A stretch of DNA of 64,000 nucleotides, taken from Enterovibrio baiacu (GTDB lineage Bacteria; Pseudomonadota; Gammaproteobacteria; Enterobacterales; Vibrionaceae). A model generated the notes under the pieces. It was not told the DNA's origin and did no database searches. It saw only the letters and a list, made by a program, of their open reading frames with translations. The DNA is taken from contig NZ_SCHN01000006.1 in assembly GCF_004120195.1 (NCBI RefSeq), forward strand, positions 372,001 through 436,000, given 5' to 3'. Of the stretch, positions 1-64,000 are shown piece by piece (position 1 is the stretch's first letter; each line of letters starts with the position of its first letter). The position numbers were made by a program, and so were the translations under genes.

Positions 1-424
<424 letters not shown>

Positions 425-1180
425 ATGAATATCGCCCTCGTTGCTGGCTTATGTGTCATCTTGCTTGGCCTGATTGTTGGTTACAACATCATTGCTCAGC
501 AAAAACAACGCGTTGAGTCAACAAAGCGCCAAGAAATGGCAAAATATATTGCAGTTATTGATGCCACAGAAGAGCTGATCGGTAATGCACACAACTTACC
601 CTACAGCGGGTCTTTGCTTGTTTGTCTAAACAACAAAATCCTTGATGCGTTGAAGACAATGCATGAATTCGACAAGTCCGATCGATCCTTACAAAGTCGA
701 ATTGCCGATGTTCAAGGGCAAATAAACCAAATCAAGCAAACTTACCAAAACAAAGAGTCGACCTCTTTTCGCGTTCCTGACAGCGATAGAGAAGCGATTT
801 CCATGCTGAAATTGGTAAAACGTCTGCGTGCCGTGATCAAAGCGGAGCACACCAAAGGCCGTATGCCCACGCAGCAGTTCGTCGCTGAAAACACGCGCCT
901 AGAACAAATGCAGATGAAGATTAACATCGAGAACGTGCTAAAGCGTGTTAACGATGCCAAGATCAAAGGTCAAATGGGCACAGCGCAACAACTGTTGAAG
1001 AAAGCGATTGATGTAGTCAGTTCAAAGAACGATCCCTACTGCCAATCGGCAAAAGAATCACTCAATGGCATGCTGGAAGAAATCACACAGTCATTGAATA
1101 AGAGCCACGAAATCGCTAAACCAAAAGACAATGACAACAAAGAGCTTGATGAGCTTTTTGCCCCTAAAAAGAAATGGTAA
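425..1180 (+). CDS. Membrane-anchored coiled-coil protein of unknown function
   Basis: A 251-residue protein with one N-terminal hydrophobic segment (about residues 3-22) and no cleavage site, followed by a charged, almost entirely helical body rich in Gln, Lys and Glu that is likely to form coiled coil. This predicts a bitopic inner-membrane protein; which side the body faces is not clear. The C-terminus is very polar (KPKDNDNKELDELFAPKKKW). I do not recognise a catalytic motif. Similar proteins next to cysB in vibrios are, as I recall, sometimes labelled DNA repair ATPase, but no P-loop is visible here, so I do not adopt that name. No strong Shine-Dalgarno sequence precedes the ATG. A terminator follows closely. 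Confidence 0.8.
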   Translation: MNIALVAGLCVILLGLIVGYNIIAQQKQRVESTKRQEMAKYIAVIDATEELIGNAHNLPYSGSLLVCLNNKILDALKTMHEFDKSDRSLQSRIADVQGQINQIKQTYQNKESTSFRVPDSDREAISMLKLVKRLRAVIKAEHTKGRMPTQQFVAENTRLEQMQMKINIENVLKRVNDAKIKGQMGTAQQLLKKAIDVVSSKNDPYCQSAKESLNGMLEEITQSLNKSHEIAKPKDNDNKELDELFAPKKKW

Positions 1181-1206
1181 CACCCTTACCTTTTTCGATT
1201 TCCAAG

Positions 1207-1230
1207 AAAGCCCCGCAAGGGGCTTTTTTT
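1207..1230 (+). terminator. Rho-independent terminator
   Basis: Perfect 8-bp stem AAAGCCCC / GGGGCTTT with a GCAA tetraloop, followed by a T run. It ends the transcript of the coiled-coil protein gene. Confidence 0.9.
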
Positions 1231-1325
1231 CTGCCTTCTTCCTCACTCCCCTCGGCGGAAACCCGATCTTGCTTCCATTTATTTTCTATCGCGAATTATT
1301 TGTGCGTTTGATAACAAAAAATCGC

Positions 1326-1353
1326 TAAAGACAATCAACTATCGTGCCGATAG
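1326..1353 (+). promoter_or_regulatory. Candidate sigma-28 (FliA-type) promoter of the MCP gene
   Basis: TAAAGACA at 1326-1333 and GCCGATAG at 1346-1353 resemble the FliA consensus TAAAGTTT-N11-GCCGATAA, with a 12-base instead of 11-base gap. The site lies about 125 bases upstream of the MCP start, which is sensible for a chemotaxis gene under flagellar control. It shares the string CGTGCCGATA with the site at 162-171. Motif match only. Confidence 0.45.
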
Positions 1354-1478
1354 GTACGTTTAATGTCACAATCCACGACCGATTTTTCACGCTTAAGCAC
1401 CATTTTTTAGAAGCGCGAATTTTAGCCAAGCTGTGGCATCCACCTTCCCATCGCAGGCTATTGTAGAGTGAGAGAACA

Positions 1479-3452
1479 ATGAAGTTGTCCGTCGTACAAA
1501 GAACGATAGCAGGTTTTGCCTTGATGTTTGTGTTGATTGCATTGCTAAGCAGTGTCAGTTTGTTCAACGCCAACACACTTCAAAGCAAAGTCGAGCAAAT
1601 CACCGACCAAACCACGCCAATGGTTGTCACCTCTGGCAACCTTATCACCCAGTTGATGCACACGAACCTTCTCGTGAGCACTTTCCAAGATGACCCAGCC
1701 ATTGCTGCAAACATTGACGAGCGATTCGACCGCCAGAAGCAACGCTTCTTCGACACGCTAAACAATGCACAGCTCAATGCGAACCTTAATGAAGAACGCC
1801 AGCAGATCCGCCAGATTTCCTCGGCATCGTCGCGCTACTTCGAACAGGCTTCTGCCCTGATTGATTTGCAACAGCAATCCGACCGTTTGGTGGAACAACG
1901 CGAAGCGCTTGATCTCAAGTTCTTGCGTCTTGAAGATACCTACCAATGGGCGGCAAACCTTTTGCTTCAAAAAGCGTCAGTGAAGCGCTCTTTGCACAAC
2001 CGCGCAGAGTTGATCACCAGCGGTATCGCGCGCGATTTGAAATTGCTACGCCGCGCCGATCAAGACACCGATCTGGTCGTGCTTCGCAAAGCCCTGGCTA
2101 AAGACATCGAAATCGCATTCAAACGTTTAGAACTCATCTCTGTAGAAGACGATGTCAAAGCGCGCTATGCGCGTAATCTGAAGAAGGTAGAAGTGCTCAC
2201 CTTGGATGACAATGGCTTGTTGGATGTGCTTGCACAACAGCAATCTGTGAACAGCCAGCTGCATGTCGAGCGCGAAAGAACCACACAGCAGACCGACAGC
2301 ATTCAGTCGCTGCTAGAAGATCACGCCAAATATGCACAACAGCTTGCTGCAACAAGCCGTGTAGATGCAGAGAATGCCGTTCGTGAAGCGCTGTTCTACA
2401 TCATTGTGATGACCTCTGTAGCAGCTGTCATTAGCCTCGTGGTTGGCTTTAGCATCACGCGTAGCATCCAGAAGCCACTGGCCATGATCACTAACGTGCT
2501 TGAGAAAATGACCAGCGGCGACATGCGCTCTCGCGCTAACTATGTTGCGAATGATGAGTTTGGCGACCTTAGTCGCTCTATCGATATGTTGGCTGACACC
2601 ATGTCGCAAACGCTCTCGAAATTCGGTGATGGCGCGTCTCACCTGCTCGACGAAGCCAGCCGTGCTGCCTCTGTGAGTGACAGTGCAATGTCACGCGTTG
2701 AAGACCAAAAATCGCGTACCGATCAGGTCGCAGCAGCGATTTCTGAAATGGAAGTCAGCGCCAAGGAAATTGCCCGTTCGACAGAGCTCACCGTGGTGGA
2801 AGTAGAAAACACCAACCAAGCGGCCAACAGCGGTCGTGCGCAGGTTTCTCGCAACCGAACGCTCACGGAACAACTCTCAGGCAATATCAGCGAAGCGGTG
2901 TCGAACACCCAGCAGTTGAACCATTACTCCAGCAACATCGGGTCAATTTTGCATGTAATCCAGGAAATCGCGGAGCAAACCAACTTGCTTGCCCTGAACG
3001 CAGCCATCGAAGCGGCGCGCGCAGGCTCGCATGGCCGTGGTTTCGCTGTGGTTGCTGATGAAGTACGCGCCCTGGCGAACCGCACGCAAAGCTCGACGGA
3101 AGAGATTCAGCAGATGATCAACAATCTGCAAGGGAACGCATCGCGCATGGCCGAAACCATGAACGTGAGCCAGAAGCAGATGGAAGAGTGTTTAACGCAA
3201 ACACGTCTGACGGATGAAACCTTGCAAGACATCGTGTCACGCATGGAAGCCATTCAAGAAATGGCCGTGCATGTTGCACAAGCGACGGAAGAACAAATCA
3301 AAGTCAGTATCGATGTGGCTGAGCACATTAATGGCATTGCGCACGTTGCGTATGAAGCAGAGAAAGAAGCCCGTGCTTCAGCCGCGAGCAGCGAATCTCT
3401 GGCTGACTTGGCGCAAGACCAGCAAAACCTGATTGCCAACTTCCGCGTGTGA
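1479..3452 (+). CDS. Methyl-accepting chemotaxis protein
   Basis: A 657-residue transmembrane chemoreceptor. TM1 lies at about residues 10-31 and TM2 at about 305-327, flanking a periplasmic region of roughly 270 residues that is mostly helical with no recognisable Cache or PAS fold. A HAMP domain follows (about 327-380), then a long cytoplasmic signalling domain. The conserved hairpin tip reads [20 protein letters not shown] from about residue 497. It should bind CheW/CheA and be modified by CheR/CheB. The gene is preceded by a sigma-28-like site and followed after 10 bases by a solute-binding protein gene, so the receptor may sense that protein in its loaded form. The ligand is unknown. Confidence 0.95.
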
Positions 3453-3462
3453 GGACATGACT

Positions 3463-4767
3463 ATGAAAAAATCGATACTTATGCCATTCGCGGCAGCAAT
3501 GCTAGCCGCTTCTGCTTTCGCGAGCGCGCAAACCACACTGGTGATTGATTCTTGGCGCAGCGACGATGCCGTTTGGAATGAAAAAATCATTCCCGCGTTT
3601 AACAAGCATTACCCAAACATCAAAGTGGAGTACCGTTCTCCACCTGATTTAGATGCGTCTAAATGGAACGGTGACATGGAGGCCCGCTTTAAGAGCCAAA
3701 CCGCTGGCGATTTGATTGCGTGCCGTCCATTTGATGGGTCATTAGCGCTATTCAAGCGTGGCATCTTTAAAGAAGTCACCGAAATGGAAGGCATGGAAAA
3801 CTTCCCAAGTTTTGCGCAAGCACCTTGGCAAACCGACTCTGGCGCACAAACGTTCTGTTTGCCGATGGCGTCCGTGATCCATGGCTTTTTCTACAACAAA
3901 GATATCTTCAAAGAGCTGGGCGTAAACGAGCCAGTCACCAATGCAGATTTCTATTGGGTGCTAGAAAAAGCCAAGCGCGGTGGCTACCTGCCACTCGCCA
4001 TGGGCACCAAAGACAAATGGGAAGCGGCAACCATGGGCTTTCAAAACATTGGCCCAACCTATTGGAAAGGCGAAGATGGCCGTGGCGCTCTGCTTAACGG
4101 CGAAGAACGCATGGACAGCAAACCTTACCGCGACACATTCCGCCAATTGGAAAAGTGGGCGAAGTACATGGGTGAGGATTTCGACCAACGCGGCTATAAC
4201 GACGCCATCAGTCTCTTTGCGAATGGAAAAGCCGCGGTCTATCCAGCAGGCTCTTGGGACATCATGAGTTTCAACGACAAAGTGAACATGGGGGTTTTCC
4301 CACCGCCAGTCGAAAAGAAAGGCGACGCGTGTTACTTCAGTGACCATACCGATCTCGGCATGGGCATCAATGCCAATTCAAAGTACCCAGAAGCGGCAGA
4401 AGCCTTCCTGAAATGGATGACAACGGCGGAATTTGCAGAGTTGCTGACGAACGAGATCTCAGGGTTCTTCTCGCTCTCTAACCATTTCTTCGACGTGAAA
4501 AACCCTATCGCGCAGGAAATGATGTCATGGCGTGATAAGTGTGATTCTACCATTCGCAACACCGCACAAGTACTCACCCGCGGCAAGCCAGATCTTGAAA
4601 TGGAAGTATGGAATACCACCACGTCCGTGATGGGTGGTTCCATGACACCCACACAAGCCGTGAACCAACTACAAAGCGGTTTAGAAAGCTGGTACCAGCC
4701 TCAAAAAGACAGCAAGAAGTCCGCATCAAGCAGTGCCTTGTGCAATTGCTCACCCTTGATGCAATAA
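3463..4767 (+). CDS. Extracellular solute-binding protein, family 1 (sugar type), orphan
   Basis: A 434-residue periplasmic binding protein of the carbohydrate ABC transporter type. A Sec signal peptide (MKKSILMPFAAAMLAASAFA, cleavage near residue 21-23) precedes a typical domain beginning TTLVIDSWRSDD. The start at 3463 is preferred because GAGGA (3451-3455) sits seven bases upstream; the in-frame ATG at 3457 is too close. No permease or ATPase gene is nearby, and the gene is translationally close to the MCP gene, which suggests a role in chemosensing or sharing of a distant transporter. After ESWYQPQK, where related proteins usually stop, there is a Ser/Cys-containing tail of about 16 residues, which may be a diverged or frameshifted end. 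The substrate cannot be read from sequence. Confidence 0.9.
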   Translation: MKKSILMPFAAAMLAASAFASAQTTLVIDSWRSDDAVWNEKIIPAFNKHYPNIKVEYRSPPDLDASKWNGDMEARFKSQTAGDLIACRPFDGSLALFKRGIFKEVTEMEGMENFPSFAQAPWQTDSGAQTFCLPMASVIHGFFYNKDIFKELGVNEPVTNADFYWVLEKAKRGGYLPLAMGTKDKWEAATMGFQNIGPTYWKGEDGRGALLNGEERMDSKPYRDTFRQLEKWAKYMGEDFDQRGYNDAISLFANGKAAVYPAGSWDIMSFNDKVNMGVFPPPVEKKGDACYFSDHTDLGMGINANSKYPEAAEAFLKWMTTAEFAELLTNEISGFFSLSNHFFDVKNPIAQEMMSWRDKCDSTIRNTAQVLTRGKPDLEMEVWNTTTSVMGGSMTPTQAVNQLQSGLESWYQPQKDSKKSASSSALCNCSPLMQ

Positions 4768-4795
4768 CGCGTTCGTCTTTACTCAAAAAACCTCT

Positions 4796-4825
4796 AAGCC
4801 CGGCTTTCACGCTGGGCTTTTTTTT
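4796..4825 (+). terminator. Rho-independent terminator
   Basis: Stem AAGCCCGGC / GCTGGGCTT (one G-T pair), loop TTTCAC, then a T tract. It ends the MCP/solute-binding protein transcript. Confidence 0.9.
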
Positions 4826-5117
4826 GCCAACCATCGATACACATTCAACCCCCATCAAGCGCACCGCACATGAAAAAGTGCGCGTTGATATTCGCCTACA
4901 ACTTCCACCGCAAATTGTTACGTTTTGCCTCTTTCCCACAACAGATGAAGCACGAAAAAGCCCCTCCATTTACACCTTAATAACCACTAATTCCGTATGG
5001 GAATATGATAGTTAGTTTTCATCTAGTCACCGCATACAAGTGTTGATCTCATTCACGTTTCGCTTTTCACAACGCCCTATAATCGCCGCGAATTCCACCC
5101 TTACTCGATGAAGAAGT
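4826..5117. other. Intergenic region upstream of the DUF3100 operon
   Basis: About 290 bases, AT-rich toward its right end. It presumably holds the promoter of the following three-gene operon. I see no convincing gene, operator or RNA structure. Confidence 0.4.
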
Positions 5118-5942
5118 ATGAACACAGAAGAAAACAAAGCTGGCCAAGCACGCGTCGTCATCACGAGCGTACTTGCCGTTGCTGCACTGATTTTTGTTTC
5201 TCAGGCCCTGATCGGCACCCAAAAAATTGATCTTGGCTTCGCGACCATCTCTATCCTTCCCATGTTATTCGCTGTGATGTTCGGTATGGCGCTTTCTGTC
5301 AACTGGACCAAATCAAAAATCAAAGTGTGGGGCAAAACCTTCACAGAAAAAGAAGAAGGTTTCTGCGGCAAAATGGTGGGCTACTGCCTGCTTGTTCTGG
5401 GCACGCAATATGCGGGCATGATCATCCCTAACCTAGAAATGATCATCGACGCGGGTATTCCGCTTCTCTTCCAAGAGTTGGGCAACCTACTTCCAATTTT
5501 GATTGCCATTCCGCTGGCAGTGAAATTCCAATTTGGTCGTAAAGCCATCGGCGCATGTTCATCGATCAGCCGTGAACCTTCCATTGCGGTTATCCAAGGT
5601 AAATTTGGTACTGGCAGCCCAGAGTATGTTGGCGTGCTGGCGATTTACCTGTGTGGTTCTGTTATCGGTACCTTGTGGTTCAGCGTGCTGGGCAGTATCG
5701 CGCCGTTGACAGGCCTTCACCCATTGGCACTGGCCGCTGGTTCTGGTGTGGGCAGTGGGTCAATGCTAAGTGCAGCATCAGGCGCACTGGTATCCGGTCT
5801 TGAGCCAGAAATGGCAAAACAAGTACTGAGCATTGCAGCGGCATCCAACCTGCTTTCATCTGTACTTGGCGCATTGTCACTGACCTTCCTCGGTCTGCCA
5901 CTTGCTGAACTCACTTACAAACTTTGCAACAAAGGTAAATAA
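5118..5942 (+). CDS. DUF3100-family membrane protein (putative transporter)
   Basis: A 274-residue, very hydrophobic protein with about seven to eight membrane segments. The first lies at about 14-34; a Gly/Ser-rich stretch (AAGSGVGSGSMLSAASGALV) lies near residue 210-230. The sequence looks like DUF3100, a family of uncharacterised membrane proteins that often accompany M20 amidohydrolases. It is the first gene of a tight operon with a second small membrane protein (three-base gap) and a peptidase-like amidohydrolase. Inference: the two membrane proteins form an importer for an amide or peptide conjugate that the amidohydrolase cleaves. The substrate is unknown. Family assignment is from memory of the sequence type. 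Confidence 0.8.
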   Translation: MNTEENKAGQARVVITSVLAVAALIFVSQALIGTQKIDLGFATISILPMLFAVMFGMALSVNWTKSKIKVWGKTFTEKEEGFCGKMVGYCLLVLGTQYAGMIIPNLEMIIDAGIPLLFQELGNLLPILIAIPLAVKFQFGRKAIGACSSISREPSIAVIQGKFGTGSPEYVGVLAIYLCGSVIGTLWFSVLGSIAPLTGLHPLALAAGSGVGSGSMLSAASGALVSGLEPEMAKQVLSIAAASNLLSSVLGALSLTFLGLPLAELTYKLCNKGK

Positions 5943-5945
5943 GCC

Positions 5946-6395
5946 ATGAAAGCCATTCTGACTGATATGAAGCTGGTCTCGCTTGCGATTGTACTGGCAG
6001 GTTTCACCCAATTTTTAACCAATGGCACTGCGCCGTTGGAGATGGTCGACAGCTTTATCGCGATGTCGGTGATCGTTTTCTTGTCACTGGTTGCAAAGAA
6101 GTTCCTTCCGTCTTCTCTGCCAACCTTTGCGTACGCGACCATCATCGGTATTTTGATTTGTTTGCCTGAAACAGCGGTTCGTACTTACTTCCTAGAATCT
6201 GTGGGTAAAATTCAGTTCTTATCCGTGTGTGTACCTTTGCTAGCATTCGCAGGTTTGTCTGTGGGCGGCCAAATGGAAGAATTGAAGAAGATGTCTTGGA
6301 AAGTGATCGTCATCTTCCTGATTGTGGCAACAAGCTGTTTCTTTGGCGCGTCCATGATTGCGCAAATCGGTTTCCAAATGAAAGGGATTATCTAA
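5946..6395 (+). CDS. Small multi-span membrane protein, partner of the DUF3100 protein
   Basis: A 149-residue protein with four or five predicted membrane segments (about 10-27, 34-50, 58-77, 90-108 and 119-140) and short loops. It starts three bases after the DUF3100 gene stops, and its own stop codon is directly followed by the ATG of the amidohydrolase, so the three are almost certainly translated from one message. It may be the second half of a split transporter, because the pair together reach about 420 residues, a usual transporter size. No known motif is visible. The name is by context only. Confidence 0.75.
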   Translation: MKAILTDMKLVSLAIVLAGFTQFLTNGTAPLEMVDSFIAMSVIVFLSLVAKKFLPSSLPTFAYATIIGILICLPETAVRTYFLESVGKIQFLSVCVPLLAFAGLSVGGQMEELKKMSWKVIVIFLIVATSCFFGASMIAQIGFQMKGII

Positions 6396-7583
6396 ATGTC
6401 TGACAAATACAGCCGCTTTAACCTAGACGGCAAACTGCTGGCAATGCACGAATTCAGCATCAAAACACGCCGCGATTTACACCAGATCCCAGAAGCATCG
6501 GGCGTAGAACTGAAAACCACGGCGTACTGTCAGGCACTGATGACAGAAATGGGTTATACCCTGACGACCTACGAAGGGTACACCGGTTTTATTGCTGATC
6601 TCACCATCAACGACAATTGGGATCGTGTGGCGTTCCGTGCGGACATGGACGCACTCGAAATGGAAGACATGACAGAGAACGACTACCGCTCTCAACACGC
6701 GGGGTGTTCACACAACTGCGGTCATGACACCCACATGGCAATCATTCTGACCACGGCAAAATACTTGGCGGAAAACCAAGGCGAACTGAAACACAACGTG
6801 CGTTTCGCGTTCCAAATGGCCGAAGAAGACATGCGCGTACCTGGCGCAAACAAAATGGTTGAGCTGGGTTGCATGGAAGGCGTGGCGGAAGTGTATGCAC
6901 TGCATAACGACGCGGCGCTGGAATACGGCATGGTGAAGATCAACAACGGCATCATGTCTTCTTACGGTTCGGCGTGGACGCTTGACGTGCACGGTGTATC
7001 AGCGCACGGCTCTACGCCACAGAAAGGCCTAGATGCGATTCGTGAAGCCAGCCGTATCATCATGGACATGGATTACGTTGTTGCTAAACGCACCAACCCA
7101 TTCAGCCCTGCGGTATTTGGCTGTGGCATGTTCAATGGCGGTACGATTCCAAACGCGATCCCTGATTATGTGCAGGCTCGCGGCACCATTCGTGCGATGG
7201 ACGCAGAAACGGATCAAATTCTGAAAGACAGCTTCAGCATGTTCGTGAAGGAAAGTGAAATCCGTGGCTTCAAGACCACCATGGAATGCGAAGGTTACCC
7301 TGCGGTCATCAACCACCCAGACGCGTACCAACGCGTGGTGGATGCAGCGCGTGACACCGTGCCAGCCGATCGCCTTGATCCAAACGGCAACCCAATGACG
7401 GGTTCTGAAGATTTCAGCTTGATGGTGAACGCAGCGCAAAACAAAAAAGGCGCGATGTTCTTCCTTGGTAGTGGCAACAAAGAGGCAGGCATTTGTAACT
7501 ACCTGCACTCAAGCCCTTACTACGTGGATGACGACTTCCTGCTGATCGGCGCACAGATCTTCATTCGTATCGCCTGTGCATAA
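6396..7583 (+). CDS. M20-family amidohydrolase (AbgB / aminoacylase-like)
   Basis: A 395-residue zinc metallohydrolase of the M20D amidohydrolase group, which removes acyl or aryl groups from amino acids or cleaves dipeptide-like amides. Metal-ligand motifs are visible: HNCGHDTHMA at about residues 109-118, the acid pair in MAEEDMRVPGANK at about 142-154, ALHNDAA further on, and a C-terminal HSSPYYVDDD. There is no signal peptide, so it is cytoplasmic. Its ATG abuts the stop of the upstream membrane gene. The context suggests it acts on whatever the two upstream membrane proteins import, much as AbgT feeds AbgAB, although the transporter family differs. The exact substrate is not predictable. 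Confidence 0.9.
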   Translation: MSDKYSRFNLDGKLLAMHEFSIKTRRDLHQIPEASGVELKTTAYCQALMTEMGYTLTTYEGYTGFIADLTINDNWDRVAFRADMDALEMEDMTENDYRSQHAGCSHNCGHDTHMAIILTTAKYLAENQGELKHNVRFAFQMAEEDMRVPGANKMVELGCMEGVAEVYALHNDAALEYGMVKINNGIMSSYGSAWTLDVHGVSAHGSTPQKGLDAIREASRIIMDMDYVVAKRTNPFSPAVFGCGMFNGGTIPNAIPDYVQARGTIRAMDAETDQILKDSFSMFVKESEIRGFKTTMECEGYPAVINHPDAYQRVVDAARDTVPADRLDPNGNPMTGSEDFSLMVNAAQNKKGAMFFLGSGNKEAGICNYLHSSPYYVDDDFLLIGAQIFIRIACA

Positions 7584-7614
7584 CGCTCACAGATACTTAC
7601 GCACGTAAGAAAAC

Positions 7615-7645
7615 AAAAGGCCGGATGCAATATCCGGCCTTTTTG
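7615..7645. terminator. Bidirectional rho-independent terminator
   Basis: Stem AGGCCGGAT / ATCCGGCCT with A and T tracts on both sides. It serves the amidohydrolase operon on the plus strand and adiA on the minus strand. Confidence 0.9.
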
Positions 7646-7678
7646 GTTTCAACCCAGAAGATGAACACCCATGCGGTG

Positions 7679-9973
7679 CTATACCGACTTCACACACATG
7701 ACGTGATAAACGCCATCATGCAGCTCAGTGCCTTCTGTTTCTTTCTCAAAGCCAGGGAATTCCTCATCCCACACTTCGAGCCCTTTCAGGTATTTAATCT
7801 GTGCACTGGTTTCGTCACCAAAGCTTTCGCCCGACATCAGCATTGGAATACCCGGAGGGTAAGGAATCACGGCATTTGCCGCCACGCGCCCTTCTAACTG
7901 ATGCGACGGCACCATCTCGACATTGTCAGCAACAATGGCTTGGAACGCCGCCCTTGGCGTGATGATAGCTTCTGGTAGATTTTCATACGCCGCATTAAGC
8001 AGTTCACCCGGATTGTGTTTTTGCAGGTATTTGAAAATCTTATCGCCTAAGTCTTTCATACCGAGATCGCCATACACATCAGGGAAGTCTGCAACCAAAT
8101 CAGGGAGTGATTCCGACAATGGCGTATTGGCATCATAATGACGCTTGAAGCCCATTAGGGTGTTCACCAAGGTTGCCCACTTCCCTTTTGTTACTCCCAT
8201 TGAGAAGAGGAACATGACTTGGAAATCCGTGGTACGCGTTGGCACAATACCAAAGCGGCCAAGGTACAAGGTCACGAGTGCTGCTGGCACACCAGCGTCC
8301 AGCAATTTGCCATCATCCCCCATGCCTGGCGCCAGAATACTGACTTTGATTGGATCGAGCATACACCAGTCAGCAGGCATATCTTTGAAGCCATGCCAAT
8401 CATCGTTAGGATGCATCACCCACGCATCCTGGCTTTCACACAGCAAGTCTGCTGGCGCATCTTCAAATGCGTAAGACTGGCCTGTTTCTGGGTCTTTGAC
8501 TGATTCTGCATTCCACGGTTTGAAGAACCAATCTCCCGCATCATTGAACTCTCGGTTTAAGCGTCCCATCGCTTGACGGAAATCCACCGCTTCGCGGATC
8601 ACTTCAAGTGTTAACGAATGACCTCGGTTGCCATCCATCATAGACGCAGCAATGTCGTTCGATGCACAAATGGCGTACAAAGGTGACGTTGTCGCGTGCA
8701 TCATATACGCCTGATTAAAACGTTCGAAGCTGATCGCCCCTTTTCCGTTTCTTACATGAAGGAACGATGCTTGTGACAATGCGTTTAATAGCTTGTGTGT
8801 GGAATGGGTGGCGAATACCGTCGGGCCATCGGGGTCTTCTACCGGTTCGCCGCGCATGGCGTAATGATTTTCATAAATGGGGTTAAACCGTGCGTAGCCG
8901 TACCACGCTTCATCAAAGTGAATGCGGTCACTGCTCTCTGCCAGAATGTCTTGCGCCTGTTTGGCGTTGTAACACAAGCCATCATAGGTACAGTTCGTCA
9001 GTACAGAGTAAACCGCGCGCTTGTGGGCATGAGCTTTGGTCAATGCTGTGTCTTCTGCGCGTTTTTGCAGAACAGGTTTGGCGAGTTGGTCAGGGTAGAT
9101 CGGGCCGATGATGCCGTAGCGATTACGTGTTGGCAGTAGGTAGACCGGTCGTGCACCAGACAACATGAGCCCTTGCTCGATAGATTTATGGCAGTTGCGG
9201 TCACAAATCACGATATCGTCTTCGTTCATACAGGCAGACATGATGGTGCGGTTAGAGCCTGATGTGCCAGTCACCAAGGAATAGGATTGATGCGCACCAA
9301 AGACTTTGGCGGCGTATTTCTCACTTTCACCAAAGGCGCCGGTGTGGTCGAGTAAGGAACCTAATGACCCACGCTCAATCCCCATGTCGGTACGAAAAAT
9401 ACCTTCACCATAGTAATTGTAGAAACGCTGCCCTGCTGGCGTTTTGGTAAAACCTACCCCACCTTGGTGCCCAGGTGCCGCCCATGAATACTCGTGAATA
9501 TCATCGTAGCGCATCAATGCCGCCATCAACGGAGGCAGCAGTTTTGAGCGATAACGTGTCATCGCGGCAACAGCGCGCCCTGCGATAAAGTCAGGGGTGT
9601 CTTCCATGATCCACGCGAACTCATCGACTTTCTCCATCATCTCACGGGTGACATGAAGGGTGATCTTCTTGCGCTCTGCCAATAGGAAAACAGGGACATT
9701 TTCTTGGCGTCGATTCAGCTTATCAATCAACACATAGAAGCGGTCGTTTTCCTCCGATTGTGAGCCACTCATGGCGGATGTCAGCATTAAACAATCGATG
9801 GCAGTGTTCGTAAAAATGATCGAGTAGCAATCATCAAAACTGGTCGCTACCGTCACGTTTGCACCACTCGCTTCAAGCTCTGATATGAGTCGTTCAATCG
9901 CGTTACCGACAATACCCTGTCGGTGAGCTTCCTCTAAAATTAAAACGTTGTATTTCTTTCCATATTTTTTCAT
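7679..9973 (-). CDS. adiA: Biodegradative (acid-inducible) arginine decarboxylase
   Basis: A 764-residue PLP-dependent group III decarboxylase, close in length and sequence to the E. coli acid-resistance enzyme AdiA. It converts arginine to agmatine and CO2, consuming a cytoplasmic proton. It has an N-terminal response-regulator-like wing domain (about 1-130), then the fold I core. The PLP lysine is K394 in THSTHKLLNAL; D354 in HFDEAWYGY and H262 in DRNCHKSIEQG are the other expected cofactor contacts. The N-terminus has a short extra basic stretch (MKKYGKKYN). A PotE-like antiporter gene is divergent across a 530-base gap. Expression is probably acid- or anoxia-linked, but no regulator gene lies beside it. 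Confidence 0.95.
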   Translation of the reverse strand: MKKYGKKYNVLILEEAHRQGIVGNAIERLISELEASGANVTVATSFDDCYSIIFTNTAIDCLMLTSAMSGSQSEENDRFYVLIDKLNRRQENVPVFLLAERKKITLHVTREMMEKVDEFAWIMEDTPDFIAGRAVAAMTRYRSKLLPPLMAALMRYDDIHEYSWAAPGHQGGVGFTKTPAGQRFYNYYGEGIFRTDMGIERGSLGSLLDHTGAFGESEKYAAKVFGAHQSYSLVTGTSGSNRTIMSACMNEDDIVICDRNCHKSIEQGLMLSGARPVYLLPTRNRYGIIGPIYPDQLAKPVLQKRAEDTALTKAHAHKRAVYSVLTNCTYDGLCYNAKQAQDILAESSDRIHFDEAWYGYARFNPIYENHYAMRGEPVEDPDGPTVFATHSTHKLLNALSQASFLHVRNGKGAISFERFNQAYMMHATTSPLYAICASNDIAASMMDGNRGHSLTLEVIREAVDFRQAMGRLNREFNDAGDWFFKPWNAESVKDPETGQSYAFEDAPADLLCESQDAWVMHPNDDWHGFKDMPADWCMLDPIKVSILAPGMGDDGKLLDAGVPAALVTLYLGRFGIVPTRTTDFQVMFLFSMGVTKGKWATLVNTLMGFKRHYDANTPLSESLPDLVADFPDVYGDLGMKDLGDKIFKYLQKHNPGELLNAAYENLPEAIITPRAAFQAIVADNVEMVPSHQLEGRVAANAVIPYPPGIPMLMSGESFGDETSAQIKYLKGLEVWDEEFPGFEKETEGTELHDGVYHVMCVKSV

Positions 9974-10504
9974 GGCCCTGCTCCGGCACGGTAAGAATGA
10001 ACAAGCAAAAGCGCACTGAATCCTGCATTTTCAGGCGACTGGGTATATTCACCATAGAAGAGCCAACACGTAGAAAAAGTCGCAAAAAAGACATAAACGC
10101 AGAAAAACACCGCCAGAAAAACAGATAGAAAAAGTCTCAATAATCAGCCGACATAAATGCATTTTTTTTCATAGCGCTTAATTTCAATGCGCTATTGGTT
10201 TTTGCCTCACAGTTTAAAGCCCGCATGTCTTGGAAAAGAATCAATTCCGCCTTAGCGCAACATCTAAGTTCAATTCGACAACGATAAACGTTTCCGATTT
10301 ATCACCCCATGAAATCTCTTCAATGAGAGCAGTGAATCCATGGGTATAAATTTGTTTTCACTTGGACTTTGGCGTTTTTATCTTCGGTATCAGGCATGTT
10401 CGATAACAAGCATGCAAAGAATTCATGCCGTAGCAGTAGGAAAAAGGCCAAGCGAAGCGAAACCTACCGACGTGACACCAAGATAAACGAGGTGGAGAAT
10501 TAGC
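9974..10504. other. Divergent control region between adiA and the antiporter gene
   Basis: 531 bases with promoters expected in both directions. It contains a solo arm of the dispersed palindromic repeat (listed separately) about 40 bases from the adiA start. GGCATG and CATGCC copies form a loose inverted repeat at about 10392-10428. GGTGGAG just upstream of 10505 is the antiporter ribosome-binding site. No gene is supported here. Confidence 0.5.
10015..10052. repeat. Solo arm of a dispersed palindromic repeat
   Basis: CTGAATCCTGCATTTTCAGG followed by CGACTGGGTATATTCACC. It matches the right terminal arm of the 285-bp element upstream of roxA (CTGAATCCTGCATCTTCAGG then TTGTTTGGGTATATAC). No second arm is seen nearby. 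It lies in the adiA leader or promoter. Confidence 0.7.
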
Positions 10505-11824
10505 ATGGCTTCAGAACAAAACAAAATGGGATTGGTTGGCCTTACCACCATTGTGACGGTTAACATGATGGGGTCAGGCATCATCATGCTGCCGGCCAGT
10601 TTGGCGCAAACAGGGGCAATTTCTCTGTTGTCATGGATCGTGACGGCGCTTGGGGCAATGTGTATCGCCTATGCATTTGCAAAGTGTGGCATGTACTGCA
10701 ATAGAGATGGCGGCATGTCAGCGTATGCCGCAGAAGCACACGGTAAATCCTCGTTTTTTATCGCCTCTTATACCTACTATGTGTGTTTGGTGATCAGTGC
10801 CGTTGCCATTGCAGTGTCGGCTGCAGGGTATCTGGTTCCCTTTTTCCCTTGGATTAAGACCACGCCGATACATACCTTTGTTGCCGTGGTCGGCATTCTC
10901 GTCGTCACCATGGTCGCCAACTTTTGGGGACCCAAAATCACAGGGCAGATTTCTGCCATTACTGTCTGGGGGATCATTATTCCCGTGGTCGGTCTGTCGA
11001 TTGGTGGCTGGTTTTGGTTTCAACCAGAGTTGTTTTCAGAGGCGTGGAACCCTCATCAAGACACCACGGTCACGGCCATTTCTTCAGGGATTGCCCTAAC
11101 GCTTTGGGCTTTTCTCGGCATTGAATCGGCGGGGGCAAACTCGGGGGCTGTTGAGAACCCCGAAAAGAACGTCCCCTTAGCCTGTATGCTTGCCACCAGC
11201 TTTACTGCGGTTGTGTATATCACCTCAACGTCTGTGATTCAGGGGATCATACCCAACGCAGAGTTAGCGAAATCGGATGCACCTTTTGGCCTTGTTTACA
11301 CCTATATGTTCAATGAAACCGTCGGGCAAGTGATTACAGCGCTGGCGGTTATCGCCTGTATTGGTTCACTTCTCGGTTGGCAGTTCACCAACGCGCAAGT
11401 GTCTAAAGCCGCAGCAGACATTCGCCTGTTTCCGAAAGTCTTTGGTGATGTGAATAAATCGAATGCTCCCATCAAAGGCATGATGATCATGCTTGCCTTG
11501 GAACTCGGGTTGGCACTGATGACCATTTCGCCAAATCTGGTGAAGCAATTCAACGTTCTGCTTAACCTTGCGGTCTTCATCAACATGGTGCCTTACATCC
11601 TATCCCTCACAGGTCTCGAAGTGATTCTGCGTAAGAAGAATGTGGGTAAGAAAGAGTATGAAACCAGCGCGATCATCGGCACATTCGCAGTGGCCTACAG
11701 TATTTATGGCGTATACGCCTGCGGGCAGTCTGCCGTTTTCTACGGCGCAATCGTGACCTTCATTGGCTACATATTCTATGGTTTTGTCGCCGCACGAGAT
11801 AACAACAATGGCGCAGCCGCCTAG
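10505..11824 (+). CDS. potE: PotE-like basic amino acid/polyamine antiporter (APC family)
   Basis: A 439-residue, 12-span APC-superfamily exchanger. It resembles the putrescine:ornithine antiporter PotE more than AdiC: the start reads NKMGLVGLTTIVTVNMMGSG and the middle GQISAITVWGIIIPVVG. Residues reported as important for polyamine recognition in PotE are all present at the same numbers: W201, E207, W292 and Y425. Its divergent partner is an arginine decarboxylase, so the physiological exchange is more likely arginine/agmatine (inference). AdiC would then be the functional but not the closest sequence match. Downstream, a small secreted protein gene follows after nine bases. The symbol reflects sequence likeness, not proven substrate. 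Confidence 0.85.
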   Translation: MASEQNKMGLVGLTTIVTVNMMGSGIIMLPASLAQTGAISLLSWIVTALGAMCIAYAFAKCGMYCNRDGGMSAYAAEAHGKSSFFIASYTYYVCLVISAVAIAVSAAGYLVPFFPWIKTTPIHTFVAVVGILVVTMVANFWGPKITGQISAITVWGIIIPVVGLSIGGWFWFQPELFSEAWNPHQDTTVTAISSGIALTLWAFLGIESAGANSGAVENPEKNVPLACMLATSFTAVVYITSTSVIQGIIPNAELAKSDAPFGLVYTYMFNETVGQVITALAVIACIGSLLGWQFTNAQVSKAAADIRLFPKVFGDVNKSNAPIKGMMIMLALELGLALMTISPNLVKQFNVLLNLAVFINMVPYILSLTGLEVILRKKNVGKKEYETSAIIGTFAVAYSIYGVYACGQSAVFYGAIVTFIGYIFYGFVAARDNNNGAAA

Positions 11825-11833
11825 GAGGACAAC

Positions 11834-12232
11834 ATGTGCAACCATGCAGCACTTGATAGGTTGGTCTTTCGTTGTGTCGCTGTCGGCGCGAGTGTGTTGG
11901 TGCTCGCCATCAGCACACCTGCATTTACATCGGAAGAAATGGAAATCAATGAAGTCGTTGAGGTTGAGAATGCCAGCGATTCAGATCCCATGACGGCTAT
12001 CGAAATCATTATTGGTAAGCGAATTCCTGAAACGATCAGAGAGGGCGATCGCCCTCCCCATGTATATCGACCTCGCACACCGATCTTTCACCACCACCAC
12101 CCGGAGAACGCCGCGGTCGAGCCAGAAATCAGAAAACACTTACTGGTGGATCACCCTGAACTCAATAACAATCAAGGGCGAAAAATCAGAACGCCACCCA
12201 GTGCGAGCGATACCAAGGTAGAAAGTAACTAA
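11834..12232 (+). CDS. Small secreted protein with a His cluster, unknown function
   Basis: A 132-residue protein with an N-terminal hydrophobic segment (about 12-31) ending AISTPAFTS, which looks like a Sec signal peptide. The mature part is short, polar and probably disordered: an acidic region, an internal RPPHVYRPRTP stretch, four consecutive histidines (FHHHHPEN) and a basic C-terminus. TAGGAGGACAAC precedes the ATG, so translation is strongly initiated and probably coupled to the antiporter gene, whose stop codon overlaps this site. No known family is recognised. A periplasmic or envelope role during acid stress, or metal/proton binding by the histidines, is guesswork from context. Confidence 0.75.
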   Translation: MCNHAALDRLVFRCVAVGASVLVLAISTPAFTSEEMEINEVVEVENASDSDPMTAIEIIIGKRIPETIREGDRPPHVYRPRTPIFHHHHPENAAVEPEIRKHLLVDHPELNNNQGRKIRTPPSASDTKVESN

Positions 12233-12260
12233 CCGCTTAAAAATTTGATACCAGCATGAA

Positions 12261-12291
12261 AAACGCCAGCGTGAATAAGCGCTGGCGTTTT
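12261..12291. terminator. Bidirectional rho-independent terminator
   Basis: Stem AAACGCCAGCG / CGCTGGCGTTT with a short AT-rich loop. It separates the antiporter operon from the convergent CysB-like gene. Confidence 0.88.
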
Positions 12292-12318
12292 GATGTCGAT
12301 TTTAACGCTGTCTGTGTG

Positions 12319-13293
12319 TTAGTAAACTGGCAACTCTAAGCCATCAAACAGTTTATCGACTTTGTCGCTGCTGTTTTGCATCAATACGTTTTCCATCAAG
12401 GTTTTCGTCAAATGCGGCGAGAACGAGGTCAAGAAATCATACATGTAGTTCTGCAGCAGAATGTCTTTCGAGAAACAAATCCATGCGTTTGATGGCGCAA
12501 ACAGATGATCAAGATTGATGTACGTCAGGCCGCTATTTTCAATATCACGTGCTGCAAGCGTCGAGATAATACCGATGCCAAATCCCAATTGGACGTAACG
12601 CTTAATCACATCTGCATCCATGACGGTCATGAAGTAGTTTGGCGCAATGCCCACGCGAGCAAATGCTTCATCTTGGGTTTGTCGGCCCGTTGAGCCCGGC
12701 TCGTAACTCAAGATCGGGTATTCAGCCAATTGCTTGAGCGTCGGCTTTTTCACCTCGGCCAATGGATGGGTCTCAGGCACAACCAACCCCAATGTCCAAA
12801 GGTAAGCAGGCAACACGATCAGATCGTTATCTGCGCCAATATCATGCGCAACAATAGAAAAATCTGAATGCCCTTTGCTAATAACCCCTTTGGTTTGGAG
12901 TGGCAAGGTAGGCTGAAGATGGAAATTGATATTGGGGTATTTCTGCGTGAAATAAGACACACTGTTCGGCAGCAAGTAGCGTGCGATCGTGTGGGTGGTG
13001 TAAATGTTGAGCGTCCCGACACTTGGGTCTAAGTGCTCATTGGCGAGCGCTTTGATTTTTTGTTCAAGCGCCAACATGCGCTCGACTTGCTCAAGGATAC
13101 GTTCCCCAATAGGCGTAACACCACTGAGGTTCTTACCGCGTCGCTCAAAAATCCGAACGCCTAGTTCTTTTTCCAGCAAACCCACTTGCTTGCTGACGCC
13201 CGGTTGCGTCGTGAAAAGCGATTGCGAAGCCGCGGACACATTCAGGTTGTTGTCCTTTATCGCTTTTAGGTATTTGAGCTGTTGAAGTTTCAA
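12319..13293 (-). CDS. CysB/Cbl-like LysR-type regulator (paralogue of cysB)
   Basis: 324 residues, exactly the length of enterobacterial CysB, with an N-terminal winged helix-turn-helix ([20 protein letters not shown]) and a C-terminal periplasmic-binding-like effector domain. Using CysB numbering, which aligns without gaps, the sulfate-contact residues T100, T102, W166 and T202 are kept, but Q103 is Ile and T149 is Ala. This suggests a different effector or altered response. The true cysB start lies at the left edge of the window, so this is a paralogue. Targets are unknown; the nearby acid-stress or DUF3100 genes are possible but not shown. It has no close operon partner. Confidence 0.9.
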   Translation of the reverse strand: MKLQQLKYLKAIKDNNLNVSAASQSLFTTQPGVSKQVGLLEKELGVRIFERRGKNLSGVTPIGERILEQVERMLALEQKIKALANEHLDPSVGTLNIYTTHTIARYLLPNSVSYFTQKYPNINFHLQPTLPLQTKGVISKGHSDFSIVAHDIGADNDLIVLPAYLWTLGLVVPETHPLAEVKKPTLKQLAEYPILSYEPGSTGRQTQDEAFARVGIAPNYFMTVMDADVIKRYVQLGFGIGIISTLAARDIENSGLTYINLDHLFAPSNAWICFSKDILLQNYMYDFLTSFSPHLTKTLMENVLMQNSSDKVDKLFDGLELPVY

Positions 13294-13524
13294 TCCCTTA
13301 CCTCACACATAGAATACAGCTATAGATCCTGAATTTATAAGAGCATTCCGCTTTAGACAAGTATAAGTGCGTGAAAATGACAACAAGGATGCATTTATTA
13401 AAGGCTCTTGCCATTGAGGAGAGAGATGGCCATGTCTTTGCTTATATGGCCATGCAGGAATAGATAGGTGAGGCAATACCTTTAGATCGCATGAGAGTAT
13501 TGCAGCAAGGCTAAAAACGTGAAC

Positions 13525-14016
13525 TCATTGCTTATCGAACAAATCGAGGATGCTGTCGCTGGCTTCTTCAATCAAATCCAACACGCGTTCAAATCCACGG
13601 CTACCGCCAAAGTAAGGGTCAGGGATTTCATCAAGGGTGACATCCCCATGGCTGAGGAATAAAGACACTTTGTGGCGATATTCGGGGGGGCAAATATCAA
13701 TCAAATCAGCAAGGTTGGCTTTATCCGCTGCGAGTACAAGATCAAACGTTTCGAAATCTTCCACACCCACTTGTCGCGAACGAATGCCAGCGAAGCTGTA
13801 GCCTCTGGCTTCCCCCGCTTGTTGGCTACGAGGATCAGGTTTGCTTCCAGTGTGATAACCAATGGTGCCAGCCGAATCAATCTCTACGTCTATGCCCCTT
13901 TCAGCGGCTTTTGCCCGCAAGATAGCTTCACCTGTGGGTGATCGACAAATGTTGCCCATACAAACAACGAGAATGCGAGGGGTGCCGTGTACGGCAGATT
14001 GGGATTGAAGGGACAT
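13525..14016 (-). CDS. Low-molecular-weight protein-tyrosine phosphatase
   Basis: A 163-residue cytoplasmic phosphatase of the arsenate-reductase-like LMW-PTP fold. The P-loop C-X5-R-S is visible as VCMGNICRSP (nucleophile C19, R25), and the general acid is D133 in IPDPYFGG. It removes phosphate from tyrosyl proteins or small aryl phosphates through a phosphocysteine intermediate. No tyrosine kinase (Wzc-type) or capsule gene is nearby, so this is probably the stand-alone YfkJ/Acp1-like type and not Wzb. The N-terminal ten residues before TPRILVVC are extra and the true start could lie slightly downstream. It stands alone. Confidence 0.93.
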   Translation of the reverse strand: MSLQSQSAVHGTPRILVVCMGNICRSPTGEAILRAKAAERGIDVEIDSAGTIGYHTGSKPDPRSQQAGEARGYSFAGIRSRQVGVEDFETFDLVLAADKANLADLIDICPPEYRHKVSLFLSHGDVTLDEIPDPYFGGSRGFERVLDLIEEASDSILDLFDKQ

Positions 14017-14203
14017 TGGCTTTCCATGCAGCGATACAATGAACTAACACTCTATCGAAACACGCGCTTTTGCGCAAAAAACATCCGTTAAATTGCCGAC
14101 TTAGCATCGCACACTGTGTCACACAACGTCGGCAATGTACGTAAACGTGTTTGCGCTTAACGCTCGCTTGTACTGAACCCTCGTTAGTTCTCAAGCTCGG
14201 CCG

Positions 14204-14938
14204 TTATTTACTGAAGTTGTCATTCAGAAAAGTGCCGAAAGTTTCCCAAGAGCGCGTGTCCGCAATTTTGCGGTAGCGCGGCGATTCAAACACAGTGAAT
14301 GCATGAGGCGCACCTGAGTAAACTTCAATCAGGTAAGGGACTTTCGACCCTTCAAGTTGCTCAGACAACATGGCAACGTCACCCATAGGAATACTGGCGT
14401 CTGCACCACCATGGGCAATAAAGATCGGCGCGGTATCTTCTGGGTAAGACTGCGCGTTCGGTGTTTTCAGACCACCATGAAACGTTGCATAGCCCAACAC
14501 CCCCTGCCCTTTCCCAGAACGCGCAAGCTCCAGTGTGGCTGCACCGCCAAAGCAGTAACCGGCAATAACCACGTCATCAATCCCCATCTCTCTGGCTTTG
14601 TCTAAACCGGCGAGGATCAAGCTGCGCATTTTTTCTCTGTCTTTGTACAGTTTACCCACTTCCGCTTTTTTGGCGTTAGTGTCTGTTGGGCGGTTGCCCT
14701 TACCGTATAAATCGACGGCAAACGTGTTGTACCCCATTTCCGACAGCATGCTGACGCGCTTTTGCTCATAGCCAGTCAGACCATCCCAATCGTGGATTAA
14801 GATCACTGAGCCTTTCGGTGTGCCTTGTGCCTTCGCGTAGTAGCCTTCCAATTCCATGCCATCTGCACTGTAATCCACGACTTGCCCTGCAAATGCATTA
14901 AATGACAACCCAAGAAGCGCTAACCCTAATCGTTTCAT
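14204..14938 (-). CDS. Dienelactone hydrolase family protein, secreted
   Basis: A 244-residue alpha/beta hydrolase with an N-terminal signal peptide (MKRLGLALLGLSFNAFAG, cleavage after about residue 18). The catalytic triad of the dienelactone hydrolase group is complete: C129 in AGYCFGG, D180 in GGADASIP and H212 in APHAFTVF. Known family members hydrolyse enol lactones; periplasmic ones in gammaproteobacteria are of unknown substrate. No aromatic-degradation genes accompany it, so the chlorocatechol pathway is unlikely. It is a single-gene unit on the minus strand. Confidence 0.9.
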   Translation of the reverse strand: MKRLGLALLGLSFNAFAGQVVDYSADGMELEGYYAKAQGTPKGSVILIHDWDGLTGYEQKRVSMLSEMGYNTFAVDLYGKGNRPTDTNAKKAEVGKLYKDREKMRSLILAGLDKAREMGIDDVVIAGYCFGGAATLELARSGKGQGVLGYATFHGGLKTPNAQSYPEDTAPIFIAHGGADASIPMGDVAMLSEQLEGSKVPYLIEVYSGAPHAFTVFESPRYRKIADTRSWETFGTFLNDNFSK

Positions 14939-15184
14939 GCTCTTTCCCTCGTTTGCTTGTCGATGTTCATCGTGTACGTTTTTGCTTTAGCAAGCCTTAA
15001 AGTGTAGTCACTCAATAGAGAAGCCTGCGGGGTATTCCCTTGGCTTTACGTAGCTTTACATATAAGACGACGCGCGATGAATGCTTCCAAATAGAGAGAG
15101 TTTTGGTATGTTGTGATCCAATCTTCGAGGCTCACCATACCCTCCCGACTGAAATATACGCATTGGCACTGAAAAGGATCTGAT

Positions 15185-15775
15185 ATGAGCGACGAACGCT
15201 ACAAAGCACGACAACAAAAAGTAAAAGAACAAGTGGATGAACGCGTCGCTGCCGCCCAGATCGAAAAAGGATTGTTGCTCGTCATTACCGGCAATGGGAA
15301 AGGAAAATCCACCGCGGGGTTTGGCGTCATTACTCGCGCGACTGGCCACGACCAGAAATGTGGCGTCGCCCAGTTTATTAAAGGCACGTGGGCGTGTGGT
15401 GAGCGCAATCTACTGGAAAAATGCGGTGTTGAATTTCATGTCATGGCGACCGGTTTCACGTGGGACACACAGGACAAAACCGGTGATACAAAAGCCGCGC
15501 AAGAGGTATGGCAAGAGTGCAAACGCATGCTGGCAGACCCAAGCTATGACGTGGTGTTACTGGACGAAATGACCTACATGGTGACCTATGGCTACATTGC
15601 GCTGGATGAGGTTGTCACTGCGCTTGAGAATCGACCGAGTGAGCAATCTGTTGTCATTACAGGGCGAGCAGCACACCGCACGCTGACTGACATGGCCGAT
15701 ACCGTGTCGGAAGTGCGCAATGTGAAGCATGCCTTTGAATCGGGCGTGAAGGTGCGTAAAGGCATAGACTGGTAA
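15185..15775 (+). CDS. cobO: Cob(I)alamin adenosyltransferase (CobA/CobO/BtuR type)
   Basis: A 196-residue enzyme that transfers the adenosyl group from ATP to reduced corrinoids, giving adenosylcobalamin. The P-loop GNGKGKSTAG spans about residues 36-45 and the DEMTYM motif gives the Walker B-like acid. The family is usually about 196-203 residues, so this one is complete. AAGGA upstream fits the chosen ATG. No corrin-ring synthesis genes lie near, so the likely role is salvage of imported B12 for dependent enzymes. It is monocistronic and followed by a strong terminator. Confidence 0.95.
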   Translation: MSDERYKARQQKVKEQVDERVAAAQIEKGLLLVITGNGKGKSTAGFGVITRATGHDQKCGVAQFIKGTWACGERNLLEKCGVEFHVMATGFTWDTQDKTGDTKAAQEVWQECKRMLADPSYDVVLLDEMTYMVTYGYIALDEVVTALENRPSEQSVVITGRAAHRTLTDMADTVSEVRNVKHAFESGVKVRKGIDW

Positions 15776-15798
15776 TCATTCCCGCAGATTCATTCGAT

Positions 15799-15832
15799 AA
15801 AAAACGCCCCGCTTTTTTGCGGGGCGTTTTTT
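15799..15832. terminator. Bidirectional rho-independent terminator
   Basis: Stem AAAACGCCCCGC / GCGGGGCGTTTT with a T-rich loop. It lies between cobO and the convergent YdjM-like gene. Confidence 0.92.
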
Positions 15833-15852
15833 ATCTCTCCGTCTTTGTCGCT

Positions 15853-16887
15853 TTATGGCTCGTCGCGGAAACAATCATTTTCATTACACAACATGGCATC
15901 AATGTGCTGAGCACCAAGCAATCGCAACCAAAGCGCGGGAATGGTACGAGGAAGAACAGGACCAGGGTCAAGCTGGGTTGGCTCAGTAAGTGCCCAAACA
16001 CCATTTTCTGATTGCGTCGCCATAACGAAACTAAACGGGTGATAGCTCGCCATGCCTAGGCGCAAGTCAGTGACAACCAAGTCATCGTTTTGCTGCTCAA
16101 AGCTCACGAACCCGTCGGTAAATCGTTCCAAGTCGATCAGCAATGGCGGCGGTGCTGGAAACGGCCATTCCCCTCTCACCATCGGCATCCAATCAATCGC
16201 AGGGTCTTCATCCATTAAGGAGGCGAGCCCTTCCCAGTATTTGTCACCGTCTAAGATAACAATGCGCCACAGCACGGTATTTAATGGTGATGGTGCCATA
16301 AAGACGGGCTGGCCTTCTAAATGCGTTCCCGCTACGTTTTCTTCAACACGCTCTTTCATCATGCCAAGCGCGACCAAGGACCAAACCAGATACAAACTCG
16401 AAATCGTTAAACCCGCCGCACACAGTTTGGCGGCTCGGCTGCGCCAAATAAACGCAGCAAGAACAGGCACTAAAAGCGGTATGGTGTAAGCAGGATCAAT
16501 AATGAACATGCTAGAGATAGCAACAGGCGGCACAGCAAAAGGCCAAAACAGTTGAGTGCCGTAGCTGGTAAAAGAGTCCAACAGTGGGTGCGTGATCAGC
16601 GACAGTCCAATCAATGCCATTAACTGCCAAAGCGGCCAATCTTTTGCGACAAAACGCTTCCAAAGCACAGCGAGTATCGCCGCAAAAGGCAGTAATACAA
16701 ATAAGGAATGACTAAAACCACGGTGCTTGACCATGTTTGAGATGGGGTCACCGTAGTCCAACAGAACATCGAGGTCGGGCAAGGTGCCGAGTGCTGCTCC
16801 AGCAAGCAGTACTTTTGGTGTACAACGTCTACCTGCGACAGCCCCGGCTACCGCTGCACCCAAAGCAGCTTGAGAAATTGAATCCAT
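15853..16887 (-). CDS. YdjM-like membrane-bound metal-dependent hydrolase (DUF457)
   Basis: A 344-residue membrane protein. The N-terminal half has several membrane spans and the metal-ligand style motifs of the YdjM/YbcI family: LPDLDVLLDY (about 36-45), KHRGFSHSLF (about 54-63) and THPLLDSF (about 99-106). The C-terminal half (from about 200) is soluble with no recognised domain. Family members are called metal-dependent hydrolases by motif; in E. coli ydjM is LexA-regulated. I see no clear LexA box in the upstream 225 bases. The substrate is unknown. Confidence 0.88.
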   Translation of the reverse strand: MDSISQAALGAAVAGAVAGRRCTPKVLLAGAALGTLPDLDVLLDYGDPISNMVKHRGFSHSLFVLLPFAAILAVLWKRFVAKDWPLWQLMALIGLSLITHPLLDSFTSYGTQLFWPFAVPPVAISSMFIIDPAYTIPLLVPVLAAFIWRSRAAKLCAAGLTISSLYLVWSLVALGMMKERVEENVAGTHLEGQPVFMAPSPLNTVLWRIVILDGDKYWEGLASLMDEDPAIDWMPMVRGEWPFPAPPPLLIDLERFTDGFVSFEQQNDDLVVTDLRLGMASYHPFSFVMATQSENGVWALTEPTQLDPGPVLPRTIPALWLRLLGAQHIDAMLCNENDCFRDEP

Positions 16888-17112
16888 TAACGCGTTCCTT
16901 ATTGCATCTTTGCTGTGTCAGCCTAAAGAAAGACACTCGCTGACTGAAGACTCGATTCTATCGATCAACATCAATAGTGAAAGTAATTCCCCGTTTTATT
17001 ACAGAATTTTTCTGAAAGCGCCACAAAATTCCTAGGCATAGCTCTCAGTATTAGTCCTCACTTTCTGTAGGTTTATAGGGAGACATGATGATGAAGAGGA
17101 GGGATCGCGAAG

Positions 17113-17556
17113 ATGCCAGGAAAAGTTTCAGATTACATGACGCAAAAACTCATAACGGTTACCCCGCAAATGGGCGTAAGAGAAGCCTACTTCACCATGC
17201 GTGATGAGGAAATTCGCCACTTACCGGTCATTGATGGCGATGAGCTCGTCGGCATTATCAGCGACCGTCAGCTACGCAGACCCAATTGGGCAGATGAAAC
17301 ACCAGACATCGAACATCCCTATTTGTTGTCTGACGATTTAACCGTGGGCGATGTCATGGAACGAGATGTCATTACCTGTCGTACCTATGAAACCCTTTCC
17401 AAAGCAAACAAAGCCCTTTTGAACGCCAATGTCGGCGCGATGCCCGTGCTGGATAAAACTGACACGCTTGTAGGCATTTTGTCCGCGGTGGATTTGCTCG
17501 GCGCGTTGCAAGACTTATTGAACAAAGAGAAGAGCCAGAAGAAACAGCGCGCGTAA
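17113..17556 (+). CDS. Tandem CBS-domain protein
   Basis: A 147-residue protein made of one CBS pair (Bateman module). The first CBS covers about residues 6-58 (HLPVIDGDELVGIISDRQLR) and the second about 77-135 (AMPVLDKTDTLVGILSAVDL). Such modules bind adenine nucleotides or SAM and regulate partner proteins; no catalytic domain is attached. GAGGAGG lies some 12-18 bases before the ATG, a slightly long spacing. It stands alone, convergent with asmA, so a partner cannot be inferred. Confidence 0.93.
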   Translation: MPGKVSDYMTQKLITVTPQMGVREAYFTMRDEEIRHLPVIDGDELVGIISDRQLRRPNWADETPDIEHPYLLSDDLTVGDVMERDVITCRTYETLSKANKALLNANVGAMPVLDKTDTLVGILSAVDLLGALQDLLNKEKSQKKQRA

Positions 17557-17578
17557 CCATCACGTTCAATACATAAAG

Positions 17579-17603
17579 AAAAAGCCGCATTCAGCGGCTT
17601 TTT
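17579..17603. terminator. Bidirectional rho-independent terminator
   Basis: AAAAAGCCGC / GCGGCTTTTT stem with loop ATTCA, giving T tracts in both directions. It is shared by the CBS gene and the AsmA gene. Confidence 0.92.
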
Positions 17604-17630
17604 CATGCGTGAGTAACTCACTGCGCAAGC

Positions 17631-19787
17631 TTAATTGAACAAGCCTTTCAGCAATTTGTCCGCCACTTGCTTTACGTTGTCGTCTTCGGCTTTATCACCC
17701 AACAGTTTTTTCAGTCCGCGCTCCGCTTCTTTGCGTGCTTTCTCTTCCAACACTTTGTTGTTTGAAAGCAGCGCTTTGACGTCTAACTCATACGTCGGTG
17801 CTTGCCATGTTCCACCCAATGCGACAGGAATCGACACGTCGTTTAGCTCGTCAATGTCTTTACCGCCCTGTCCTTTACTGGTGCCAACAACCGATGTGAC
17901 AATGTCAAAATCGATAGTTTCTGACAACAAGTTGGTTGAGCCTTCACCGTGAACACGAATCGCTGGCGCTTCGAGTTTCAAATTACGCGTTGATGCATTC
18001 CCACCGCCCAAGTTAAAGGTCGCTGTGAGTGCGCTAAAGTCCGTTTTCTTGGTTTCTTCAACATACTCAGCACGCTTACCTTTGAGCGTTGCTTTCGCTT
18101 CACGGATCATTTCTGGAATGTTAATGCCATTCACAGAACCGTCTGCGAAGTTAATTGCGATCGTCCCGGTGATACCTGCGCGCAAACGCTTCTCAGATAG
18201 GCCAACACCGCTTAGATTTGCATCGATGTTACCTTTACCAGAAAGCATGTCTTGGTTAGCCGCGGCTTTAAGCAATGGCTGAACGTTCACGTTCTTAATC
18301 ACTTTTTTCACTTGGTAGCGCGCTGGGGATGTGGTCGCATTCAACGAACCTGTCGCAGCGATGGTACCGTCATACAACTTCGCATCAAATTGCTTGAGCG
18401 TCGCTTTGCCTCGATTAACCGCAAATGCTGTCGTCACATCCGTCACTACAACGTTATTCGCGATGAATTCTTCAATCAGGATTTTACCTGCAATGTCTAA
18501 CCCTTTCAGGGCTGACAGATCCGGTTCTACATCACTCAATGGCGCTTTCTTAGCAGGTGCAGATGGCTTAGGTGCTTCACCTTGTGAGGCATTGCCATCA
18601 GAAGATTGCGCTGCAGCGTCTTTTCCACCCAAGAAGGCATCAACGTTGATCTTCTTGCTGTGCAGATCAAAACGCACAGCGGGTATATCAGCCAATACGA
18701 CAGACGCGTTGCCATCAACAACCAACTCATCCACGTTCGCGACGAGGTTTGCCAGCGACACTTTCTGAACCGCGCCGTTATAATCAACGTCGCCTTTAAA
18801 GCCTACGTTCATTTTCGGGCGAGGAAGCGTTGAGCCCACCAGCGCCGTCGCGACATCAATGCCTTTCACCGCGATTTGCTGCATGGTTTCATCAACCAGC
18901 AACTCTGCCGTGCCCGAGGTATCGAACGCCAAATCATTCGCTTTGCCTTTGACCGAAAAGCCAATGTTTGCAGGGATCGCGATGCCCGCTTGGTCAGCGG
19001 TTACACTCACGCTTTCAAGCGTCAGTTGCGGATCATTTAACGTGGCAGACAACGACAACTTACGAAGCTGAGATTTAATGGCGTCTTTTGCCAACATCGC
19101 TTCCGTTGTGCCGCGGGCGGTGAATGCCATCGCGTTTTGCTTGCCTTCAACGTTAAATTCGATCGGTACCCAAAGGCCCGTTTCCAATTTACCCACATTC
19201 AGGTTCAACGTGCTGATTTCGCTTACTGTGCCTGCTTTATCATCACGAACGGTTGCACTTGCATCTACCAAATCCAATCCACCGATTGCGATAGTCCATG
19301 CTGTTGCTGGGTCAGCAGGTGTTGTGCTTTCTTGAGGTGCTTCAGATGCAGGCGCAGAGGTTTCAGCGCTCTCCGCTGGCGCAGCACCCTGTTCACCACC
19401 CGTCAAACCATCAAGGTTTGTAGTGCCGTTTGGCAAGGTTTGAACAAATACGTGCGCGCCATAAAGGCTAACAAGGCCAATGTCGAGCGTGTCTGACAAC
19501 AATGGCATCACCGAAACAGACAGTTCCGCTTTATCCAAGCTCACCAGGTTCGGCTCAGCAAAGCCTTCAGGGTTTTTAAATTGAAGCTTTTCAACAGACA
19601 GGCCAAGGCTCGGCCAGAATCGCCAACTGATATCACCATCGATGATCAGCTCACGGCCCGTTGTTTTCTTCACTTCTTCAGTAATCAGGGGCTTAAAGTC
19701 GTTCGGGTTAATGACGGTGACAAGCACACCGATGGCAACCACAACGAGCAGTACCAAGCCAAGAAGTACGTAGAGGATTTTTTTCAT
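17631..19787 (-). CDS. asmA: AsmA family protein
   Basis: About 718 residues. An N-terminal membrane anchor (MKKILYVLLGLVLLVVVAIG) is followed by the AsmA start motif NPNDFKPLITEEVKKTTGRE and a large periplasmic region. AsmA-type proteins are predicted lipid-transport bridges that affect outer-membrane assembly and lipid balance. A low-complexity Ala/Glu/Pro-rich insert lies at about residues 125-155, and a second Pro/Ala/Lys stretch near 410. The C-terminal domain contains the usual repeated beta-strand pattern. I chose the internal ATG at 19787; a start 13 codons upstream would place a charged stretch before the anchor. Confidence 0.9.
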   Translation of the reverse strand: MKKILYVLLGLVLLVVVAIGVLVTVINPNDFKPLITEEVKKTTGRELIIDGDISWRFWPSLGLSVEKLQFKNPEGFAEPNLVSLDKAELSVSVMPLLSDTLDIGLVSLYGAHVFVQTLPNGTTNLDGLTGGEQGAAPAESAETSAPASEAPQESTTPADPATAWTIAIGGLDLVDASATVRDDKAGTVSEISTLNLNVGKLETGLWVPIEFNVEGKQNAMAFTARGTTEAMLAKDAIKSQLRKLSLSATLNDPQLTLESVSVTADQAGIAIPANIGFSVKGKANDLAFDTSGTAELLVDETMQQIAVKGIDVATALVGSTLPRPKMNVGFKGDVDYNGAVQKVSLANLVANVDELVVDGNASVVLADIPAVRFDLHSKKINVDAFLGGKDAAAQSSDGNASQGEAPKPSAPAKKAPLSDVEPDLSALKGLDIAGKILIEEFIANNVVVTDVTTAFAVNRGKATLKQFDAKLYDGTIAATGSLNATTSPARYQVKKVIKNVNVQPLLKAAANQDMLSGKGNIDANLSGVGLSEKRLRAGITGTIAINFADGSVNGINIPEMIREAKATLKGKRAEYVEETKKTDFSALTATFNLGGGNASTRNLKLEAPAIRVHGEGSTNLLSETIDFDIVTSVVGTSKGQGGKDIDELNDVSIPVALGGTWQAPTYELDVKALLSNNKVLEEKARKEAERGLKKLLGDKAEDDNVKQVADKLLKGLFN

Positions 19788-20052
19788 AATAATATGTCGT
19801 CCCTTTTTTAGAGCTTGCCTCTTCATCTTTGACGAATGCCATGTTTATCAATGACATTGACGTCTCAAAGACATAGCGCATATGAGGCGGTATAACGAGA
19901 TGAGTGGAAGCCTAGCGAAATCTCACTGCAATTGCTGTAGTAGACAATGCAGATTCAGCATAATTCCAACCTTCCTGCTGAGCGTTGACGGAAAATCGTC
20001 TTCGATCGCTAGCACCATCTGTTGTGAATACTGTGTCGCGACGGTTGTAAGA

Positions 20053-20640
20053 TTACGCACCGTCATCTTCGATGCGCGATGCCACCGCACCTTGCTGGTT
20101 TTTGTATTTGGCGTTTTCGCGCTTGTTATAAGGACGATCTGCAGGCCCGCTCATCGTTTCAAAGCTAAGCGCACCAATCGGCATGCCTGGCCTTAACGCA
20201 AGGGGCAAGCGACCGCTGTTGAAAAACTCCAATACAATACGACCTTTCCAGCCGGGATCGATACGATGCGCAGTAACATGCACCATCAGCCCCAATCTCG
20301 CTAACGACGAACGGCCGTCAAGCCAACCAACAATATCATCTGGCAGCGTCACGATTTCTTGCGTCACCGCCAACGCCAATTGCCCTGGGTGAAGGTAAAA
20401 CGCTTCACCGTCTGCAATGTGGATTTCTTCACTCATGATTTTATCGACTTGGGCTGAGACTTCGTCTTTCGGCCCTGATAAATCAATATACGGCGCACCG
20501 TGATCACTGAAGACTCGGAATTTGTTCCCCAAGGTCACATCTGCTGTCACCCCAGAAATATCATCATTGCTTGGACGCGGGTCGATCACTATCTTGCCTT
20601 CATCCAAATAATCGATGATGTGTTTATCGCTCAATCTCAT
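20053..20640 (-). CDS. dcd: dCTP deaminase
   Basis: A 195-residue enzyme converting dCTP to dUTP and ammonia, the main source of dUMP for thymidylate in gammaproteobacteria. It forms a trimer of the dUTPase fold. Recognised motifs are [14 protein letters not shown] (about 108-121) and the catalytic glutamate in IVLEFFNSG (about 135-143). Length matches E. coli Dcd (193). udk lies upstream on the same strand with a terminator between, so dcd probably has its own promoter in the 205-base gap. Confidence 0.97.
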
Positions 20641-20760
20641 CGCGCATTCCCTTTCGCAAGCTATTCAATGGTGTGACGTGTTCTCTGTCTTTATGTTTCT
20701 CAAACCCAAGCAACCCGCAAGCGACGTCGAGCCTTGCACAGTAACGGCGTTGGGATTTCA

Positions 20761-20794
20761 CACGCATTTGTCCGAGTGACACCTCGGATGCGTG
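20761..20794. other. Long imperfect hairpin in the dcd upstream region
   Basis: CACGCAT...ATGCGTG outer and TCCGAG...CTCGGA inner arms with loop TGACAC. On the plus strand it is followed by TTATTTTAT. On the minus strand no T tract follows, so for dcd it would be a leader structure or an operator instead of a terminator. Confidence 0.45.
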
Positions 20795-20817
20795 TTATTT
20801 TATCGAAGGACAGACAG

Positions 20818-20845
20818 AAAAAAAGCCGGACTCAGCCGGCTTTTT
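20818..20845 (-). terminator. Rho-independent terminator of udk
   Basis: AAAAGCCGG / CCGGCTTTT stem with loop ACTCAG and a T tract on the minus strand, just after the udk stop codon. Confidence 0.9.
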
Positions 20846-20846
20846 A

Positions 20847-21488
20847 TTAATCTTTCAGTAGTTTGGCGATATGCGCCTTGAGAACATCAATCGCGATACG
20901 GTTTTTACCGCCGCGTGGAACAATGATGTCTGCATACTGTTTGGATGGCTCAATGAACTGCATGAACATTGGGCGAACCGTGTTTTGGTACTGTTGAAGC
21001 ACAGATTCCATGGTACGGCCACGCTCTGCGACGTCGCGTTTTACACGGCGAAGCAAACAGATGTCGAGTGGAGTATCCATAAAAATACTCGCGTGCATCA
21101 AATCACGTAGACGCGGATCGGTAAGCAACAAGATACCTTCAAGAATGATCACCTTCTTCGGTGTCAACTTGGTGGTTTCCGCCATACGGGTATGCTCTGC
21201 GTAGCTGTACTGTGGTACGTCTACAGCTTTACCTTCGGTCAGCGCTTGAAGATGTTGGCAAAGCAAATCGTGGTCTAGCGCTTGCGGGTGGTCATAGTTC
21301 GTTTTGACACGCTCATCCATGCTGAGGTGACCTTGGTCGCGATAGTAGCGGTCTTCCGTGATAACACCGATCTGGTGGTCGCCGACTTTCTCTTTTAGTT
21401 CCTGATAAATTGTACTGGCGATCAGACTTTTACCGGATGCAGATGCGCCTGCGATACCGATAATGACACATTGGTTGTTGTCACTCAT
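20847..21488 (-). CDS. udk: Uridine kinase
   Basis: A 213-residue uridine/cytidine kinase of pyrimidine salvage, the same length as E. coli Udk. The P-loop [11 protein letters not shown] lies at about residues 11-21. The start MSDNNQCVI at 21488 is chosen because an upstream extension of 31 codons shows no similarity to the family. It phosphorylates uridine and cytidine using ATP or GTP in the cytoplasm. mrp lies upstream on the same strand with a 180-base gap. Confidence 0.97.
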
Positions 21489-21665
21489 AAATGAATACCC
21501 GGAAATTTGGCGAGAAATAAACCGCCTGATTATAGGGAGTTGAGCTCTCAGGTGCCAACTAAAATTAGGAAAAGCGCCCATTTGAAACGTAAAGCGGACA
21601 AAGCTTCATCAATGTGACGTTACTTTATCCGCTATTTTCTATGCGCTTTCGGCTTGTGACGCAGA

Positions 21666-22757
21666 TCACTCTACTGTAGTAATGGAAATTTGAGCAGGCG
21701 CTGCCTCACCACTCCAATACAACTTACTCGCCACGCCCAACGCCATCTGGCGATAAATCACCGAATGCTCGCTATCGGGTTGACTCGCCACCGTAGGTGC
21801 GCCGGCATCAATGTCTTCTCGAATACTGATATGAAGCGGCACTTGCCCCAGCAAAGACAGCCCATGTTGCGCGGCCATTTTTTGTGCACCACCTTCGCCG
21901 AAAATGGCTTCATGATGACCACACTGGCTGCAAATATGGTAGCTCATGTTCTCCACCACACCGAGTACAGGAACCGCGACTTTCTCAAACATAGCAACGC
22001 CTTTAATGGCATCAGCGAGCGCAAGATCTTGCGGTGTTGTCACGACTATCGCAGCAGTCACAGGAAACTGCTGCGCCAAGCTCAATTGAATGTCGCCAGT
22101 GCCCGGCGGCATGTCCACCACCAAATAATCCAAGTCAGGCCAGCGCGTTTCATTCACTAATTGCGCGAACGCTTTGGATGCCATGGGGCCACGCCACACC
22201 ATCGCGTTTTCATCCGGCACGAGATAACCGATGGAATTACTGAACAGCCCATGAGTTTCAATCGGCTCCATGGTTTTGCCATCAAGCGAGTGGGGCTGTT
22301 TACCTTTCGTACCTAACATAAGAGGTAACGAAGGCCCATAGATGTCGGCATCGAGTACCCCCACCTTTGCACCTTGTGCACGCAAGGCCAATGCCAAATT
22401 CACTGACGTGGTCGATTTCCCGACGCCCCCTTTTGCCGAACTAACGACAATCAGGTTTTTAACACCTTTGAGCAAGGCTTTGTCACCCGCTTTCAGCGGC
22501 ACAATGTTTTGTGTGACGTTAAAGCGAGGAAGGGAAACATCTTGTTCAATCTGCGCCTCAATCCATGCATCCAGTTCAGAGGCCAGTTCACTGGCAGCGA
22601 ATGGCAAGGTTACAGTAAACGCGTTATCGCCGGACTGCGTCACCATGCCTCGCTGACTTGCCCAATCGCCAATCAGCGCAGCGTGTTCAAATTGATTCAA
22701 GAAGGCTATCGCGGCAGACAAATCCGCATCCTTATTTTTACTACGACCAAATATCAT
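21666..22757 (-). CDS. apbC: Iron-sulfur cluster carrier protein Mrp/ApbC
   Basis: About 363 residues. A small N-terminal MIP18-like domain (about 10-85) is followed by the P-loop ATPase domain with the deviant Walker A KGGVGKSTTSVN and MPPGTGDIQLSLA. The CxxC cluster site is ICSQCGHHE (about 278-286). It carries 4Fe-4S clusters to apoproteins in the cytosol. It is divergent from metG, the arrangement found in E. coli. A GTG nine bases upstream (22766) is an alternative start; AGGAG sits 3 bases from that GTG and 12 from the ATG, so the choice is uncertain. Confidence 0.95.
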   Translation of the reverse strand: MIFGRSKNKDADLSAAIAFLNQFEHAALIGDWASQRGMVTQSGDNAFTVTLPFAASELASELDAWIEAQIEQDVSLPRFNVTQNIVPLKAGDKALLKGVKNLIVVSSAKGGVGKSTTSVNLALALRAQGAKVGVLDADIYGPSLPLMLGTKGKQPHSLDGKTMEPIETHGLFSNSIGYLVPDENAMVWRGPMASKAFAQLVNETRWPDLDYLVVDMPPGTGDIQLSLAQQFPVTAAIVVTTPQDLALADAIKGVAMFEKVAVPVLGVVENMSYHICSQCGHHEAIFGEGGAQKMAAQHGLSLLGQVPLHISIREDIDAGAPTVASQPDSEHSVIYRQMALGVASKLYWSGEAAPAQISITTVE

Positions 22758-22975
22758 GGTGAGCACCGTCTCCTCGTTCGAATCCCACTGCGGTTTTCCT
22801 TAGCCTAATGAAAATTGCACCAATTCACACGGTTTTTACACGCTTTGAATAACCAAGTAACGATAATCTGCGAAAGTGAGTGATTCAACACCACATGCTA
22901 GGCAATCCACTGTCTATCAGGTAAGATTTGCGGCATTCTTCCGATTCATTCTGTCAAAAGCGAACGATCTAGATT

Positions 22976-25021
22976 ATGGCTGCAAACCAACGAAAAATTC
23001 TGGTTACCTGTGCCCTGCCTTACGCAAATGGCTCTATTCATTTGGGTCATATGCTCGAGCATATTCAGGCAGACGTATGGGTGCGTTATCAGCGCCTGCG
23101 TGGCAACACGGTTAACTTCATTTGTGCAGACGATGCGCACGGTACACCAATCATGCTGAAAGCTCAGCAGTTGGGTATTGAGCCGGAAGCCATGATTGCG
23201 GAAATGCAAAAAGAGCATGAAACAGATTTCGCAGGCTTCGATATCAGTTTTGATAACTACCACAGCACCCACAGTGATGAAAACCGTGAGCTTGCGTCGC
23301 ACATCTACACGCAACTGAAAAACAATGGTTTCATCAACAGCCGCAGCATTTCTCAACTGTTTGACCCAGAAAAAGAAATGTTCTTGCCAGACCGCTTCGT
23401 GAAAGGCACATGCCCGAACTGTAAGTCTGAAGACCAATACGGCGACAACTGTGATAATTGTGGTGCGACATACAGCCCTACCGAACTGATCAATCCTAAA
23501 TCAGCGGTAAGTGGTGCAACGCCAGTCATGAAAGACTCCGTGCACTTCTTCTTTGACTTGCCACAATTCGAAGGCATGTTGAAAGACTGGACCACCTCGG
23601 GTGCGCTTCAAGAAGAAACCGCAAACAAAATGGCAGAGTGGTTCGAAACGGGTCTACAACAGTGGGATATTTCTCGCGATGCCCCTTACTTTGGTTTCGA
23701 AATCCCGGGTGAGCCTGGCAAATACTTCTACGTATGGCTAGATGCACCGATTGGCTACATGGGTTCATTCAAGAACTTCTGTGATAAAAACAGCCACGTT
23801 GATTTTGACGAGTACTGGAAAAAAGATTCAACGACCGAGCTTTACCACTTCATCGGTAAAGACATCGTGTATTTCCACAGCCTATTCTGGCCTGCCATGC
23901 TTGAAGGTGCGGGTTTCCGCAAACCAACCAATGTGTTCGTTCACGGCTACGTGACCGTCAACGGTGCGAAAATGTCAAAATCAAAAGGCACTTTCGTTAA
24001 AGCGAGCACTTACCTTAAGCACTTGGATCCAGAATGCCTGCGTTACTACTACGCCGCTAAACTGAACAACCGCATTGATGATCTGGATTTGAATCTGGAT
24101 GATTTCGTACAGCGCGTTAACTCTGACATCGTGAACAAAGTGGTTAACCTTGCATCACGTAATGCGGGTTTCATTGCGAAGCGTTTCGAAGGCAAACTGT
24201 CTGCTGAATGTGCAGAACCTGCGCTGTATGCAGAGTTTGCTAACGCAGCAGATCGCATCGGTTACCTGTTCGAGAAACGCGAGTTTAGCCGTGCTATCCG
24301 TGAAATCATGGCGCTGGCAGACAAAGCGAACCAATACGTTGACGAGAAAGCACCTTGGGTTGTTGCGAAAGAAGAAGGCAAAGACGCTGAACTTCAAGCA
24401 ATCTGTACCATGGGTATCAACTTGTTCCGCGTACTGATGGCATACTTGAAACCTGTTATGCCTGAACTGGCAAAACGTTCAGAAGCTTTCTTGAATGAAA
24501 CCCTGACGTGGGAAGGTATTGCTCAACCTTTGACTGACCACACTGTGAACCCATTCAAAGCACTGTTCAGCCGCATCGACCCTAAACACGTTGAAGCCAT
24601 GGTGGAAACATCGAAAGAAGATGCAGCCGCTGAGAAAGCATTGTCTGAAACGTCTACCGCTGCGAAGAGCCCACTGGCTGAAGAGCCGATTGCTGATGAA
24701 ATCGAGTTCGATGACTTTGCAAAAGTTGACCTTCGCATCGCGAAAATCATTTCTTGTGAAGAAGTGCCTAAAGCAGACAAATTGCTGAAGTTCCAATTGG
24801 ACATCGGCGGCGAAACGCGTCAAGTGTTCTCCGGCATCAAGTCTGCGTACAAAGCAGAAGACCTTGTCGGTAAGTACACCGTGGTGGTTGCCAACCTGAA
24901 GCCTCGCAAAATGAAGTTTGGCATGTCTGAAGGCATGATCCTTGCGGCAGGCCCTGGTGGTAAAGACCTTTGGTTGCTTGAGCCACACGAAGGTGCACAA
25001 GCGGGTATGCGCGTCATGTAA
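22976..25021 (+). CDS. metG: Methionyl-tRNA synthetase
   Basis: A 681-residue class I synthetase. The HIGH-like motif is GSIHLGHM (about 14-21), the zinc knuckle [18 protein letters not shown] lies at about 143-160, and the KMSKS loop is AKMSKSKGT (about 330-338). The last 100 residues (from [15 protein letters not shown]) form the tRNA-binding EMAP-like domain that gives the dimeric form. It charges initiator and elongator tRNA-Met. Between residues 540 and 575 is an Ala/Glu-rich linker. A tight hairpin terminator follows. Confidence 0.98.
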
Positions 25022-25064
25022 TTTGGCACTCGCCAATGCATAGCCTTATAGCGCGACACCATTG

Positions 25065-25091
25065 AAAAGAGAGCTTCGGCTCTCTTTTTTT
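25065..25091 (+). terminator. Rho-independent terminator of metG
   Basis: AAAAGAGAGC-TTCG-GCTCTCTTTT followed by further T residues. Confidence 0.93.
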
Positions 25092-25287
25092 ATTGCTTGT
25101 TTTTCTCTCGCCTATTCCTCGTCTTCTCTGCTTAACAGCTCCCTAACTTGCACCACGTTAGGTCATGCTTGCATCAACACGCATCACTGGTTGCATATAA
25201 GCTTTGTAAACCATTGAAATGTCGTCCATAAAAATTGGCACAACCCCTGCAATTTGTCAGACAGGCTCTCTTACTGAGGAAAATGCT

Positions 25288-26088
25288 ATGACAATGCTAA
25301 CGTCCATCACCCCAAACTGGTTTCGTCAGTTCGCAAAAAGTTTTACGCGCTCACGTGATTTAAGACAGGAGCATTACCGCGCTCAAATTTCGTCACTGCG
25401 TTCGTTACTGTGGATGCTGCATGAGCACAACTCTCGCTTTGTACTTGCGCCTCAGTCGCCAAAAGCGTCAGAGGCACGTTCAGACATTTATAAACATTGT
25501 CTGAAAATGCAGCGTGAGTGCGCAGCCCCTCAACGCCCTCTTTTTCGTGTGCTCAACAGTCGTATGGAAAATGCGCTCTCTGCCCTGCCTAACCAATCGA
25601 AAGCGGCTTGGTATGCCATTCATGCCCGTGCATCAGACCATCTGGTTTACATTATTGACGAAGTGACCCGCGCTTATTTCAGCGAGAACATGCAAGACAC
25701 CTCTTACGAAGAATATCAAGCGTTCTGGCAAATTTGGATTGATACCAAAGAAGCGCAATTACGCTTTGAACAAGCCACCATGCGTTTTTCAGAGGGTAAA
25801 ATCGCCGCGTGGCAATCGGTGAACCTGCAAAGCCGCATACTGCAAAAACGAATGCATCAGCTTTCTTTGATGACATCATCAGAGGCATCAATGGCGTTCG
25901 AACGCATTGATAGCCGCTTTGATTCCATCATTCACGCAGAAGATGGGCAGATCCCCGCCGAGTCACTGACAAAAATCAGTACCGACTTGAGCATAGTATT
26001 GCTGCATCTCTTCGACCAAGAGCTCTCCATTCGAACTGCTGAAACGCCTGAGCCTAAAGTGACCGCAATCACTCTGGCTTCTCAGTAA
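25288..26088 (+). CDS. Conserved-looking cytoplasmic helical protein of unknown function
   Basis: A 266-residue, mainly helical protein with no signal peptide, membrane segment or known motif. The ATG at 25288 is chosen because GAGGA (25276-25280) lies seven bases upstream; the reading frame extends 23 codons farther but without a better site. The middle part (YEEYQAFWQIWIDTKEAQLR) and the regularly spaced hydrophobic residues suggest a helical bundle. It is flanked by metG and an Aer-type receptor; no operon partner. Codon use looks like that of its neighbours. A 13-base tandem repeat overlaps the stop codon. Confidence 0.75.
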   Translation: MTMLTSITPNWFRQFAKSFTRSRDLRQEHYRAQISSLRSLLWMLHEHNSRFVLAPQSPKASEARSDIYKHCLKMQRECAAPQRPLFRVLNSRMENALSALPNQSKAAWYAIHARASDHLVYIIDEVTRAYFSENMQDTSYEEYQAFWQIWIDTKEAQLRFEQATMRFSEGKIAAWQSVNLQSRILQKRMHQLSLMTSSEASMAFERIDSRFDSIIHAEDGQIPAESLTKISTDLSIVLLHLFDQELSIRTAETPEPKVTAITLASQ

Positions 26089-26115
26089 GCAGTCGAAGTA
26101 AGCAGTCGAAGTAAG
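26084..26115. repeat. 13-bp tandem direct repeat across a stop codon
   Basis: AGTAAGCAGTCGA occurs at 26084-26096 and 26097-26109, followed by a partial AGTAAG. The first copy contains the TAA stop of the upstream gene. Copy number changes would not alter the protein because the first copy already ends it. Confidence 0.9.
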
Positions 26116-26162
26116 ACGAGGAAGAGAAACACGACATCACATTGAGTACCAAACAGAAAAAG

Positions 26163-26189
26163 AAAAACCGCCATCAATGGCGGTTTTTT
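26163..26189. terminator. Bidirectional rho-independent terminator
   Basis: AAAAACCGCCAT-CA-ATGGCGGTTTTT with A and T tracts on either side. It lies between the unknown helical gene and aer. Confidence 0.9.
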
Positions 26190-26223
26190 GTCTCAAACAG
26201 TTTTGCTTTAAAACGAAAAGGCG

Positions 26224-27786
26224 TTAACCCGTTCGGCGGAACTGTCTTACCAAGCGTTTCTGCTCTTGCAACGCTTGATACAGAATCTCGGCTTCTTGGA
26301 CAGATTCACGAGAGATGTTTATCGTCTCTTGAGACACTTCTGATACCGACTGGATATTGCCGTTCATCTCATTCGATACCGCAGCTTGCTCTTGAACAGC
26401 CGTTGCGATTTGGTGGTTTCGATCATTGATATCCGTCACCAACTCTTGCGAACGTCTTAGTACTTCACCTGCTTGTTCGGCGCTTGATACACAATCAACC
26501 GACAAGGCTGTACCGCGTTCCATGGATTCAACGGCTTGTTTGGTGCCGTTTTGAATCTGCGAGATCACATCTTGAATTTCGGACGTCGATTCTTGGGTAC
26601 GTTGAGCCAGTGCCCTCACTTCATCTGCTACCACCGCAAAACCACGACCTTGTTCACCTGCTCGCGCAGCCTCAATCGCGGCATTCAATGCCAGCAAGTT
26701 GGTTTGTTCAGCAATGCCCTGAATTACATCAGACACCGCACCGATGCGTTTGCCGTGCTCTTCAAGTTCAGAGATAACACTGGACGCGCCATCAAGTTGT
26801 TTTGCCAAGTTTTGAATGGCATCCACGGTTTTACCCACAGTCTCCATCCCTGCAAGGGTGGCTTCTTGGGCTTCCATCGCCGCATCAGAGGCGCTTTGCG
26901 TATTCCCTGACATGTCATTCGCGGTCGCTGACATTTCGTTAATCGCCGCTGCAATTTGATCGGTTTCAGCGTTTTGTTTATCAAGGTTATTGGTTGTGCG
27001 CTGCCCGTTTTCTTTCGCAAGACTTGCAGCCGCAAGCACTTGATCACTGCCATCCATGATGCGACCAACCACAGCATTTAGCTCTGCTGCACGCATTTTA
27101 AGCGCGAGCTCAACTTCTGAAACGTCATCAATTGCGCCGTTATACAAGTGTTCCATGAGAGGGTTGTCGTACGCTTCCCTCGCAAGTTTTGTCACGTTCT
27201 CGAGGCGGCGAGTGAGCATATAAATCGCTACGATTGAAGCAACAAGCTGAACACCGACCGATGCAATGAAGCCACCAAAGAATCCTGCCCCCGCAGCCAC
27301 TGCTGCAGAAATAACAAACCAAAGAGAGGCGCGTTGCCACATTCTGGTTCTGGGCTTCTTGAGTGCAGAAGGTGTTTTACCTGCGAGTAAAAGAGGATAC
27401 AGCTTCTCAGCACGCTCGACAGCTTTTCTGTCAGGCACCATACGCACTGATTGATACTCGACAATCTGTCCGTTTGATTTTATCGGTGATGCAAACGCAT
27501 TCACCCAATAGTGATCGCCATTTTGAGCGCGGTTCTTCACCATACCCATCCACGATTTGCCGGACTTGATGTAGTCCCACATGTTTTGGAATGCTGCTGG
27601 CGGCATAGACGGGTGACGAACCATGTTATGTGGCTGACCAATCAACTCGTCGCGCGTGTAACCTGCCACTTCGCAGAATTCATCACTAACGTATTTGATG
27701 ATTCCGCGTGTATCCGTCGTGGATAGTAAGTTGTAATCGACTGGAAATCGGATTTCCTTGTCCGTTACAGGATTATTGACTCGCAT
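26224..27786 (-). CDS. aer: Aerotaxis receptor Aer-type chemoreceptor (PAS-MCP)
   Basis: A 520-residue receptor. An N-terminal PAS domain (about 10-115) contains [20 protein letters not shown], very like the FAD-binding PAS of Aer. A short hydrophobic hairpin follows (about 153-198), with no periplasmic sensor domain. The signalling domain has the conserved tip [20 protein letters not shown] (about 365-384). By family knowledge it senses redox state or oxygen through FAD and signals to CheA. Two stacked palindromes lie just upstream of the start, suggesting regulation. The gene is single. Confidence 0.93.
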
Positions 27787-27818
27787 ACGGCACTACCCTT
27801 TATTGAATGAGACATCTT

Positions 27819-27852
27819 TCTAGTAATTAATACTAGACGAAATATTTCGTCT
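27819..27852. promoter_or_regulatory. Two overlapping palindromes upstream of aer (candidate operator)
   Basis: TCTAGTA-ATTAA-TACTAGA (27819-27837) overlaps the perfect 18-bp palindrome AGACGAAATATTTCGTCT (27835-27852). They lie 33-66 bases upstream of the aer ATG. Neither arm resembles a CRP or FNR site closely. Binding protein unknown. Confidence 0.5.
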
Positions 27853-28063
27853 GTAAGGGTAAGGTTCTGAATAATTAATCACTTACGTGCTAAAAATAAG
27901 ATTTTCCTTTTTAATCAGTAGAATAGCTGTTGAAAAGTTTATCAGTAGTGCATTGTTCTTGCGATACAGTTAACGGACATGACTGAGACGAAACATCAAA
28001 ATTTCTGCAAACTCTGCCGTTTACGTTACCACGTTGATTTCACGTCCTGTAAAAATAAGGCAC
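27853..28063. other. Intergenic region between aer and serS
   Basis: AT-rich spacer of about 210 bases. It presumably holds part of the aer promoter. A rightward reading frame starting at 27979 runs antisense into serS and is not regarded as a gene. Confidence 0.4.
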
Positions 28064-28091
28064 AAAAAAACCGACCAAGGAGGCCGGTTTT
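28064..28091 (-). terminator. Rho-independent terminator of serS
   Basis: On the minus strand AAAACCGGCC-TCCTT-GGTCGGTTTT followed by T residues, 20 bases after the serS stop codon. Confidence 0.9.
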
Positions 28092-28111
28092 CAATGTCGT
28101 TTTTTACATGC

Positions 28112-29419
<1,308 letters not shown>

Positions 29420-29525
29420 CTAACAGTGCCTGAAAAAGACTTAACGCTGCCACGCACTAATATGACAGCGCCAATATGAAAGGATCTGTACCCGCTAAAT
29501 CGAGAGATATTTGTATCGCAGACAG

Positions 29526-29554
29526 TGGGTATTTATGGATTTAAACAATACCCA
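29526..29554. other. Hairpin in the rarA-serS gap
   Basis: TGGGTATT (29526-29533) and AATACCCA (29547-29554) form a perfect 8-bp stem. No T tract follows on the minus strand, so it is not a standard terminator for rarA; it may be a weak attenuator or serS leader element. Confidence 0.35.
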
Positions 29555-29570
29555 AAATACCCCTTTTTTC

Positions 29571-30905
29571 CTAGCGTTTTTGAGGGCTATTTGCGTCCAA
29601 TTGTTCAAGAAATGCCAACTTCTCAGCGATTTTAATTTCCAGTCCGCGATTTACAGGTTCGTAATACCGCGTTCCTTTCATTTCCGCTGGGAAATAGCTC
29701 TCTCCTGCCGCATAAGCGTTTGGCTCATCATGGGCATAACGATACCCGTCGCCATACCCCATTTCTTTCATCAATGTGGTGGGGGCATTACGAAGATGGT
29801 TGGGCACCTCAAAATCTGGGTGCATCTGCGCATCACGCAAGGCTTGTTTCCACGCTGTATAAACAGCATTACTCTTTGGTGCACACGCCAAATAAACCGC
29901 TGCCTGCGCAATCGCGCGTTCACCTTCTGAAGGGCCAACACGCGTGAAGCAATCCCACGCATTGATGGCGATTTCCATCGCGCGAGGATCAGCATTGCCG
30001 ATGTCTTCAGAGGCAATGGCCAATAGGCGTCTTGCCACATATAACGGGTCACCGCCCGCGGTGATAATACGCGCATACCAATAAAGCGCGGCGTCTGGGT
30101 CTGAACCACGCACCGACTTATGAAAGGCAGAAATCAGGTCGTACCAAAGATCGCCTTTGTTATCAAAGCGCGCAATTTTTTCGCCGGCCACTTCAGCCAA
30201 CAATTCAAGTGATATGTTCTTCTGACCTTTGCTATCTGGCTCTGCCATGTCTGACATTAGCTCAAGATAGTTCAACGTCATGCGTGCATCACCTGACGTG
30301 AAGTTCGCCAGTTGTTCTTTGACATCCTCTAGGAAATGGAGCTTCTCCGCGCCAAGACCTCGAGTTTCATCGGTTAGCGCTTGCTCGATAACGTCGAGAA
30401 TGTCGTCTTTATCTAACGATTTCAGCTTGTAAACACGCGCTCGAGACAAGAGTGCATTGTTCAATTCGAAGGAAGGGTTTTCCGTCGTCGCACCGATAAA
30501 CGTGATGGTGCCATCTTCAATATGCGGGAGAAATGCGTCTTGTTGGCTTTTGTTGAAGCGATGCACCTCATCCACAAACAGAATGGTTCGTCGGCCTACC
30601 AGCTGATTCTCTCGCGCTTTTTCAATGGCAAGGCGAATGTCTTTCACCCCTGAGGTTACCGCAGACACGCGTTCAATTTCCGCGTTCGAATAACCCGCAG
30701 CGACTTCCGCTAACGTGGTTTTTCCTGTGCCTGGTGGCCCCCATAAGATCATGGAGTGCAGTTGACCACTTTCTAACGCACGTCGAAGCGGTTTACCTTC
30801 ACTGAGTAGGTGTTTTTGTCCGATGTATTCGGCCAAGTTCGTTGGCCGCATGCGCGCGGCCAATGGACGGAAGTCATCGGCGAAATCGAGACTTAGATTG
30901 CTCAA
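29571..30905 (-). CDS. rarA: Replication-associated recombination protein RarA (MgsA)
   Basis: A 444-residue clamp-loader-like AAA+ ATPase (E. coli 447). Walker A is [11 protein letters not shown] (about 55-65) and Walker B is [10 protein letters not shown] (about 109-118). The C-terminal part carries the tetramerisation domain. RarA acts at stalled or gapped replication forks in the cytoplasm. It follows lolA by 15 bases, so it is likely co-transcribed with ftsK-lolA, as in E. coli. Confidence 0.98.
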
Positions 30906-30920
30906 TAGGAAATACTCGTT

Positions 30921-31517
30921 TTACTGTCGTTGGTCGTCCAGCTCTACGCCTTCAGGAACAGTAAAGCTGAAGAGTGACGCGCTTGGCGACGCATTTTTGA
31001 CATTGTCGAGGGCAAAACGGCTCATTTGGCCATCTTGTTCAATCACGGCAAACTCTGTGATTCGGCCATCAGGGCGAACATTCACGACGAACTCACCCAA
31101 ATTAGACGCTTGCTTTGGTGACAACACAAACTTGTCACCGTCTTGACTGACATTGTAGTTCTGCCAATCGGTTGGGTCATTGCGCGTTAGCAAGACAAAC
31201 GGTGTTTGCGACGTAGCATCATCCAACCACATTGCGGTGACTTGCTCAATAAACGGGCTGTAGTACCACAGGGTTTTACCGTCTGAGATCAGCAGGTTTT
31301 CATCCGGTGTTACCGTTTCCCAGTTGAACAGGTTTGGACGCTTCATCGCTAAGGTGCCTTCACCTTCGCTGATAACCTCTCCTTCTGGGCTGGTTACCGT
31401 TTGGTTGAAGGCCGCTGTAAAACTGTTCAGCTTATCAAGACGCGTATTCAACTCTTGCTGAGGAGACGCAAACACTGCAGGTGCAATCAGCAGTAGAGAC
31501 AACAACATCTTCTTCAT
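30921..31517 (-). CDS. lolA: Outer-membrane lipoprotein carrier protein LolA
   Basis: A 198-residue periplasmic chaperone that carries lipoproteins from LolCDE to LolB. The signal peptide is MKKMLLSLLLIAPAVFA, with mature start at SPQQELNTRL. The start at 31517 is preferred since it begins the signal peptide directly and GGA lies eight bases upstream; a start six codons earlier would overlap the ftsK stop. The mature region has the expected half-barrel pattern, including NLFNWETVTPDENLLISDG. It sits between ftsK and rarA. Confidence 0.97.
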   Translation of the reverse strand: MKKMLLSLLLIAPAVFASPQQELNTRLDKLNSFTAAFNQTVTSPEGEVISEGEGTLAMKRPNLFNWETVTPDENLLISDGKTLWYYSPFIEQVTAMWLDDATSQTPFVLLTRNDPTDWQNYNVSQDGDKFVLSPKQASNLGEFVVNVRPDGRITEFAVIEQDGQMSRFALDNVKNASPSASLFSFTVPEGVELDDQRQ

Positions 31518-31531
31518 TCGTATCATTCCAA

Positions 31532-34513
31532 TCAATCTCTCGAAGGAGGTGGCGGTGCCAACACTTCGCGATTTGAGTTATGTCCGGGTGGACTCACTAT
31601 GCCCTGCACTTCAAGTTGTTCGACAATTCGCGCAGCGCGGTTATAGCCAATTTTAAATCGGCGCTGTACGCCGGAGACTGAGGCTCTGCGTGATTCAGTC
31701 ACAAATTCGACGACCTGGTCAAACAGCTGATCCAACTCATCACCGTCCGCACCTTCAGCCGCTTCACCTGGTAACAGGCCTTCAGAACCTTGGTCACCGT
31801 TTGTGATGTCAGTAATGTACTGTGGCTTTCCGCGTGCTTTCCAGTTGTTCACCACGCGATGCACTTCATCATCGTTCACGAACGCGCCATGAACACGCGC
31901 AGGATGGTTAGACCCATTCGGCATGAAGAGCATGTCACCCATACCCAATAGCGATTCTGCGCCACCTTGGTCAAGGATGGTGCGGGAGTCGGTTTTGGTG
32001 GATACCGTGAACGCCATTCGCGTTGGGATGTTTGCTTTGATCAAACCGGTAATCACATCCACCGATGGACGCTGGGTTGCCAGTACAAGGTGAATACCTG
32101 CCGCACGCGCTTTTTGCGCCAAGCGAGCAATCAATTCTTCAACCTTCTTACCTACGACCATCATTAGGTCAGCAAATTCATCGACGATGACAACAATGTA
32201 CGGAAGTTTTTCTAAAACAGGCGCCGTTTCATCCATGCTATCACCCGGTTTCCATAACGGATCAGGGATAGGATGGTTCGCGTCATTGGCTTCTTTCACC
32301 TTGTCATTAAAGCCTGCGATGTTACGCACACCAAGGGCTGACATCAGTTTATAACGACGCTCCATCTCTGCCACACACCAGCGTAGCGCGTTACCGGCGT
32401 CTTTCATGTCGGTGACCACTTCGGTCAGAAGATGCGGAATACCCTCGTACACCGACAATTCCAGCATTTTAGGGTCAATCATGATGAAACGAACATCTTC
32501 TGGGCCCGCTTTATACAGCATGCTGACAATCATGACGTTGACGCCGACAGACTTACCAGAACCTGTCGTACCAGCCACCAGCATATGCGGGGCTTTTGCT
32601 AGGTCAGTCACAATGGCTTCGCCTGCGATATCTTTACCTAGTACCACAGATAGCGGCGACTTTGACGCTTGGAATCGCTCACTCGCAACAACTTCTGACA
32701 TGAAGACAGTTTCACGGCTGGTGTTTGGAAGCTCTAGACCGATATAAGGCTTACCCGGGATGACGTCTACCACGCGCACCGCACTGGTCGACAAGGAACG
32801 TGCAATATCTTTCGACAAACCCATGATGCGGCTGACTTTCACACCCGGAGCAAGCTCTAGCTCGAAACGCGTGATCACCGGCCCCGGGAAAATCCCTTTG
32901 ACGGTAACTTTGATTTTGTAATCTTCAAGACGCGTTTCAATCAGCCTTGCTTGGTATTGCAACTCTTCGTCAGACGCACGGGTCGCGGTTTTACGCGCAG
33001 GATCGAGCAAATCTAACGTAGGTAGGGGTTCTGCAGGTTTTGGCAGGTTTGGCTCATCTTTAATCAAGAATGGGTGCGTTGCGCCTGCAGCATTTTTCTG
33101 TGCTTCTCGAATGGTTTCGAGGAAGGGATCTTCATCATCAGGGATCACGGATTGTGCTTGGGCACGGTCAAGCTCTGACAAACCATCGGTATTACCGATC
33201 TCAATCTCTCGCGCCGCGGCATCACTGTGCGTCTCTTCAACTGCTTCCCATTCAGCTGGCGCGTCTTCAGCTTCGCGATAAGCGGTATTATCAGCCGCCC
33301 CCAAACCTTCTTCGTCTTGTTCTGGTGAATTTTTCAGAGCGTCACTCTGAGCGACATCGTTTTGCGGTGCAGCATCAAGGTGTGGGGCCAAATTTGGCGT
33401 GAAACCTTCGTTTTCATCGATGTCGAACGGTGGTTCATCGCGATCATTCACGCCGAATGAAGGTGCCGTATCGTCTAACACATGCTCATCCGACGCTGTT
33501 CGTTGCTCATCAGTCGGCAAAGAAGGTGACAGCAAAACATCATCATGCACCTTGTCAGAGGCACCATCCTCAACGTTGGCATCGCCAAAGCTAATGGTTG
33601 GTTCTTTTCGCTCTGCTGGCTCACCAGCCAATGCAGCTGCAGACACAGTTGCAGCAATGGCCGCCGTCACAGGTACAGGACTAGGCGAAGAGGCCGCATG
33701 AATAATGGGTGCAGGTGCGCCTTCTGATGATTCAACCCGCTGCACCTTGTTTAGTGCGGTCAAATCGGCCAGTTCGCGACCATTGGTCGTTGCTTGTTGC
33801 GCGAACAACGGATCATCTTTATCCGCATCCGACAATTCAACGCTTTCTGACGTATCTACCGTGGAGCCAAGTGTTTGAGGTTTATCACCACGTGCGCGGT
33901 TAACAACCCACGTTGCCGCAGACAAGGTTTTCTCGCCCAAGGTATCAACAATGGTTAACCATGAAATACCCGTGAATAGCGTGAAACCGGCTGCCCACAA
34001 AAACAAGAATACGAGGGTGGTTCCCAAAATATTAAACAGAGGCAGCGCAATGCCTGACAGCACATCCCCCACTACCCCACCGGATGAGAAATACCAGAAA
34101 TCATCGAAGTTTAGGTCTGCAAGGCCACAACTGGTCAGAAACAGCAACACCACACCAAGAATGCGTGTGGCGAGAATCGTGTAATTTAAAGGTTCAGCCT
34201 CGCCACGGCGGCGGAAAAACACCCAACCACCAAGAACAAGCAGCAGTGGAAGTGGGTACGCTAAGGTGCCGAGAGAGAAAAAGAAGGTATCTGCCACCCA
34301 AGCACCAAATGTGCCCGCGGCATTTTGAACTGGGCCATCCCACGCGGTTTGAGACCAAGATGGATCTGCAGAATCATAACTGAGGAGAGAAACTAGGATA
34401 AACACGGCTGACAGCAAAGCGAGAATGAGCGCGGTTTCTTTTAAGCGCTGCGTTCCGTTTAATCGACGCGGGGTCTCTGTCTGTTTGTGCTCCTGACGCA
34501 AGGAAAACTCCAT
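31532..34513 (-). CDS. ftsK: DNA translocase FtsK
   Basis: About 993 residues. The N-terminal part has four membrane spans (roughly 28-50, 80-105, 115-140 and 155-185) that anchor it at the septum. An acidic, Ala/Asp/Glu-rich linker runs from about 215 to 470 and is shorter than in E. coli (1329 residues in all). The motor domain has Walker [14 protein letters not shown] (about 645) and Walker [11 protein letters not shown]. The winged-helix gamma domain ([20 protein letters not shown]) at the C-terminus reads KOPS sites and activates XerCD at dif. A GTG two codons upstream is a possible alternative start. Confidence 0.97.
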
Positions 34514-34685
34514 TATCACCTATCTATTTAATCTTATTCCGATCTGCGTATGCTGGCTTCGTTATTCTACGTTTTTGCCATCCCATACCATCGGTGAAGG
34601 GTTACAATTGTTCATGTCGGTGAATTGTTGAGTTGCGAAGCATAAATCACTCAACACATCAGCCTTTTGCAAAAGTGTACACCAA

Positions 34686-34723
34686 ACAAAAAAACAAACC
34701 GAGCAGCAAGCTACTCGGTTTGT
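34686..34723 (-). terminator. Rho-independent terminator of lrp
   Basis: On the minus strand ACAAACCGAG...CTCGGTTTGT followed by seven T residues, about 50 bases after the lrp stop codon. Confidence 0.85.
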
Positions 34724-34772
34724 CGAATATAACACTCTTCTAAGCCCAATGTGTCCGAGCGGTGTGAGGTTG

Positions 34773-35267
34773 TTAACGCGTTTTAATGACCAAATGGTTA
34801 GTCTGCTTAACCTCTTCCATCACCACGTAGGTGCGGGTGTCATTCACACCTGGAAGACGAAGCAATGTTTCGCCTAACAGTTTACGGTATGCAGACATGT
34901 CAGAAACGCGGGTTTTCAAAAGGTAATCGAAGTCACCCGATACAAGGTGACACTCCTGAATGTCTTCTAACTGTTGTACGGCTTTGTTGAATTGCTCGAA
35001 AACATCCGGCGCACCACGGTTAAGCGTAATTTCAACAAAAACTAACAGAGAGGCATCAAGGAATTGCGGGTTAAGCAACGCGGTATATCCGCTGATGTAA
35101 CCTTGTCTCTCTAGGCGTCTAACACGCTCTAGACATGGTGTTGGCGATAGGCCGACACGCTTCGACAATTCGACGTTAGATACACGCCCATCCTTTTGTA
35201 GCTCATTAAGAATATTTCTATCTATACGGTCCAATTCCTTGGAGGGTTTCTTTTTGGCGTCAACCAT
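34773..35267 (-). CDS. lrp: Leucine-responsive regulatory protein
   Basis: A 164-residue feast/famine regulator identical in length to E. coli Lrp. An N-terminal helix-turn-helix (LDRIDRNILNELQKDGRVSN onward) is followed by the RAM effector domain (about 70-150). It forms octamers or hexadecamers that sense leucine and alanine and regulate amino-acid metabolism, including opp genes in E. coli. It is divergent from ald across 165 bases, so Lrp probably controls ald from this gap (inference). Confidence 0.98.
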   Translation of the reverse strand: MVDAKKKPSKELDRIDRNILNELQKDGRVSNVELSKRVGLSPTPCLERVRRLERQGYISGYTALLNPQFLDASLLVFVEITLNRGAPDVFEQFNKAVQQLEDIQECHLVSGDFDYLLKTRVSDMSAYRKLLGETLLRLPGVNDTRTYVVMEEVKQTNHLVIKTR

Positions 35268-35432
35268 TTTTTATTCCACCTTTTTACTTCCTTGCAATGT
35301 TAAATGCCATTTTTCCTAACATAACTTTTATCTTTAGCATCAAATCTGGCTTTCTGCGAACTATACTGGCTCTAAATACAACAATAACACAAAACACTAG
35401 CTAATAACTCTACAAAGAATCGAGGAATCAGG

Positions 35433-36548
35433 ATGATCATTGGTGTACCTAAAGAAATCAAAAACCACGAGTACCGTGTAGGCATGGTCCCTGCTAGCGT
35501 TCGAGAACTTACTTCCCGTGGCCACTCTGTTAACGTCCAGTCACAGGCAGGCATGGGAATCGGGTTCAGTGATGAGGACTATGTTCAGGCAGGCGCAACA
35601 ATATTGCCCACGGCTGAAGATGTCTTCGCTACCGCTGAAATGATTGTAAAAGTTAAAGAGCCGCAGGCCGTTGAACGTGCCATGCTTCGCGAAGGGCAAA
35701 TTTTGTTTACTTATTTGCACCTTGCACCAGATTTTCCACAGACACAAGACCTTATCAAGAGCAAAGCTGTCTGTATAGCCTATGAAACCGTAACAGATTC
35801 TAAGGGTAGATTGCCACTCCTTGCACCTATGTCCGAAGTTGCTGGTCGAATGTCGATCCAAGCCGGTGCACAAGCGCTTGAAAAATCCCGTGGCGGAGCA
35901 GGAATGCTGCTAGGTGGTGTACCTGGCGTCGAACCCGCGAAAATCGTAGTGTTGGGCGGTGGTGTTGTTGGTTCAAATGCGGCAAGAATGGCCGTTGGCA
36001 TGCGTGCTGACGTAACCATCTTAGATCGCAACATTGATACACTGCGCGCACTCGATGAAGAGTTCCAAGGACGTGCAAAAGTACTCTACTCAACAGAAGA
36101 AATTCTCGAAAAGCACGTTCTCGCCGCAGATTTGGTCATCGGAGCAGTGCTTATCCCTGGTGCAGCAGCACCAAAATTGGTAAATGCTGACCATATCAAG
36201 CGTATGAAACCGGGTGCAGCTGTGGTGGATGTCGCGATAGACCAAGGCGGTTGTTTCGAAACGTCTCACGCAACCACACACGCCGATCCTACTTATATCG
36301 TTGATGATGTTGTTCACTACTGCGTCGCAAACATGCCTGGCGCTGTAGCACGAACGTCTACATTTGCCCTGAATAACGCGACACTTCCTTATATCGTTAA
36401 ATTGGCGAGCCAAGGCTATCGCGAAGCGCTATTGACGGACGCTAACCTGCTAAACGGACTGAACGTTATTGATGGCAAAGTGACCATTAAAGAGGTCGCG
36501 GAATCTTTCGACTTGGAATATGTTGATCCGCGAGCGGCGCTTGCGTAA
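35433..36548 (+). CDS. ald: Alanine dehydrogenase
   Basis: A 371-residue NAD-dependent enzyme interconverting L-alanine and pyruvate plus ammonia. Typical features are the N-terminal [18 protein letters not shown], the catalytic region [10 protein letters not shown] (His) and the Rossmann glycine motif [18 protein letters not shown] (about 172-189). AGGAATCAGG precedes the ATG. TATACT at 35362-35367 may be a -10 element with no good -35 box, which would fit activator dependence by Lrp from the divergent gene. A terminator follows. Confidence 0.97.
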
Positions 36549-36581
36549 TCAATAAGTAATAAGAGATAACATATTTAGATT

Positions 36582-36608
36582 AAGGGCACCGCACGGTGCC
36601 CTTTCTTT
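36582..36608 (+). terminator. Rho-independent terminator of ald
   Basis: AAGGGCACCG-CA-CGGTGCCCTT followed by TCTTT. Confidence 0.88.
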
Positions 36609-36644
36609 AGCTTCTTATTTTCCCTACAATCAGCTTCAATATAA

Positions 36645-37631
<987 letters not shown>

Positions 37632-37643
37632 CACTCTACCTCT

Positions 37644-37667
37644 AGGCCTGCACACTTGCAGGCCTAT
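37644..37667 (+). other. Perfect hairpin between trxB and cydD
   Basis: TAGGCCTGCA-CACT-TGCAGGCCTA is a perfect 10-bp stem. The following TGCTTTGCC has only a short T run, so it may be a weak terminator or attenuator that lowers cydDC relative to trxB. Confidence 0.6.
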
Positions 37668-37711
37668 GCTTTGCCAGACCCGCCTTCCCATTCCACGATC
37701 ATTGAAGTTTT

Positions 37712-39481
37712 ATGGATAAAAAGAAACAGCGCTCTCTTGCCCAATGGCTCAAAGGGCAGAGCAAGCTAGGCAAAACATGGCTTATGACAGCAATTGGCTT
37801 GGCATTTTTGTCAGGTTTGTTTTTAGTCGCACAAGCGGCATTGCTGGCCAATATTCTGCATGAACTCATTATTGAAAAAGCCGACAAATCCGACTTATGG
37901 CTCTCTTTCGTTGGTCTCGCCATTATCGTTTGCCTTCGTGCCGTCTGTAGCTGGGGAAAAGAACAAGCAGGCTACCGCGCGGGGGAAGCAGTTCGACTGC
38001 ATATTCGCCACCTTATTATGGATAAATTGGAAGCCTTAGGCCCAGCGACCATTCAAGGGAAACCCGCAGGTACGTGGGCAAGCCTTGTTCTTGAACAAGT
38101 CGAAGAGATGCAAGATTTCTTTGCTCGCTATCTGCCGCAAATGGCCATTGCAGTTCTTATTCCTTTTATCATTCTTATTGCCGTTTTCCCGCTTAACTGG
38201 GCGGCAGGATTGATCTTCCTTGTTACGGCCCCGCTCGTGCCTTTCTTTATGGCACTGGTCGGTATGGGCGCAGCCGATGCCAACCGTCGTAACTTTAAAG
38301 CGTTACAGCGCCTATCAGGGCATTTCTACGATCGTCTTCGTGGCTTATCAACCATACGTTTATTTGACCAAGCAGAAGCGGAAAGCAAACACCTTCGTGT
38401 TGCTTCTGAAGATTTCCGTAAACGCACCATGGAAGTGTTGCGCCTTGCATTTTTGTCGTCCGCGGTACTGGAGTTTTTCACTGCATTGTCAATTGCGGTG
38501 ACCGCGGTGTATTTCGGTTTTAGTTATATTGGTGAGCTGAACTTCGGCCACTATGGTATTGGTATCACGCTGTTTATTGGTGTGTTTGTCTTGGTGCTTG
38601 CACCTGAGTTCTATCAGCCCTTGCGAGACCTAGGCACTTACTACCATGCCAAAGCCCAAGCCATCGGGGCAGCCGAATCTATCGTGAATTTCTTGGATTC
38701 AACGCCAGAGCATCAGTCTTCGGGCGATGCAAAGATAACCGCTGACGCCATTACGCTTGAAGCAACGGATCTTGAAGTACTCAGTCCTGATGGTGCCGTA
38801 TTAGCAGGCCCTCTTAGCTTCTCCATTCAAGCAGGACAGAAAGTGGCATTGGTTGGACAAAGCGGCGCGGGTAAAACCAGTTTGATCAACGCCCTACTTG
38901 GCTTCCTACCTTACCGAGGCAGTCTCAAAATAGAGGGTGTCGAGCTCAATACCGCCGATCTCTCGCATTGGCGTAAACAAGTGAGTTGGGTTGGGCAAAA
39001 CCCGCAGCTATTCCACGGCACCATTCGCGATAACATTTGCTTGGCATCGACGCTCACATCAGACGCTGACATGCACACCATGGCAAAAGCCGCTTACGCT
39101 GACGAATTTATTTCTAAGCTAGAAAACGGCTACGAACACCATGTGGGCGACCGTGCTGCAGGTCTTTCCGTAGGCCAAGCCCAGCGTATCGCCGTCGCAC
39201 GCGCTTTGCTGCAAAACGGAAAGTTCTGGGTGTTGGATGAACCGACCGCCAGCCTTGACGCCTCAAGCGAAAAGTTGGTGATGGCGAGCTTGGACAATGC
39301 GACTAAAGAGACGACAACCTTGTTAATCAGCCATCGCATTGATCAACTCGATACCAGCGACCAAATTCTGGTGATGGACAGCGGGAAACTCGTTCAACAA
39401 GGCACCTTCGACGCGCTTAAAGACGTTGGCGTATTTGCAGAAATGATCCATGCCGTAGACAGGAGTGACCTCGATGCGTGA
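37712..39481 (+). CDS. cydD: Glutathione/cysteine ABC exporter subunit CydD
   Basis: A 589-residue half-transporter with six membrane spans (about 25-310) and a C-terminal ATPase domain. Walker A is VGQSGAGKTSL (about 387-397), the signature LSVGQAQRIAVARALL, and Walker B WVLDEPTASLD. With CydC it exports cysteine and glutathione (and is reported to move haem) and is needed for cytochrome bd assembly. The stop codon overlaps the cydC start by eight bases, so the two are translationally coupled. Confidence 0.97.
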   Translation: MDKKKQRSLAQWLKGQSKLGKTWLMTAIGLAFLSGLFLVAQAALLANILHELIIEKADKSDLWLSFVGLAIIVCLRAVCSWGKEQAGYRAGEAVRLHIRHLIMDKLEALGPATIQGKPAGTWASLVLEQVEEMQDFFARYLPQMAIAVLIPFIILIAVFPLNWAAGLIFLVTAPLVPFFMALVGMGAADANRRNFKALQRLSGHFYDRLRGLSTIRLFDQAEAESKHLRVASEDFRKRTMEVLRLAFLSSAVLEFFTALSIAVTAVYFGFSYIGELNFGHYGIGITLFIGVFVLVLAPEFYQPLRDLGTYYHAKAQAIGAAESIVNFLDSTPEHQSSGDAKITADAITLEATDLEVLSPDGAVLAGPLSFSIQAGQKVALVGQSGAGKTSLINALLGFLPYRGSLKIEGVELNTADLSHWRKQVSWVGQNPQLFHGTIRDNICLASTLTSDADMHTMAKAAYADEFISKLENGYEHHVGDRAAGLSVGQAQRIAVARALLQNGKFWVLDEPTASLDASSEKLVMASLDNATKETTTLLISHRIDQLDTSDQILVMDSGKLVQQGTFDALKDVGVFAEMIHAVDRSDLDA

Positions 39482-41195
39482 TCTCATTCCTTTCCTGAAA
39501 CTTTATAAAAAGCATTGGTTCGGCTTGTCGTTAGGCATGTTGCTATCCTTTGCGACGCTCGCCGCTGCAATTGGTCTGTTGACCTTATCAGGCTGGTTTA
39601 TTGCTGCGTCGGCTGTTGCAGGTCTTGCCGCAACGCAAAACTTTAACTACATGTTACCCGCTGCGGGGGTTCGCGGTTTCTCTATCGCGCGAACCGCTGG
39701 ACGTTGGGGTGAGCGCGTGGTGAGTCACAACGCAACCTTTAAGTTGCTCGCTGATTTGCGTATTTTCTTTTTCGAAAAACTGACGCCGCTGATCCCAGGA
39801 AAAGTTGGCAATCTGCGCGATGCGGATATCCTCAACCGGTTAGTCGCTGATGTCGATGCCATGGACCACGTCTATTTGCGTCTTGTCAGCCCGATGGTTG
39901 TCGGCGTGTTGGGTATTCTCAGCATCAGTGCTTTCCTGTATTGGTTTGACCCTGCTATCGGATTAACACTCGGCAGCATACTGTTCGCACTGATGTTTAT
40001 CCTGCCTGTAGTTTTCTTTGTTCTTGGGCGACCACATGGCGCGGAAATCACCCATGCAAAGTCGCGTTTGCGCACTTCTCTCCTTGATTGGCTTCAAGGT
40101 CATGCTGAGCTGCAGATTTTCGGTGCCGCAGAGCGTTACCGCGAACAAGCGCATAACGATGAAAAAAGCCTGCTTCACGCACAACGTCAAATGGCAGGGA
40201 TAACGGGCCTCGCAAATGGCGTACTCCTAGCGGCAAACGGCTTAACTCTGGTGCTTATGCTTTGGCTTGCCGCGGATGGCGTGGGTGGGGACTATCCCAA
40301 TCCAATGGTTGCTATGGTTGCCTTTGCCACCATGGCAAGCTTCGAACTTATGATGCCTGTCGCAGGCGCGTTCCAGTACCTCAGCCAAACCGTGACGTCG
40401 GCAAAACGCCTGAACGAAATAATTGAGGCGACGCCAGAAACGCCGTTTGATCCCTTGGGTTATAACAACACCGCAAAAGGCGATATCACCTTTGATGCCG
40501 TGACGTATCGCTATCATGGTGCAGATCAGGCTGCTGTCGACAATGTGTCTCTTCACATCAAAGCCGGGGAAAAAGTGGCACTGCTAGGCAGAACAGGCTG
40601 TGGTAAATCTACCTTGTTACAACTGATTACCCGCGCTTGGGATCCAACTGAAGGTGAAATACGCATCGACAACGTGCCGCTTTCAACCTGGCGTGAATCC
40701 GCATTGCGTTCGTCCGTGGCCGTCGTCAGTCAGCGCGTGGATATTTTCAATGGTGCCCTGCGTAACAACCTTGCAATGGCAAACCCCGAAGCGACTGATG
40801 AAGAGCTGCTCGATGTTATCCATAAAGTGGGGCTCTCCGCCCTACTCGATGGGCCAGGATTGGATACGTGGCTAGGCGATGGTGGTCGCCAGCTTTCTGG
40901 CGGTGAACGCCGTCGTGTTGGCATTGCACGCGCCTTGTTACGTGATGCGCCTATCTTGTTGCTGGATGAACCTACCGAAGGGCTCGACGTGAAAACGGAA
41001 CAACAGATCTTGTCTTTGCTGCTTGAACACAGCCAAGGCAAAACCGTGTTGTTCATTACGCACAGATTGGTTGGCTTGAAAGATATGGATACCATTTGTC
41101 TTATGGACGAAGGTGGCATCATCGAGCAAGGGTCTCACAGCGACTTAAAAGCTGCAGGTGGGCGCTACACAAGTTTGTTGCAACGTATTCAGTAA
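39474..41195 (+). CDS. cydC: Glutathione/cysteine ABC exporter subunit CydC
   Basis: A 573-residue half-transporter, partner of CydD. Six N-terminal membrane spans are followed by the ATPase domain with GRTGCGKSTLLQL, signature LSGGERRRVGIARALL and Walker B ILLLDEPTEGLD. The start ATGCGTGA at 39474 overlaps the cydD stop; AGGAG at 39461-39465 is the ribosome-binding site. An ATG three codons earlier is in frame but does not fit this site. A terminator follows. Confidence 0.97.
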   Translation: MRDLIPFLKLYKKHWFGLSLGMLLSFATLAAAIGLLTLSGWFIAASAVAGLAATQNFNYMLPAAGVRGFSIARTAGRWGERVVSHNATFKLLADLRIFFFEKLTPLIPGKVGNLRDADILNRLVADVDAMDHVYLRLVSPMVVGVLGILSISAFLYWFDPAIGLTLGSILFALMFILPVVFFVLGRPHGAEITHAKSRLRTSLLDWLQGHAELQIFGAAERYREQAHNDEKSLLHAQRQMAGITGLANGVLLAANGLTLVLMLWLAADGVGGDYPNPMVAMVAFATMASFELMMPVAGAFQYLSQTVTSAKRLNEIIEATPETPFDPLGYNNTAKGDITFDAVTYRYHGADQAAVDNVSLHIKAGEKVALLGRTGCGKSTLLQLITRAWDPTEGEIRIDNVPLSTWRESALRSSVAVVSQRVDIFNGALRNNLAMANPEATDEELLDVIHKVGLSALLDGPGLDTWLGDGGRQLSGGERRRVGIARALLRDAPILLLDEPTEGLDVKTEQQILSLLLEHSQGKTVLFITHRLVGLKDMDTICLMDEGGIIEQGSHSDLKAAGGRYTSLLQRIQ

Positions 41196-41216
41196 TACGT
41201 TTCAGATTGTATACTT

Positions 41217-41239
41217 AAGGGAGCTTCGGCTCCCTTTTT
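41217..41239 (+). terminator. Rho-independent terminator of cydDC
   Basis: AAGGGAGC-TTCG-GCTCCCTT followed by TTT, 20 bases after cydC. Confidence 0.9.
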
Positions 41240-41297
41240 GTTAATGGCCTTGCTGCTTCTCTACCCAACCGTTCACCTTGGAATATCGGATCATTGA

Positions 41298-42014
41298 ATG
41301 ACCATCTATTTACCGCCACTGGATGACAATAAGCCTGAGCATTTCCCACCTATCTCATCAGCACTCGATGATCCTGACGGATTGCTCGCGATAGGTGGCG
41401 ACCTTTCTCCTCGTCGATTGGCATCAGCCTACCGACAAGGGATCTTTCCGTGGTTTGGTGTCGATGAACCTATTTTGTGGTGGTCCCCTTCTGAGCGTGC
41501 AGTGATCCACCCTGCTACGTTTACACCTCAAAAAAGTCTGCGAAAGTTTGTGCGTAAAAACGGGTATCGCGTGTCGATTAATCAATGTTTTGACGACGTG
41601 ATCCAACATTGTGCCTTGATTCGAGGCGAAGACATGGTGTGGATTACGCCTGAAATGCGTAACGCTTACAAAGCGCTTCACCGTCAAGGTGGCGCGCACA
41701 GCGTCGAAGTGTGGCAAGGCGATGAACTCGTTGGCGGACTGTATGGAGTGAGCGTCGGTGCAATGTTTTGTGGCGAATCCATGTTTTCACTTAAACCCAA
41801 TGCCTCTAAAACGGCGCTGTGGTTCTTCTGTGAGCACTTTCTTTCTCATGGCGGTCAATGGATAGATTGTCAGATGATGACAGAACACTTGGCTTCTATG
41901 GGCGCACACGCCGTATCGAGAGACACATTCTTGACCGAATTGGACCAGCTTAAGCACATCACGCTCGACGCGTCAGTATATAAGCCACAGCGCCTAGGAG
42001 TGCAGGATGATTAA
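41298..42014 (+). CDS. aat: Leucyl/phenylalanyl-tRNA--protein transferase
   Basis: A 238-residue enzyme of the bacterial N-end rule that adds Leu or Phe from aminoacyl-tRNA to proteins starting with Arg or Lys, marking them for ClpS/ClpAP. Typical motifs are GLLAIGGDLSPRRLASAYRQ, GIFPWF and WWSPSERAV, then GGLYGVSVGAMFCGESMFS. It overlaps the next gene, bpt, by eight bases. clpA and clpS, which act downstream in the same pathway, lie within 3 kb. Confidence 0.97.
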   Translation: MTIYLPPLDDNKPEHFPPISSALDDPDGLLAIGGDLSPRRLASAYRQGIFPWFGVDEPILWWSPSERAVIHPATFTPQKSLRKFVRKNGYRVSINQCFDDVIQHCALIRGEDMVWITPEMRNAYKALHRQGGAHSVEVWQGDELVGGLYGVSVGAMFCGESMFSLKPNASKTALWFFCEHFLSHGGQWIDCQMMTEHLASMGAHAVSRDTFLTELDQLKHITLDASVYKPQRLGVQDD

Positions 42015-42708
42015 ACATGCCATCAAACTCGGTGTCATGGCGGCATCGCCTTGCAACTACTTGCCCTCAGAAAAAGAGTCCATCGCCATTGTGATGGATG
42101 ATGATGTGCTATCAAGCGAAGGCTACAACTATCTCGTCCAAGCGGGTTTTCGACGCAGCGGCAACAATATTTATCGTCCACATTGTGGCGCGTGCACGGC
42201 CTGCCACTCATTGCGGGTGTCGGTGGAACATTTCCAACCGTCCAAGAGTCAGAAGCGACAACTCAACCAATTAAAGCGGCTCGACCTTCAATTAAAAGAC
42301 ACGCTCGATGACAATTGGTTTGAACTCTATGACCGATACATTTCCGCGCGCCATCGCGACGGCTCCATGTATCCCGCACGAAAAGACGACTTCTTGTCAT
42401 TCGTGCAAAGTGACTGGCTAACGGTGCGCTACCTCCATATTTATGACCAAGATCGATTGATCGCCATCGCGGTGACAGACGATATTGATGCAGGATACAG
42501 TGCCATTTACAGCTTCTTCGACCCTGACCATTCATGGTCGCTGGGTTCGCTGTGTGTGCTCGCCCAGCTAACGCTGGCAAGCAAAAATCAGAAGCCTTGG
42601 CTCTATCTTGGCTTCCAAATCGATGCATGCAGTGCAATGCGCTACAAAGAAAAGTTTAAACCTAATCAGCGTTACATTGCCGGTGAATGGGTTTCTTTCG
42701 AAAAATGA
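42007..42708 (+). CDS. bpt: Aspartate/glutamate leucyltransferase Bpt
   Basis: A 233-residue ATE-like transferase that adds Leu to N-terminal Asp or Glu, creating a ClpS degron. The N-terminal Cys cluster is present: PCNYLP and YRPHCGACTACHSLRV (about 58-73). The C-terminal domain includes YLGFQIDACSAMRYKEKFKP. AGGAG at 41996-42000 fits the ATG, which lies inside the end of aat, so the two are coupled. E. coli lacks this gene; it is usual in vibrios. Confidence 0.96.
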   Translation: MIKHAIKLGVMAASPCNYLPSEKESIAIVMDDDVLSSEGYNYLVQAGFRRSGNNIYRPHCGACTACHSLRVSVEHFQPSKSQKRQLNQLKRLDLQLKDTLDDNWFELYDRYISARHRDGSMYPARKDDFLSFVQSDWLTVRYLHIYDQDRLIAIAVTDDIDAGYSAIYSFFDPDHSWSLGSLCVLAQLTLASKNQKPWLYLGFQIDACSAMRYKEKFKPNQRYIAGEWVSFEK

Positions 42709-42889
42709 TCCGCCACCCTTTGTGTATCTGGCACTGTATACGCCTGATTTATCATCATAGATTTCGACAATACCCCATAAATTCTGGCCTGAATCACGTC
42801 AAACTTAGACCTCTGGCGGATTTTTGCTGGTCACTGTGAATACAAAGGGGTAAAATTTCGGCCCTGAACTTTACAGACTCAAACAATCA

Positions 42890-42930
42890 AGGCATTATCT
42901 GCCAGTCAAAAAATGGCTGAGAGATAGCCT
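42890..42930 (+). promoter_or_regulatory. Leader hairpin just upstream of infA
   Basis: AGGCATTATCT and AGATAGCCT form an outer stem (one bulge), with GCCA / TGGC inside. The hairpin ends one base before AAGAGGA, the infA ribosome-binding site. It could affect infA translation or mRNA stability. No T tract, so not a terminator. Confidence 0.5.
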
Positions 42931-42941
42931 AAGAGGATTAA

Positions 42942-43160
<219 letters not shown>

Positions 43161-43180
43161 TCCTCACGTCTCGCGAACAC

Positions 43181-43211
43181 AAAAAAACCCGGCGCATGCG
43201 CCGGGTTTTTT
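43181..43211. terminator. Bidirectional rho-independent terminator
   Basis: AAAAAAACCCGGCGC and GCGCCGGGTTTTTT flank AT, giving a long GC-rich stem with A/T tracts on both sides. It separates infA and clpA. Confidence 0.95.
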
Positions 43212-43231
43212 GGTTCCTGCTTTTTAACGAA

Positions 43232-45493
43232 TCAAGCAGGTTCCATCTCATCACTAAAGCTGAAGGTAAGCGTGTCGTTCTTCACACCCACTTTCACTGT
43301 GCCGCCATTCACCAAACAACCGAACAGCAGTTCGTTCGCCAAGTTCTTCTTCACATGCTCTTGCATGACACGCGCCATTGGACGTGCACCCATAGACTTG
43401 TCATACCCTTTCTCTGCCAGCCACAGTTTCGCTTTATCTGTCACTTCAAGAGAAACGCCACGCGCATCCAATTGAGCTTGAAGCTCGACAACAAACTTGT
43501 CGACAACTTGAAGAATGATTTCTTTATCCAAGTTGTTAAACCAAATGATGTTATCAAGGCGGTTTCGGAATTCAGGTGCAAACACCTTCTTAATTTCAGC
43601 CATCGCATCGTGACTGTGATCTTGTTGGATCAAGCCAATCGACTTACGAATGGTTTCCGTCACACCCGCATTGGTTGTCATCACGAGAATCACGTTTCGG
43701 AAATCTGCTTTACGGCCGTTATTGTCCGTCAATGTCCCGTTGTCCATGACCTGAAGAAGCAGGTTAAAGACATCTGGGTGTGCTTTCTCGATTTCATCAA
43801 GCAGCACAACACTGTGTGGATGTTTAATAACCGCATCCGTCAACAGACCACCTTGGTCGTAACCCACGTAGCCTGGAGGCGCACCAATCAAACGGCTGAC
43901 GGTATGACGCTCCATGTACTCAGACATATCGAAGCGTTGCAGCTCGATACCCATCGCACGGGCAAGTTGAACGGTCACTTCGGTTTTACCCACACCGGTT
44001 GGACCTGCAAACAAGAATGAACCGACGGGTTTATTCTCTGCACCCAAACCTGCGCGGCTGAGTTTAATCGCCTCACACAATGCACCAATCGCATCGTCTT
44101 GTCCGAAGACCAGCATTTTGAGCTTCTGCTCAAGCGATTGAAGCACTTCGCGGTCAGTCGAAGAAACGGATTTCTCAGGGATGCGGGCCATTTTCGCAAT
44201 CATGGCTTCAATATCACCCACACCCACAGTTTTCTTGCGCTTGTTTGCTGGCGCAAGGCGACAGCGCGCACCCGCTTCATCAATCACATCAATGGCTTTA
44301 TCGGGAAGATGACGGTCATTAATGTATTTGGCTGACAGCTCTACCGCTGCACGGATGGCTTTATTGGTGTAACGCACTTCATGGTGTGCTTCGTACTTAG
44401 GTTTCAAACCCATCAGGATCTTCGTGGTGTCATCAAGTGATGGCTCCACAACGTCGATTTTTTGGAAACGACGCGCCAGCGCACGCTCTTTTTCAAAGAT
44501 GCTGCTGTATTCCTGGTAAGTGGTTGAACCGATACAACGAAGCTTACCGCTCGAAAGCAACGGTTTAATCAGGTTAGCGGCGTCTACTTGACCGCCTGAT
44601 GCTGCACCTGCACCAATGATGGTATGAATTTCATCAATGAACAGAACCGCATGCTCTTCTTTCTCAAGCTGCTTCAAAATGGTCTTGAAGCGCTTTTCAA
44701 AATCACCACGGTATTTGGTTCCGGCAAGAAGCGAACCAATATCGAGAGAGTAGATCACGCAGTTTTGAATGATTTCTGGCACTTGACCTTCAACGATGCG
44801 CCAAGCAAGACCTTCTGCAATCGCAGTTTTACCGACCCCGGCTTCACCAACTAAGAGTGGGTTGTTCTTACGACGACGGCAAAGCACTTGGATTGTACGC
44901 TCAAGCTCTTTGTCACGGCCAATAAGAGGGTCAATACCACCGACACGTGCGAGTTGGTTAAGGTTGGTAGCGAAGTTCTCTAAGCGCTCTTCACCACCTT
45001 CTACGGCCGCTTCTTCAGAAGAAAGGTCCGCACCCGGCAGTTCTTCATCGCTGCTTGCAGATTTGGTTGTACCGTGTGAAATGTAGTTAACGACATCAAG
45101 GCGGCTAATATCATTTTTCTTGAGCAGGTAGGCCGCATGGGATTCTTGCTCACTAAAAATAGCCACCAGCACATTCGCACCGCTCACTTCACTGCGGCCC
45201 GATGATTGGACGTGGAAAACAGCACGTTGAAGTACGCGCTGAAAACTCAGCGTTGGTTGGGTTTCTCGATTGTCATCATCAACAGGAATCAACGGTGTTG
45301 TTTGTTCGATGAATGCTTCCAATTCTTTGCGCAAGGCATCAAGATCGGCGCGGCAAGCGAGTAGCGCTTCTCGAGCGGCAACGTTTTCTAACAGCGCGAG
45401 TAGCAGGTGTTCCACGGTCATAAACTCATGACGCTTCTCACGTGCTCTTGCGAACGCCCCGTTCAGGCTCGCTTCAAGTTCTTTGTTTAGCAT
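43232..45493 (-). CDS. clpA: ATP-dependent Clp protease ATP-binding subunit ClpA
   Basis: A 753-residue Hsp100 unfoldase for ClpP (E. coli 758). An N-domain that binds ClpS (about 1-145) is followed by two AAA+ modules with Walker A sequences [13 protein letters not shown] (about 212-224) and [11 protein letters not shown] (about 491-501). The loop that docks ClpP lies near IRKSIGLIQ (about 610-618). It degrades N-end-rule substrates delivered by ClpS. clpS lies 58 bases upstream on the same strand. Confidence 0.98.
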
Positions 45494-45551
45494 AAGGCAC
45501 CTCCCTCAATAACCACATTCTGGTGTGCCGAAGAAATCCTTTTTCTATAAC

Positions 45552-45872
45552 TTAGGCTTTCTCCATTGTGCACAGTAGTGGGTGTTGATGTTCTTTTGCA
45601 TACATCATTACCTGTGCGACTTTCATCTCGGCAACTTCCGAGGAATAAATGCCACAGACAGCCTTTCCTTCATAGTGAACAGCTAGCATCAACTGTGTCG
45701 CTTTTTCCAAATCCATGGAAAAGAATCGCTGTAACACCTCCACTACAAACTCCATGGGGGTGTAATCATCATTATTCAATAGCACTTTGTATAATGATGG
45801 CGGTTTTACTTTGGTTTCTTCCGCTTCTTTAACGTCAGAATCCGGAACTATCCATTCGTACATTTTGCTCAT
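45552..45872 (-). CDS. clpS: ATP-dependent Clp protease adaptor ClpS
   Basis: A 106-residue N-recognin, same length as E. coli ClpS. A flexible N-terminal tail (about 1-25) precedes the folded domain with [20 protein letters not shown], where the Asn/Asp residues bind the substrate alpha-amine, and [19 protein letters not shown] with the His. It hands Leu/Phe/Trp/Tyr-starting proteins to ClpA. It is upstream of clpA and divergent from cspD, as in E. coli. Confidence 0.98.
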
Positions 45873-46697
45873 AACTGCTTACAATCTTTAAGGTAGCTCA
45901 AGTGTTCCTTACAAAACAATTATTTATCTAGGTGTTTTGTATATTGGGACATCATACACAAGAAACGCTACCGATACTTAAAACGTAATTCACAGATTGT
46001 ATTCCAGCAACCGCGACAAAGCTATGATGAGCAATATTTGCGATGCAGAAATAGTGCCACAGTTCACCAATCCTGCCACTTCGCTTCTCGCTCAAATCAC
46101 CTTGTCATCCAATCAGACCGTCAAAACACGCCGCGTATTACAAACAGAATCCACAATGTAAGAATATCCATACATCTGTTTGGATTACCACTATCATCCT
46201 CTTGCTTTCACTTTGTTGATCAGCACAAAAACTTAATTCTCTTCGTTAATATTCATTCATTAACTATTCACCCTCTAAATACTTTCCACTACGTGTATTA
46301 ATACACTGACAAAAGTAAAAAAAAACCGCTTTCTCAAACCTTAATTATCATGATGTTACAATTAACGCCTTGATGGGAGGGTTTAACAGTCATGAAGCTA
46401 TTTTTTAAGAACCCTTGAAATCAACTTAACACATCCGACCTTTAACATTGATTCGATTGACTTATTTATGAAACAAAAAGACACATAATGGTACACACAT
46501 CATCCTTCGCGAACATCTTCAGTTATTTTTATTAAAATGTTGTTATATGGCTTCTAAGGGGCTTGACTGCCTAAATCTTTCTACTAGAGTGTGAATTGAA
46601 GTAAAAACATACAGCATCAATTACCAATGAGTAACGTGATTGCAGATGTTGGTTTTACTCATAGTTATGCAATTTGAATGCAAGAGGGATGTTTCGC
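45873..46697. other. Long AT-rich region between clpS and cspD
   Basis: 825 bases, much longer than the corresponding gap in E. coli. It must hold the clpS promoter and the cspD promoter. A rightward frame of 87 codons (46038-46301) has no ribosome-binding site, odd composition and no recognised motif. TTGACT at 46562-46567 may be part of a cspD promoter, but its -10 is not clear. A long untranslated cspD leader is possible. Confidence 0.4.
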
Positions 46698-46919
46698 ATG
46701 GCAAGTGGTACAGTTAAATGGTTTAACAACGCTAAAGGGTTTGGCTTCATATGCCCTGATGAGGGTGATGGTGATATTTTTGCTCATTACTCTACGATTC
46801 AAATGGATGGTTACCGGACATTAAAAGCCGGACAGACCGTGAACTATGAAGTGCTGGAAGGTCCTAAGGGTTACCACGCTAGCCAGATTGTTCCAATAGA
46901 AAGCGAAGCCTTAAAATAA
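46698..46919 (+). CDS. cspD: Cold-shock-like protein CspD
   Basis: A 73-residue single cold-shock domain (E. coli CspD 74). The RNP1 motif KGFGFI and RNP2-like DIFAHYS are present. CspD binds single-stranded DNA and RNA and inhibits replication in stationary phase; position beside clpS/clpA supports CspD over CspA. The ATG at 46698 is chosen, with AGAGGG nine bases upstream; the in-frame ATG at 46689 would be too near. A terminator follows. Confidence 0.95.
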   Translation: MASGTVKWFNNAKGFGFICPDEGDGDIFAHYSTIQMDGYRTLKAGQTVNYEVLEGPKGYHASQIVPIESEALK

Positions 46920-46964
46920 TTAGTGTTGCTACAAATCTTTTTGCTGCCGTAAGGTCGAAGTTTG

Positions 46965-46995
46965 AAAGAGCGGACATTGTGTTCGCTCTTTTGTT
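46965..46995 (+). terminator. Rho-independent terminator of cspD
   Basis: AAAGAGCG and CGCTCTTT arms with a partly paired interior, then TTGTTTTAT. Confidence 0.75.
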
Positions 46996-47157
46996 TTATA
47001 CGCTACAACCCAGAGTCTAAAAGGCGTCCAGCCTCCTCCTCCTCACAATAAACATCCTAGATTATCAATACTGAGAACGTGCTCCCTCACGTAAAAGTCT
47101 AATTTCACCTTAGGGCGAGACCAATTTTTCATACACATCGCTCAGACAAACGCTCAA

Positions 47158-47324
47158 ACAGTTTGAAGATGCAGGATTCCGTGAGATTTACAACGATACG
47201 CAAAGGCTCTCTTTCAGGCAGTGCTCTCATCACTCAGCACTATTCGCCAAACGCACACCGCTCTCATCGTTCGTAATCGCTACCGAAGCAAGGCCATCTC
47301 ATTGTTTGGGCATATACCCGAGCC
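47158..47324. repeat. Diverged copy of the dispersed palindromic repeat
   Basis: TGAAGATGCAGGATTC at 47164-47179 matches the arm of the element upstream of roxA, and GTTTGGGCATATACCCGAGC at 47304-47323 matches its outer end. The interior is different and shorter, and the left outer GGGTATATACCC is missing. It fills most of the gap between cspD and the di-haem peroxidase gene. Confidence 0.65.
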
Positions 47325-47372
47325 TTTTCATAGTGTTCGGGACTAGATATCTGTTAGACAAAGGGCTATTCG

Positions 47373-48860
47373 ATGAAAATATCCGACTTATGGTTGGCGG
47401 GATTCCTATTCCTTTTTTCCATCCCAACCAACGCCAGTACCCTCAGTTTCACGTCCGATGCCGAGCTGGATGCAGCGCTCCGACAACGAATTTCTCAACT
47501 GAGCCTCACAGGAGACCCGCTATCCCCGCGCTCACTCCCCTCGATCAACACCCCCAAAGCACAACTCGGGAAGCTGCTGTTTTTCAGTAAAATCCAAAGC
47601 GGTAATTTCGACACTGCATGCGTCTCTTGCCATCACCCCATGTTAGGCGGTGCCGATGCGCTCTCGATCGCGATAGGCGTTGATACCCTCAACCCTAACT
47701 TGCTCGGTCCTGGTCGCGAGCACCGATCAACCGCGCCTTTCTACGATGGCGGCCCCACAATGCCCCGAAATGTCCCAACCAGTTTCAACCTTGGCTTTTG
47801 GGATAAGCATATTTTTCACGATGGGCGGGTGGAAGCCTTGTTGCCGCTTCCCTTCCAACATGGTGGGATTGGCGGCATAAGCACGCCGGATTCAGGCAAA
47901 GACTTGCCAGATCCCGATGCCGGCAACAACCTCAGCACCGCACAAGCAGCCTTCCCACAAGTCACGCTTGAAGAGATGCGAGGTTTTACCTTTGCAGAAG
48001 GGTTATCAAATCAAGAAACACGGGAGCGGGTTGCGGCGAGAATGCGGGGAGAACTTGAGCCTTTGGCATTGAATCAATGGCCAACGCTTTTTCGTGAAAC
48101 GTTTAACCTTCCCGACGTCCCACTCAACGAAGTGATCACGCCTGCTGCCATACGAGAAGTGCTCGCGGAATACATGCGCTCTCAGGTCTTTGTCGATAAC
48201 CCATGGTTTGATTACGTTCAGGGCAACACCCTCGCGCTCACGCCACAAGAAAAACGGGGCGCTTATAAGTTTCTAGCGCCTGCAAGTGCAAACGGATTTA
48301 ATTGTCAACGCTGCCACAGCGGCAATCTGATGACGGATGAAGGTTTTCATAATATCGCCATGCCGCAGTTGGGGCGTGGTAAAGGTGACAGCTACACACG
48401 CACCAATGATTTTGGACGCTACCGAGAGACCAACCGCTTTACCGATTTATTCGCCTTCAGAACGCCGTCACTGCTCAATGTGGATGTGACTGGCCCCTAT
48501 GGTCACTCTGGTGCATATAGCAGCTTAGAGGACACCATACGCCATCATATGAACCCTGCAGTCGCCGTGGCACGTTATCAATATGACGGCACACAGCCTT
48601 CTGTTCAGCAAAGTGATATGCAAAACAATACGCAAGAAGCAATAAACATATTGTTTGTTCAGCAGATCGTCGGTGTCAGTCAATTGAGTAATCAATCCTA
48701 TGACGAAGAAGACATTCAAGACTTAACCGCGTTTCTTCGCACCTTGACCGATCCGTGTGTGAAAGATCGGCAATGTATGGCCCCATGGCTCGTCGATAAC
48801 GACATCGACCCTGATGGTTTGCGCATTGAAGCCGTCGACATCAACTTGCAACCGCTCTAA
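47373..48860 (+). CDS. Secreted di-haem cytochrome c peroxidase family protein
   Basis: A 495-residue exported protein (signal peptide about 1-21, ending PTNAS) with two haem c sites: CVSCHH at 83-88 and CQRCHS at 311-316. This is the CcpA/MauG family, which reduces hydrogen peroxide or oxidises protein residues in the periplasm. It is considerably longer than a typical bacterial peroxidase (about 330), with an extra region between about 100 and 200 rich in Gly and Pro. It resembles the larger group of cytochrome c peroxidases of unknown substrate. No maturation genes or mau operon are adjacent. It stands alone after a repeat element. Confidence 0.9.
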   Translation: MKISDLWLAGFLFLFSIPTNASTLSFTSDAELDAALRQRISQLSLTGDPLSPRSLPSINTPKAQLGKLLFFSKIQSGNFDTACVSCHHPMLGGADALSIAIGVDTLNPNLLGPGREHRSTAPFYDGGPTMPRNVPTSFNLGFWDKHIFHDGRVEALLPLPFQHGGIGGISTPDSGKDLPDPDAGNNLSTAQAAFPQVTLEEMRGFTFAEGLSNQETRERVAARMRGELEPLALNQWPTLFRETFNLPDVPLNEVITPAAIREVLAEYMRSQVFVDNPWFDYVQGNTLALTPQEKRGAYKFLAPASANGFNCQRCHSGNLMTDEGFHNIAMPQLGRGKGDSYTRTNDFGRYRETNRFTDLFAFRTPSLLNVDVTGPYGHSGAYSSLEDTIRHHMNPAVAVARYQYDGTQPSVQQSDMQNNTQEAINILFVQQIVGVSQLSNQSYDEEDIQDLTAFLRTLTDPCVKDRQCMAPWLVDNDIDPDGLRIEAVDINLQPL

Positions 48861-48958
48861 ACCAAACAACGCTGCTGACGTCGAACTGATGGTTTTACTC
48901 AGGCCAAAGTTTTAAATCAGGCTGGGTAACCGCGTCAAGACAGCGAAACCCTAGGCAT

Positions 48959-48986
48959 AAAAAAGCCCGGCGATTGCCGGGCTTAG
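48959..48986 (-). terminator. Rho-independent terminator of icd
   Basis: On the minus strand AAGCCCGGC-AATC-GCCGGGCTT followed by TTTT, 20 bases after the icd stop. Confidence 0.92.
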
Positions 48987-49006
48987 AAACAAGTGAATCC
49001 TATGGA

Positions 49007-50257
49007 TTACATTTGTTGAATCATGTCTTCTGCAAACTCAGAACACTTACGCAGCGTTGCGCCGTCCATTAGACGTTCGAAATCGTACGTTACTGTCTTG
49101 TTTGCGATCGCTTTTTCCATAGAAGAAATGATCAGGTCTGCTGCTTCAGTCCAACCTAGGTGACGAAGCATCATTTCAGCAGAAAGGATCAGTGAACCAG
49201 GGTTAACTTTATCCTGACCTGCATACTTAGGTGCAGTACCGTGTGTTGCTTCAAACAATGCAATGCCGTCACCGATGTTTGCACCCGGTGCGATACCAAT
49301 ACCACCCACCTGCGCAGCAAGTGCGTCAGACACGTAGTCACCGTTAAGGTTCATGGTTGCAATGACATCGTATTCCGCTGGACGAAGAAGGATTTGCTGT
49401 AGGAATGCATCAGCAATCACGTCTTTGATGATGATCTCTTTGCCCGTGTTCGGGTTTTTCAGCGTCATCCATGGACCACCGTCCAACAGTTCAGCACCAA
49501 ACTCTTCTTTTGCTACTTCATAGCCCCAATCTTTGAAGGCACCTTCGGTGAACTTCATGATGTTGCCTTTGTGAACCAGCGTCATTGAGTCACGATCGTT
49601 ATCGATGGTGTACTGGATTGCCGCGCGAACAAGACGCTTAGTACCTTGCTCAGAAACAGGCTTGATACCGATACCACATTCCTCGTCGAAACGGATTTTG
49701 GTTGCGCCCATTTCTTCTTTAAGGAATTTGATGATTTTGTCTGCTTCAGCCGTACCCGCCTTAAACTCAACACCTGCGTAGATATCTTCTGAGTTTTCAC
49801 GGTAGATAACCATGTCAGTCAGTTCGGGTTGTTTTAGTGGGCTTGGTACACCTTCGAAATAACGAACAGGGCGAGCACAGATATACAGGTCAAGCTCTTG
49901 ACGAAGGGCAACGTTCAAAGAACGGATACCGCCGCCTACTGGCGTCGTTAGAGGACCTTTAATTGCTACTTTGTAATCACGGATAAAATCGAGGGTTTCA
50001 GAAGGTAACCACTCATCTTCGCCATAGATCTGGGTTGATTTCTCACCGGTGTAAATTTCCATCCAGGAGATCTTACGGTCACCGCCGTAAGCCTTTTCAA
50101 CCGCAGCATCAACAACTTTGATCATCGCAGGGCTAACATCAACGCCAATACCGTCACCTTCAATGTAAGGAATGACAGGGTTATTAGGAACGACCAGCTT
50201 GCCGTTTTCTACTGCAATTTTCTGACCATCAGCTGGCACGACTACTTTACTTTCCAT
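49007..50257 (-). CDS. icd: Isocitrate dehydrogenase (NADP-dependent)
   Basis: A 416-residue TCA-cycle enzyme, same length as E. coli Icd. The regulatory serine that AceK phosphorylates is in [16 protein letters not shown] (about residue 113). The substrate and metal sites are in [14 protein letters not shown] and [19 protein letters not shown]344/Y345-type NADP preference is not resolved here, but the family points to NADP. It is divergent from rluE, the same arrangement as in E. coli. Confidence 0.98.
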
Positions 50258-50481
50258 TTAATTCTCCTAGCGTCCATTTGTTATCTTTTGCTCACCAAAC
50301 AGAGCAATTTTCTGGCACACCGGAAACGTCCTTTTGTTCCAAATTGGTGCAACAGGTAATTGTTCTGTTTGGTATAACATGCGGGCAAAAGAATACTGTA
50401 AATCATGCAACACGCCAATCACATTATTCCATGTATAATACGGAGGTCTCATTTGTTACCTGACCTGATTGACAGTATTTA

Positions 50482-51141
50482 ATGACGTTTAAAACCACCC
50501 CAAAAAGAAGCGCAAAAACATCAGCTTCTAAGCCAAATTCTCGACGCACTTCACGCTTGCGTTCCAATAAACCTGCGCGCCCGAAAGGTCCGACGAAAAT
50601 CATCCTTTTCAACAAGCCGTTTAACACCTTGACGCAGTTCACAGGTGAACCGGGAGATTCGACGTTAGCCGACTTTATTCCTGTGAAGGATGTCTATGCC
50701 GCCGGTCGTCTCGATAAAGACAGCGAAGGGCTTTTAGTGCTGACCAACGATGGCATTCTTCAAGCGCGATTAACACAACCTAAATCAAAATCGCCAAAGA
50801 CCTACTGGGTGCAAGTTGAAGGCATTCCGACGGAAGAATCTCTCACCCGTTTGCGTGAAGGTGTTGAGCTCAATGATGGATGGACATTGCCAGCGGGCAT
50901 TGAGCTGATGCAAGAACCCAACATTTGGGATCGCAATCCGCCGATCCGTCACCGCCCTTCTATCCCAACATCTTGGATAGCGATTACCTTGGAAGAAGGC
51001 CGTAACCGCCAAGTACGAAGAATGACGGCAGCCGTTGGCCACCCTACGCTGCGCCTGATTCGTCACCGAATGGGGGATTGGACGGTTGACGATCTGCAAC
51101 CGGGTGAATGGAAAGAGGTTTCCCTTCCTCAAAAACAATGA
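50482..51141 (+). CDS. rluE: 23S rRNA pseudouridine(2457) synthase
   Basis: A 219-residue RsuA-family pseudouridine synthase. The catalytic Asp is in [18 protein letters not shown] (about 74-91) and the conserved KLSK-like end [19 protein letters not shown] is present. A basic, Ser/Arg-rich tail of about 35 residues precedes the catalytic domain, as in E. coli RluE; no S4 domain is seen. It modifies U2457 of 23S rRNA. The ribosome-binding site is weak. mnmA follows after 85 bases. Confidence 0.95.
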
Positions 51142-51226
51142 AAATGTGATTGAGTTCTCATCTGTAACAGCGCAAAGGTTTCTGGTAAACTCTGCCACCG
51201 ATTTAATTGGAGCTTGAAATTTCGTC

Positions 51227-52339
51227 ATGTCAGATAACAGCAGCAAAAAAGTTATCGTCGGTATGTCCGGCGGCGTCGATTCCTCAGTATCAGCTTATCT
51301 ACTGAAGCAACAAGGCTATCAGGTAGAAGGCCTTTTCATGAAAAACTGGGAAGAAGACGATAACGACGAGTACTGTTCGGCAGCGGAAGATCTGGCCGAT
51401 GCACAGGCCGTCTGCGACAAGCTTGGTATTGAGATGCACACCATTAACTTTGCAGCTGAATACTGGGACAACGTCTTTGAACACTTCCTTAAAGAGTACA
51501 AAGCGGGTCGTACGCCTAATCCAGACATTCTTTGTAACAAAGAAATCAAGTTTAAAGCCTTCTTAGAATTTGCTGATGAAGTGCTTGAAGCTGACTACAT
51601 TGCCATGGGTCACTATGTACGTCGTACCTTCCCTACTCAGGAAGGCGAAAAAGCGCAAATGCTGCGCGGCGTAGATAACAACAAAGACCAAAGCTACTTC
51701 TTGTACACGCTTAGTCATGAGCAAGTGGCACGCAGCCTGTTCCCTGTTGGCGAGTTGGAAAAACCAGAAGTTCGCCGTATTGCAGAAGAACAAGATCTGA
51801 TCACCGCGAAGAAGAAAGATTCGACCGGTATTTGCTTCATCGGTGAGCGTAAATTCACTGATTTTCTGTCGAAATACCTGCCAGCACAACCAGGTGTGAT
51901 TGAAACCACCAAAGGTCAAGCCATTGGTGAACACCAAGGTTTGATGTACCACACATTGGGCCAGCGCAAAGGCCTACACATTGGTGGTCAAAAAGGTGGT
52001 GGCGGCCTAGAAGCTGCTTGGTATGTGGTTGATAAAGATGTAGAACGCAATGTGTTGATTGTTGCTCAAGGCCATGATCACCCACGTCTATTCTCAAAAG
52101 GTTTGATCGCCGCTCAACTTCATTGGGTTGATCGCGCAACAATGACCGAACCATTGAAGTGCACCGTAAAAACGCGATACCGCCAAACTGACATATCATG
52201 TACCATCGAGCCAATTGATGGAGACCAGATCAAAGTCATCTTTGATGAGCCGCAAGTCGCGGTTACCCCTGGTCAATCAGCCGTATTTTATTCCGGTGAT
52301 GTGTGTCTCGGCGGCGGCATCATCGAAGCGCGTATTTAA
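51227..52339 (+). CDS. mnmA: tRNA-specific 2-thiouridylase MnmA
   Basis: A 370-residue enzyme making s2U at position 34 of tRNA-Lys, -Glu and -Gln. The PP-loop is [15 protein letters not shown] (about 12-26). The two catalytic cysteines lie in [12 protein letters not shown] (about 98-109) and [12 protein letters not shown] (about 199-210). Sulfur is relayed from IscS via TusE. The order mnmA-hflD-purB is as in E. coli, with short gaps, so co-transcription is likely. Confidence 0.98.
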
Positions 52340-52352
52340 GGAGCAATCGTCA

Positions 52353-52973
52353 GTGGCTAATACTTTGTTTGATCGTACCATCGCATTTGCGAGTATCTGT
52401 CAATCCGTCAAACTTGTTCAAGAGGTCGCTCGCACAGGCACCTGTGATCGCGATACGCTCAGCGCAAGCTTAAACAGTATTATCGTCACCAACCCTGCTT
52501 CAACGATTGAGGTTTTCGGCAAAGAAGAAAACCTCAATCTTGGTTTGACTACCCTCATTAACGAGTTAGACAACAGCCCTGGTGGCAGTGAACTCACTCG
52601 TTATCTGATCAATATTCTGGCTTTGGAACGTAAGCTATCAGGCCGTCGCGACAGCCTCGCACAGCTTGGTGATCGCTTAGACACAATCCAACGCCAGATT
52701 CAGCACTTTGACCTGCTTGATGAACAAATGGTAAGCAACCTTGCCAGCGTTTACTTGGACACTATTAGCCCGCTGGGCCCAAGGATCCAAGTGACGGGCA
52801 CACCAGCACAGCTTCAAATAACAGGCGTACAACATAAAGTACGCGCGTTATTGCTTTCGGGTATCCGAAGCGCCGTGCTTTGGCGTCAGGTTGGCGGCAA
52901 ACGCCGTCATCTTATCTTTGGTCGCAAACAAATGATCGAGCAGGCCAAAATCATCTTAGCCCGAAATTCGTAA
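52353..52973 (+). CDS. hflD: High-frequency lysogenization protein HflD
   Basis: A 206-residue membrane-associated, mainly helical protein. The likely start is GTG at 52353, preceded by AAGGAG at 52338-52343; with it the protein begins (M)[20 protein letters not shown], aligning with E. coli HflD. The C-terminus matches too ([25 protein letters not shown]). In E. coli it affects lambda CII stability; its cellular role is unclear. It lies between mnmA and purB in a conserved unit. Confidence 0.95.
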
Positions 52974-52979
52974 TTTTAA

Positions 52980-54365
<1,386 letters not shown>

Positions 54366-54402
54366 GCGATTGTTCTTTCTGCCACAGCGTGCAGAATGAT
54401 TG

Positions 54403-54426
54403 AAGCCCGGTTCTGCCGGGCTTTTT
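54403..54426 (+). terminator. Rho-independent terminator of purB
   Basis: AAGCCCGG-TTCTG-CCGGGCTT followed by TTT. Confidence 0.9.
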
Positions 54427-54456
54427 ATTTCTCTCGCGTCTCTGCATATTCACCAT

Positions 54457-54741
54457 GCTTGGGTATATACCCAATCAACCTTAAGATGCTCGATTTCAGA
54501 GGCCATCAGTGCGTTCAGTTCAAGGCAAATTCTTGTAGGAATAGTCATTCTATTTCACAGAAATTTAACGATGAAGTGGACGCACTGAGGGTCTCCCTTC
54601 GGGCGAGTTTACTGACGCCATGCTCGGTGTTATCCCTTTTTGATGGAGATCACTACATCGGCAAAGGGACGCCTAGATCATAACGTCAGTAAACCTCGCT
54701 GAATCCTGCATCTTCAGGTTGTTTGGGTATATACTTGAGCC
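54457..54741. repeat. 285-bp palindromic repeat element with terminal inverted repeats (MITE-like)
   Basis: The ends are inverted copies of about 40 bases. The left end reads GCTTGGGTATATACCCAATC then AACCTTAAGATGCTCGATTT; the complement of the right end reads GCTCAAGTATATACCCAAAC then AACCTGAAGATGCAGGATTC. Nested internal stems are TCAGTGCGT (54506-54514) with ACGCACTGA (54580-54588) and GTTTACTGACG (54607-54617) with CGTCAGTAAAC (54684-54694). No protein gene is inside. It occupies nearly the whole gap between purB and roxA. Related arms occur at 10015 and 47164. Confidence 0.85.
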
Positions 54742-54766
54742 CATTCTTAGAAAACTGCACTCCCTT

Positions 54767-55900
54767 ATGTATCAGTTAAATTTCGACCTAAATAGCTTCC
54801 TTTCGACGTATTGGCATAAAAAGCCAACCATCATTCGTAACGGTTTCGTTGAGTTTGATGACCCGATCACGCCAGATGAATTGGCGGGACTGGCGATGGA
54901 AGAAGAAATCGATTCACGCTTCGTAACGAACCTCGATGGCAACTGGCAAGCAAAACACGGTCCATTCGAGAATTTCGACGACTTCCCAGACACTCACTCT
55001 CAACTGATCATCCAAGCGGCAAACCACTGGCACCCAGGGTTACGCGAATTGGCAGAACCCTTTCGTGTTCTCCCAAACTGGTTGTTTGATGATGTGATGA
55101 TCTGCCTGTCTATGCCCAATGGCGGCGTAGGCCCGCACATCGACCAATACGATGTGTTCATCATTCAAGGGATGGGTAAACGTCGTTGGCGCGTGGGTGA
55201 TAAAGGCGAATACAAAGACGCTAACCACCACACAGGTTTGCGTCAAATTGAAGGCTTTGATCCGATCATCGATGAAGTGCTAGAACCGGGCGATATTCTG
55301 TATATCCCGCCGGGTTTCCCGCATGAAGGAAACACCATCGATGTGTCGATGAGCTACTCCATTGGCTACCGTTCTCCGAAGAAACTAGAGCTGTTGAGCG
55401 GCTTTGCGGACTACGTGTTGACCAATGAGTTGGGTGATATTCACTACTACGATCCGAACCTGCAAACCCGTGAAGAACACGGCATGATCCCAACCGCTGA
55501 GTTTGATGCGTTGAACAACATGCTGATGAAGCTGTTGAACGACCCGAAAGCGAAATCACGCTGGATGGGCGAGCAACTAAGCCAGTCACGTCATGAGCTG
55601 GACATCATGCCCGCAGAGCCACCATGGGCAGCGGATGAGCTATTCCAATTCATGGAAGAGAGCTTGGTGCTTGAGAAAGTCTCTGGCCTAAAAGCGCTTT
55701 ACCACGAAGACGACCTGTCAGTGATTTTCCTGAACGGCGAATCGATCGAACTGCCTGAAGGTTGTGAAGCTGCGGCGCGCGTGTTGTGTGACCAAGAAGC
55801 CTTTACTGGTGAAGATTTGGGCCCGATCGCCAACAACCCTGCATTACTGGCGTTGTTGCTTGAGCTTTGCAACCAAGGTTATTGGTATCCGCAGGCTTAA
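54767..55900 (+). CDS. roxA: 50S ribosomal protein L16 3-hydroxylase (ribosomal oxygenase)
   Basis: A 377-residue JmjC-type 2-oxoglutarate/Fe(II) oxygenase (YcfD) that hydroxylates an arginine of ribosomal protein L16. Iron ligands are H and D in GPHIDQYDVF and the distal His in IPPGFPHEG. The C-terminal winged-helix dimer region ends LLELCNQGYW. The ATG at 54767 matches the family start (MYQLNFDLNSF). The reading frame stays open 16 codons upstream to a TTG inside the repeat. No good Shine-Dalgarno sequence is visible, and the repeat ends only 25 bases before the ATG, so it may supply the promoter or leader. Confidence 0.95.
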   Translation: MYQLNFDLNSFLSTYWHKKPTIIRNGFVEFDDPITPDELAGLAMEEEIDSRFVTNLDGNWQAKHGPFENFDDFPDTHSQLIIQAANHWHPGLRELAEPFRVLPNWLFDDVMICLSMPNGGVGPHIDQYDVFIIQGMGKRRWRVGDKGEYKDANHHTGLRQIEGFDPIIDEVLEPGDILYIPPGFPHEGNTIDVSMSYSIGYRSPKKLELLSGFADYVLTNELGDIHYYDPNLQTREEHGMIPTAEFDALNNMLMKLLNDPKAKSRWMGEQLSQSRHELDIMPAEPPWAADELFQFMEESLVLEKVSGLKALYHEDDLSVIFLNGESIELPEGCEAAARVLCDQEAFTGEDLGPIANNPALLALLLELCNQGYWYPQA

Positions 55901-55940
55901 CAGACTCTATTGAGTGACAACCTCGAACGGTATGCTCAGT

Positions 55941-55968
55941 AAAAAGCCTTCCATCTGGAAGGCTTTTC
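55941..55968. terminator. Bidirectional rho-independent terminator
   Basis: AAAAGCCTTCC-ATCT-GGAAGGCTTTT. It lies between roxA and the convergent oppF. Confidence 0.9.
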
Positions 55969-55994
55969 TGTTTTCTTACGATGAAAAACGACGC

Positions 55995-56990
55995 TTACAA
56001 GGTCACTTGAAGACATGATACTGAATGCTGATCAGTCCCTTCCAATGCAGGTTTTCTTTGTGCGCACGCTTCATTCGCTTGCGGACAACGTGTGCGGAAA
56101 ACACACCCTGACGGCGGGTTCATCGGTGAAGGTAATTCACCTTCTAGCAATTGGATCTCTTTGTTTCGTTCTTTGTCTGGATCGGGAATCGGCACCGCAG
56201 ACATCAATGCTTTGGTGTAAGGGTGTTGGGGGTTATCAAACAGTGCTTTACTCTCAGCAAGCTCAACCGAATTCCCCAAGTACATGACAAGTACGCGGTC
56301 GGAAATATGCTTCACCACCGACAAATCGTGCGCGATAAAGATAAGGCTCAAGCCCATCTCTTTTTGCAGTTCTTTCAGAAGGTTCACCACCTGCGCCTGG
56401 ATAGACACATCCAATGCCGAAACGGGCTCATCACAAATCACCAGCTTTGGCTTTAAAATCAAAGCACGCGCAATACCAATTCGCTGACACTGACCACCAG
56501 AGAATTCATGTGGGTAGCGGTTAATCACATTGGGCAATAGACCCACGCGCGTCATCATGGTTTGAACTTGCGCTTTTACCTCGTCTTTCGACAACGTCGG
56601 GTAGAAGGTTTTCAACGGTTCAGCAATGATATCCCCTACCGTCATTCGCGGGTTCAACGACGCCAACGGATCCTGAAATATCATCTGGATTTCTTTGCGC
56701 TTCTCACGCATTTCGTTGCCATGCAGCTTGGTTAAGTCTTTGCCTAGCCAAACCACTTGCCCGTCAGTGGCTTCTACAAGCCCAATGACTGCGCGCGCAA
56801 AGGTAGATTTACCACAACCCGACTCGCCCACAACCCCCAGCGTTTCACCTTCATAAAGACGAATGTTGACGCCATCAACGGCCTTCAATACAGCAGGTTT
56901 TGCCCAAGGCCACATTGATTTAGAGGCAATATTGAAGTGCACTTTCAGATCTTCAATATCCAGTAAAAGTTTTTTATCCATCACGCCCAT
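55995..56990 (-). CDS. oppF: Oligopeptide ABC transporter ATP-binding protein OppF
   Basis: A 331-residue ATPase of the oligopeptide importer. Walker A is GESGCGKSTFARA (about 58-70), the signature SGGQCQRIGIARAL and Walker B VICDEPVSALDV. The C-terminal oligopeptide/dipeptide domain contains the Cys pattern SGCVFRTRCPQANEAC, which in OppD/OppF-type proteins can bind an Fe-S cluster. The ATG overlaps the oppD stop (TAATG), with AGGAGG seven bases upstream, so translation is coupled. Last gene of oppABCDF. Confidence 0.96.
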   Translation of the reverse strand: MGVMDKKLLLDIEDLKVHFNIASKSMWPWAKPAVLKAVDGVNIRLYEGETLGVVGESGCGKSTFARAVIGLVEATDGQVVWLGKDLTKLHGNEMREKRKEIQMIFQDPLASLNPRMTVGDIIAEPLKTFYPTLSKDEVKAQVQTMMTRVGLLPNVINRYPHEFSGGQCQRIGIARALILKPKLVICDEPVSALDVSIQAQVVNLLKELQKEMGLSLIFIAHDLSVVKHISDRVLVMYLGNSVELAESKALFDNPQHPYTKALMSAVPIPDPDKERNKEIQLLEGELPSPMNPPSGCVFRTRCPQANEACAQRKPALEGTDQHSVSCLQVTL

Positions 56991-57955
56991 TACCACGCCT
57001 CCTGATCAGAAAAACACGCACGAAGACGACCCTCGCCAAACGGCGTCAGAATCGGAGATTCTTGCTTACAGTGATCACTCACACGGTGACAGCGGTCTTG
57101 ATACGGACAGCCTGGTGGTAATTTCAATAAGTTCGGTGGATTTCCTGGAATGGTCGGCAACACCTCTCCTTCCGTGTCCAAGCGCGGAATCGCTTTCAAC
57201 AGCCCTTCGGTATACGGGTGACTTGGCTGATAGAAGATTTCATTCACGCTGCCGTATTCCATCGTTCGGCCTGCGTACATCACCAACACTTTGTCACACG
57301 AACCAGCGACCACGCCCAAGTCATGAGTAATCATGATGATCGCGGTATTGAACTCCGATTTCAGCTCGTTCAATAGCTCCATGATTTGCGCCTGCACCGT
57401 CACATCCAATGCGGTGGTAGGCTCATCTGCAATCAGAAGTTTTGGACGACACAACAATGCCATGGCAATCATGACACGTTGGCGCATACCACCAGAGAAC
57501 TCGTGCGGGTACATGCTAATACGTTTGCGCGCTTCTGGGATTTTCACCGCCTCAAGCATGCGCACAGATTCTTCAAACGCTTCTGTTTTTCCCATCCCCT
57601 TATGCAGCATTAACACTTCAGTGAGCTGGTCGCTGACTTTCATATAAGGGTTCAATGACGTCATTGGGTCTTGGAAAATCATCGCGATCTGCTCGGCGCG
57701 GATTTTGTTCAAGGCTTTCTCTGGCAAGTTCAGGATTTCATTGCCTTCGAACTTAGCACTGCCTTTTACAATGCCATTTTTCGCCAATAGACCCATGATG
57801 GAAAACACGGTTTGGCTTTTACCTGAACCTGATTCGCCGACGATACCGAGCGTTTCGCCGCGATCGAGGGAGAAGTTCAAGTCATTCACTGCGGTGACAA
57901 AACCATCTTGGGTTTTAAATTCTACGCGCAGATCTTTTACATCTAATAGGCTCAT
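56990..57955 (-). CDS. oppD: Oligopeptide ABC transporter ATP-binding protein OppD
   Basis: A 321-residue ATPase paired with OppF. Walker A is GESGSGKSQTVF (about 39-50), the signature SGGMRQRVMIAMALL and Walker B LLIADEPTTALDV. The C-terminal domain carries PPGCPYQDRCHRVSDHC, the Cys-containing motif of this family. It energises import of peptides of about two to five residues. It starts nine bases after oppC ends. Confidence 0.97.
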   Translation of the reverse strand: MSLLDVKDLRVEFKTQDGFVTAVNDLNFSLDRGETLGIVGESGSGKSQTVFSIMGLLAKNGIVKGSAKFEGNEILNLPEKALNKIRAEQIAMIFQDPMTSLNPYMKVSDQLTEVLMLHKGMGKTEAFEESVRMLEAVKIPEARKRISMYPHEFSGGMRQRVMIAMALLCRPKLLIADEPTTALDVTVQAQIMELLNELKSEFNTAIIMITHDLGVVAGSCDKVLVMYAGRTMEYGSVNEIFYQPSHPYTEGLLKAIPRLDTEGEVLPTIPGNPPNLLKLPPGCPYQDRCHRVSDHCKQESPILTPFGEGRLRACFSDQEAW

Positions 57956-57964
57956 ACTTCCTCC

Positions 57965-58879
57965 TTATCGATCCTTCGGATCCAGCGCATCACGCAAACC
58001 ATCACCCACGTAGTTGAAGCACAACAAGGTGGTGACCATGAACAATGTCGGGAAAATTAGCTGCCAAATGGCCAACTCCATGGTTTGCGATCCTTCTTGC
58101 AGCAATGCACCCCAGCTTGTCATCGGCTCTTGCACGCCTAAGCCAAGGAAGCTTAAGAAAGACTCAATCAAGATCATGCTTGGAATCAGCAGCGTTGAGT
58201 AAACCGCAACAATACCCAGCACGTTTGGCACGATATGTCGGAGAATGATGTTTCGCGTGCTCACACCACTGACGTGTGCCGCCTCAATAAACTCTTTGTT
58301 GCGAAGGCTCAACGTTTGACCCCGTACAATTCGCGCCATGTCGAGCCAGGCAATGGCACCAATAGCGACAAATATCAGCACGATATTTCGGCCAAAGAAG
58401 GTCACCAATACAATCACCAAGAACATGAAGGGGATGGCGTTCAGAATTTCCAGAATACGCATCATCACGCGGTCAGTTCGGCCGCCGATATAGCCCGACG
58501 TCGCCCCATAAACCGTGCCGATAATGACAGCGACCAACGCCCCCATCAAACCCACCATCAGTGATATCTGGCCGCCCACAAGGGTACGCACATAAATGTC
58601 ACGTCCAAGGGCATCGGTACCAAAAATGTGCCCTTCAGCGCCCAAAGACGGCGCAGCATGCATGGCATACCAATCTGTATCGTCAAAGGCGTAGGTCGCA
58701 AAGAGTGGGCCCACAATCACCCAAAGGGTAATCACCGCAAGAATAAACAAGCTCGTCATTGCCGCTTTATTTCGCATAAAGCGCAGGCGAGCATCCTGCC
58801 AAAGGCTTCGGCCCTCGACTTCTAGCTGAGCAGAGAAGTTATCGATAGCTTCGTTATTTTGTTCTTTGTTCAATAGCAT
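57965..58879 (-). CDS. oppC: Oligopeptide ABC transporter permease OppC
   Basis: A 304-residue inner-membrane permease with an N-terminal cytoplasmic tail, six predicted spans and the permease coupling motif EAAHVSGVSTRNIILRHIVP (about 198-217). The region HIFGTDALGRDIYVRTLVGG is characteristic of OppC/DppC. It forms the channel with OppB. It starts 11 bases after oppB ends. Confidence 0.97.
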   Translation of the reverse strand: MLLNKEQNNEAIDNFSAQLEVEGRSLWQDARLRFMRNKAAMTSLFILAVITLWVIVGPLFATYAFDDTDWYAMHAAPSLGAEGHIFGTDALGRDIYVRTLVGGQISLMVGLMGALVAVIIGTVYGATSGYIGGRTDRVMMRILEILNAIPFMFLVIVLVTFFGRNIVLIFVAIGAIAWLDMARIVRGQTLSLRNKEFIEAAHVSGVSTRNIILRHIVPNVLGIVAVYSTLLIPSMILIESFLSFLGLGVQEPMTSWGALLQEGSQTMELAIWQLIFPTLFMVTTLLCFNYVGDGLRDALDPKDR

Positions 58880-58890
58880 ATTTCAAAACC

Positions 58891-59811
58891 TCAATAACGA
58901 ATCTTCGGATCTAGCCACGCTAACAAGATGTCTACGATGGCGTTGAAGATGATGAACAGTGCACCAATCAGGATGGTGATACCCATTACCAACGAGTAGT
59001 CACGGTTGAAAGCGGCATTCACAAACAATTTACCGATGCCTGGCAGACCAAAGATGGTTTCGATAACCACCGAGCCAGTAATGATGCCGACAAACGCAGG
59101 CCCCATGTAAGAAACAACCGGTAACATTGCTGGTCGCAATGCATGCTTCATGATGATGTAAGGCATGCTTAACCCTTTCGCTTTCGCGGTTCGGATAAAG
59201 TTGCTGTTCAAGGTTTCAATCATGCTTCCGCGTGTAATACGCGCAAACGTTGCGATATAAAGAAATGACATGCCTAATACGGGCAGGATGATGTATTCAA
59301 TTGCACCGCCGTTCCACCCACCAGCAGGTAGCCAACCTAATCCAATTGAGAAGACGTAGATAAGAACGGGAGCCAACACAAAGGAAGGCAATACCACCCC
59401 GAGCATGGAGGTCGACATCACCACATAGTCCACCCAACTGTTTTGCCGAAGCGCTGCAAATGTGCCGATCGCAACACCCGCCACCACAGTTAACAAAAAG
59501 GCATAGAAACCCACTTTGGCAGACACGGGCAGTGCAGACGCGACAAGTTCATTAACGGTGTAATCTTTGTATTTAAAGGAAGGCCCAAAATCACCTTGAA
59601 GAATGTTTCCTAAATACGTGGTGTATTGCTCATGCAAAGGCTTGTCTAGACCGTATTTTGCGTTGATGTTTTGCATGACTTCCGGTGGCAGTGTTTTTTC
59701 TGAAGAGAATGGGTTGCCGGGTGCAAAACGCATGAGGAAAAACGATATGGTGATCAATACCAGTAAGGTCGGTATTGCTTCCAGAGTTCGAGTAAAAATC
59801 AATCTAAACAT
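58891..59811 (-). CDS. oppB: Oligopeptide ABC transporter permease OppB
   Basis: A 306-residue permease, exactly the length of E. coli OppB. The start MFRLIFTRTLEAIPTLLVLI at 59811 is preferred over an in-frame start seven codons upstream. Conserved stretches are LPPEVMQNINAKYGLDKP, GDFGPSFKYKDYTVNELVAS and the coupling loop IRTAKAKGLSMPYIIMKHAL. It lies downstream of oppA, separated by a hairpin with a T tract. Confidence 0.97.
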   Translation of the reverse strand: MFRLIFTRTLEAIPTLLVLITISFFLMRFAPGNPFSSEKTLPPEVMQNINAKYGLDKPLHEQYTTYLGNILQGDFGPSFKYKDYTVNELVASALPVSAKVGFYAFLLTVVAGVAIGTFAALRQNSWVDYVVMSTSMLGVVLPSFVLAPVLIYVFSIGLGWLPAGGWNGGAIEYIILPVLGMSFLYIATFARITRGSMIETLNSNFIRTAKAKGLSMPYIIMKHALRPAMLPVVSYMGPAFVGIITGSVVIETIFGLPGIGKLFVNAAFNRDYSLVMGITILIGALFIIFNAIVDILLAWLDPKIRY

Positions 59812-59830
59812 AAAGCATCTCACTATGCTC

Positions 59831-59868
59831 AAAAAAACATGCGCCCGCAGTTGGGCTACAGGCGCATG
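59831..59868 (-). terminator. Intrinsic terminator between oppA and oppB (attenuator)
   Basis: On the minus strand CATGCGCC (59868-59861) and GGCGCATG (59845-59838) form a stem around a partly paired loop, followed by seven T residues. It lies 16 bases after the oppA stop and 20 before the oppB start. It would let oppA be made in excess of the membrane components. Confidence 0.8.
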
Positions 59869-59883
59869 GAGAACAGCCCTCTA

Positions 59884-61554
59884 TTATTCTGCGATAATGT
59901 ACATATCTTTCGAGTAGATATTGTCCTGAGGGTTTTGATCTGGGTAGCCACCTACTGCCGTGCTCACCAAGCGTGGTTGCACATATTGGTAGATAGGGGC
60001 AATTGGCATATCCTGCGCCAATTGCGCTTCGGCAATTGCATAGAACTTGTTACGTTCTTCTTCAGTTTTCGCCACTTTCACCGCGTCGTTCATCGCTTTG
60101 TCAAAGATAGCGCTCGAGTATTTCTGATCGTTCGAACCATTTTCCGTCATTGCAATGGCAAGGAAGGTAGAGGCCTCGTTGTAATCCGCACACCAGCCCG
60201 CACGGCGTACATCGAAGTCGCCTTGCTTACTGCTGTCGAGGTAAGTTTTCCACTCTTGGTTTTCGAGGTTTACGCTAACGAAGTTACCCAGCGATTTTTT
60301 CCACATAGATTGTGCTGCAACAGCAATCTTTTTGTGGTTTTCACTGGTGTTGTAGAGCAGCGTGAAATCAAGAGGATTTTCTGCATCGAAGCCTGCTTCA
60401 GCCAACAACTCCTTAGCTTTGGCATCTCGTTCTTGTTGAGACATTGATGCATATTCAGGCGTTTCAGGATTAAATCCAGTAATCCCACTGTGCGTCAACG
60501 CATATGCAGGTTTCTGTCCCTGACCAAGGATAGCTTTAGTTACAACATCACGGTCAATGGTGTAAGACAGAGCTTTACGTACACGAACGTCATCAAATGG
60601 CGCACGTTGTGTATTGAAGCCGTAGTAGTAGGTACACAGGTTTGGCGAAACGACGATATTGTCGGGATATTCAGTTTCCAGACGACGGAATTGCTCGTTT
60701 GGCACCTCATAAGTGATGTCGATTTCACCAGAAAGGAAGCGATTCATTTCCGCGTTTTGGTTTTCAATCGGCAGGAAAGTGACTTTGTCGATAACGGTAT
60801 CTGCGTTATCCCAATAGTTTTCGTTACGCTCGAGAACGATTTTCTCGTTCACCACCCAGTCTTTCAAAACATAAGCACCGTTACCGACAAACACACCAGG
60901 CTTCGTCCAGGAGTCTTTGAAATTCTCAACGGTAGAGCGATGAACTGGGTACATGGTGGTGTGCGCCATCATCTTCACGAAGTATGGTAATGGAACCTCG
61001 GTTTCAAGCACCAGTGTGTGGTCATCAATCGCTTTCACACCCAGTTCACTCGCTGGCTTTTTACCAGAAGTCACGTCTTTCGCGTTCTTCATCTTGGTGT
61101 ATTCAATATACCAAGCATAAGGTGACGCGGTTGCCGGATCGGCTGCGCGTTTAAAGCTGTATTCGAAATCTTGTGCAGTGACAGGATCACCGTTTGACCA
61201 CTTCGCGTCTTTGCGAATTTTAAAGGTAAAGGTTTGGTTATCTTCTGTTGACCAAGATTCAGCGGTACCCGGAATGGTATTACCCAAATCATCTTGAATC
61301 ACAAGACCTTCCATCAGGTCACGAAGAACGTGAGACTCTGGCACACCTTCCACTTTGTGAGGATCAAGTGAAGCGACTTCAGTGCCGTTACCACGAACGA
61401 GTTCCTGCACTTCCGCCAATTTTGTTTCTGTTGCTTGAGGCTGGGCTTCGGGCTGCGTTGCTTGAGTTTCTTCTGGTTTATTATCACAACCAGCTAAACC
61501 GAGAGAAAGACCAGCGCCCAACAGCAGCGCCTGAGTGATTTTGTTCTTATACAT
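59884..61554 (-). CDS. oppA: Oligopeptide-binding protein OppA (lipoprotein)
   Basis: A 556-residue family 5 solute-binding protein. The signal sequence MYKNKITQALLLGAGLSLGL ends in the lipobox LAGC, so the mature protein should be a lipoprotein; E. coli OppA is soluble. The residue after the Cys is Asp, the classical signal for retention in the inner membrane. A Gln/Thr/Pro-rich linker (about 30-50) precedes the binding domain, which starts VQELVRGNGTEVASLDPHKV. GGAG lies eight bases before the chosen ATG; the frame extends 44 codons upstream without family likeness. First gene of the operon. Confidence 0.96.
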   Translation of the reverse strand: MYKNKITQALLLGAGLSLGLAGCDNKPEETQATQPEAQPQATETKLAEVQELVRGNGTEVASLDPHKVEGVPESHVLRDLMEGLVIQDDLGNTIPGTAESWSTEDNQTFTFKIRKDAKWSNGDPVTAQDFEYSFKRAADPATASPYAWYIEYTKMKNAKDVTSGKKPASELGVKAIDDHTLVLETEVPLPYFVKMMAHTTMYPVHRSTVENFKDSWTKPGVFVGNGAYVLKDWVVNEKIVLERNENYWDNADTVIDKVTFLPIENQNAEMNRFLSGEIDITYEVPNEQFRRLETEYPDNIVVSPNLCTYYYGFNTQRAPFDDVRVRKALSYTIDRDVVTKAILGQGQKPAYALTHSGITGFNPETPEYASMSQQERDAKAKELLAEAGFDAENPLDFTLLYNTSENHKKIAVAAQSMWKKSLGNFVSVNLENQEWKTYLDSSKQGDFDVRRAGWCADYNEASTFLAIAMTENGSNDQKYSSAIFDKAMNDAVKVAKTEEERNKFYAIAEAQLAQDMPIAPIYQYVQPRLVSTAVGGYPDQNPQDNIYSKDMYIIAE

Positions 61555-62086
61555 GCAGATACTCCAATCTATCCTTAAGTTGCATCCATGACACTCTCTG
61601 TCAGCGTGATAAAAATGGCCAATATGAAGCAAATGGGCCGATCCTAATTCGCACACTGTACGGAGAATTGTTTGAAACATTACCAAGCATCAAATTAATT
61701 TGCTACATAATAAACAATAAAAGTCACATAAACCCAACATGAGATGAAATATCAGCATATAACTCCAATTCAGCTCCAACTAGTGAACATAAACTTCAAC
61801 CGAACACATATTCAAAGAGAAAAATCGTACAAAAAACCTAATCCGAGCATTAATTAAGCATTAAAAACTGCAATTAAGTGAATTATTTACAACAAAAATC
61901 GTTAACAACTCGATATCAGGAAGATAATAAATTTGTCTAATAAATCATTTTTTACGCATAGTTATTGAAGGGTTTTGACGCAGAACGCGCACTTAAAGAA
62001 GGGGTATTGATTTTTTACTCAATTAATTAAAGCGGTGAGCGTTAACAATAAAGACACACAATTCGTAACATTTCATTCTGTGTATA
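61555..62086. other. AT-rich upstream region of oppA
   Basis: About 530 very AT-rich bases with many TTAATTAA-like and AATTAAG repeats, as is common for Lrp or H-NS bound regions. A short hairpin TGACA-GAGAG-TGTCA lies about 35 bases upstream of the oppA ATG, in the likely leader. I see no gene here. Confidence 0.45.
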
Positions 62087-62118
62087 TAAAAGAAAAGCCA
62101 GTTATCAACTGGCTCTTT
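62087..62118 (-). terminator. Rho-independent terminator of the 52-aa gene
   Basis: AGCCAGTT-GAT-AACTGGCT on the minus strand (62114-62096) followed by TTTCTTTTAT. It lies 35 bases downstream of the small gene's stop codon. Confidence 0.8.
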
Positions 62119-62149
62119 GTGAATGTTATTTTCGAAAGTGACGACGAAT

Positions 62150-62308
62150 CTATTTCTGCTGATCGTTAAGCTCGAGAGCACCGTCGTCTGATTTGCTTTG
62201 GCTCTTCCCTTCTACAAGCGAATCATCTTTTTGATGCTTCATCTCTTCCGGCAAGATATCTTCCATCATTTGTTTCATGCGCTTATTACTAATGCGTTTG
62301 TGTCCCAT
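62150..62308 (-). CDS. Small basic-acidic protein of 52 residues, unknown function
   Basis: The frame starts MGHKRISNKRMKQMMEDILP and ends ALELNDQQK. It is preceded by a perfect AGGAGG with seven bases to the ATG and followed by its own terminator, so it has the full anatomy of a gene. The N-terminal 12 residues are strongly basic, the middle may form a helix (MKQMMEDILPEEMKHQ), and the rest is polar and probably disordered. No membrane segment, Cys or known motif. It lies alone between oppA and the next short transcript. I do not recognise it. Confidence 0.75.
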   Translation of the reverse strand: MGHKRISNKRMKQMMEDILPEEMKHQKDDSLVEGKSQSKSDDGALELNDQQK

Positions 62309-62611
62309 AACGGTCCTCCTGATTGTGATGTTCTCTCAGGCACAAATACTCCTAGTGCTTAATAAGCGTAGCAAAGCCTAGGATCTTGCTTGATCCACAT
62401 TTGACACATTGAGAGATCAAACACAACATTGCGGCTTCTTCGTGCATTCGTAAGTTTTTAATAACTAAACGGAATAAAAATTTTACTGGTTAGAATATAT
62501 TCACGATCAACACAAAAGTGACTCTGTTTCAATTGTTAAAGTCTTATTTTTTGAGCAATATAGCGCCAGTACCGATGTAATGAAGCCTCGCTTTTTCGGC
62601 ACAGAGGTGCA
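62309..62611. other. Intergenic region upstream of the 52-aa gene
   Basis: About 300 bases that should contain the leftward promoter of the 52-residue protein gene. Apart from AT-rich stretches I see no structure that can be named. Confidence 0.35.
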
Positions 62612-62640
62612 TTGTTCGCAAAAAAACAACTAACTATATT
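62612..62640 (+). promoter_or_regulatory. Sigma-70-like promoter candidate
   Basis: TTGTTC (62612-62617) and TATATT (62635-62640) with a 17-base spacer. It would start a transcript of about 185 nucleotides ending at the terminator at 62831. Confidence 0.5.
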
Positions 62641-62667
62641 AACGATCAGAGAAAGAGAAACGATAAA

Positions 62668-62781
62668 ATGAGACCCGCTGGTGCCAACTCAAGACCCCTG
62701 TGCTCTCGCGTCCGACACGGCTTTATTCCAACTGCTCCCAAGAAGCAGGTAAAAGAAGAAAAGCAACTAGGTAGCCGCTGA
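62668..62781 (+). CDS. Possible 37-residue small protein or small RNA
   Basis: An ATG frame of 37 codons reads MRPAGANSRPLCSRVRHGFI then PTAPKKQVKEEKQLGSR. It is very basic and rich in Pro, Ser and Arg. The upstream GAGAAA is only a weak ribosome-binding site. A good promoter precedes it and a strong terminator follows, so a short transcript of about 185 nucleotides is well supported, but whether it is translated or acts as an RNA is open. No known family is recognised. Confidence 0.45.
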   Translation: MRPAGANSRPLCSRVRHGFIPTAPKKQVKEEKQLGSR

Positions 62782-62802
62782 AACACAACCAGACATCAAC
62801 TG

Positions 62803-62831
62803 ATAGCCTCTCTTTGAGAGGCTATTTTTTT
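62803..62831 (+). terminator. Rho-independent terminator of the short transcript
   Basis: ATAGCCTCTC-TTT-GAGAGGCTAT followed by seven T residues. Confidence 0.92.
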
Positions 62832-63149
62832 GCCTTAAACGCAGTCAATATGCGCAAAGAAAACACATGCCGAAATTATCAACGCCCCGCTTAACAACTT
62901 CTGTCTATGTAAACCCACTTATTTTCGCACGATGAATAAGTCCTGTTTTTTTGTGACCTCCTGTCCGAAAAATAACCGCAATGTAACAAGATTGTTAATC
63001 CTTTATCGCTATTGCCTCTAAATCCTCGACGAGATTTTTTGCCATCTTTCCCATTCAGAACAAGTATCTGAGATGAGCCAATTCAACAAGGCTCATATTT
63101 ACGCGATGAATAGATATTTCGCGATATAAATTTTTGAGGGATAAAAAGG
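62832..63149. other. Upstream region of the chitinase gene
   Basis: About 320 bases expected to hold the chiA promoter. GAGGG at 63136-63140 and AAGG at 63146-63149 precede the ATG; GAGGG has the better spacing. No other structure is evident. Confidence 0.4.
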
Positions 63150-64000
63150 ATGAACAAACGTGTATTTCTAAGAGGGTTAGCCTCTGCGTCAATTGCGAGC
63201 GCCTTATCGCTGCCCGCAATCGCCGCACCTGGTGCTCCTCAGATTTCTTGGATGGAATCGAACTTCTCCATCATCGAAGTAAACGACGCTGCCTCTGCAT
63301 ACAAAGATCTTGTCACTGTTAAACCTTTCGCAGAAGTGCCTGTTACTTGGGACCGTTGGTCTGGAGAGCCGGGTGACACATGGCGCGTACTATTGAACGG
63401 CGTCGTTGCACATGAAGCCAGCGTAACGCCATCAGCCAGCCAAAAAGAATCGACAGTTCTGCAAGTCGCGAAAGGCGGCAAATATGACATGGTTGTCGAA
63501 CTCTGTAGTGGTACAGGCGCAGCACAAGCCTGTACACCAAGCGCACCAAAACAAATCGTTGTTGCGGATACCGACGGTAGCCACCTCGACCCTCTCGCTA
63601 TGAACGTTGATCCCAACAACGGAAGCTATGTAACGCCTGCTGACACGGTTGTCGGTGCGTACTTTGTGGAATGGGGTGTTTATGGCAGAAAATTCCCTGT
63701 AGATAAAATTCCAGCGCAAAACCTGACACACATCATTTATGGCTTTGTGCCTATTTGTGGCAACAACCCTTCTTTAGAAGACGGCCCTCTTGCAGCTCTT
63801 AACCGTGCTTGTGCAGGCATGCCTGACTATGAAGTGGTCATCCATGACCCGTGGGCAGCCGTTCAAATGCCGCATCCACAGTCAGGCCAAAGCCACTCCT
63901 CTTCTTACAAAGGAACTTATGGTCAGATCATGGCGCTTAAACAACGCTACCCTGATCTAAAAATTCTCCCTTCTATCGGCGGCTGGACGCTTTCTGACCC
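63150..64000 (+). CDS. chiA: Chitinase A, glycoside hydrolase family 18 (N-terminal part)
   Basis: About 283 residues are present; the gene runs off the right edge. A Sec signal peptide (MNKRVFLRGLASASIASALS, cleavage near AIAA) is followed by a fibronectin-III-like ChiN domain (about 27-140, APQISWMESNFSIIEVND) that guides the chitin chain. The GH18 barrel starts at VVGAYFVEWGVYGRKFPVDK (about 167-186) and reaches LKILPSIGGWTLSD, the strand before the catalytic DGxDxDWE, which lies outside the window. It is secreted and cuts chitin into GlcNAc oligomers, typical of vibrios. The ATG at 63150 is supported by the signal peptide. Confidence 0.93.
   Translation, partial: MNKRVFLRGLASASIASALSLPAIAAPGAPQISWMESNFSIIEVNDAASAYKDLVTVKPFAEVPVTWDRWSGEPGDTWRVLLNGVVAHEASVTPSASQKESTVLQVAKGGKYDMVVELCSGTGAAQACTPSAPKQIVVADTDGSHLDPLAMNVDPNNGSYVTPADTVVGAYFVEWGVYGRKFPVDKIPAQNLTHIIYGFVPICGNNPSLEDGPLAALNRACAGMPDYEVVIHDPWAAVQMPHPQSGQSHSSSYKGTYGQIMALKQRYPDLKILPSIGGWTLSD

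Follow-up and report, generated by a model that had tools for sequence, protein, structure and literature searches.

A 266-bp IS630-type MITE that probably entered the -10 hexamer of roxA in Enterovibrio baiacu

A palindromic element of 266 bp (positions 54466-54731, tips TATACCCAA...TTGGGTATA, target duplication TA) is situated upstream of roxA in the window, i.e., the entire stretch of 64,000 nucleotides of Enterovibrio baiacu DNA analysed here. The element is very probably a non-autonomous MITE that made use of an IS630/Tc1-type transposase, entered the -10 region of roxA, rebuilt the hexamer, and later decayed in sister species by internal deletions. Direct support is given by its membership in a repeat family, the TA at its ends, empty sites in relatives, its position relative to the hexamer, and shortened forms at the same site. 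The features of the region are as follows.

54402..54424, + strand: terminator-like hairpin after purB (from a scan), still in place upstream of the element
54461..54465, + strand: native GGGTA left of the element and outside it; the unoccupied G013, G007, G008, G010, and G029 read GGGTATATAAT or GGGTATATACT
54466..54731, + strand: MITE of 266 bp, tips TATACCC...GGGTATA, length including the duplicated target TA on either side
54466..54489, + strand: left terminal inverted repeat TATACCCAATCAACCTTAAGATGC, then TCGATTT
54499..54595, no strand: internal hairpin 1 (inverted repeat I2; helices 2 and 3 of the consensus structure)
54607..54694, no strand: internal hairpin 2 (inverted repeat I4; helices 4-7 of the consensus structure)
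54708..54731, - strand: right terminal inverted repeat, reading TATACCCAAACAACCTGAAGATGC on this strand, then AGGATT inward
54730..54735, + strand: putative roxA -10 hexamer TATACT, its first TA being the target duplication
54767..55900, + strand: roxA, 377 aa, start ATG at 54767; nearly all full-length homologues among the matches listed align from residue 1

In the alignment of the full copies of the window's genome, ten in number, copy-to-copy similarity begins at TATACCC and ends at GGGTATA. A sequence-only reading of the window had described a 285-bp palindromic element at 54457-54741, of which the palindromic character holds and the limits have to be narrowed to the 266 bp given above. 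Its inverted ends were estimated at about 40 bases and measure 33 nt (54463-54495 and 54702-54734, 88% complementary), and the two or more internal stems mentioned there correspond to two internal inverted repeats (54499-54522/54572-54595 and 54607-54625/54676-54694). The left terminal inverted repeat, which resembles IS630-type ends, deviates from the family end at 2 of 24 positions, the right one at none of 24. The 12-bp outer palindrome GGGTATATACCC (54461-54472) is composed of element tip in one half and of native DNA, namely the GGGTA to the left, in the other. Indeed, GGGTATATA is present at the position of this palindrome in the unoccupied G013, G007, G008, G010, and G029; it is not found at the corresponding place in the unoccupied G014, G015, and G011, and the sister G006 is devoid of the left-flank GGGTA. 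The possibility that the left flank is the terminus of an earlier element (direct repeat D1) was set aside, since G029, a genome from another genus, carries the near-identical CTTGGGTATATACT without an element. As claimed before, the element carries no gene: no frame of at least 100 codons spans it in the 22 entries considered for the window's genome, where some frames overlap one end. A weaker terminator-like site was predicted by the scan within the element (54613-54632).

The genome-wide search for copies proposed in the sequence-only reading leaves the idea of a repeat family standing, since the nine other full-length copies of the window's genome are 90-98% identical to the copy at roxA. 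In total, at least 59 matching pieces occur in this genome (40 of 73 candidates scored), including shortened forms of 179, 175, 163, 88, 60, 58, 57, and 47 bp with both ends kept; the paired-end examination covered 30 loci among the matches listed. Matches were observed in 17 of the 18 genomes of the genus (one per species, own genome included), and the relatives hold many more copies. No match was obtained in the plasmid and phage collections at E 1e-5. In the first set of elements, 35 of 42 distinct members possess TA at both ends. The genome closest to that of the window is G012 (most probably Enterovibrio norvegicus DSM 15893; RoxA 98% identical). For the full copies L005 and L002 it has both flanks with a gap shorter by 265-267 bp, and in case of L003, the third full copy compared, one flank only was found; judged by gap length, two of the three copies are thus absent from G012. 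The exact join is unreadable at these two empty sites because the flank sequence has diverged. Target duplications and empty sites, which had been named as worth looking for, are thus both present in form of TA at the ends and unoccupied sites in related genomes. Short, non-coding, bounded by terminal inverted repeats, and dispersed in copies with TA duplication and empty sites, the element is a MITE, in line with the miniature non-autonomous mobile repeat suggested beforehand.

Regarding the target, TA adjoins the tip on 20 of 92 sides in the first set (background 5.8%), or on 19 of 84 without repeated sites, since this set of 46 elements held four sites twice, roxA among them. In a fresh set of 88 distinct sites, which remained from 100 fetched (1 without a clear site, 11 repeats of earlier or other sites), this applies to 33 of 176 sides (background 5.7%, P 1.3e-9). 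Enrichment in both sets indicates a TATA-like target. A homing to -10 boxes was hinted at by the first set only, where 6 of 92 sides had -10-like targets with 1.3 expected (5 of 84 without repeated sites), and was not confirmed on the 88 fresh sites, where 5 of 176 were counted against 2.7 expected (P 0.13) and [ACT]T follows the tip-adjoining TA in 5 of 33 cases against a background of 27%. Hence, we retain that TA is favoured beside the tip, and no general -10 homing.

The TATACT at 54730-54735 is located 37 bases before the roxA ATG, and its first TA is supplied by the right tip of the element. A single TATA[AC]T occurs within 100 bp upstream of roxA in 66 of 89 Vibrionaceae sequences (out of 90, one being dropped for N runs), always 33-40 bases before the ATG, and is absent in 23; excluding the six element-occupied sequences, the hexamer is found in 60 of 83. 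The preset position range was passed by 59 of the 89 sequences (shuffle mean 3.2, most 9), and seven more fall just outside it, at 33 bases. Judging from this position, TATACT probably serves as the -10 hexamer of roxA. Without the element and one TA, the window site reads CTTGGGTATATACTTGAG, near to CTTGGGTATATACTGAC of the unoccupied G029, and within the genus, species with and without the element have similar DNA from hexamer to ATG. Therefore, the leader was not replaced, contrary to what had been considered possible: the element sits at the first TA of the hexamer, which is rebuilt, and the true right end is 35 rather than 25 bases away from the ATG (54767). The missing Shine-Dalgarno sequence is a correct observation but an ancestral trait of the genus, with an SD-like 4-mer in 0 of 13 Enterovibrio/Grimontia leaders. 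Likewise, the roxA frame is indeed open into the arm, but this means little, as in the unoccupied G015 and G011 it is open over all 33 codons examined.

An IS630/Tc1-type transposase acting in trans would bind the TATACCC ends of the element and insert it at a TA, which would be duplicated; at roxA this would be the first TA of TATACT. Due to the tip ending in GGGTATA, the hexamer would be rebuilt and the native leader kept, so that the start nucleotide of roxA would most likely be unchanged and the element would lie outside the roxA mRNA. Everything upstream of the -10 would have been changed, the native -35 region now being 266 bp off and the right end of the element taking its place. The element thus apparently entered the roxA promoter without destroying it, and roxA expression may be little changed. 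A selected function at roxA most likely does not exist; we presume a near-neutral insertion in which the hexamer was kept and the upstream part exchanged. A selected insertion that gave rise to the roxA promoter or markedly raised its strength, comparable to the Correia elements of Neisseria, is unlikely. TATACT at the junction and the occupation of this exact TA in two separate lineages would fit such a gain, but the hexamer is already present in unoccupied relatives, the -35/-10 scan of the region revealed neither a consensus promoter nor a consensus -35, and the excess of -10-like targets is not clear in the fresh set.

Further observations concern the surroundings of the gene. A sequence resembling the hairpin after purB was recognised by eye in the other genomes of the genus that were compared, except for G016 and G017. 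In genus g12 (probably Vibrio), a tandem repeat of varying length, built from the 7-base unit CTAGCAT (with CTAGCAA and CTAGCAC as variants), is located directly upstream of roxA (L179, L185, L190, L191, L194, L197-L202, L204, and L210), which could be a variable-number switch. In G004, probably E. coralii (G004:C29:31878-33006), roxA occurs in three pieces with in-frame stops, pointing to either a disrupted gene or a mistake in the draft.

The same TA of roxA is occupied in the window's genome G000 (266 bp), G012 (about 179 bp), G002 (47 bp), and G006 (185 bp), which form one clade (support 100/99), with the empty G013 as its sister, in a tree of roxA alone (18 rows). Eight genomes of the genus are empty at this site (G013, G014, G015, G011, G004, G007, G008, and G010). 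Hence, a conserved element at roxA in all relatives, which the sequence-only reading had considered indicative of a fixed regulatory RNA, is not found. In addition, a 49-bp member occupies this TA in G003 (probably G. celer) and G009, within a Grimontia clade whose remaining members, G007, G008, and G010, lack it. The empty site reconstructed for G003 agrees with the unoccupied G014 site in every position over more than 30 bases. Most simply, the 49-bp relative represents an independent insertion, so that one -10 TA was probably hit twice. A history with two insertions requires fewer events than a single insertion followed by several exact losses, but the tree does not resolve one Grimontia fork; an exchange between lineages may be an alternative to two insertions. 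The unoccupied roxA site of G008 and G010 (L131, L132) reads TACACCCAAGGGTATA, resembles two fused element tips, and may be the scar of an almost complete deletion.

The different lengths within the Enterovibrio clade (266, about 179, 185, and 47 bp) would reflect decay after insertion, by internal deletions that kept both tips. A second case of shortening in place is given by L017 of the window's genome and L078 of G012, which occupy one insertion site, with a length of 47 bp in one of the two species and of 266 bp in the other. Short direct repeats were rejected as a general rule for the shortening, with junction ambiguities of 6, 2, and 0 bases, and the shortened form of G006 is not explained by one deletion alone (51 mismatches).

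Relatives of the Grimontia hollisae (G007) transposase occur in 31 of 150 Vibrionaceae genomes (E <= 1e-20). The scan for tips covered 16 of 30 transposase loci, nine of which (one in Grimontia hollisae) have both tips 1098-1106 bp apart, with one mismatch in a tip of L248; the seven loci without a pair are contig ends and fragments. The transposase of L216 belongs to DDE_3 and reaches 251 bits with NCBIfam transpos_IS630 (cut-off 100). Beyond the 7-bp tip, the 3' ends of all nine IS elements are identical to the right end of the window's element at 17-20 of 23 positions, a likeness matched by 0 of 2000 shuffles for each of them; L246 reaches 20 of 23, and the 3' end of L256 reads TATACCCAATCAACTTGAAGATGCAGAATT. 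Their 5' ends are mostly TGAAGATGCTTGATTT, much like AAGATGCTCGATTT of the window's left end. As far as these alignments tell, ends common to the element and autonomous IS630 of the CCC type are present. In the draft genome of the window (G000, 52 contigs), neither PF13358 nor the transposase query gave any match to an IS630 transposase, and G012 contains merely a transposase fragment (58% identity, one stop) without an exact tip within 3 kb around it. As no such transposase was found in the draft genome, the helper is deduced from the relatives, which do carry a candidate transposon; the mobilising transposase is likely of this kind. The interiors of IS and MITE are no more alike than shuffles (84 of 300 as good), thus an origin of the MITE by simple internal deletion is not supported. 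Many decayed IS630 copies were seen in the small genomes G001 and G005 of the genus (2.1 and 2.6 Mb), of which G005 has 40 MITE matches and G001 none. In G010, fifteen contigs start with one IS630 fragment (bases 8-250), hence this element probably broke the assembly.

The TATACCC/GGGTATA tips are shared with E. coli ERIC, but an assignment of the 266-bp element to ERIC, or to its direct derivatives, is very improbable: compared to the one E. coli sequence used as reference (taken from the available text of PMC2759123), 245 of 300 shuffles are as good as its interior, and with 266 bp and an unlike interior it does not contain the ERIC core of about 127 bp. Due to this unrelated interior we do not file it as ERIC, in spite of the common tips. 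A 127-bp element is located between purB and roxA in both G017 and G016 (L047/L048), where it forms part of a terminator-like hairpin at the loop position. In the G017 copy the ERIC core is present (0 of 300 shuffles reach its likeness); judged by its flanks, this copy is situated within the loop of a GCCTGA...TCAGGC hairpin with a T run behind it, not in the -10.

The 285-base stretch delimited in the sequence-only reading is predicted to fold far better than shuffles (z -13.6 and -11.1 for the two strands, 0 of 200 as good). Across 32 full copies, 97.7% of the cells of the consensus structure are paired, tested on the alignment (A1) from which the structure was derived; this comprises 32 of 34 copies of full-length size, L023 and L087 being left out as too unlike the window copy. 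Double changes that keep pairs amount to 108 cells, as compared to 42 for shuffles and 4-19 for slid versions of the structure. Since about 92 of the 108 are located in seven pairs that separate the Enterovibrio from the Grimontia subfamily, they stand for few independent events. The conserved palindrome is a property of the repeat family, not of the roxA site. Accounting for fold and double changes by a fixed regulatory RNA or leader, transcribed upstream of roxA and controlling it, is extremely improbable: copies whose flanks are unrelated retain the structure, the roxA-site element is shortened to 47-185 bp in sister species and missing from eight genomes of the genus, no Rfam family was found at gathering score in 54300-54900 (six weak matches, E up to 1), and with the hexamer at its right edge the element would lie outside the mRNA.

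For the preferred reading, a MITE mobilised by IS630, it is tempting to speculate that one TATACCC-ended IS630 lineage serves at least two unrelated MITE families of the Vibrionaceae, true ERICs and the 266-bp family, and that the -10 of roxA has repeatedly served as a landing site, albeit we regard this extension as rather unlikely. If true, the GGGTATA tip would let insertions pass unharmed, swapping the -35 side and re-tuning a ribosomal oxygenase gene. Otherwise the finding is mostly ordinary: one more MITE of the IS630-linked type with many copies in Enterovibrio and Grimontia. It offers a clear example of a MITE able to enter a -10 box with the hexamer left intact, bears on the old question of what mobilises ERIC-like repeats, and provides a test system in Enterovibrio/Grimontia, consisting of an IS630 of about 1.1 kb with an open transposase frame and matching MITEs. 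Zo (2011), cited in PMC10969869, reportedly treats ERIC in Gammaproteobacteria and may already describe the 266-bp element. Our literature search, which mostly did not extend to subscription papers, revealed no work tying ERIC to an IS630 transposase in Vibrionaceae and, among the papers listed, none joining Vibrio, IS630, MITE, and ERIC; for a MITE in the roxA promoter none was found either. Concerning Enterovibrio MITEs, the sole match (PMC5756416) is unrelated as far as its available text goes.

Considering known systems, the closest parallels are MITEs of other hosts. Photorhabdus MITEPlu5 and ERIC (MITEEc1) are described in the available text of PMC6267812 as similar to the CCC-type IS630 elements ISPlu3, ISPlu8, and ISPlu19. 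MITEPlu5 has in common with our element the TA target, CCC beside the TA, a strong palindrome, many copies, and IS630-type-like ends, but has 123 bp and is described there as ERIC-related, whereas the window element comprises 266 bp with two internal hairpins and an interior unlike E. coli ERIC. In V. cholerae, the 'RU-1f'-related repeat of VC2263, reported in the accessible portion of PMC2759123 as a multi-copy, intergenic RU-1/ERIC variant, is comparable as a multi-copy intergenic repeat of the Vibrionaceae, VC2263 being represented in this comparison by a translated stretch of 32 aa only. RUP of S. pneumoniae with IS630-Spn1 is likewise a MITE with IS630-resembling ends and TA insertion, but of 107 bp and in another host, and is likened here by its description in the part of PMC2229807 at hand. 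Finally, Neisseria Correia elements, as portrayed in the sections available of PMC10969869 and PMC2229807, are MITEs with TA at their ends and often upstream of genes; in contrast to these elements, which bring their own promoters, the -10 at roxA is probably native and would have been only rebuilt.
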